Shown here: piece after piece, positions 1 through 27,049 of the stretch
Layout of the letters: each line of letters starts with the position of its first letter
Numbering within the stretch: position 1 is the stretch's first letter
Source of the DNA: a virus
Reading direction: 5' to 3' (one strand)
Length of the DNA: 27,049 nucleotides
Virus record (IMG/VR): IMGVR_UViG_3300050821_017831
Location: 1 to 27,049 of that record
The notes under the pieces: generated by a model
Told to the model about the DNA's origin: nothing
Database searches by the model: none
What the model saw: the letters and a program-made list of their open reading frames with translations, nothing else
Made by a program: the position numbers and the translations under genes

Positions 1-985
1 GCTCCTCGAAGTCGTTGAAAGAACAGATCTGCACGCCGAGCGCTTCGGCGCGCTCGCGGTCCTGCGTCTGCAGGCTGACCAGGTCGGCGTCGCCGCCGAG
101 CCTCTCGACCAGCAGCTCGAGCGGCGCCTCGCGCGGGTAGTCGCCGTCCGTGAACTGCTTCCCTACCGACCACGCGACACCGATGCGCCTCCGCACCTTC
201 GCCGCCAGGCGCGGCGCGTCGCGGTCGACAGTGACGTACGGCGCATCTGCCAGGAGGTTCTCGGGCGTCACCTCGAGCGCGCTCAGGAGCCCCAGCATCG
301 TGCAGAAGCAGTCGGCGTCGACTATGTCGCTGACGACCGGCCCGCGCGGCTGCGCGAGGCTCTGCAGCTCCGGCGGCATCACCATCACGACGTCCGCACC
401 CATCTGCCACAGGATCGAGACGTACCGCAGCGTCATGATCGTGTCGCCGAAGCCGTGGTCGTGCAGGAGCAGCAGCCGCTTGCCCGCGATCGGCTCGCCC
501 CGCCACTGCCTCAGCCCGGCCGCGAGCGCCTTAGCGGTGTTCGGTCGCTGGAACGCCGGCTCGAGCTGGCAAGCCTCGTACTCGGCGAACCCCTCCGGCC
601 AGAGCCCGCATGCCAGCAGGATCTGCGAGCGGTTGAAGCGCGCGCACCACGTCGGCGCGATCGATACCGTCTCGTTAGCCTGCGCCAGCGCTTCGTCGAG
701 CCTGCACGCGCGGTACAGCTCCCGCGCGGAGCCGTAGCGGCTGAGGTACGCGCCGATGTCGACGCCGTCGCGCGGCTCGATCGCGCGGCGGCCGACGGGC
801 CTGCCGGCGCGCATGACGACAAAGTCGCCGGCCGGGACCTCCGCCCTGTGACCGTTGACGCCGCGGACCTCGAGGACCTCGCCGCAGGCGGTGAGCCCGC
901 GCCAGCCGCGCTCGTCGCTCTCGACCGCGATGACCGGGTCGAGCCGCGGCAGCGCATCCTCGAGGAAGCTGGCTTCCTTCTTCAT
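1..985 (-). CDS. TPR / GT9-like glycosyltransferase domain protein (partial, 3' end off window)
   Basis: The frame stays open for 328 codons from an ATG at 985 to the left edge; the C-terminus is missing. Residues ~83-150 look like tetratricopeptide helices. From ~160 the pattern of the glycosyltransferase-9-like half of TPR-glycosyltransferases follows: WRGEPIAGKRLLLL, HGFGDTI (177-183), RYVSILWQMGADV, then GVAWSVGK (269-276), DLVSLQ (301-306) and a closing FNDF. In that family the missing part should carry the nucleotide-sugar binding residues. The ATG overlaps the capsid stop as ATGA, so the two genes are probably translationally coupled. Family knowledge suggests sugar transfer, but neither donor nor acceptor can be read here; it might glycosylate a virion protein or be a catalytically dead structural protein. 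Fold confidence is good, function is open. Confidence 0.75.
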   Translation of the reverse strand, partial: MKKEASFLEDALPRLDPVIAVESDERGWRGLTACGEVLEVRGVNGHRAEVPAGDFVVMRAGRPVGRRAIEPRDGVDIGAYLSRYGSARELYRACRLDEALAQANETVSIAPTWCARFNRSQILLACGLWPEGFAEYEACQLEPAFQRPNTAKALAAGLRQWRGEPIAGKRLLLLHDHGFGDTIMTLRYVSILWQMGADVVMVMPPELQSLAQPRGPVVSDIVDADCFCTMLGLLSALEVTPENLLADAPYVTVDRDAPRLAAKVRRRIGVAWSVGKQFTDGDYPREAPLELLVERLGGDADLVSLQTQDRERAEALGVQICSFNDFEE

Positions 986-2058
986 TTCCACGTCGGCGAG
1001 ACCCACGCCACGGCGGCCGGGCTGCGCAGCGCCCACGCCATCGGCCAGCGGACCTTGAGCGCGATCGAGTCGGTCTGCAGCAGCGAGCGCACCGGCGCGG
1101 CCGGCGCGCCACCGTTCACGACCGGCGCGGCCACGTCGTTCATGACCAGGCTGGCCGCGCTGGAGGTCTCGATCTCCGGGTCTGGGCTGAACGCCGACAC
1201 CAGGGCGTTCGGCCCGACCGCGATCAGGTCGTTGCCCACGGCGTTGCACCCGAGCACCGCGAGGCCTGGATCCCCCGGGAAGCGCGCGGCCATGGTCGCC
1301 GCCCGCGCGTACGAGGTGACCAGGACGAATGGCCCGCCGACCGGCGAGACGCCGCCGATCACCGTGGAGAGGTCCTCATAGAAAGCGCCGAACGGGTCGA
1401 CGCTCGCGCTCGGCGTCAAGGCAGCGATGCCGCTGCGTAGCCCGGCGGCTCGCGCGGCGGTCGCGGCGCTGCTGTCGAACACCGCGGCGTCGAGCGCCAG
1501 CCCCGCGGCCCTCACCAGGACGTCGCCGATCATCTGCTCGGCGTTCGACGACTCGACCATCTCGCGGGTCAGGACGCTGATCGCCGCCAGCTTGTACGGC
1601 TGCAGCTGGGCGCCCGTGGCGGCGAGCTGCCGGACCGGGATCGGCTGCCCCTCCGCGACGAAGCCGGCGTTGCCGGGCGCCGCGGTGAACCCGGGCGCGC
1701 TGATGATCGCGTGGCGGTCGAAGCTCAGGACCAGTCCGAGCCTGAGCAGCCGCACGGCCGCGGACACCGGGCCGAGCGCGTCGAGCGCATCGCTGACTAT
1801 CTTCTGCGCGAGCTCCGCGGCCCAGCCGGCGACGCTCGTCATGGCCGGCGCCGACGCGGCGCGGGCGACGATGCGGTCGCTCGGCCACCTGTCCTCGATG
1901 ACGTCCGCCACCGCCCTGCGGGTGACCTGCGCGACGGCGCGGGCCGTCAGCAGGCGCACGAAGCTGTTGCCGGGAGGCAGCGGCAACGGCTCGCGCTTCT
2001 GTGGCTTTTGTCCAGGCCAACCGGACGATTCACCGCGTCGCGTTTCGAGCATGGTCAT
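982..2058 (-). CDS. Major capsid protein, HK97 fold
   Basis: A 358-aa protein. The middle and C-terminal parts match the HK97-type capsid pattern: an entry segment APGNAGFVAEGQPIPV, then KLAAISVLTREMVESSN, a helix with ALDAAVF, and a C-terminal SIALKVRWPMAWALR block seen in phage capsids. The first ~115 residues, rich in R/A and helical, could serve as a built-in scaffold (delta) domain; no separate scaffold or protease gene is visible beside it. The start is supported by GAAGGA at 2068-2073, 9 nt upstream. It overlaps the preceding 62-aa gene and the following glycosyltransferase-like gene by ATGA junctions, so the three form one translational unit. Confidence 0.85.
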   Translation of the reverse strand: MTMLETRRGESSGWPGQKPQKREPLPLPPGNSFVRLLTARAVAQVTRRAVADVIEDRWPSDRIVARAASAPAMTSVAGWAAELAQKIVSDALDALGPVSAAVRLLRLGLVLSFDRHAIISAPGFTAAPGNAGFVAEGQPIPVRQLAATGAQLQPYKLAAISVLTREMVESSNAEQMIGDVLVRAAGLALDAAVFDSSAATAARAAGLRSGIAALTPSASVDPFGAFYEDLSTVIGGVSPVGGPFVLVTSYARAATMAARFPGDPGLAVLGCNAVGNDLIAVGPNALVSAFSPDPEIETSSAASLVMNDVAAPVVNGGAPAAPVRSLLQTDSIALKVRWPMAWALRSPAAVAWVSPTWK

Positions 2059-2243
2059 TTTGGTGCGTCCTTCAGAAGATCAGGAGAAAAAATACCGCTG
2101 CCATCAAGGCATAAGTCGTCCCATTCTTTCGGCCAATTTTTGCCCATTGCGGCTTTGACCATACGCCGATCCAACTGGCCAAACTGAGCGTGCGCATCGA
2201 ACACGTCCTGCCTAGTTAGATCAGTCATGCCTTTCAGGTTCAT
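2055..2243 (-). CDS. Small protein between terminase and capsid, unknown function
   Basis: A 62-aa protein (ATG at 2243; an alternative ATG at 2228 gives 57 aa). It starts 11 nt after the large-terminase stop and ends in an ATGA overlap with the capsid gene. The sequence is helical and charged, with DVFDAHAQFGQLDRRMVKAAMG followed by a Trp-rich WPKEWDDL segment. I recognise no family. Position suggests a head-assembly or decoration role, but that is only context. It lies in the frame downstream of a longer spurious reading frame within the terminase, so the start rests on context and not on a strong ribosome binding site. Confidence 0.55.
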   Translation of the reverse strand: MNLKGMTDLTRQDVFDAHAQFGQLDRRMVKAAMGKNWPKEWDDLCLDGSGIFSPDLLKDAPK

Positions 2244-2254
2244 GCGACCACGTA

Positions 2255-3913
2255 TCAGAAGATCATCGTCTCTATGTCGAGCGGCTTCTTGACGCCGTCG
2301 CGCGAGCGCAGCCCCATCAGCATGGCGAGCGCGACCGCGCCGTCGATGCGGAACCGCGCCTTGGACTTGTCGATCTTGCGGTTGCCGGCGGCGTCCATGG
2401 TAGCGACCGCGTTCGAAACGTTGAAGTTCAGCACCGGGCTGTTGGGGTGCACGAGCTTGCGCTCCAGGATAGCCAGCTCGAACGCGTCCACAGACGGCCC
2501 CATGGAGGCGTAACCCTGACCCCACGGGACCAGTCTCAGGCCGTCTCCCTTGTCACCGTCCTTGTACGCGCGCAGTCCGATGCGGTCGAGCTCGCGCAGC
2601 ATGTCCTCGACGCGCCAGCGGTCGAACGCGAGGCCGAGGACGCGGTAGCGCTGCGCCAGCTCCGCGACGGCGACGGCGACCACGCCCGGGTCGATGCTCT
2701 TGCCGGGGCTCGTCCGCAGGTAGCCGGCGTTGGCCCACTCCAGGTAGCGTAGGTTGCCGGCGCCGAAGTCGCGGTTGGAGTGCTCGCGCAGGTGCTCCAG
2801 CGGCTTCCAGAACAGCGGGCGGACGCGGCACGGATCGGTCGCCGAGCCCATGACCAGTGCGGCCAGGTCGGCCGTGCTCGCGAGGTCGAGCGCGAGGTAG
2901 ACCTCCTCACGGTCCTCGAAGCTGACGTCGCCGACGCAGGCCATCCACTCGGCGCGCGAGATCAGCGAGGCGACCGGCGCGACGCGCTGGTTGAGGAAGA
3001 GGTTCCTGACCTTGGGCTCCTCCGCCGGCATGCGCATGGCCTTCTTGACCGCGATGACCAGGTCGTCGCGGTCGCGGAAGTCGCCGAGCCCGGGGTTAGC
3101 CTTCTTCCACTGCTTCGGGTCGTCCAGGTCGCAGCCCTCGTCGGCGGCGTACAGGTGGCAGGTGATGGTCGGGTCGGTCTCCGACAGGCCGTCGTCGACC
3201 AGCTGCGAGAAGATGTGCTCGGGGTCGTTGCTCTGCGTGCTGATCGCGATGAACAGCGGCTCCTCGCGCGCGCCGAACGACGTGTCGAGCACGTCGTACA
3301 GGTCGCGGTTCTTGGCCTGCGCCAGCTCGTCGTAGATCACCAGGCTCGGCATGTAGCCGTGCTTGGTCCCGGACTCGGCGCTGACCGCGCGGTAGATCGA
3401 GCCGGTCTGGCGCACGAGCATCGTCTTGGTCGACGCTATGACCTCGATCTTGCGCGCCAGCACCGGCTCGAGCTCTATCATCTGCTTGGCGAACTTGAAG
3501 ACGATGGACGCCTGGTCGCGATCGTTGGCAGCGCTGTAGATCTCGCCGTTGGGCACCCGCTCCGGCCCGACCAGGTGCGCCAGCACGATCGCCGCCGTGA
3601 GCGCTGTCTTGCCGTTCTTCCTGGCCATGCTGAGGATGGCCCGCCGCACCACGCGCCTGCCGTCGCAGTGGGGCTCGTAGATGTCCTTGATGAACCGCTT
3701 CTGGAAGCCGCGCAGCTTGAACGGCTGGCCCTGGCCCTTGCCGCTCGGGATCGTCAGCTGCTCGATGAACTCGATGACGCGATCGGCGCGCTCCCTGCCT
3801 TTCGCCGAGCGCCTAACTTGGAATGAGTCCGTCGAACTTGTCGGGCTGCCGCGCCTCGCCGCTGGGGCCGGCGGCGATGCGGGTCCTGGCTGCGGGGGTA
3901 AATCCGAACTCAA
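2255..3913 (-). CDS. terL: Terminase large subunit
   Basis: A 552-aa packaging motor of the Terminase_1 type. ATPase: Walker A-like ARKNGKT (~97-103), Walker B LVIYDE (191-196, D195/E196), coupling motif AISTQ (~223-227). RNase H-like nuclease: LALDLAST with D343 as first metal ligand, with further acidic residues downstream. The start codon is TTG at 3913, supported by GTGAGG 7 nt upstream; no in-frame ATG occurs until SMARKN (~96), which would remove the N-terminus. The gene therefore overlaps the small-subunit gene by about 100 nt. Residues 1-30 are Pro/Ser/Ala-rich and probably disordered. It works with the small subunit and portal to package and cut DNA. Confidence 0.93.
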   Translation of the reverse strand: MSSDLPPQPGPASPPAPAARRGSPTSSTDSFQVRRSAKGRERADRVIEFIEQLTIPSGKGQGQPFKLRGFQKRFIKDIYEPHCDGRRVVRRAILSMARKNGKTALTAAIVLAHLVGPERVPNGEIYSAANDRDQASIVFKFAKQMIELEPVLARKIEVIASTKTMLVRQTGSIYRAVSAESGTKHGYMPSLVIYDELAQAKNRDLYDVLDTSFGAREEPLFIAISTQSNDPEHIFSQLVDDGLSETDPTITCHLYAADEGCDLDDPKQWKKANPGLGDFRDRDDLVIAVKKAMRMPAEEPKVRNLFLNQRVAPVASLISRAEWMACVGDVSFEDREEVYLALDLASTADLAALVMGSATDPCRVRPLFWKPLEHLREHSNRDFGAGNLRYLEWANAGYLRTSPGKSIDPGVVAVAVAELAQRYRVLGLAFDRWRVEDMLRELDRIGLRAYKDGDKGDGLRLVPWGQGYASMGPSVDAFELAILERKLVHPNSPVLNFNVSNAVATMDAAGNRKIDKSKARFRIDGAVALAMLMGLRSRDGVKKPLDIETMIF

Positions 3914-4301
3914 TTGCGTACCTCACCATTTCACGAGCAGCGTCGCGCGCGACGCCGTGGAGCGGGTTCTTGACCACGGTGCCGCTCTTGCTCTCCAGGA
4001 CGTAGCCCTTCATGAAGGTGCCGCCGAGCTCGTTCATGAGCTCGACGGCCTCGCACCACGTCTTGTACGCCTGGCAGTAGGCAGCCAGCGGCTTGATGTC
4101 GACCACCGTGAGAACCTTGATATGATACAGCTCCGGCACGATGCGCCGCCACTCCTCCGCGGCGAGGCCTGTCAGCTGGCGGGGCGGGTCCGGGACGAGG
4201 TCGGGGAGCCGCGGATGCATCTCGTTCTTGAGCAGCGGCTTGCTGCCAGGGTTCCCGCGCAGGACACGCAGGGTCGTTGGGACTGGGCGCGGTGAGGGCA
4301 T
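3813..4301 (-). CDS. terS: Terminase small subunit, P27 family
   Basis: A 162-aa protein starting MPSPRPVPTTLRVLRGNPG, the classic P27-family N-terminus, then LTGLAAEEWRRIVPEL and a helical core ending in ADP-type tail residues DKFDGLI. It recognises phage DNA and feeds it to the large subunit. The ATG at 4301 is preferred because AGGAGG at 4307-4312 lies 5 nt upstream. A TTG at 4346 in the same frame would add 15 residues but has no support. The 3' end overlaps the large-subunit gene by ~100 nt. Confidence 0.88.
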   Translation of the reverse strand: MPSPRPVPTTLRVLRGNPGSKPLLKNEMHPRLPDLVPDPPRQLTGLAAEEWRRIVPELYHIKVLTVVDIKPLAAYCQAYKTWCEAVELMNELGGTFMKGYVLESKSGTVVKNPLHGVARDAAREMVRYAIEFGFTPAARTRIAAGPSGEARQPDKFDGLIPS

Positions 4302-4342
4302 CTCAACCTCCTCGATCTTCGAGCAGAGCCGATCTGTGCGGT

Positions 4343-4732
4343 TCAATGGGCGGCCGCGGTGCCCTGCATGATCGCCTGCGCGATGTGCGGGACCGCGTCC
4401 TGCAGCGCGGCGGTGTTGGCCTGGATCTGGTCGGCAGCTGCCTTGATGTCAGGCGACACGTCGCTAGGGTTCGCCGCGATGGCAGCCTGGAGCTCCTGGC
4501 TGAGGCTCGCCACCCGCTGGAGGAGCCCCTCGAGCGCGGTCGTGGCCGACGCCACCGCGTCCCGGTTCTCCGATACGCGCTGCACCAGGTTCGCGATCTC
4601 TTCCTGTTCCGTCATGAGCATTGCCTTTCCTGCTGCCTGCCCCGAGAGGAGCTGGTTGACCTTAGCCTCGATCCGGATAAGACGCGAAACGACGTCGTTC
4701 CGTGAACCTTGCCCGAACGGCCAGAATCCCAT
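4343..4732 (-). CDS. Small helical (coiled-coil) protein upstream of terminase, unknown function
   Basis: A 129-aa protein predicted almost wholly helical. The first ~35 residues (MGFWPFGQ..., RLIRIEAKVNQLLSG) resemble the short heptad N-termini of small phage head or tail proteins. From ~42 on comes MTEQEEIANLVQRVSENRDAVASATTALE, a long helix, and the tail is Ala-rich. Two starts are possible: ATG 4732, or ATG 4621 with AGGA about 6 nt upstream, giving 92 aa. It is the first gene of the terminase-capsid block after a 372-bp gap. Similar helical proteins occur near terminases in other phages; no function can be assigned. Confidence 0.6.
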   Translation of the reverse strand: MGFWPFGQGSRNDVVSRLIRIEAKVNQLLSGQAAGKAMLMTEQEEIANLVQRVSENRDAVASATTALEGLLQRVASLSQELQAAIAANPSDVSPDIKAAADQIQANTAALQDAVPHIAQAIMQGTAAAH

Positions 4733-5104
4733 GAAAAAATCTTCTCTCTGCGGGTTTCAGTGCCAGTTCCTGGCGGGAACTCCGTAGAACAAACCTCTCT
4801 TCGCGGTTTTTGGGTCGAGTTCCACCGATTTTGGCAGGTGGTCGTCTCTCCGTCTAACTATTTGAAATTATTATGGAATTTCGTCCAAGGGGAGGGAAAC
4901 TTTGTGCTTCATGGCGCAAGTTTCGCACCGCAGCCGCGGCGCGGAATTTGAAAATTTAGAATTTTTCTCTACTCCCCCCCGCCCCTTGGCCTAAGCCCTT
5001 GACATTAGTATCTAATTTGGCCTTCCCAAAACTGCCATGGCTGGAGCCATCCCCCGGAGGACAAAACGCGAACCGAGCACGATCTCAAAAAGGAGAGTAT
5101 TCCT
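4733..5104. other. AT-rich gap before the terminase-capsid block
   Basis: I see no convincing gene in these 372 bp; a + strand open frame here has no ribosome binding site or protein-like composition. The stretch is clearly more AT-rich than its surroundings (about 4840-5020). It contains an AGTTCC/GGAACT hairpin near 4763-4779 and two loosely similar CT-rich segments (about 4743-4757 and 4793-4808). As the terminase-capsid genes begin at its left side, a late leftward promoter is likely here. I could not pick a convincing -35/-10 pair. Confidence 0.4.
5087..5104 (-). terminator. Possible weak terminator after the HNH gene
   Basis: Directly after the HNH stop codon, the leftward strand reads AGGA-ATACTC-TCCT followed by a short T run. 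The 4-bp stem is short, so this is a weak candidate. It would separate HNH transcription from the terminase block. Confidence 0.25.
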
Positions 5105-5452
5105 CTACTTGAACCAGGGGTGCCTTCTGTCAGTCGGCTCGCCGTTTGCGTCAGTTCCAGGCAGATATCCGCGCGACGTCTCGATGCGCTTGTCGCTGTC
5201 ATGGCAGCTCGCGCACAAGCTCTGGAGCTCGCCGTGCCAGAACATACGCTCGTTACCATGGTGCTCTACCACGTGGTCGGCCACGGTGGCAGGCATGACG
5301 ACGCCGCGCGTCAGGCATATGCGGCAGAGTGGTTCTGCCTTCAGCTGGGCGCGAGATATCTTTCGCCAGCGCTCGAGCATGTACCAGTTTCGCCACCCCC
5401 TACCGTTAGGCCAGCGCGAGGATCTCCTGGCTCCGCTTCCGGGACCGCCCAT
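5105..5452 (-). CDS. HNH endonuclease
   Basis: A 115-aa protein. The zinc-finger HNH core reads CRIC (43-46), then VADHVVEHHGN (57-67) with the catalytic DH, then CASC-HD (80-85). The N-terminus MGGPGSGARRSSRWPNGRGW is basic and flexible, typical of phage HNH proteins encoded near terminases. The start is set by AAGGAG at 5458-5463, 5 nt upstream; a longer frame to 5641 has no such site and an unlikely composition. HNH proteins beside terminases in HK97-like phages are known to assist DNA cleavage in packaging, the most probable role here. A free-standing homing nuclease is less likely, as no gene is interrupted. Confidence 0.85.
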   Translation of the reverse strand: MGGPGSGARRSSRWPNGRGWRNWYMLERWRKISRAQLKAEPLCRICLTRGVVMPATVADHVVEHHGNERMFWHGELQSLCASCHDSDKRIETSRGYLPGTDANGEPTDRRHPWFK

Positions 5453-5749
5453 TGTTTCTCCTTTCCGCGCCGTGGCCACGCTGTCAGGGGCAATGGGGGC
5501 GGGTTGCTTGACAGGTGGCCGCGGCGGACCAGCCGGATCGCATCTCCTGGGATTTAAGCCGGCCGAATAATTGGAAGCAGCGCCTACCGCGCGAACAACG
5601 GTCAACGGCGCTGCTCCCTTCGTTTCCCTGGTCGCACCCACTGTCTCCGCCGCAGCGTGGTGGGCAGGTTCCCGAACTCGTGAAATCCCAGCGGAGCGGC
5701 GAGGGAGAGCCGCCGGGACAGGTCACCTCTCCAGGGGCAGCACCGCTCG
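5453..5749. other. Non-coding leader region between HNH and the upstream small gene
   Basis: About 297 bp without a supportable gene. Open frames on the - strand (for example a 70-residue extension of the HNH frame) are Pro/Ala/Arg-rich and lack ribosome binding sites. Apart from the palindrome at 5474-5520 I see only GC-rich sequence with short inverted segments. The size and the strong hairpin suggest a structured 5' leader or small RNA. Confidence 0.35.
5474..5520. repeat. Large imperfect palindrome in the HNH leader
   Basis: Arms 5474-5486 and 5509-5520 are complementary over 12 bp with one bulged base (GGCCAC-g-CTGTCA against TGACAGGTGGCC). An inner GCAA/TTGC pair (5490-5493, 5504-5507) continues the stem. 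It lies about 20 nt upstream of the HNH start, so in the leftward mRNA it forms a strong hairpin just before the ribosome binding site. It could be an attenuator, an RNA processing site or a protein-binding site. No T run follows on the leftward strand. Confidence 0.55.
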
Positions 5750-5971
5750 TTACTTGAACGATCCTGGCATGAACCGCGACTCGCGCGGCGGAAGCCCGTT
5801 GATCATGTTGGTGCGGACTCCCCACCACGGCCTGCCCTTGACAGTTATCGAGTACGGCTCGACGATGATCCCGTGGAATCCCTTCGCGTGCCAGTAGCCG
5901 GCGATCCGGTCCGCGAGCGCATAGGCGTCCGCACGGTTAGACCACTCGAGGTCCCTACTCAGCATCCCCAT
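5750..5971 (-). CDS. Small protein, unknown function
   Basis: About 73 aa from ATG 5971 (ATG 5965 or GTG 5989 are also possible; a GGGG stretch precedes the two ATGs). The sequence LEWSNRADAYALADRIAGYWHAKGFHGIIVEPYSITVKGRPWWGVRTNMINGLPP looks like a small alpha/beta domain: a helix with regular Ala spacing, then strands with YSITVKGRPWWGVRTNM. I do not recognise a family. It lies between the NusG-like gene and the HNH leader on the same strand. Confidence 0.6.
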   Translation of the reverse strand: MGMLSRDLEWSNRADAYALADRIAGYWHAKGFHGIIVEPYSITVKGRPWWGVRTNMINGLPPRESRFMPGSFK

Positions 5972-6053
5972 TTCCCCATTGCGTAGCACAATCTCGCCGA
6001 CTCAAACCCCGACACACCCGCGCGCGAAGCCCGAAGGCCTGCAGCGCCAGATG

Positions 6054-6605
6054 CTATGAGCGCCGCCTTCGGCCGCGCTTCCCACGCTTACGTTTCTTCA
6101 CGCAACTCACGTTTACCAAAACCAAGTCGCTTTCGTCAATTTCCGCTGGGGCGACCCCACCTAGCCACGGAACAAAAACGATAGCTCGACCTCTGTTCAG
6201 CAAGCGATCGAACACACCATAAAACCCGGCCAGGGCGCCGCTGCCGCCGACGGTGACGCGGTCGCCGCGCTTGAAGCGCGCCGGTATGTCGACGGTCGGG
6301 AAGACGTCGCCACCATCGCAGCGCTGGACGAGCGCGCCGACGATCCCGTCGGGGACGACCTCGGGCGGGAGGTTCTTGGGGACCACGTAGCTCACGCGGT
6401 CGATCGCTATGACGTCGTAGTAGTCGGCGTGGCGAACGAAGACGTAGCCGGGGAACGCTGGCCGCAGGCGCTCGAAGACACGGCCGCGTGTCACGGACAG
6501 GCTGCGGACCTTGAACAGGATGTGGGCGAGCGAACGCCTCGCCATCTCCGCGGAGACGGCGTTCTCCAGGTTCGGCGCAGTGACGGCAAGCGCCCAGTCG
6601 GTCAT
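6054..6605 (-). CDS. NusG-like transcription antitermination protein (NGN + KOW)
   Basis: A 183-aa protein. Residues 1-~100 resemble the NusG N-terminal domain (MTDWALAVTAPNLENAVSAE, then PGYVFVRHA, the conserved [FY]PGY[VI]F[VI] strand). Residues ~109-162 match a KOW domain (ARFKRGDRVTVGGSGALAGFYGVFDRL, AIVFVPWLGGVAPAEIDESDLVLV). An extra Lys/Arg-rich tail (169-183) could bind RNA or DNA. NusG paralogues such as RfaH and LoaP bind RNA polymerase and allow it to pass pauses and terminators in chosen operons. Here it may act on long leftward or rightward phage transcripts. ATG 6605 fits the domain start; the GTG at 6719 would add a segment encoded by the inverted-repeat arm. A promoter candidate lies at 6779-6807. 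Confidence 0.8.
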   Translation of the reverse strand: MTDWALAVTAPNLENAVSAEMARRSLAHILFKVRSLSVTRGRVFERLRPAFPGYVFVRHADYYDVIAIDRVSYVVPKNLPPEVVPDGIVGALVQRCDGGDVFPTVDIPARFKRGDRVTVGGSGALAGFYGVFDRLLNRGRAIVFVPWLGGVAPAEIDESDLVLVNVSCVKKRKRGKRGRRRRS

Positions 6606-6703
6606 GCGGCCGGTTCGGTTGGATCCTGGGAGTTCGCCCTGGAATTGCCGGTACACCCGTTCGGGGGGACAAGTCCAATAGAAACAAGGGCCGACGCTCC
6701 GCG

Positions 6704-6727
6704 GGTGCACGTGGTGCACGTGGTACA
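6704..6727 (+). repeat. Left arm of perfect 24-bp inverted repeat
   Basis: This 24-nt arm is the exact reverse complement of 6854-6877. It is built of alternating GTGCAC and GTG units followed by GTACA. It lies in the 5' leader of the NusG-like gene, downstream of the promoter candidate, and so would be part of that mRNA. Confidence 0.9.
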
Positions 6728-6752
6728 GGGTCGCAGTATATAGGTCTATTTC

Positions 6753-6832
6753 ATTCTACCTCTAGTAGGTAATATACGCGTATAAGTTTGTGTGGAAAAA
6801 GCAACAAGATACGCGCGTAGGTAGAGTAGAAT
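6753..6832. repeat. Inner imperfect inverted repeat with central palindrome
   Basis: ATTCTACCTCTA (6753-6764) pairs with GGTAGAGTAGAAT (6820-6832) with one bulge, nested between the 24-bp arms. Near the centre is the 12-bp palindrome TATACGCGTATA (6773-6784), followed by a related ATACGCGCGTA (6810-6820). The stretch is AT-rich amid GC-rich sequence, as seen in origins and strong regulatory regions. Confidence 0.65.
6779..6807 (-). promoter_or_regulatory. Candidate promoter for the NusG-like gene
   Basis: On the leftward strand TTGTTG (6807-6802) and TATACG (6784-6779) are separated by 17 nt, a fair sigma-70-type match inside the AT-rich spacer between the inverted-repeat arms. Transcription would start near 6772 and read through the left arm into the NusG-like gene. 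The -10 hexamer overlaps the TATACGCGTATA palindrome, which could be an operator. Confidence 0.45.
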
Positions 6833-6847
6833 TTTAGGATTAGTGCA

Positions 6848-7126
6848 TCACCGTGTACCACGTGCACCACGTGCACCAACACGCAGGCGGAACGACCAAT
6901 ACCCGCCACCTAGGCGAGACGCAGCTATCCTGTTCGAGCGCCGCAGGGCTGCTCGGATTGCCCGGACCTTAAACTCTCCTCCGTTCCTGCCACCCTTGTA
7001 TCGGACCTGAGGGACCTCAGCGTCTATGGCTCCGGCGAGCTCTCGATCCTCCCACGCTTCGATCATCACGTCGGTCGCGTCGAAGGATCTCGCTCCAAAC
7101 ACGCGCGTTAGAACTTCGATCAGCAT
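6848..7126 (-). CDS. Small protein coupled to the primase-helicase, possible winged-helix domain
   Basis: A 92-aa protein starting at ATG 7126, overlapping the primase stop by one base (TGATG), so probably translated by re-initiation. The sequence TDVMIEAWEDRELAGAI, then FKVRAIRAALRRSNRIAASRLGGGYWSFRLR has a helix-helix-wing look, like small DNA-binding domains found at the C-terminus of phage primases. The last ten residues (VGARGARGTR) are encoded by the right arm of the inverted repeat and are probably a by-product of that DNA element. Family not recognised. Role inferred: replication accessory factor, perhaps binding the adjacent repeat. Confidence 0.65.
   Translation of the reverse strand: MLIEVLTRVFGARSFDATDVMIEAWEDRELAGAIDAEVPQVRYKGGRNGGEFKVRAIRAALRRSNRIAASRLGGGYWSFRLRVGARGARGTR
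6854..6877 (-). repeat. Right arm of perfect 24-bp inverted repeat
   Basis: Exact reverse complement of 6704-6727, 126 bp away. It lies inside the 3' end of the 92-aa gene, where it encodes the terminal Gly-Ala-Arg repeats. Only RNA transcribed through from the primase genes would contain both arms and could fold into the full 24-bp stem. Confidence 0.9.
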
Positions 7127-9336
7127 CAGGTTTTCTTCCTTTCCGTGTACTCGTTTTTTTCAATCCTTACCCTGCAAGCGTTCGCTGCGGTGGACCGTTC
7201 TTTCGGTGTCAGCGAGATTTTGGCATAGATCGTGTGTCGTGTTTGCTTGATCTTCCATCTCTTGTCTTTTGCGTCGCTGTTATGGACTGCGACATATCCA
7301 CATCGCTCGAGTCTGTGAGGGATAGCTCGCGCGTTTCGCCTGTCCGCTAACCACGCTGCGAATAACCCATCGGCGCTGTTCTGGATCTCGAGAAGCGTGA
7401 GTGCATCAGGCCCTACACCTTCCCCTAAACTTAACTTCCAAAAACCGAATTTTTCGATCGCGTCCGCCAGCTCGTCCTCCTCCGGCGCGCGGTTGGAGTT
7501 GGCGATGTCCCAGAACGCCTGCGTCCGCTCTGGCGGCGCCGACGGATCCCACCGGCTGATGTCGTGGTCCTGGAGGTAGGCGAGCACGTGCTCGGCGCCG
7601 CCGTTGTCGTACCATCCCCAGATGAAGTTCCAGTAGTCGTCGTCGAAGTCCTCCTTCTTCAAGTCCGACCACACCACGTAGTGCCGCCTGTCGTCGGCCG
7701 GCAAGTAAACGCCGTCGTGCTTGTAGTTCGTCGTGATGATCATCCCGAGGACGTTGAAGATGTCGTAGGCCTTCGTGTGCTTCTCGTTGATGCGCAGCGT
7801 GTTGGGCGGTACTGCCAGGATAGTCTTCGTCCGCTCATAGAACGTGAACCGATTGACCTCACCGAGGTCGCGCGCCTCGCTGACGCGCAGGATCACGCAC
7901 TTGAGGTAGTCGTTGAACGACTCGAGCAGGTTGGTTGGCGACACCTCGCGGAAGTTCCACGAACCGACCGCGCGCTTGACCGGCTCGAACAGCGTATCCT
8001 TCCCGATCCCGGGCGCACCGCCGATCAATAGTGCGTGGTTGATCTTCTCACCGGGCCGCTGCACGCGGTGCGCGAGCCATGACACGACGTGCTGACGCTC
8101 TTCCGCGCTGAGCAGCATGTCGACGTGGTCGAGCCACGGGCCAACCAGCGTCGGGTCTCCTCGCCGCAGCCGCGGCGGACGGTACATGTTGAAGCTCTTG
8201 ACGCCATAGCGTTCTACCCATCCGTCGTTAGCTATCAAGCGATTCTTGATCACCATGTCCTGGCCGGGTACCCACGTCATCTGCTCGACGCTCCTGCGGC
8301 TGGAGAGCCAGACGTGCGGCTTGATCCTCTTCGGCTCGTCGTCAACCACCACCACCATCGGCGGCAGCCGAGCGTCGACGGACGCTGCCGGCCACAGGTC
8401 GCGCGTCGGCACGAATATGAAACTGTTCATTGGGGCAAGGGCCCAAAAGTCCTCGACGGTGATCCGGTCCCAGCCCGGGCACGCCTCGTTTGCCATGTAG
8501 AAGATCGTGCCGGCGCCCACCTCCGTCGGCGGCGACCGGTGGAACGACTCCCAGCGCTCGCGCGTGTTGGCCGCGTCGTAGCCGCGCCACTTCTGCGACC
8601 ACGTGTCGAACGCGTCGAAGCCCGCCTCGCTGCCCCCGGTGGCGCGGTATACGGCCATCCCCATCCTGCACCACTCTTGCCACGACGGGGTCTCGTTGGG
8701 GATGACGTCGAGCGCCGCGACGATCCGCTCGATGTCCGCGACGCTGCTGTTGACCTCGGCGTCGCCGCTGTTGTCTCGCCGCTGGCGCTGGCGCGACGAG
8801 GCCGCGACCGCCGCGTCGACCAGCCACCGCGGCGCGTCGACTATCGCGTTGTCGTTGAGCCACGCGTAGGCGCGTCCTCGGCGCACGGTCGGCGGGGCCA
8901 CCACCATGCCGCCCTGCCCGCGCACGTCGAGCCCCGGCGCGACGGTCGACGTCGAGTTGCGGATCTCGTCGGTGAAGCTCGCCGGCCACCCGAAGTACCA
9001 GTGGATCGAGCCCGACGGCGATATCGCCTGGAGCGTCGGCGGCAGCGCGCCGTGCTCCGCCTCCAGCGCCGCCATCGCGGCGATGCCGTCGACGTTGTGC
9101 CCCTGCGGCGTGTCTGCCTCGACCACCCAGAACCCGCTGACGTGGCCGGTCGGCAGCCCGATGCCAGCCTGCGGCCAGCGCTGCCAGTCCTCCTTCACCG
9201 TGGCAGCATCGCGCGTCTTACCCCACTTGTCGCCGCTGTACTCACGTGATTTGTAGGACTTTTTCGAATTTGGCGGAACCGGAAATACCTCCCACCCTCG
9301 TGCCACGTAGCTGAGTGCCGCCTCGAGTGGGGTCAC
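7126..9336 (-). CDS. Primase-polymerase / SF3-type helicase
   Basis: A 736-aa replication protein. Residues ~5-180 form a bifunctional primase-polymerase domain (PF09250-like): motif I VVEAD (71-75, E73 and D75 where most relatives have two Asp), motif II GSIHWYF (109-115, H112), motif III GLDVRGQGGMVVAPP (135-149, D137). Residues ~195-290 fit a PriCT-2 linker (SWQEWCRMGMAVYRATGG, WESFH). Residues ~405-560 are the DUF5906/SF3-like ATPase: Walker A GGAPGIGKDT (439-448), a Walker B-like strand VILRVSEARD (481-490) and sensor ITTN (534-537). The protein should unwind the origin and synthesise primers. GTG start with AAAGGA at 9343-9348, 6 nt upstream. First gene of the leftward transcript. Confidence 0.92.
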   Translation of the reverse strand: MTPLEAALSYVARGWEVFPVPPNSKKSYKSREYSGDKWGKTRDAATVKEDWQRWPQAGIGLPTGHVSGFWVVEADTPQGHNVDGIAAMAALEAEHGALPPTLQAISPSGSIHWYFGWPASFTDEIRNSTSTVAPGLDVRGQGGMVVAPPTVRRGRAYAWLNDNAIVDAPRWLVDAAVAASSRQRQRRDNSGDAEVNSSVADIERIVAALDVIPNETPSWQEWCRMGMAVYRATGGSEAGFDAFDTWSQKWRGYDAANTRERWESFHRSPPTEVGAGTIFYMANEACPGWDRITVEDFWALAPMNSFIFVPTRDLWPAASVDARLPPMVVVVDDEPKRIKPHVWLSSRRSVEQMTWVPGQDMVIKNRLIANDGWVERYGVKSFNMYRPPRLRRGDPTLVGPWLDHVDMLLSAEERQHVVSWLAHRVQRPGEKINHALLIGGAPGIGKDTLFEPVKRAVGSWNFREVSPTNLLESFNDYLKCVILRVSEARDLGEVNRFTFYERTKTILAVPPNTLRINEKHTKAYDIFNVLGMIITTNYKHDGVYLPADDRRHYVVWSDLKKEDFDDDYWNFIWGWYDNGGAEHVLAYLQDHDISRWDPSAPPERTQAFWDIANSNRAPEEDELADAIEKFGFWKLSLGEGVGPDALTLLEIQNSADGLFAAWLADRRNARAIPHRLERCGYVAVHNSDAKDKRWKIKQTRHTIYAKISLTPKERSTAANACRVRIEKNEYTERKKT

Positions 9337-9539
9337 GGCAAATCCTTTGATATATCAACGACTTAAGACGGAGCAGGCAACCGGGAAGGACGCTAGGCTA
9401 CCGCATTGCACACCGCTGTACCATCCCTCGTCCACCGCCCTCGAAAATAAATGCGCTCAGCGCGTGTTTTCTGTGTACACGTACCCCGCTACGTGCTATC
9501 AGCCATGGCAGTCGTCCACCGCGTAAGGTAACCCATGAG
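9337..9539. promoter_or_regulatory. Divergent control region between leftward and rightward genes
   Basis: About 200 bp between the start of the primase gene (leftward) and the HTH gene (rightward). It contains the 12-bp palindrome TTGATATATCAA (9347-9358), GTGTACAC (9473-9480) and an ACGTA/TACGT inverted repeat (9479-9494). These are plausible operator sites for the adjacent HTH protein. I did not find a clear -35/-10 pair on either strand, so promoters are expected here but not located. Confidence 0.5.
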
Positions 9540-9794
9540 ATGGCACGCCTACCTCGATACGCTACCAAGTTCGACTTCGCCCGCGTCCTCCAGCGCGACA
9601 TCATGGCCGGCGAGAGCGTCAGCGCGATCGCCCGCAAGTACGGCATCACGCGCCGCTGCGTCTACAACCTGGCCTACGGCAGCAGGCACAGGCAGATGAT
9701 GCCGCCCGCGAAGCTGATGGAGTTCCTCGGGTACGACCCCAGGCTGCCATACTACAGCCTCAAGAGGCAGAACGGCGATGACAAGTCAAAGTGA
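9540..9794 (+). CDS. Small helix-turn-helix protein, possible regulator
   Basis: An 84-aa basic protein. Residues ~22-46 (AGESVSAIARKYGITRRCVYNLAYG) fit a helix-turn-helix of the resolvase/homeodomain-like type, with SAIARKYGI as first helix and turn and RRCVYNL as recognition helix. No enzymatic domain is present. Its place as first rightward gene beside the divergent control region suggests it regulates one or both early transcripts. ATG 9540 is used; ATG 9535 is in another frame. The next gene overlaps its end by 17 nt. Confidence 0.75.
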   Translation: MARLPRYATKFDFARVLQRDIMAGESVSAIARKYGITRRCVYNLAYGSRHRQMMPPAKLMEFLGYDPRLPYYSLKRQNGDDKSK

Positions 9795-9981
9795 TACCAT
9801 TACTCCCGAGATGTGGCAACATCTCTTCAATATGAACGCCGAAGGACACTGCCGTGTCTGTGGTTCCCATGAAGCTAGGTGCGTGTCATTGAAGGATGGC
9901 TACGATGACAATACTATCGGCGATGGCCGTGATTGCTTTCATGGCCGTTTTGATTGTCCTTCTTTGTTGGATCGTAGCTAA
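9778..9981 (+). CDS. Small Cys-rich protein, unknown function
   Basis: A 67-aa protein with GHCRVCGSHEARC followed by later Cys residues, a possible zinc-binding site. GAGGCAG lies just upstream. It overlaps the HTH gene by 17 nt. The last ~25 residues (DGYDDNTIGDGRDCFHGRF) look less protein-like, and a second frame encoding a membrane peptide starts at 9905 within it. Either could be the main product there. No family recognised. Confidence 0.45.
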   Translation: MTSQSDTITPEMWQHLFNMNAEGHCRVCGSHEARCVSLKDGYDDNTIGDGRDCFHGRFDCPSLLDRS

Positions 9982-9997
9982 ATGGCTGACCTTATGA
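9905..9997 (+). CDS. Single-pass membrane micropeptide (30 aa)
   Basis: ATG at 9905 opens a 30-codon frame, almost all of it one hydrophobic helix (AVIAFMAVLIVLLCWIVA) with WL near the end. AAGGA at 9892-9896 lies 8 nt upstream. It overlaps the Cys-rich frame in another register. Peptides of this sort in phages include holin-like, superinfection-exclusion and host membrane effectors; which applies cannot be told. Small size makes chance a real alternative, but the ribosome binding site and clean hydrophobicity argue for it. Confidence 0.4.
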   Translation: MTILSAMAVIAFMAVLIVLLCWIVAKWLTL

Positions 9998-10029
9998 AAA
10001 GCGATTAAGGAATTGAAAAAGAGGAACGG

Positions 10030-10635
10030 ATGACAGATCGAAGCCTTGAGAGCCTCATGCAGGAGGACGCCCACGAGGCGTCGCCTGACAAGCTGGACCG
10101 CATCCGCGACGTCGCTCGCGAGCGGCGCAACCTCGATGCGGCCAAGGCCAGCCTCGAGGAGAGGCTCACGCAGGTCAACGTCGACATCAGGACGATCGAG
10201 CGCGAGACGCTGCCGAGCATGTTCGCCGAGGCGCGCGTCGACAGGATCGACATACCGGCGGAGGGCAACTATCCGGCTTGCTCCGCCACGCTCGACGACT
10301 ACTACTTTGCCAACATCGTAGCGTCGTGGGACGACGCCCGCAGGCAGGAGGGGTTCGAGGAGCTCGACCGCATAGGCTTGGGTGCCATCGTGAAGACGGA
10401 GGTCGTCGTGGCGTTCGGCCGAGACCAGGCCGCGGACCGCGACGACTTCGTGGCCGAGCTCCAGGCGCTCGGCGTCGACTACACCGAGCGCCGCGCCGTC
10501 TCGTGGAACACCCTGACCGCGGCCGTGCGCGACCTCTACGAGCGCGGGCAGCGCCTGTCCGCGGAGACCTTGAGCAAGCTCGGGGCCACAGTCAGCAAGA
10601 TCGTGAAAGTAAAACCCAAGAAGGAACCACTATGA
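10030..10635 (+). CDS. Conserved phage protein with N-terminal coiled coil, unknown function
   Basis: A 201-aa protein. Residues ~15-60 form a charged coiled coil (KLDRIRDVARERRNLDAAKASLEERLTQVN). A compact domain follows, with IDIPAEGNYPACSATLDDYYFANIVASWDDARRQEGFEELDRIGLGAIVKTEVVVAFGRD. I know this pattern from hypothetical proteins in replication regions of many phages, usually paired with a protein like the next gene. The C-terminus is Lys-rich. No catalytic motif is visible. It joins the next gene by ATGA, suggesting a complex between the two. Confidence 0.75.
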   Translation: MTDRSLESLMQEDAHEASPDKLDRIRDVARERRNLDAAKASLEERLTQVNVDIRTIERETLPSMFAEARVDRIDIPAEGNYPACSATLDDYYFANIVASWDDARRQEGFEELDRIGLGAIVKTEVVVAFGRDQAADRDDFVAELQALGVDYTERRAVSWNTLTAAVRDLYERGQRLSAETLSKLGATVSKIVKVKPKKEPL

Positions 10636-11417
10636 CCGCCACCGCCGTACCCACCGTGAAGAAAGAGATAACGCCCGCGCAGGTCGACGAGCTCAAGCGC
10701 CAGATGCAGGCCGACGCCGGGCACGGCGTCTCGACCAAGGTCGAGGACGTCATCGTTCCGCAGATCCACGTCCTCCAGCCGCTGTCGCCCGAGGTGCTCG
10801 ACGGGCCCGCGACGGTGAGCGGCGCGCGCCCGGGCGACTTTCTGATGGGCGTCGAGATCGTCCCGGGTAGAACCGGATTCTGGTTCCAGCTCTGCGCGGT
10901 CACGCAGCTGTGGCTGGAGTTCAAGCCGATCGACAGCGGCGGGGGCTTCGTCGCCTCGTACCCGTTCACCTCGGAGGGTGAGCCGCCGCTCGGAGCCAAG
11001 CGCTACGAGAAGATGAGGCTGCGCTTCGAGAGCGGCAACGAGTGCATCCACTATCGCCAGTTTTGCGGCGTCGCCTGGCGCAACGGTGGCGGGCTCGAGT
11101 ACGTCATCCCGTTCAAGTCCACCGGCCACACCGTGGCGAAGACCTGGATGATGGAGGCGGGCCGCGCCAACCGCTTCCCCGACGGGCGAGCGCCCCCGCT
11201 GTACGGGCACATCTGGAAGCTGACGACGTCTCAGCGCAAGAACGCGTCCGGGCAGTGGTACGTCGTAGACGTGTCGGCCCCGCTGATCCTCACCGACCCC
11301 GACGCCGCGAAGGTCGTCGGCGACCCCACGCACGCCTACCTGATGGGACGCGCGCTCGCTAATGCGTTCGAGGTCGGCGAGAAGGTCGCCGAGGTAGACA
11401 GGGTGGTTGACGCATGA
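10632..11417 (+). CDS. Conserved phage protein of the replication/recombination region
   Basis: A 261-aa protein starting at the ATGA junction at 10632, with AAGGA 6 nt upstream; the frame is open further upstream but that part is a shadow of the previous gene. Conserved-looking segments: VPQIHVLQPLSPEV, GFWFQLC, SGNECIHYR, GLEYVIPFKSTGHTVAKTWMMEAGRANRFP, and GQWYVVDVSAPLIL. Beta-rich with aromatic residues, it could be a single-strand DNA-binding protein, since the phage otherwise shows none here. That is inference only; I cannot name the family. Confidence 0.75.
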   Translation: MTATAVPTVKKEITPAQVDELKRQMQADAGHGVSTKVEDVIVPQIHVLQPLSPEVLDGPATVSGARPGDFLMGVEIVPGRTGFWFQLCAVTQLWLEFKPIDSGGGFVASYPFTSEGEPPLGAKRYEKMRLRFESGNECIHYRQFCGVAWRNGGGLEYVIPFKSTGHTVAKTWMMEAGRANRFPDGRAPPLYGHIWKLTTSQRKNASGQWYVVDVSAPLILTDPDAAKVVGDPTHAYLMGRALANAFEVGEKVAEVDRVVDA

Positions 11418-11710
11418 AGCGCGTCAAGAAGACCGTCGTTGCCGCCGCAGATCCGCTCGTAGCCAACCACGACACCCACGGCGATTTCGACGAGTGCTCC
11501 CGCGTGTCGCAGGCGCTGCTGCGAACCATGCGCAGCGCCCCGCGCTGGAAGGACCTGACCGACGCGCAGGTCGAGGCCATCCAGATGATAGCGCATAAAT
11601 TGCATCGAATAACCTGTGGCGACCCCAACCACCTCGACCACTGGGTCGACATCGCCGGCTACGCGAGGCTCGCGCAGCGGTCCATCGAGAAGTCAAAGGG
11701 AGTGACGTGA
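11414..11710 (+). CDS. DUF6378-like phage protein
   Basis: A 98-aa protein. The core LTDAQVEAIQMIAHKLHRITCGDPNHLDHWVDIAGYARLA (roughly 47-86) fits DUF6378, a helical family common in phages and known only as a domain of unknown function. Its GDPxHxDxWxDIAGY signature resembles all-alpha nucleotide-binding folds, but no activity is established. ATGA overlap with the preceding gene and TGATG with the next. Confidence 0.75.
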   Translation: MKRVKKTVVAAADPLVANHDTHGDFDECSRVSQALLRTMRSAPRWKDLTDAQVEAIQMIAHKLHRITCGDPNHLDHWVDIAGYARLAQRSIEKSKGVT

Positions 11711-11931
11711 TGACGCTTGGAGAATATCGCGTAGGGATCGACTTCAACCCCGGCGGCCACGAGGGGGTCAGCAAGATCAAGCGTGCGGCCGCCGACCTGA
11801 TCGACCTGATCCACGTCCTGGTCGACGGCAGCAGCCCCGAGGTAGCGCGGCTGAAGGCGCTGGCCATGACGCACGTCGAGGACGGCGCGATGTGGGCCGT
11901 CAAGGCAGAGACCAAGCCGGAGCGAGAATGA
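11710..11931 (+). CDS. Acb2/Tad1-like domain protein, probable anti-CBASS/anti-Thoeris
   Basis: A 73-aa helical protein: YRVGIDFNPGGHEGVSKIKRAAADLIDLI, then ARLKALAMTHVEDGAMWAVKA. This matches the Acb2/Tad1 hairpin domain (DUF7681) by its FNP-x-V-x-IK-x-AA-x-LIDL first helix and the alA-T-x-E-x-A-MWAVKA second helix. Acb2 proteins form hexamers that sequester cyclic-nucleotide signals of CBASS, and related proteins sponge Thoeris signals; this is established for the family and inferred here. ATG 11710 follows AAAGGGAG by ~8 nt; GTG 11707 is an alternative. It is buried in a run of small genes, all coupled. Confidence 0.75.
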   Translation: MTLGEYRVGIDFNPGGHEGVSKIKRAAADLIDLIHVLVDGSSPEVARLKALAMTHVEDGAMWAVKAETKPERE

Positions 11932-12107
11932 CCGGCGTCTGCACGATCTGCATGCTGCCGTTCGACGAGTACGGGCACAACGCGTGGCCGGTGAACAGCG
12001 GACGCTGCTGCAACCGGTGCCAGGACACCGTAGTCATTCCGGCCCGCATCAGGGCAATGCGCGAGCGCGCAGCGAAAGAGAGCGCGCGTGAGCCTGACCT
12101 GGAGTGA
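11928..12107 (+). CDS. Small zinc-ribbon protein
   Basis: A 59-aa protein with CTIC (5-8) and CCNRC spaced like a zinc ribbon: CTICMLPFDEYGHNAW, then NSGRCCNRCQDTVVIPARI. Similar short proteins with CxxC-PFDEYGHN are common in phages and have no known role. ATGA overlap with the Acb2-like gene. The frame upstream of 11928 is a shadow. Confidence 0.75.
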   Translation: MTGVCTICMLPFDEYGHNAWPVNSGRCCNRCQDTVVIPARIRAMRERAAKESAREPDLE

Positions 12108-12261
12108 GATCGAGCGGGTGCTGGTCGAGTTCTTCGAGGAGGACGACGACTACATCACGTGGACGAACGAGGCGGGTGAGTGGGAGATGCGGCACGTCGA
12201 GACCGGGGATCGCACCAACCTGACGACGTTCGCGAAGGAGCTCGCGGAGTGGCAGCCGTGA
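12088..12261 (+). CDS. Small acidic protein, paralogue of 20284-20457
   Basis: A 57-aa protein from GTG 12088, too short for most gene callers. It reads MSLTWSEIERVLVEFFEEDD, ending GDRTNLTTFAKELAEWQP. Another 57-aa protein at 20284 has the same plan: W-x-E-x-ER-x-LVEFF, an acidic middle, a G-R-T-x-x-L/S-T-x-x-A-x-x-LA end. That similarity and the overlaps at both ends (20 nt with the previous gene, ~13 nt with the methyltransferase) support it. Function unknown. Confidence 0.65.
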   Translation: MSLTWSEIERVLVEFFEEDDDYITWTNEAGEWEMRHVETGDRTNLTTFAKELAEWQP

Positions 12262-14711
12262 GACCGAAAGCGATCGGCGTCTACATCTTCGCCGGCGGGT
12301 TCACCCTCGGCGTCAAGAGGCACTTCGACGTTCACTGCGTCCTCGAGGAATCGAACTACGGGGTCAAGACCGCGCGCCAGAACCAGCCGGAGATCCCCGT
12401 GATCGTCGGCGTCAAGAACTGGCCGCTAGCAGACCTCAAGGTCCACGAGTGGGACCTGATATACGGGAACCCTCCGTGCGCCGCGTGGAGCCAGGCAGGC
12501 TCTGCCACCAAGAAGGGCCGCAAATATGACTCGAGCCCGCTGGTAGCCTGCACCGAGCGCTACTTCACCCTCCTCGAAGAGCTGAGGCCGAAGGTCTGGG
12601 CTTGGGAGTCCGTGCAGCAGGCCTGGAAGGTCGGCGAGGACTTCGTCCGGCGCCTGGCAGAACGCGCCCGCGCCCTTGGCTACTCAACGACGATCTTCCT
12701 CCACGACGCACAATACCTGAACGTCCCGCAGTCTCGTCGCCGCATGTTCATGATCTGCCACCGCGTCGAGGGACGGATCGACCTGCCGGACTTCACGAAG
12801 GTAACTACGTTCGACGAGGCGCTGCGCGGGCTCAACGACCGCGGCGTGCCGCTCGAGAAGAACATCGGGCAGCACCGCTGGCTCCTCGGCGAGCTCAGGC
12901 CCGGCGAGGAGCTGCGCCAGGCATTCATGCGGCTGACGCCGCCCGACCAGATCAAGACCGGCGAGCGCGGCCAGACGGTCGGGCGCCCAGCGTTCACCAT
13001 CAAGCGCGCCAAGGCTGACCGCCCCGCCTACGTCGTGATGCACGAGATGGTTCACCCTACGGAGCCTCGCGGGCTATCGATCAAGGAGCTGGCGATCCTC
13101 TGCGGCTACCCCGCCACGTACGATTTCGTCGACGCCAACGACGCGGGTCAGGTGGGAAGAGGCGTGTGCCCGCCGGTCGGCGAGTACCTGGCCAGGAACG
13201 TGGCTCGCGCGGTCGCGGCCGACGTCGCAGTCGAGGCGCCGACCTTCACCCTGGTCGACTATACGACGCCCGAAATTAGGCGCGAGCGGCTGCGCTACCA
13301 CGAACCAACGGAAAAAGATACGGCCATTAATCCCCCTGATTACGGGCCGCATAATACATTAATTAAAACCGAGGCTAAGCCCAAGAAGTCTAAGCGAGAT
13401 CGGAAATTAATCTCCGATTCAATTTCAGCAGAAACCGAGACTGCGACACCAGTGTCGCCTGTTCTGGCCGACTCGAGCCCGCACGACGGCGAGGGCTCCG
13501 GACGCTATATTCGCCGCCTCCTGCGCCACGGGGTGAGCGGCGACCAGGTCCTCGAGCTCGTCCACGCCCACTACGAGGGCAGCAAGGCGTCCAAGGCGGA
13601 CATCGCCTGGAACCGCGGCCGCATGCGCAAGGAAGACGCGGCCCGCGGCACGCTGCGCGTGGAGAGCACATCCCGAACGAAAAGTAAACCTCACGAGGGT
13701 GACCTTTTTGACGTCCCTCGTGTACCTATGCCTGCGAAGACCGAGGCTCACGTCCCGAGCGAAGAGTGCACCGCCGACCAGACGTCCTCGGCGGAGCCGT
13801 GCGATACGGCTAGGGACAACCCAACCAGCGCGCGGCAGGAAGCGGACGAAGCGGGGAGAGGAACGGCCCCGTTGCCCACAGCCGGCGGACGCCGACGCAC
13901 GCCACCCACAAGCCCCATTAGCGATGGGGAACCGTCTGGTGAGCTAAGCGATAGGCCGGGCGCGCTGGCGCACGTCCCCCAGCCGTCGCGCTTTCGCCGG
14001 GGCGTCGACCCGGAGCGTGAGTTCGACAGGACGAGCCTCCGCGCCAACAGCCACGGCCAGTGGATTCACCGCGACTACGGCGCGCACTTCTTCCGCTGGG
14101 GCTTCGCGGGCCGCTTCGTGACCAACGAGACAGACGTCCTCGACGTCGGCTGCGGCCCGGACGTGATGATGATCCATGCCTTGACGATGCCGCGCAACCA
14201 GGTGCCGCGGTCGTACGTCGGCGTCGACCTCAACCGCGAGCCGAAGAAGCACCCCGCGCGCCAGTGGGCGACGCTGCGATGGGAGTTCAACTTCACCGAG
14301 CGCGGCGATGAGCTCAATCAGTTCGATCTTGTAACGTGCTTCGAGGTCCTCGAGCACATGCGTAAGGCTGACGGGCTACGGCTCCTTGAGGTGTTGCGTC
14401 GGCGCCTGCGCCCGTCGGCCACCCTCCTCCTGTCGACGCCGGTGTTCAACGGCAAGGCAGCGGCAAATCATTTAATGGAATGGCAAATCGACGAGCTCAA
14501 GGCAGCGGTCGAGGCCGCCGGCTTGGCCGTCGAGCGCCGTCACGGAACTTTTGCCAGCCAGGGAGATATCCGTCGCGCCGCCAGCGCGGCCGAGCTAGAC
14601 GTCGTCGAGCGGCTGAGCGCCTACTACTCGGGTGAGGTCCTGGCCTGCTTCCTGGCTCCGCTGTATCCGGATGCCAGCCGCAACAACGTGTGGGTGCTGT
14701 CCAAAAAATGA
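12249..14711 (+). CDS. Fused cytosine-C5 DNA methyltransferase and class I SAM methyltransferase
   Basis: An 820-aa protein from GTG 12249 (AAGGAG at 12235-12240, 8 nt upstream; GTG 12258 also possible). Residues ~8-325 are a C5 DNA methyltransferase: motif I IFAGGFTLG, motif IV GNPPCAAWS with catalytic C77, motif VI ESV (E120) instead of the usual ENV, motif VIII PQSRRRMFM (~160), motif X PPVGEYLARNVARAV. A linker of about 270 residues includes a charged helical segment (GSGRYIRRLLRHGVSGDQVLELVHAHYEGS is split here only to name its start and end: GSGRYIRRLL to HAHYEGS) and Ser/Pro-rich stretches. Residues ~590-820 form a second SAM methyltransferase with DVLDVGCGPD (~629-638) and DLVTCFEVLEHM. 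The first half methylates cytosine in DNA; the second half's substrate is unknown. Confidence 0.88.
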   Translation: MAAVRPKAIGVYIFAGGFTLGVKRHFDVHCVLEESNYGVKTARQNQPEIPVIVGVKNWPLADLKVHEWDLIYGNPPCAAWSQAGSATKKGRKYDSSPLVACTERYFTLLEELRPKVWAWESVQQAWKVGEDFVRRLAERARALGYSTTIFLHDAQYLNVPQSRRRMFMICHRVEGRIDLPDFTKVTTFDEALRGLNDRGVPLEKNIGQHRWLLGELRPGEELRQAFMRLTPPDQIKTGERGQTVGRPAFTIKRAKADRPAYVVMHEMVHPTEPRGLSIKELAILCGYPATYDFVDANDAGQVGRGVCPPVGEYLARNVARAVAADVAVEAPTFTLVDYTTPEIRRERLRYHEPTEKDTAINPPDYGPHNTLIKTEAKPKKSKRDRKLISDSISAETETATPVSPVLADSSPHDGEGSGRYIRRLLRHGVSGDQVLELVHAHYEGSKASKADIAWNRGRMRKEDAARGTLRVESTSRTKSKPHEGDLFDVPRVPMPAKTEAHVPSEECTADQTSSAEPCDTARDNPTSARQEADEAGRGTAPLPTAGGRRRTPPTSPISDGEPSGELSDRPGALAHVPQPSRFRRGVDPEREFDRTSLRANSHGQWIHRDYGAHFFRWGFAGRFVTNETDVLDVGCGPDVMMIHALTMPRNQVPRSYVGVDLNREPKKHPARQWATLRWEFNFTERGDELNQFDLVTCFEVLEHMRKADGLRLLEVLRRRLRPSATLLLSTPVFNGKAAANHLMEWQIDELKAAVEAAGLAVERRHGTFASQGDIRRAASAAELDVVERLSAYYSGEVLACFLAPLYPDASRNNVWVLSKK

Positions 14712-14737
14712 CAGTGTACAAACTCCTTTCTTATAGT
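14708..14737 (+). promoter_or_regulatory. Strong sigma-70-like promoter
   Basis: ATGACA (14708-14713) and TATAGT (14732-14737) are separated by 18 nt, each matching the consensus at 5 of 6 positions. The -35 overlaps the stop codon of the methyltransferase gene. A start near 14744 would give a leader of ~105 nt for the 105-aa gene. This is the best rightward promoter I see in the window. Confidence 0.65.
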
Positions 14738-14778
14738 ATACCTGTATCATACTCAGACGCGCACTCGCTTCTGGGTAA

Positions 14779-14815
14779 AACCTCGAGGTTCTCACGTTGG
14801 TTCCTTCTGAACCAA
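14779..14815 (+). repeat. Palindrome and hairpin in the 14850 leader
   Basis: AACCTCGAGGTT (14779-14790) is a perfect 12-bp palindrome. TTGGTTC (14797-14803) pairs with GAACCAA (14809-14815) over a 5-nt loop. Both lie in the leader of the 105-aa gene. No T run follows, so these are more likely operator or mRNA-stabilising structures than a terminator. Confidence 0.6.
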
Positions 14816-14849
14816 GACAGGAAACCTCAAAACTAAGAAGGAGGTGTGA

Positions 14850-15167
14850 ATGGCTCCAGCCTTCACAGCTACCGAGTGGATGGCCCAAGCCCAGCGGGCC
14901 GGTCAGTCGCTCGAGAAGTACGTAGGCTCAATCGCAGTCTACGAAGAGACGCTGAAGGCGAAGCACGACAGTCGCGCTGCTCTTCCAGATGCTCGTGAGA
15001 AGATCACGACCACTGCTGAGAGCATGGACGGTGCCATCTTGGACGCGACGGTAGAGGATCTCTTGTCGAGGTCCACAGTCCGTCGAACCCAAGGCACCGC
15101 GGCCTTCGCTCGCAACGTCATCAAGCGTCTGCGCCTTCAGTACCAGCCGCAGACAGCTGTGAACTGA
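14850..15167 (+). CDS. Small helical protein in its own transcription unit, unknown function
   Basis: A 105-aa protein with AAGGAGGT at 14838-14845, a near-perfect ribosome binding site 4-5 nt from ATG. It has its own promoter (14708-14737) and a terminator right after the stop codon (15173-15204), so it is set for strong, independent expression. The sequence is helical: TATEWMAQAQRAGQSLEKYVGS, then DATVEDLLSRSTVRRTQGTAAFARNVIKRLR, with a basic C-terminal part. It lacks Cys and catalytic motifs. Not recognised. Strong early expression would fit a DNA-binding, host-takeover or anti-defence protein; that is inference. Confidence 0.8.
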   Translation: MAPAFTATEWMAQAQRAGQSLEKYVGSIAVYEETLKAKHDSRAALPDAREKITTTAESMDGAILDATVEDLLSRSTVRRTQGTAAFARNVIKRLRLQYQPQTAVN

Positions 15168-15172
15168 GGGAG

Positions 15173-15204
15173 GAGGGCGGGTCGCAAGGTCCGCCCTCAC
15201 TTTT
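15173..15204 (+). terminator. Intrinsic terminator after the 105-aa gene
   Basis: GAGGGCGG (15173-15180) pairs with CCGCCCTC (15191-15198) over a 10-nt loop, followed by AC and TTTT. It begins 6 nt after the stop codon. The T run is short but the 8-bp GC stem is strong. Confidence 0.65.
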
Positions 15205-15207
15205 ATC

Positions 15208-15975
15208 ATGGATGATCAGCACAAGCAGAGAATGCGAGTTCATTGGAGGAAAGGGCTGGAGAACTTCCAGTCTTTCTTTCACCTCCTTGCGGAGGCTCGC
15301 GACGAGGTAGGCAACAGCGCACTGCCTAACTGGTGCTTCGACGAGATAGGTGTTGGCTTCTCCCGCATAACGCAAGTGGCGCGATGCTTGAGAGAGGACG
15401 ACCAACTGAGGATCAGGCAAGACCTTGCACAGGCGCGGCAGGCAGAGAGGTCTCAGCGGCAAGCCCAACGACGAGCACGAGAACAAGAGCGGCAAGAGAG
15501 ACAGGCCCAGCGTCTTCGTGAGCAGGAAGAGAGACGCGCCGAAGAGAGACGAGAAAGAGCGAGAGAAAGCAACAGGCGATACTATCGACGTCGGCGCGAC
15601 CGGCAGGTCGCCTCACCAGTGTCGTCTGTGTCAGTCACCTCTTCATCTTTGACAAGAGACGTGTCGTCGATCTCCGAGTCAGAGCTGGCGCAGTGGATCA
15701 AGGCCGCCTGGACGAGGGTCAAGAGCTCCAGGAGCGAGTGGGTCGAGGCGTCGGTGGAGCTGGCGGGCCTGCTGGTTCAGGCACGTCGGTCTCGCTCTGG
15801 AGATCGTGAGTTCGGCGCGTGGCTCGAAGCCAACGACATTGATATCAATCATAGTGATCGATCCGCACTCATTCACCTCGGTCAAGACCTTGAGACCATG
15901 AGGAGGGTGCTGGACCAGACCGATCGAAGGTCTTACCAGCTCATCTGGGAGGAGGCGAGAGCTCGTCTCAACTGA
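15208..15975 (+). CDS. Protein with long charged central helix, unknown function
   Basis: A 255-aa protein in three parts. Residues ~10-70: WRKGLENFQSFFHLLAEARDEVGNSALPNWCFDEIGVG, a compact helical domain. Residues ~75-130: an Arg/Gln/Glu-rich single helix or coiled coil, very low in hydrophobics. Residues ~155-255: LAQWIKAAWTRVKSSRSEWVEASVELAGLLVQAR, then FGAWLEANDIDINHSDRSALIHLG, resembling the helical domain of DUF3102-type phage proteins. No ribosome binding site stands out before ATG 15208; ATG 15232 is another option. Arg codons AGA and CGA are more frequent than in neighbours, so it may be a recent arrival. Function unknown; DNA binding is plausible. Confidence 0.75.
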   Translation: MDDQHKQRMRVHWRKGLENFQSFFHLLAEARDEVGNSALPNWCFDEIGVGFSRITQVARCLREDDQLRIRQDLAQARQAERSQRQAQRRAREQERQERQAQRLREQEERRAEERRERARESNRRYYRRRRDRQVASPVSSVSVTSSSLTRDVSSISESELAQWIKAAWTRVKSSRSEWVEASVELAGLLVQARRSRSGDREFGAWLEANDIDINHSDRSALIHLGQDLETMRRVLDQTDRRSYQLIWEEARARLN

Positions 15976-16001
15976 GACGTGCTTTCATATTATATGAAAG
16001 C
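15964..16001. repeat. Two hairpins after the 15208 gene
   Basis: CGTCTC-AACT-GAGACG (15964-15979) encloses the stop codon. It is followed by GCTTTCATA-TTA-TATGAAAGC (15981-16001), a perfect 9-bp stem with 3-nt loop. No T run follows. The second could be an operator or an RNA processing site in front of the zinc-ribbon gene. Confidence 0.6.
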
Positions 16002-16030
16002 GCAGTCACAATTTGAACATGATTTGATCC

Positions 16031-16216
16031 ATGAGAGCAATGAAAAAGACCGTCCGTAAGAGAAAAGGCCTTGTTTCTTGCCCGTGCCCTGCATGCGGGA
16101 GCAACTCACGCGTTCTCATTACGACTCGCGTGGAAGGCGTAGTGATCCGGACGCGTCGCTGCTTGAAGGACCAATCGCACACGTTCAAGACTAAAGAAGT
16201 TTCTATTTCATCATGA
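16031..16216 (+). CDS. NrdR/Ogr-like zinc-ribbon protein
   Basis: A 61-aa protein (ATG 16031; ATG 16040 possible). It has CPCPACGS and RRCLKDQSHTFKTKE, the pattern of a zinc ribbon in NrdR N-terminal and Ogr/Delta regulators (CPxC, a TR segment, RRxC, HxFxT). These small proteins bind DNA or activate transcription in phages. Residues 1-13 are strongly basic. Only three of the usual four Cys ligands are clear; His may supply the fourth. Regulatory role inferred. Confidence 0.7.
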   Translation: MRAMKKTVRKRKGLVSCPCPACGSNSRVLITTRVEGVVIRTRRCLKDQSHTFKTKEVSISS

Positions 16217-16234
16217 AAAAGGAGCACAAGAACA

Positions 16235-16429
16235 ATGAAATATAACGATGAAGCGACGTGGTTGGCCTACTACAAGAAGGTACGTGAGTACGAACGCAAC
16301 GAACGATCAACGAGGCCATTGCGTCCGCTGCAGTACGGTCCGCATATCGACAGCTTGCCGCGTGAGATCAGGGCTGAGATCATTCCGATCTCTCGCTCGG
16401 TGATGGACACGTCTGGAGAACGACAGTAA
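16235..16429 (+). CDS. Small protein, unknown function
   Basis: A 64-aa protein with AAGGAG at 16219-16224, 10 nt before ATG. N-terminal part is aromatic and charged (YNDEATWLAYYKKVREYERNE), C-terminal part has PLQYGPHIDSLPREIRAEIIPISR. No family recognised. AT content is higher than in the flanking phage genes. Confidence 0.6.
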   Translation: MKYNDEATWLAYYKKVREYERNERSTRPLRPLQYGPHIDSLPREIRAEIIPISRSVMDTSGERQ

Positions 16430-16468
16430 GCATGAGAGTGTAAACTAAGCTGAACCAGGAGAAACGCT

Positions 16469-16912
16469 ATGGCTGGACTGACTGAACTAAGACTGCTATC
16501 CACGAAGACCCTCTACCAGAAGCTGCTGTCGTCGAGCAGCGACGACTGGAAGATCAAGAAGATCCTCCTCGAGCGCCAGGCCGCCGGCTACGAGGTCAGG
16601 TTCAAGGAGCCGAGCTCCACCGTGCCAGAGCGCTGCGTCGACATAGACGACCGCGACCACGACGACTATGACTATCTCACCCCCCGCGAGGATGACACCG
16701 ACCTGACCCGCCTCGTGCGCGCGGCGTATCGGAGCGGCTACCGCGGCGAGGGCACGCGGGAGCCCAACCAGTCGGTCTGGTACATGAAGCTCCAGATGCG
16801 GACCAACAAGGACGAGGCTACGATCGATCACGAGCGCACGCTCTCGTTCTGGGCGATGTTCCGCGACAAGTACGCCGCCTGGGAGATCGGCCGCGAGGAG
16901 CAACATCGATGA
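16469..16912 (+). CDS. Hypothetical acidic protein
   Basis: A 147-aa protein with AGGAG at 16457-16461, 7 nt upstream. Features: an N-terminal helix (STKTLYQKLLSSSSDDWKIKKILLERQAAGYEV) and a strongly acidic segment (DIDDRDHDDYDYLTPREDDTDLT, residues ~51-73). A C-terminal part has WYMKLQMRTNK and a Trp-rich end. The first helix resembles the 'leave one, skip a stretch' helices of short protein-interaction domains, but I recognise no family. Next gene overlaps by ATGA. Confidence 0.65.
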   Translation: MAGLTELRLLSTKTLYQKLLSSSSDDWKIKKILLERQAAGYEVRFKEPSSTVPERCVDIDDRDHDDYDYLTPREDDTDLTRLVRAAYRSGYRGEGTREPNQSVWYMKLQMRTNKDEATIDHERTLSFWAMFRDKYAAWEIGREEQHR

Positions 16913-17346
16913 TGAAGCCAAAGAGTTGGAACATTGCTGTAGATGAACCAATAATCAAAAGAGCTCAACCAAACAGTCAGGCGCATTGCTTGATAGCAGA
17001 GGCTGTTCGAGCACGTATCCCGGGGGCTTGGTCTGTGAGAGTAACGACTGAAGCCGTCAAGTTCAACCTTGGCGGGGACTATAAGACATATGATCCGGAA
17101 GCGACAAGGTTTAGATACGATTTACCCTCTCGCGTTGGGATCATGGCTGCGAATTTTGACAAGGACAGAGACTCAGTCAAGCCGTTTCGTTTTCAACTAG
17201 ACGCACGAACAGCTACATACGCACCTGTGCTGTGGAGGGGGCCAGCAAGCAAGCCCTACCAAAAACGAAAACGCTATAGGCGTACTTCAGCCGGTCGACG
17301 CTGCACTGAACGTAGGCACGTGGGACTGGCGGTGGTGAGCAGATGA
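16909..17346 (+). CDS. Conserved phage protein, unknown function
   Basis: A 145-aa protein starting in an ATGA overlap. The central region AHCLIAEAVRARIPGAWSVRVTTEAVKFNL, then FRYDLPSRVGIMAANFDKDRDSVKPFRFQLDA fits a family of hypothetical phage proteins (helix, strand with VRVT, a middle PPxVAxxxxxFD segment, and PFxFxL). C-terminal ~35 residues are Arg-rich (RKRYRRTSAGRRCTERR). The gene is clearly less GC-rich than its downstream neighbours. Role unknown. Confidence 0.65.
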   Translation: MMKPKSWNIAVDEPIIKRAQPNSQAHCLIAEAVRARIPGAWSVRVTTEAVKFNLGGDYKTYDPEATRFRYDLPSRVGIMAANFDKDRDSVKPFRFQLDARTATYAPVLWRGPASKPYQKRKRYRRTSAGRRCTERRHVGLAVVSR

Positions 17347-17927
17347 AACCCGCCATCGTCGGCCTCAGGAACCCCTACCGCGACGTCGACGCGCTGTCGC
17401 CGGACCGCGGCGCCGGCAGGGCGCTGTGGAGGATGAGCGGCATGAGTCGTGAGGAATATCTCACGACCTACGACCGCGTCAACGTCTACAGGCGAGCGCG
17501 CCACGCGCGCCTGCTGTCGCACGAGCTCGTCGCGCTGCGCGGGCTCCTGGCCAACCGGCGCGTCGTGGTCCTCGGCCGCGAGGCGTGGCGCGCGCTCTTG
17601 CTGCCGGCGGACGTCGGCTGGTTCGGCGAGGTCATCGAGCACACGACGGGGTCGCGCTTCACGCTGCTGCCCCACCCGTCGGGGCGATGCCGGGAGTACA
17701 ACGACCCGGCCAACAAGGAGAGGGCGAGGACATGCCTGCTGAGTGCCGCACGTGCCGGTGGTGGCACGGAGACCGCGACGACTATCCGGTCAACGAGAAC
17801 GGGACCTGCTCGGTCATCCACTCCGGCGGAGGGAGGCGCAAGGCACCAGCCCGCGTCTACCCGGTCGGCTCGCCGGCCTGGCTCGAGACGCACCGAACCT
17901 TCTCGTGCAAGCTCCACGAGGAGCTGA
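17343..17927 (+). CDS. Uracil-DNA glycosylase-fold phage protein
   Basis: A 194-aa frame, of which about 135 residues look real. LRNPYRDVDALSPDRGAGRALWRMSG, EYLTTYDRVNVYRRAR, VVVLGREAWRALLL and LLPHPSGRCREYNDPANKERARTC fit a UDG-superfamily fold, with NPY near the front and HPSG as the equivalent of the HPS motif. UDGs excise uracil; this phage group is often called UDG-like without proof of activity. The last ~55 residues (Ser/Thr/Arg-rich) are out of register with the next gene and look like its shadow; that gene starts at 17732 inside this frame. A TGA in the +1 register lies at 17740-17742, so a lost stop or a sequencing indel is possible. Confidence 0.65.
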   Translation: MKPAIVGLRNPYRDVDALSPDRGAGRALWRMSGMSREEYLTTYDRVNVYRRARHARLLSHELVALRGLLANRRVVVLGREAWRALLLPADVGWFGEVIEHTTGSRFTLLPHPSGRCREYNDPANKERARTCLLSAARAGGGTETATTIRSTRTGPARSSTPAEGGARHQPASTRSARRPGSRRTEPSRASSTRS

Positions 17928-17935
17928 GGCCGTGA
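17732..17935 (+). CDS. Small Cys-rich protein, possible zinc binding
   Basis: A 67-aa protein: MPAECRTCRWWHGDRDD, NGTCSVIHSGGGRRKAPARVYP and TFSCKLHEELRP, with CRTC, later C and C, a likely four-Cys zinc site. AAGGAG at 17715-17720 and GAGG nearer the ATG are upstream. It overlaps the UDG-like frame by ~195 nt and the next gene by GTGA. Short Cys proteins with CRxCRWW occur widely in phages, function unknown. Confidence 0.65.
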   Translation: MPAECRTCRWWHGDRDDYPVNENGTCSVIHSGGGRRKAPARVYPVGSPAWLETHRTFSCKLHEELRP

Positions 17936-18120
17936 GCGACATCGTGGAGCGGCTGCTGAGAGACGTCGACCCGGACGACCCGAACCTGTGGGACGTCGAC
18001 CGCGTGCGGCTGGACGCCGCCGCTGAGGTCAAGCGGCTGCGGGCGGCGCTGAACAGGATCAGGTGGTGCCCTGACTGGCATACGGCCACGAAGATCGCGT
18101 GCGAGGCGCTGAGACCATGA
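17932..18120 (+). CDS. Small helical phage protein
   Basis: A 62-aa protein from GTG 17932 (GTGA overlap; GAGGAG 17918-17923 upstream). MSDIVERLLRDVDPDDPN, RLDAAAEVKRLRAALNRIR, then a helix with IACEALRP. This layout (IVERLR, AAxEIxRLRAAL, A-x-x-IA-x-EAL) is common in small phage proteins of unknown role. Coiled-coil dimerisation likely. Confidence 0.65.
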   Translation: MSDIVERLLRDVDPDDPNLWDVDRVRLDAAAEVKRLRAALNRIRWCPDWHTATKIACEALRP

Positions 18121-18299
18121 GCATCGAGCGGAACGGCAGCGACATCCACTTCGTCTGCGACGTCTGCGACGCGTTCTCCCAGGACTTCGAGGCGAGCGAC
18201 TTCACGTCCTCGTGGAACGGGCTGAAGATCGAGGGCTGGCGCGCGTTCAAGGAAGACAACGAGTGGCAGCACCGCTGCCCGAAGTGTGTAGGCAAATGA
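18117..18299 (+). CDS. Small zinc-binding protein
   Basis: A 60-aa protein starting at an ATGA overlap. MSIERNGSDIHFVCDVCD carries the first CxxC, and NEWQHRCPKCVGK the second; between them is FSQDFEASDFTSSWNGLKIEGWRAFKE. It fits a family of small phage zinc proteins. No function known. Confidence 0.7.
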   Translation: MSIERNGSDIHFVCDVCDAFSQDFEASDFTSSWNGLKIEGWRAFKEDNEWQHRCPKCVGK

Positions 18300-18520
18300 A
18301 CGAGAAGATCGACCATCCCCTCCACTACGGCGACGGCCCAGACGACCCGTACGAGTGCATCAAGGTGATCGAGGCGTGGGACCTCGGCTTCCACCTCGGC
18401 AACGTGCTGAAGTACATCCGCCGCGCCGGGAAGAAAGAGCCTGAGTACGAAGATCTTTGCAAAGCGCGCTGGTACCTGAACCGCAGGATCGAGCTGATTG
18501 AGAAGGGCGAGGCACCGTGA
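18296..18520 (+). CDS. DUF3310 protein, gp1.7-type nucleotide kinase family
   Basis: A 74-aa protein: DHPLHYGDGPDDPYECIKVIEAWDLGFHLGNVLKYIRRAGKKEPEYEDLCKARWYL (given in parts: DHPLHYGDGP, YECIKVIEAW, GNVLKYIRRAGKK). This is the DUF3310 signature (HPxHY, YECIxVIE, GNxxKYIxRAGxK, LxKAxWYLxR). The family includes phage T7 gp1.7, a dGMP/dTMP kinase that needs no ATP-binding P-loop. Next to a MazG-like enzyme and a dCMP-type synthase, it may phosphorylate a modified nucleotide; that is inference. Both ends overlap neighbours (ATGA, GTGA). Confidence 0.85.
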   Translation: MNEKIDHPLHYGDGPDDPYECIKVIEAWDLGFHLGNVLKYIRRAGKKEPEYEDLCKARWYLNRRIELIEKGEAP

Positions 18521-18948
18521 GAACATTCTTTCAAGACGTCGGCGAGTTTCACAAGAAGTTCGACCTGCCACGCTACACCGTGCAGGGAGACCCACGCATG
18601 GCGGGTAGCGCAGCGCCGCGCATCCTGCCCGACGACGAGCTGGCGTTCAGGACTAAGTTCATGGTCGAGGAGCTGCAAGAGTTCAGGGACGCCTGCGCGG
18701 CCAAGGACGTGGCGAAGGCGGCTGACGCGTTAGTAGACCTCGTCTACGTGGCGCTCGGGACCGCGCACATGATGCACGTTCCGTTCGACGAGTGCTGGGA
18801 CACGGTGCAAGAGTGCAACATGCAGAAGGAGCGAGCGAACAGCGCGAGCGATCCTCGAAGCACAAGGAAGCACCGCTTCGACGTAGTGAAACCAAAAGGT
18901 TGGAAGCCTCCAGACCTCACCAAGATCCTGAGCCTCCGCCGTGGATGA
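18517..18948 (+). CDS. MazG-like NTP pyrophosphatase
   Basis: A 143-aa protein from GTG 18517. The metal-binding signature of all-alpha NTP pyrophosphatases is present: EELQE (51-55) and DALVD (70-74), in FMVEELQEF and KAADALVDLVYVALGTAHM. It should hydrolyse a (d)NTP to (d)NMP and pyrophosphate. Known phage uses are dUTP or dCTP removal and (p)ppGpp lowering. Here, upstream of a synthase predicted to use dCMP, dCTP is an attractive substrate, but specificity cannot be read. GTGA overlap with DUF3310. Confidence 0.8.
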   Translation: MRTFFQDVGEFHKKFDLPRYTVQGDPRMAGSAAPRILPDDELAFRTKFMVEELQEFRDACAAKDVAKAADALVDLVYVALGTAHMMHVPFDECWDTVQECNMQKERANSASDPRSTRKHRFDVVKPKGWKPPDLTKILSLRRG

Positions 18949-19777
18949 GGGCTTCTTCATGAAGGCCATGCGCCACGTCGGCGTCATCGGAGAGAAGGCT
19001 CGCATGACCGCGACCACGACCTGGAGGCAGATGCTCGGCGACGCGGTCGAGTGCGGCGACGTCGTCAGCCATGCGGCGCGCAGCCACGCGGCGCGGTCGA
19101 CGACCAGCCTGGAGCTGGTCGCGCACCAGACGTGGTGGTCGATGACGCACCCGGTCGTCACCTGCCCGGTCCGCAAGGTCGGGCGCCGGTTCATGGCCGC
19201 GGAGGCGGCGTGGATCATATCCGGCAGCAACCGCCTGCCTGCGATCGAGCCGTACGCCAAGCACCTGGCCGAGTTCAGCGGCGACGGGCTGACGCTGGCC
19301 GGCGCCTACGGCCCGCCGTTCGTCGACCAGCTACCGTACGTCGTCGACTGCCTCAAGCGCGACCCGCAGTCGCGCCAGGCCGTGGCGACGCTGTGGCGGC
19401 CGCGCCCGGCGCCGGACCCGGATATTCCTTGCACCATCGCGCTCCAGTGGCTCGTTCGCCAGGGGCGGCTCAACTGCCTGGCCACCATGCGGTCGTCGGA
19501 CATGTACCTGGGCGTCCCGTACGATGTCTTCTCGTTCTCCGCGATGAGCGTCGTCGTCGCGCTCGACCTCAAGGCGCGCGGGGTCGAGGTCACCCTCGGC
19601 GACCTGACCCTCACCGCCGGCAGCCAGCACGTCTACGAGCGCGACTTCGACGCAGTGCGCGCCTGCGCCGCCTGCAGGGACGACCCGCCGTCGCCGGCGC
19701 TCGTGCTCGGCGCGCACACCCGCGACAGCTTCCTCGAGCGCCTGTGGGAGATGGCTCGCGGCGCGGGCGTGGAGTAG
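18941..19777 (+). CDS. Thymidylate-synthase-family enzyme, predicted dCMP hydroxymethylase or methylase
   Basis: A 278-aa protein (GTG 18941; ATG 18959 or ATG 19004, with GAAGG 5 nt upstream, are shorter options). Catalytic Cys is in DIPCTI (C164). LNCLATMRSSDMYLGVPYDVFSFS aligns with the E. coli ThyA stretch [22 protein letters not shown]: R184, D187 fit, but D195 replaces Asn177. QHVY (H230, Y232) fits His207/Tyr209. Asn-to-Asp at this site is the change that makes T4 dCMP hydroxymethylase use dCMP. Both Trp of the IWDEW loop are also absent (AIEPYAKHL), which may affect methyl versus hydroxymethyl transfer. So 5-hydroxymethyl-dCMP or 5-methyl-dCMP is predicted; an altered thymidylate synthase remains possible. 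Confidence 0.75.
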   Translation: MDEGFFMKAMRHVGVIGEKARMTATTTWRQMLGDAVECGDVVSHAARSHAARSTTSLELVAHQTWWSMTHPVVTCPVRKVGRRFMAAEAAWIISGSNRLPAIEPYAKHLAEFSGDGLTLAGAYGPPFVDQLPYVVDCLKRDPQSRQAVATLWRPRPAPDPDIPCTIALQWLVRQGRLNCLATMRSSDMYLGVPYDVFSFSAMSVVVALDLKARGVEVTLGDLTLTAGSQHVYERDFDAVRACAACRDDPPSPALVLGAHTRDSFLERLWEMARGAGVE

Positions 19778-19787
19778 AGCCAGGGCC

Positions 19788-19961
19788 ATGAAGAAGGCCG
19801 CCAAGAGAGACCAGGAAAGTCGCCCCTGCGTCACCGTCACTTCATCAGAGGGCACGACCACGCTCACCTGGGCGAACACGGGGAAGCCGGTGACGGGGGG
19901 CGACCTGGACGAGGGCGAGCCCTTCGAGGTCGAGCTCACCACCGGCAAGGTCCGGCGATGA
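19788..19961 (+). CDS. Small protein, unknown function
   Basis: A 57-aa protein from ATG 19788, 10 nt after the synthase stop, ending in an ATGA overlap with the next gene. N-terminus basic (MKKAAKRDQESRP), the rest beta-like with short hydrophobic strands (CVTVTSSEGTTTLTW, EPFEVELTTGKVRR). No family recognised. Coding is supported mainly by its snug fit between the two genes. Confidence 0.5.
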   Translation: MKKAAKRDQESRPCVTVTSSEGTTTLTWANTGKPVTGGDLDEGEPFEVELTTGKVRR

Positions 19962-20287
19962 GCGAGCGCACGCGGCTCCCCGACCGGCGCGTGACCGAGA
20001 CGTTCACGCTGACCCACGCCGACAAGGCGTACACGGTGAGCGTCGGCTTCTTTCCTCCGACGCTGGCGTGCCCGCGCGAGCATCCGGCTGAGGTGTTCAT
20101 CTCCGGCACCAAGGCTGGCAGCGACGTCGAGGCGGTGGCGCGCGACGGCGCGGTCCTGCTCAGCATCGCGCTGCAGTACGGCGTCCCGCTCGCGGTCATC
20201 CAGGGCGCGATCACCCGCGGTCGCAGCGACGAGCCCATGACGATCATCGGCGCCGTCGTCGACCTTCTCACGAAGGAAGCGCGATGA
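19958..20287 (+). CDS. TSCPD-domain protein
   Basis: A 109-aa protein. The core HPAEVFISGTKAGSDVEAVARDGAVLLSIALQYG, then PLAVIQGAITRGRSDEP fits the TSCPD domain (PAE[IV]F, GS-x-x-EA, RD-x-AVL-x-S-x-ALQ-x-G, TR). TSCPD occurs at the C-terminus of class II ribonucleotide reductases and as short independent proteins in phages. Function of the stand-alone form is unknown, but its position in the nucleotide cluster fits. ATGA overlaps on both sides. Confidence 0.75.
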   Translation: MSERTRLPDRRVTETFTLTHADKAYTVSVGFFPPTLACPREHPAEVFISGTKAGSDVEAVARDGAVLLSIALQYGVPLAVIQGAITRGRSDEPMTIIGAVVDLLTKEAR

Positions 20288-20457
20288 GAAGCTGGCGGGA
20301 GTTCGAGAGGGAGCTGGTCGAGTTCTTCAACAGCGAGGGGGTCGACGTCGTGTCCGACGGCGACAAGCACATCGAGATACCGCCGGAGCACTCCTGGAGC
20401 GGCAGGACCTGCATAAGCCTGACCGCGCTCGCGCGCAGGCTGGCGGACACGAGATGA
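20284..20457 (+). CDS. Small acidic protein, paralogue of 12088-12261
   Basis: A 57-aa protein starting MRSWREFERELVEFFNSEGV and ending SGRTCISLTALARRLADTR. Same length and plan as the protein at 12088 (W-x-E-x-ER-x-LVEFF; G-R-T near the end; closing LA helix). It lies between the TSCPD and deaminase genes, with ATGA overlaps on both sides. The paralogy is the best evidence that both are real. Function unknown. Confidence 0.65.
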   Translation: MRSWREFERELVEFFNSEGVDVVSDGDKHIEIPPEHSWSGRTCISLTALARRLADTR

Positions 20458-20894
20458 GACCCACATTGGATGAATATTTTATCGCCATGGCGCGCCTGGT
20501 CGCGTCGCGCGGCACGTGCCCGCGCCGCCAGGTCGGCTGCATCCTGGCCGACGGCCTCGGCCGCGTCCTCTCCACCGGCTACAACGGCGCGCCGTCTGGC
20601 CAGCCGCACTGCGAGGACGAACCGTGCCCCGGGCGCGGCGCGCCGTCCGGCTCCAGCCTCGACCTGTGCGCGGCCATCCACGCGGAGCAGAACGCGATCA
20701 TGTTCTGCGCCGACGTGCGCGCAATTGAAACCTGTTATTGCACGGCGTTCCCGTGCGCGTCCTGCGCGAAGCTGCTGCTGAACACCTCGTGCAAGAGGAT
20801 CGTCTTCGTCGAGGACTACCCGTCCGGCGGCGCCGCGCAGCAGCTGTGGCGGAGGGCGGGCAGGACGTGGCAGCAGGCAGCGGAGCCGAGATAA
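20454..20894 (+). CDS. dCMP deaminase
   Basis: A 146-aa zinc deaminase. Zinc and catalytic residues: HAE (76-78, His ligand, Glu proton shuttle) and PCASC (100-104, Cys ligands). GYNGAPSGQPHC and the Cys/Asp-rich loop (CEDEPCPG) match phage dCMP deaminases, which carry a second, structural zinc site. It turns dCMP into dUMP. In this cluster it may instead limit or channel the dCMP pool used by the synthase at 18941. The family as a whole includes some riboflavin and RNA deaminases, but the order of motifs fits dCMP deaminase best. It follows the 57-aa gene by ATGA and the next gene overlaps by TAATG. Confidence 0.85.
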   Translation: MRPTLDEYFIAMARLVASRGTCPRRQVGCILADGLGRVLSTGYNGAPSGQPHCEDEPCPGRGAPSGSSLDLCAAIHAEQNAIMFCADVRAIETCYCTAFPCASCAKLLLNTSCKRIVFVEDYPSGGAAQQLWRRAGRTWQQAAEPR

Positions 20895-21160
20895 TGACGG
20901 CCTTCGAGATCGAGTGGATCGACCACGAGCGCGAGCCGCAGAGCGCTCCCGACCCAAAGTATCCCAACGGCGTCGACATCGACGCGTCGTCCGGAGCTGC
21001 GCAGAGCTGCAAGATCGAGCTGCCGTACCCCGCGCGACGGTGCGGCCTGTTCCACGTCAGGTGCACGATCTGCGGCATCAACATAATGATTACCACCGCC
21101 GGCCGCCCGGACGACCCGCGCTCGGTGAGGCTCGCCTGCAAGCGGGTCCTCCAACAATGA
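20894..21160 (+). CDS. Small conserved phage protein with CxxC
   Basis: An 88-aa protein: PNGVDIDASSGAAQSCKIELPYPARRCGLFHVRCTICGINIMITTAGRPDDPRSVRLACK (parts: YPNGVDIDAS, YPARRCG, CTICGINIMITTAGRPDDPRSV). This family (PNGxDID, LPYPAxRCG, C-x-x-CG-x-x-x-x-x-T-TAGRPDDP) is found in many phages. Four Cys may bind zinc. No role known. It overlaps the deaminase end by one base and the next gene by ATGA. Confidence 0.75.
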   Translation: MTAFEIEWIDHEREPQSAPDPKYPNGVDIDASSGAAQSCKIELPYPARRCGLFHVRCTICGINIMITTAGRPDDPRSVRLACKRVLQQ

Positions 21161-21372
21161 CGACTTGGATCGTAGGAATCGAGCAGACCAAGCCATACGA
21201 GTTCGTTCAGCTGGAAGTCTTCGAAGAGGAGAGAGACGCCTTAGACTTTGCAGGCACATACGCGCTTGGTCGAGGCGGCATCCAGCTCAGCAAGAGGCGC
21301 TGGAGAATGCCAGAAGAAGGTCATGTGCTGACGGTGAGCTCACGGAAAAATAGTATCGTTCTAATAAACTAA
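21157..21372 (+). CDS. Small protein, unknown function
   Basis: A 71-aa protein starting at an ATGA overlap: MTTWIVGIEQTKPYEFVQLEVFEEERDALDFAG to WRMPEEGHVLTVSSRKN. A small alpha/beta domain is likely (strand, EEERDALDFA helix, strands). It ends 12 nt before the DNA polymerase gene. No family recognised. Lower GC than adjacent genes. Confidence 0.6.
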   Translation: MTTWIVGIEQTKPYEFVQLEVFEEERDALDFAGTYALGRGGIQLSKRRWRMPEEGHVLTVSSRKNSIVLIN

Positions 21373-21384
21373 AGGAAACGACGA

Positions 21385-23310
21385 ATGGAGCTGCCCGACC
21401 TGCGCCGCGCCGGCGTCGTGTCGCTCGACACGGAGACCCGTGACGGCGGCCTCGCTGAGAACAAAGGCTCCGGCTGGCCATGGGGCGACGGCCACGTCTG
21501 CGGCGTCAGCGTCGGCTGGCACGAAGGAAACAATACCAAAGCCGCATACCTGCCGGTCAGGCACCCGGACACGGAGTGCCTCGACCGCGAGCGCGTCGCG
21601 GCGTGGCTGCGCGACCTCCTGGCGTCGGACGTGCGCGTGGTGACGCAGAACGGCCTCTATGACTTTGGGTGGCTGTGGGGCGACCTCAAGGTCGAGATGC
21701 CTCTGCCTGACCGCCTCGAGGAGATCGGCGCGATGGCGACGATAATCGACGAGAACCGCTATACCTACAACCTCGACGACTTGTGCGTCTGGCGCGGGCT
21801 CCCCGGCAAGGACGACGCGGCGCTGAGGCTCGCCGTGGCGCGCGTCGCGCCGGAGACGAGGCGACGAAAGGACGTCGACCCCCGCAAGTACCTCTACCTG
21901 CTGCCGGCCCGCGACGTCGCCGCCTACGCCGAGGCCGACGCGGTCGCCACGCTCCACCTGTGGCAGAGCCTCGATCCGGTCCTCAACGCGGAGGGAACGC
22001 GCGACGCCTACCGGCTCGAGGTCGACCTCCTGCCGATGGTGCACGCCATGCGGCGGCGCGGCATCCGGGTCGACGAGGTCGAGGCTAACTTCGCCTACGA
22101 CGACGTCGTGCTGCGGCGCGACGAGGTCTTCGACGACCTGTCGGAGAGGCTCGGTCAGAGGGTCGGCATGGAGGAGATCGGCCGCACGAAGTGGCTAGCG
22201 CAGACGTTCGACGCGCAGGGGATCAGGTACCCGCGCACGGCCAAAGGCAACCCGTCGTTCACCGCGGGCACGACGGGCTGGATGCCGAAGCACCCGCACT
22301 GGCTCCCGCAGCTGATCGTCAAAGCCGACAAGTACGACTGCGCCGCAGAGAAGTTCCTGAAGAACTACATCCTCGGCCACGTCAAGAACGGCCGCGTCTA
22401 CTCCGAGGTCCACCCGCACCGCAGCGACGACGGCGGCACGCGGTCGCTTCGCTTCGCCTACTCAAATCCCCCGCTCCAGCAGATGACCGCGCACGACCCT
22501 GAGCTGGCACCGCTGATCCGCGGCGTCTTCCTGCCCGAGGAGGGCGAGGTGTGGGCCAAGCCAGATGTGTCTCAACAAGAATATCGCTTCATAGTCCACT
22601 ACGCCGAGACGCACGGGCTGAGGCGGGCGAGCGAGGCAGCCGACCGCTACCGTAAAGACCCGAAGATGGACTTTCACCGCCTCGTCGTCGACTGGACGGG
22701 GCTCGAGCGCCAGCAGGCGAAGAACACCAACTTCGCCAAGTCGTTCGGCGCGGGCGTCCCAAAGTTCGCCGCCATGATCGAGAGGAGCGAGGACGAGGCG
22801 CGCGAGATCTACGGCAGGTACGACCGCGAGCTGCCGTTCGTCAACGAGCTCAGTGCGCTCTGCCAGCGCGAAGCGCAGGCCAAAGGGTACACGGTGCTCT
22901 ACGACGGCGCGCGCAGGCACTGGGACACGTGGGAGCCGGCGGGCTACCACTACGGTCCGGAGTGGGCGCCGCAGCCGCTCGAGGAGGCCAGGCGCCGCGC
23001 CGCCGACCCGCACAGCCCATGGTACCGGATGCCGCTGCAGCGCGGCGACACGCGCAAGGCGATGAACGCTTTGATCCAGGGCTCCGCGGCGCGCCACACC
23101 AAGCTAGCGATGCGAGCGATCCACCGCGAGGGCGTGGTCCCGATGCTCCAGATGCACGACTCCGTCGACTGCTCGGTGAAGACGGAGGCGGAGGGCAAGA
23201 TGGTCGCGCGCATCATGGAGGAGGCCGTCGAGCTGACCGTGCCCGTCGTGGTCGACCTTCGCTTCGGATCATCCTGGGGCGACGCCAGCCACGAGTGGGA
23301 GGAGCTATGA
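21385..23310 (+). CDS. polA-like: DNA polymerase I, family A
   Basis: A 641-aa replicative polymerase with AAAGGA 8 nt before ATG. A DEDD 3'-5' exonuclease is at the N-terminus: DTE (D15, E17), NGLYDF (N89-D93), YAEAD (Y181-D185). Polymerase motif A is KPDVSQQEYR (D394, E399), motif B RQQAKNTNFAKSFGAG, and motif C QMHDSVD (H591, D592, S593), where the usual Glu after Asp is Ser. HDS is seen in some phage polymerases and in T7-type RNA polymerase; D592 remains. No 5'-3' exonuclease domain. The gene overlaps the next by ATGA. Confidence 0.93.
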   Translation: MELPDLRRAGVVSLDTETRDGGLAENKGSGWPWGDGHVCGVSVGWHEGNNTKAAYLPVRHPDTECLDRERVAAWLRDLLASDVRVVTQNGLYDFGWLWGDLKVEMPLPDRLEEIGAMATIIDENRYTYNLDDLCVWRGLPGKDDAALRLAVARVAPETRRRKDVDPRKYLYLLPARDVAAYAEADAVATLHLWQSLDPVLNAEGTRDAYRLEVDLLPMVHAMRRRGIRVDEVEANFAYDDVVLRRDEVFDDLSERLGQRVGMEEIGRTKWLAQTFDAQGIRYPRTAKGNPSFTAGTTGWMPKHPHWLPQLIVKADKYDCAAEKFLKNYILGHVKNGRVYSEVHPHRSDDGGTRSLRFAYSNPPLQQMTAHDPELAPLIRGVFLPEEGEVWAKPDVSQQEYRFIVHYAETHGLRRASEAADRYRKDPKMDFHRLVVDWTGLERQQAKNTNFAKSFGAGVPKFAAMIERSEDEAREIYGRYDRELPFVNELSALCQREAQAKGYTVLYDGARRHWDTWEPAGYHYGPEWAPQPLEEARRRAADPHSPWYRMPLQRGDTRKAMNALIQGSAARHTKLAMRAIHREGVVPMLQMHDSVDCSVKTEAEGKMVARIMEEAVELTVPVVVDLRFGSSWGDASHEWEEL

Positions 23311-23840
23311 CGCGCACGTGCGGAGCGTGCCAGCTGTGCTGCAAGCTGCTGCCCGTGCGCGAGTTGAGCAAGGGCGCCGGCGAGCGCTGCAGACACCAGA
23401 GGTTCGGCAAGGGCTGCCTCGTCTATCACAAGCCTGGCTTCCCGATGTCGTGCGCGATGTGGTCTTGCCGCTGGCTCGTGAACGACGACACCGCGGAGCT
23501 GAGCCGGCCCGACCGCTCGCACTACGTGGTCGACATGGTGCCGGACCGCATCAAGATCACGCCTCCTGACGGCGGCGATCCGGTCGTGCTGCTAGTCGTC
23601 CAGGTCTGGGTGGACCCTGCCTTCCCCGACGCGCATCGCGACCCGGCGCTGCGGCGCTACCTGGAGAGGCGCGCGGAGCAGGACGACATGGCCGCGCTCG
23701 TTCGTTATTCCAGCACGCGAGGGATGACGCTGTTCGCGCCGATTTTCGACGCCCAGAAGCGCGGCGAGTGGGCTGAGCGCGAGAGCAACGTGGGTCCCGG
23801 GTTCAAGTCGCTGGTCGAGGAGGCAGAGGCATCGCTGTGA
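23307..23840 (+). CDS. YkgJ-like Cys cluster protein
   Basis: A 177-aa protein with N-terminal CGACQLCCKLLPV and further Cys in RCRHQ, KGCLVY, SCAMWSCRW. This fits the CxxCxxCC pattern of YkgJ-type zinc- or iron-binding proteins (Fe-S oxidoreductase family by name, function largely unknown). The C-terminal half has a beta-rich segment (PVVLLVVQVWVDP) and a helix end. Phage forms are usual near replication genes. ATGA overlap with the polymerase gene, GTGA with the next gene. Confidence 0.7.
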   Translation: MTRTCGACQLCCKLLPVRELSKGAGERCRHQRFGKGCLVYHKPGFPMSCAMWSCRWLVNDDTAELSRPDRSHYVVDMVPDRIKITPPDGGDPVVLLVVQVWVDPAFPDAHRDPALRRYLERRAEQDDMAALVRYSSTRGMTLFAPIFDAQKRGEWAERESNVGPGFKSLVEEAEASL

Positions 23841-24016
23841 CCGTCAAGGCAGACCTGGAGCGAGCGCACAAGCTGGTTGCCCGCGTGGCAGGCAAGCTCT
23901 CCCTGGCGATCGTCGCGCGTACTGTCAGCCGCGGGGACCTGCGCACCTGCGAGGCAGAGCTGTGCGAGGCGATCGAGGTCCTCAGGCGGGTGGCAATTCG
24001 TCCTGGCAGCGTGTAG
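23837..24016 (+). CDS. Small helical protein, unknown function
   Basis: A 59-aa protein from GTG 23837: MTVKADLERAHKLVARVAGK, then RTVSRGDLRTCEAELCEAIEVLRRV. Two amphipathic helices separated by a short loop. GTGA overlap with the preceding gene is the main start support. No family recognised. Confidence 0.55.
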   Translation: MTVKADLERAHKLVARVAGKLSLAIVARTVSRGDLRTCEAELCEAIEVLRRVAIRPGSV

Positions 24017-24050
24017 GACTTGGCTCCTTTGTCACAGGAGAACCATTTGT

Positions 24051-24176
24051 ATGCGCAAGCCGAAGAAGAAAAAGCCTCGCAAGCTGGGACCTCCCAGCCC
24101 CGCGCACCGACGCGCGCTGTCGCTCGCGATCAAGCGGTCGTGGGTGAAGAGGAAGCGGGCTCGATCCAAGAAGTGA
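24051..24176 (+). CDS. Very basic 41-aa peptide
   Basis: MRKPKKKKPRKLGPPSP, then AHRRALSLAIKRSWVKRKRARSKK: about half of all residues are Lys or Arg. AGGAG at 24036-24040 lies 10 nt upstream. The HRRALSLAIKRSW segment resembles NUMOD3-type DNA-binding helices (HxxxxSxAxKxxW), so DNA or RNA binding is likely. It ends one base before the GTG of the exonuclease gene. Confidence 0.6.
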   Translation: MRKPKKKKPRKLGPPSPAHRRALSLAIKRSWVKRKRARSKK

Positions 24177-24177
24177 T

Positions 24178-24870
24178 GTGCGGCTCGTAGTCGTCGACAC
24201 GGAGACTACAGGCCTGACTGAGGCCGACCAGGTCGTCGAGGTCGCGGCCGTCCTCCTCGTCGACGGGGTGGTAGAGTCGAGGATGACGACGCTCGTCAGG
24301 CCCACGGTCCCGGTGCAGGTCCTGGCACGGGCCGCGCACCACATCACCGACGCGGAGCTCGCCGGCGCGCCGCCGGCCAGCGAGGTAGCCCGGTGGCTCC
24401 CGGACGCCGACGTCTTCGTCGCGCACAACGCCGAGTTCGACCGCCGCATGCTCGTCCAGTCCGGGCTCACGGCGCTGCCCCCGCTGACCCTGTGTACCTA
24501 TCGGGCCGCGCTGCACCTGTTCCCCGACGCGCCCGGCTGGTCCAACCAGGCGCTGCGCTACTACCTCGAGCTCGACGTCCGCCTCGACGGCCCGCCGCAC
24601 CGCGCGCTGCCCGACGCCACGGTCACGGCCGCAATCCTCCAGAGGATGCTGGCGATGCGGCCGGTCGACGAGCTCGTCGCGCTGAGGACGACGCCGCTCC
24701 TCCTCAAGACCTGCCGCCTCCCGAAGCACCGCGACAAGGCCTGGGAGAGCGTGCCGTCCGACTACATGGAGTGGGTCCTCGGCGCCAAGCCTCCGTTCGA
24801 CGACGACACGCGGTACACCTGCCAGCATTGGCTCGACGAGAGAAAGCGGAGGCACGACGCGCTGCCATGA
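24178..24870 (+). CDS. DnaQ-type 3'-5' exonuclease with DUF3820-like tail
   Basis: A 230-aa protein from GTG 24178. DEDDh residues are all present: D7 and E9 in VVDTETTG, D88 in HNAEFDRR, H141 and D146 in PPHRALPDAT. Residues ~186-225 (LPKHRDKAWESVPSDYMEWVL) match the DUF3820-type segment fused to such exonucleases. It should remove 3' nucleotides from DNA, for proofreading or nucleic-acid turnover. It stands apart from the exonuclease domain already inside the DNA polymerase. ATGA overlap with the next gene. Confidence 0.88.
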   Translation: MRLVVVDTETTGLTEADQVVEVAAVLLVDGVVESRMTTLVRPTVPVQVLARAAHHITDAELAGAPPASEVARWLPDADVFVAHNAEFDRRMLVQSGLTALPPLTLCTYRAALHLFPDAPGWSNQALRYYLELDVRLDGPPHRALPDATVTAAILQRMLAMRPVDELVALRTTPLLLKTCRLPKHRDKAWESVPSDYMEWVLGAKPPFDDDTRYTCQHWLDERKRRHDALP

Positions 24871-25196
24871 CCAGCGAACGGATTGAACTGATCGAGGCTC
24901 AACGCCAAAAGATCGAGCGGCTGATGGCGGCGATCCGTGAGATCAAAGAGATGACTCCAGGACACTATGCCAGAGAGCACGCCATCATCGATGCGGCTCT
25001 TGACCAGACGCCAACCGAGAACGCGCAGCTCAGGGCCGAGATCGAGCTGCTGCGGGCCGGTAACAAGCTGCTGCGCGCGGCGCTGGAGCCATTCACGCGC
25101 AACGTGGAATCTGTGTCTCTCAGCGGGGCGCTTGGCCACATCACCCGGGAAGACCTCTGGCGCGCTCGAGATGCACTAAAGCCGCCGCTCGACTGA
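24867..25196 (+). CDS. Coiled-coil protein, unknown function
   Basis: A 109-aa protein starting at an ATGA overlap. Nearly all helical: RIELIEAQRQKIERLMAAIREIKEM, then ENAQLRAEIELLRAGNKLLRAALEP with clear heptads (residues ~50-75). The first ~45 codons are less GC-rich than the rest, a possible mosaic joint. No family recognised. Confidence 0.65.
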   Translation: MTSERIELIEAQRQKIERLMAAIREIKEMTPGHYAREHAIIDAALDQTPTENAQLRAEIELLRAGNKLLRAALEPFTRNVESVSLSGALGHITREDLWRARDALKPPLD

Positions 25197-25197
25197 G

Positions 25198-25629
25198 ATG
25201 CGAGGATCGGACGGCGACCTCAAGAGGATCTTCCGCAAGCACCTGCCGCGCTTCGACTTCCAGCCGGTCGAGATGGACGTGCTCGCGCCCGGCGTCCCCG
25301 ACCTCAACTACTGCTGCGACGGCGTTGAAGGGTTTATCGAACTTAAGCAGACCTCGGCCTGGAGCGTAGTCGTCGGTGAGAACCAAGTTCCGTGGGTGGA
25401 GCGTCGCCTCCGCGCCGGCGGACGGGTGTTCGTCGCCGTCCGCCGCAGGTGCCCCTCTGGCCCGCGCAGGAGGGCCAAGGACGAGCTCTGGCTCCTGGCC
25501 GGCGCTGCCATACGGGACCTGGCCGAAGAAGGCCTGAGAGGCGTCCCTGCGGGCCGCGTCCTGGGGCGCTGGACGGACGGCCCCGCGCGGTGGGACTGGC
25601 CGCGGGTTGCCCAGCTGCTGCTGGCATAA
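25198..25629 (+). CDS. VRR-NUC-like PD-(D/E)XK nuclease
   Basis: A 143-aa protein. The nuclease core is APGVPDLNYCCDGVEGFIELK: D35, then E48-L-K50, with E25 as a further acidic residue. This is the VRR-NUC-type arrangement (GxPDxxxxxxGxxxExK), used by structure-specific or Holliday-junction-like nucleases. In a phage it may resolve branched replication DNA. A basic C-terminal half (WVERRLRAGGRVFVAVRRR) is probably for DNA binding. Start one base after the previous stop. Confidence 0.85.
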   Translation: MRGSDGDLKRIFRKHLPRFDFQPVEMDVLAPGVPDLNYCCDGVEGFIELKQTSAWSVVVGENQVPWVERRLRAGGRVFVAVRRRCPSGPRRRAKDELWLLAGAAIRDLAEEGLRGVPAGRVLGRWTDGPARWDWPRVAQLLLA

Positions 25630-25744
25630 GCCCTTGATATCGCAGGCAAACAAATTCTTTCTTTTACTGTTTCTTTTTCAAGGATGGCGCCCTATATTGA
25701 TGGTACCGGAGGATGACCCCCCGGAGCGAGTCGAGATTGAGAAA

Positions 25745-25873
25745 ATGAACACGTCACAAGAATACCTGAAGGCCAAGCTGGCGCTGACCGCAGGCGATAA
25801 CCATTATTTTGCCGCGATCGCTTTCGTCGGTTTTGCGCTTGGACTCTTGACTTTCTTGGTTATGTCAGCATAA
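25745..25873 (+). CDS. Small single-pass membrane protein
   Basis: 42 aa from ATG 25745 (ATG 25700 in the same frame gives 57 aa with an acidic start). MNTSQEYLKAKLALTAGDNH is followed by a clear membrane helix, YFAAIAFVGFALGLLTFLVM. Neither start has a strong ribosome binding site. Possible roles include a holin-like or host-membrane protein; none can be assigned. The preceding 115 bp after the nuclease gene contain pyrimidine-rich sequence but no clear gene. Confidence 0.5.
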   Translation: MNTSQEYLKAKLALTAGDNHYFAAIAFVGFALGLLTFLVMSA

Positions 25874-25891
25874 CCCTAGAGGAGAAAGACA

Positions 25892-26107
25892 ATGTTTACT
25901 GTAGCTTTCACGATGCGGTTCGGCCGGCGGACGCCATACCTGTGCGAGAACCACAGGGGCGAGCGCTTCATCGGACCCAGGTGGAAGGCCGTCAAGTTCG
26001 CCACCCGCGAGGATGCGCAGCGCGCGGGCGACGCGACGCACCACCGCGACATAAGGCTGGTGCACGTGATGCCGATAGGTCCACGGGAGACCGAAACGCG
26101 AGGCTAA
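25892..26107 (+). CDS. Small protein, unknown function
   Basis: A 71-aa protein with AGAGGAG at 25878-25884, 7 nt before ATG. MFTVAFTMRFGRRTPYLCENHRGERFIGPRWKAVKFATREDAQRAGDA suggests strand, loop, strand, helix. Basic at pH 7. No family recognised. Confidence 0.65.
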   Translation: MFTVAFTMRFGRRTPYLCENHRGERFIGPRWKAVKFATREDAQRAGDATHHRDIRLVHVMPIGPRETETRG

Positions 26108-26180
26108 ACCTCGCGTCGCGCCGTGACGCGGCGCCTGACGATGGTCAGACGAACAACCCTAGAAAAAGGACACGAAAGCC

Positions 26181-26648
26181 ATGCGTAAATCCAGACTATC
26201 GGTCAGTGAACCGGTGACGCCGCCCACGCCAGGCGCGGCGGCGGCCGACTTGCTCGAAGCCATTCGAATAGAAGCCGCGTCGGATATCAAGTTCGCGCAG
26301 GAGCACCTCGACAGGTGGCGTGAGCGGTTCGCCCAGGATCCGGTCAACGCTTTCTCCTGGTCAAAGGAAACCTTCGAGACGGCTGCCCGCAAGCGGAGCG
26401 CTGAGGAGATCATCGGCTGGATCTACAGGATCAAGGAGAACAACACAGACGAATATGCCGCGCCCTCCGACCTGAAGGTCTTGCAGGTGATGCGGAGCGA
26501 GCTGTTCAAGGAGGTAGTGCGCGGCGCCAAGTGGCCGGAGCGTTCCACCAGCCCGCAGTCCAACGAGATGGCTACCTGCCTGACCGCCAAGCGCGCGGAG
26601 TGGCTGGAGAAGATCGATCGCAAGTTCGAGTATCGCAACCTGAGATAA
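26181..26648 (+). CDS. Hypothetical protein
   Basis: A 155-aa protein with AAGGA at 26166-26170, 10 nt upstream. First ~20 residues are Pro/Ala-rich, the rest mostly helical: AADLLEAIRIEAASDIKFAQEHLDRWRERF, then FETAARKRSAEEIIGWIYRIKE and a final Trp- and Lys-rich helix. No motif recognised. Preceded by a 73-nt leader containing a GCGTC/GACGC and a CTGAC/GTCAG hairpin. Confidence 0.65.
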   Translation: MRKSRLSVSEPVTPPTPGAAAADLLEAIRIEAASDIKFAQEHLDRWRERFAQDPVNAFSWSKETFETAARKRSAEEIIGWIYRIKENNTDEYAAPSDLKVLQVMRSELFKEVVRGAKWPERSTSPQSNEMATCLTAKRAEWLEKIDRKFEYRNLR

Positions 26649-26670
26649 AGGCGCAGGCGTGCTGGCAGCG

Positions 26671-26738
26671 CGCGCGGGGTCATCCTACCCCAACAAGGCC
26701 GGGTTCGACGTCGCGCTTGCGCACTCGTGAAACCCGGC
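26671..26738 (+). repeat. Two hairpins in the leader of the 26766 gene
   Basis: GGGGT pairs with ACCCC around a short loop (about 26676-26691). Further on, GCCGGGTT (26698-26705) pairs with AACCCGGC (26731-26738) around a 25-nt loop that itself holds a GCGC-TT-GCGC pair. The 117-nt gap thus looks like a structured 5' leader. GGTTCGA inside the second stem resembles a tRNA T-loop, but no matching stem exists. Confidence 0.5.
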
Positions 26739-26765
26739 AAGCCAGCGACTTAGGAGAAAAGACAA

Positions 26766-27029
26766 ATGAGCACCGACTATATCCTGCGAAGCCCGCTCAC
26801 CCTCCACGAGGTCGAGCGCCTCACCGGCTGGCGCGCGTGGAAGAGCGACGACGGCCACGGCCTCACCGACGGCGAGAACTTCGTCCACACGGACGAGGAC
26901 GCGGAGGGCCGCGTCACCGGCTATGTGCGCTACGGCCTCAACGACCCCTCCGGTCTCGAGCCGCTCGACGTGGTGAGCGAGCACGACGTGGAGGACGCCG
27001 ACTATGTCCGCCTGTTCGGCGGTGAGTAG
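26766..27029 (+). CDS. Acidic small protein, unknown function
   Basis: An 87-aa protein with AGGAG at 26752-26756, 9 nt upstream. MSTDYILRSPLTLHEVERLTGWRAWKSDDG, then HTDEDAEGRVTGYVRYGLND and a tail rich in Asp, Glu and Val. Strongly acidic; could mimic DNA, as some anti-defence proteins do, but that is a guess. No family recognised. The window ends 20 bp later with an AT-rich stretch. Confidence 0.65.
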   Translation: MSTDYILRSPLTLHEVERLTGWRAWKSDDGHGLTDGENFVHTDEDAEGRVTGYVRYGLNDPSGLEPLDVVSEHDVEDADYVRLFGGE

Positions 27030-27049
27030 GGACAGAATTTATTTTTGTT

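Follow-up and report, generated by a model that had tools for sequence, protein, structure and literature searches.

The segment 6704-6877 is very probably a replication origin of the phage, at which the Rep protein would initiate replication from iterons arranged as two mirrored triplets, as judged from its sequence and from related loci. By analogy, it is most likely an iteron origin like those of the PICIs and of pRN1/BIP-1. We favour this reading because the layout recurs 3′ of rep genes and parallels the origin proposed for BIP-1, and because the repeat is independent of the neighbouring NusG-like gene. The window, i.e. the whole stretch of 27,049 bases analysed here, is an IMG/VR virus record with capsid, terminase and DNA polymerase genes; the origin reading covers this 27-kb fragment only, and a further origin elsewhere is possible. 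The initial annotation had listed an origin adjoining the primase gene among several functions of the repeat, and this proposal now finds strong support in comparison and in closely parallel published cases (PMC4234260, PMC6092414, PMC7581432).

The anatomy of the element can be read directly (Table 1). The perfect 24-bp inverted repeat described initially is borne out, with 6704-6727 and 6854-6877 being reverse complements at 24/24 positions, while dinucleotide shuffling of the window (60 shuffles) gave maxima of 11-16 bp for perfect inverted repeats with a spacer ≤400. Extended inward with a single mismatch, the arms leave 118 nt between them. Each arm consists of three ~9-bp units placed head-to-tail, GGTGCACGT twice followed by a variant unit (GGTACA...). 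The element overall therefore comprises 3+3 nine-bp units with 118 bp of GC 0.38 in between. A small ORF that overlaps the rep stop comes first, and the element starts 249 bp past this stop, thus lying immediately 3′ of rep as in PICI-type modules. No second copy of the arm pair is present in the virus record, and scans of viral contigs and bacterial genomes for the exact 19- and 20-base arm cores returned tandem arrays or coding coincidences and no mirrored pair adjoining rep. The 9-bp unit GTGCACCAC was also encountered in tandem arrays of 2-6 copies, many apparently intergenic, in various unrelated bacteria, namely in three contigs of one Actinomycetota MAG (L051, L058, L064), Streptomyces (L060, L068), Burkholderia (L052) and Caballeronia (L053/L054).

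Table 1. Features of the candidate origin and its flanking genes (positions in the window)
Feature	Position	Strand	Description
Left iteron array (arm)	6704..6731		+ strand reads GGTGCACGT GGTGCACGT GGTACAGGG(T); partner of 6850-6877, 27/28
Left-arm 9-bp direct repeats	6704-6712, 6713-6721
Right iteron array (arm)	6850..6877		- strand reads GGTGCACGT GGTGCACGT GGTACACGG(T); inside 3′ end of 92-aa ORF
Right-arm 9-bp direct repeats	6852-6860, 6861-6869, 6870-6878
AT-rich spacer, proposed DNA-unwinding element	6732..6849		Basis: GC composition
DnaA-box-like site	6791..6799	-	TTTTCCACA; sole TTWTNCACA match in the window
Weak nested inverted repeat plus two palindromes	6748..6832		Repeat search and sequence
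Rep, 736 aa	7126..9336	-	Prim-Pol aa 7-171, PriCT_2 207-282, SF3-type DUF5906 helicase 438-551 (Pfam)
92-aa ORF	6848..7126	-	Overlaps rep stop by one base
NusG-like gene, downstream neighbour	6054..6605	-	PHROG 6386 E 3e-9; Pfam NusG E 0.001, below cut-off

The spacer is AT-rich, as had been claimed, with GC 0.381 at 6732-6849 vs 0.646 for the window, and the lowest-GC 120-bp stretch of the 27,049 bases (GC 0.375) starts at 6731. This minimum, the DnaA-box-like site and the 9-bp build of the arms had all escaped the initial annotation. The 12-bp palindrome was found again (TATACGCGTATA, 6773-6784), and a second one, TACGCGCGTA, lies at 6810-6819; the nested inverted repeat is present but weak (6748-6761/6819-6832, 14 nt, 79%). 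The two palindromes resemble operator sites, and no further copies of them stood out in the window. As for the leftward promoter candidate, a site TTTCCA-16-TATATT does exist (- strand 6798-6771, 9/12), but at chance level, 1 being found vs 0.8 expected. Read-through RNA is indeed predicted to form the long stem (-105.7 kcal/mol, z -5.6, - strand), but so would any inverted repeat, and the DNA of the stretch likewise folds above chance. Consequently, the idea that the arms discriminate read-through from new transcripts is not supported. Rfam contains no match for the element. The possibility of an intrinsic terminator was rejected, as no terminator-like site (stem then T run) occurs at the element.

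Rep joins a Prim-Pol to an SF3-type helicase, with Pfam E-values of 3e-35 for Prim-Pol, 9e-19 for PriCT_2 and 7e-9 for DUF5906, and its residues 373-557 match the solved phage primase helicase chains 6k9c/6k9e (E 6e-7). Its C-terminal region is the proposed iteron-binding domain; the model of residues 570-736 (pLDDT 41) was too poor for revealing a winged helix or for a fold search, and the alignment with the Vibrio-type Rep C-terminus is weak (27%). For the 92-aa ORF, Pfam and PHROG searches gave no match and structure prediction was uninformative (pLDDT 42). The right arm supplies the codons for the C-terminus of this ORF, GARGARGTR, with one 9-bp unit each for Gly-Ala-Arg, Gly-Ala-Arg and Gly-Thr-Arg, a feature also overlooked initially. 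The origin array may have grown within the coding region or, alternatively, the 92-aa ORF may have extended into the array.

On the - strand, Rep, the 92-aa ORF and the repeat are followed by the NusG-like gene, a small ORF, an HNH-type gene, TerS, TerL and a capsid gene, and other genes run rightward from ~9.5 kb. The turning point of the cumulative GC skew is near 9.5 kb, at this divergence of transcription, and not at 6.8 kb, which taken alone counts against the origin reading; since skew follows gene direction here, it is of no help in locating the origin. Among the other genes, an 843-aa open frame (12180-14711) appears by eye to encode a DNA cytosine methyltransferase with a further methyltransferase-like part behind it. 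Another record, L004 (IMGVR_UViG_3300021168_000631), carries TerS, TerL and capsid 100% identical to those of the window and represents the same or a near-identical virus.

To place this layout among related replicons, we took from phage records, plasmids and bacterial genomes (prophages) 39 loci whose Rep gene is of the Prim-Pol and/or DUF5906 type, a count that excludes the window itself and the TerL-derived locus L017. Spaced inverted repeats were scored with +1 for a match and -2 for a mismatch, at spacers of 15-250, and taken as clear at a score of at least 13. A clear repeat was observed in 19/39 loci. In 8 of these 19, the centre of the strongest repeat falls 0-500 bp beyond the 3′ end of rep, where 1.02 would be expected (P 2.9e-6); for the equally long stretch on the 5′ side, the number is 2 (P 0.27). 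The eight are Vibrio phage 1.093.O, Rhizobium phage 16-3, Proteus plasmid pW47-1, a Citrobacter plasmid and four loci in bacterial genomes (L149, L160, L164, L165). Since 20/39 Rep loci have no comparable inverted repeat, the 3′ layout is common, not universal. Moreover, iteron clusters with inverted repeats stand 5′ of the primase-helicase gene in a Thermaerobacter plasmid (L103, 2798-2903) and in a prophage-type locus (L163, 2095-2341); the origin can thus sit on either side of the gene.

The composition of the arms in these relatives echoes that of the window. Mixed-orientation clusters 3′ of rep are built of GTATCCGAA in Vibrio phage 1.093.O, of GCGTGACAA (13 copies) in Rhizobium phage 16-3 and of GGTTACAAC (10 copies) in a 9-kb Proteus plasmid. 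Other units (GCGGGACAA; GTCTGG type; CCATACA) occupy this place in viral contigs encoding a Rep with 66-69% identity to the 16-3 protein; therefore, the layout persists although the sequence of its unit varies. The 16-3-type Rep has its Prim-Pol joined to an AAA_25 (RepA-like) helicase, not to SF3, and the layout is consequently not tied to SF3. In L149, the closest Rep relative (40% over helicase and C-terminus), one arm is made of three 9-mers, GGGCACGTC GGGCGAGGT GGGCACGGT, mirrored by ACCGTGCCC ATAGTGCCC AGCCCGCCC across a 67-bp spacer of GC 0.40, and the element begins 7 nt past the rep stop. L160 and L167 likewise have three units per arm, and the arms of BPP-1, a relative of phage BIP-1, read TTGCCTCGT TTGCCTCGT (two per arm) plus mirror around an AT-rich centre. 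In BPP-1 (L170, 1310-1666), an ORF annotated on the opposite strand as bbp28 lies between rep and the iteron arrays and may not be a gene. Period 9 was the strongest among periods 6-18 in 12/17 repeat regions and well above shuffled sequence in 16/17 (the exception being L017 (14)), these regions having been chosen for repeats and not for period, so that the test is not independent of the choice.

Does the repeat accompany Rep or the NusG-like gene? In BPP-1, rep is followed by the repeat, an endonuclease gene, TerS and TerL, and the interval from the repeat to the terminase genes holds no NusG-like gene. In L149, by inspection, no NusG-like gene was seen in the next 4 kb of ORFs behind the repeat. 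Conversely, in the TerL relative L010 a methyltransferase-like gene is directly followed by a NusG-like gene, yet a long repeat is lacking. The repeat therefore goes with Rep, and on this sequence comparison the NusG-like gene is not required for the element. A signal for a NusG paralogue (LoaP/RfaH-like) should accompany the NusG-like gene or its target operon, which the repeat does not do. NusG-like genes 5′ of terminase genes were seen in several related tailed phages (L017, 8294-8845; L010, 6499-7176; L072, 20-523); they are distant relatives of that of the window and form a recurrent neighbour of packaging genes.

Close relatives keeping both flanking genes were not found. Exact-peptide scans of viral contigs gave no match for the window Rep, a single distant contig, L072, truncated at that gene, for the NusG-like protein, and three contigs for the polymerase, none with a Rep match. 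A DNA pattern search with the Walker motif gave no match, and 39 TerL-related loci included none with the Rep of the window. A lead to a Thermus phage (BLAST match in an O-like gene) was dropped, its E of 0.09 being at chance level.

Other functions of the repeat have to be weighed against an origin. The initial annotation had suggested an antitermination signal for the NusG-like protein: the 24-28 bp stem of the Rep-operon transcript would recruit this protein for LoaP-like antitermination through the late operon. The folding of the - strand RNA agrees with this, and in a second phage, L017, a replication ATPase gene likewise precedes a repeat cluster, a NusG-like gene, TerS and TerL, in this order and with a different repeat sequence. 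Yet the L017 cluster, about eight CGTCCCA copies in both directions, is itself iteron-like, tandem 9-bp arms are unnecessary for an RNA stem and fit protein-DNA binding, and the above-chance folding of the DNA and the empty Rfam search also speak against an RNA signal. As the repeat tracks Rep in the comparison of BPP-1, L149 and L010, antitermination is not supported and we hold it to be improbable. It is just as improbable that the segment is instead a promoter/operator region, in which palindromes and arms would serve as operators of a leftward late promoter in the spacer. The 9/12 promoter-like site, the two CG-centred palindromes and the position at the boundary between replication and structural genes would suit such a region, but the site is not above the chance expectation, and BPP-1 and Vibrio phage 1.093.O share the boundary position with iteron arrays 3′ of rep. 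Such a function may also coexist with the origin.

A short AT-rich stretch between perfect inverted repeats also recalls a miniature inverted-repeat transposable element or another mobile-element remnant. This is very unlikely and already largely excluded: the borders (...CTCCGC / AACACG...) lack a target duplication, no second pair exists in the record or among the exact arm-core matches in viral contigs and bacterial genomes, one arm lies within an ORF, and elements of this layout but unrelated sequence are found 3′ of other rep genes. The least probable explanation, to which we give hardly any credence, is slippage, by which a 9-bp unit built of palindromes expanded by chance and the mirror pair is accidental. 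Tandem GTGCACCAC arrays outside Rep loci in scattered bacterial genomes would agree with it, but slippage yields a single array, not a mirrored pair matching at 27/28 positions and repeating even the variant inner unit, nor would it account for the recurrence 3′ of rep (P 3e-6).

The data show the anatomy and composition of the element, the domains of Rep and the return of this layout 3′ of related rep genes; from these we infer, for an iteron origin, Rep binding, ring loading, melting, priming and the direction of replication along the following lines. Rep, encoded at 7126-9336 on the - strand, would bind the six ~9-bp iterons of the two mirrored triplets, probably via its C-terminal domain. 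Two SF3 helicase rings would be loaded by the triplets, one on either side of the AT-rich 118-bp spacer and directed towards each other; the spacer would melt, perhaps with help from host DnaA (6791-6799). Priming on the opened strands would then fall to the Prim-Pol domain, and replication would start bidirectionally; the phage encodes its own family A polymerase, which would be available for primer extension. The trinucleotide GTG recurs in the arms, which is compatible with the GTG start preference of the pRN1 protein (PMC4234260). Since mutation of the GTG left pRN1 replication going (PMC4234260), we place no weight on it.

On balance, we lean slightly towards a broader proposal: mirrored arrays of about three ~9-bp iterons with an AT-rich spacer, 3′ of rep, could be a general origin type of primase-helicase replicons (phages, phage-plasmids, prophages), joining the BIP-1/pRN1 ‘stem-loop’ with the two-set layout of PICIs. 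That the unit sequence varies freely among relatives at constant ~9-bp spacing and mirror symmetry would suggest that two helicase rings are loaded in a fixed geometry. An unexplained repeat of an uncultured phage becomes a testable candidate origin, and mirrored ~9-bp repeat arrays just behind rep provide a simple rule for finding origins in primase-helicase phages and small plasmids.

Among known systems, pRN1 requires for replication a ~100-bp stem-loop 3′ of its rep gene, and the same stem-loop origin was proposed for phages BIP-1/BPP-1/BMP-1, with no iterons reported there (Berkner et al. 2014, PMC4234260). The element shares with these a large inverted repeat with a loop, 3′ of a Prim-Pol + SF3 helicase gene. 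The domain order Prim-Pol, PriCT_2, SF3 is that of the BIP-1-type Rep (checked in BPP-1), and the gene order from rep to TerL is that of BPP-1, the window phage having extra genes. Whereas the paper describes a stem-loop without iterons (PMC4234260), the arms of the window and of BPP-1 are tandem 9-bp units, and the spacer described for pRN1 is 58 nt vs 118 here (PMC4234260). This suggests that the BIP-1-type ‘stem-loop’ origin is an iteron origin, its mirror symmetry being merely hairpin-like.

The pri-rep-ori modules of PICIs combine two iteron sets with an AT-rich region, a layout described as unique to these islands (Fillol-Salom et al. 2018, PMC6092414). We claim this PICI-type layout for the element, not PICI identity: unlike PICIs and SaPIs, the carrier is a phage bearing virion genes and not a satellite island, its Rep has an archaeo-eukaryotic Prim-Pol domain and its iteron sequence is other. 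The loci collected here show the layout outside PICIs, which suggests that it is wider spread. Both this point and that on BIP-1 bear on two-ring loading of SF3 initiators. What may be new is the view that the stem-loop and PICI descriptions refer to a single origin type, with the ~9-bp mirrored array as the form common to both.

SaPI origins also lie directly downstream of rep (summarised in PMC7581432). In the putative origin of SCCmec, direct repeats are likewise found downstream of the initiator helicase gene, and the C-terminal domain of this helicase, Cch2, was shown to bind direct repeats (PMC7581432); its iterons differ in being 5-nt, and its primase-polymerase is separate, with no Prim-Pol fusion (PMC7581432). 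The alpha protein of phage P4 unites origin binding, SF3 helicase and primase in one protein acting on an iteron-based ori (summarised in PMC4234260), a likeness by description and not by sequence, its primase being of the Toprim type. By these analogies, the element fits the pRN1/BIP-1, PICI and Cch2/SaPI parallels and would be a known kind of origin.
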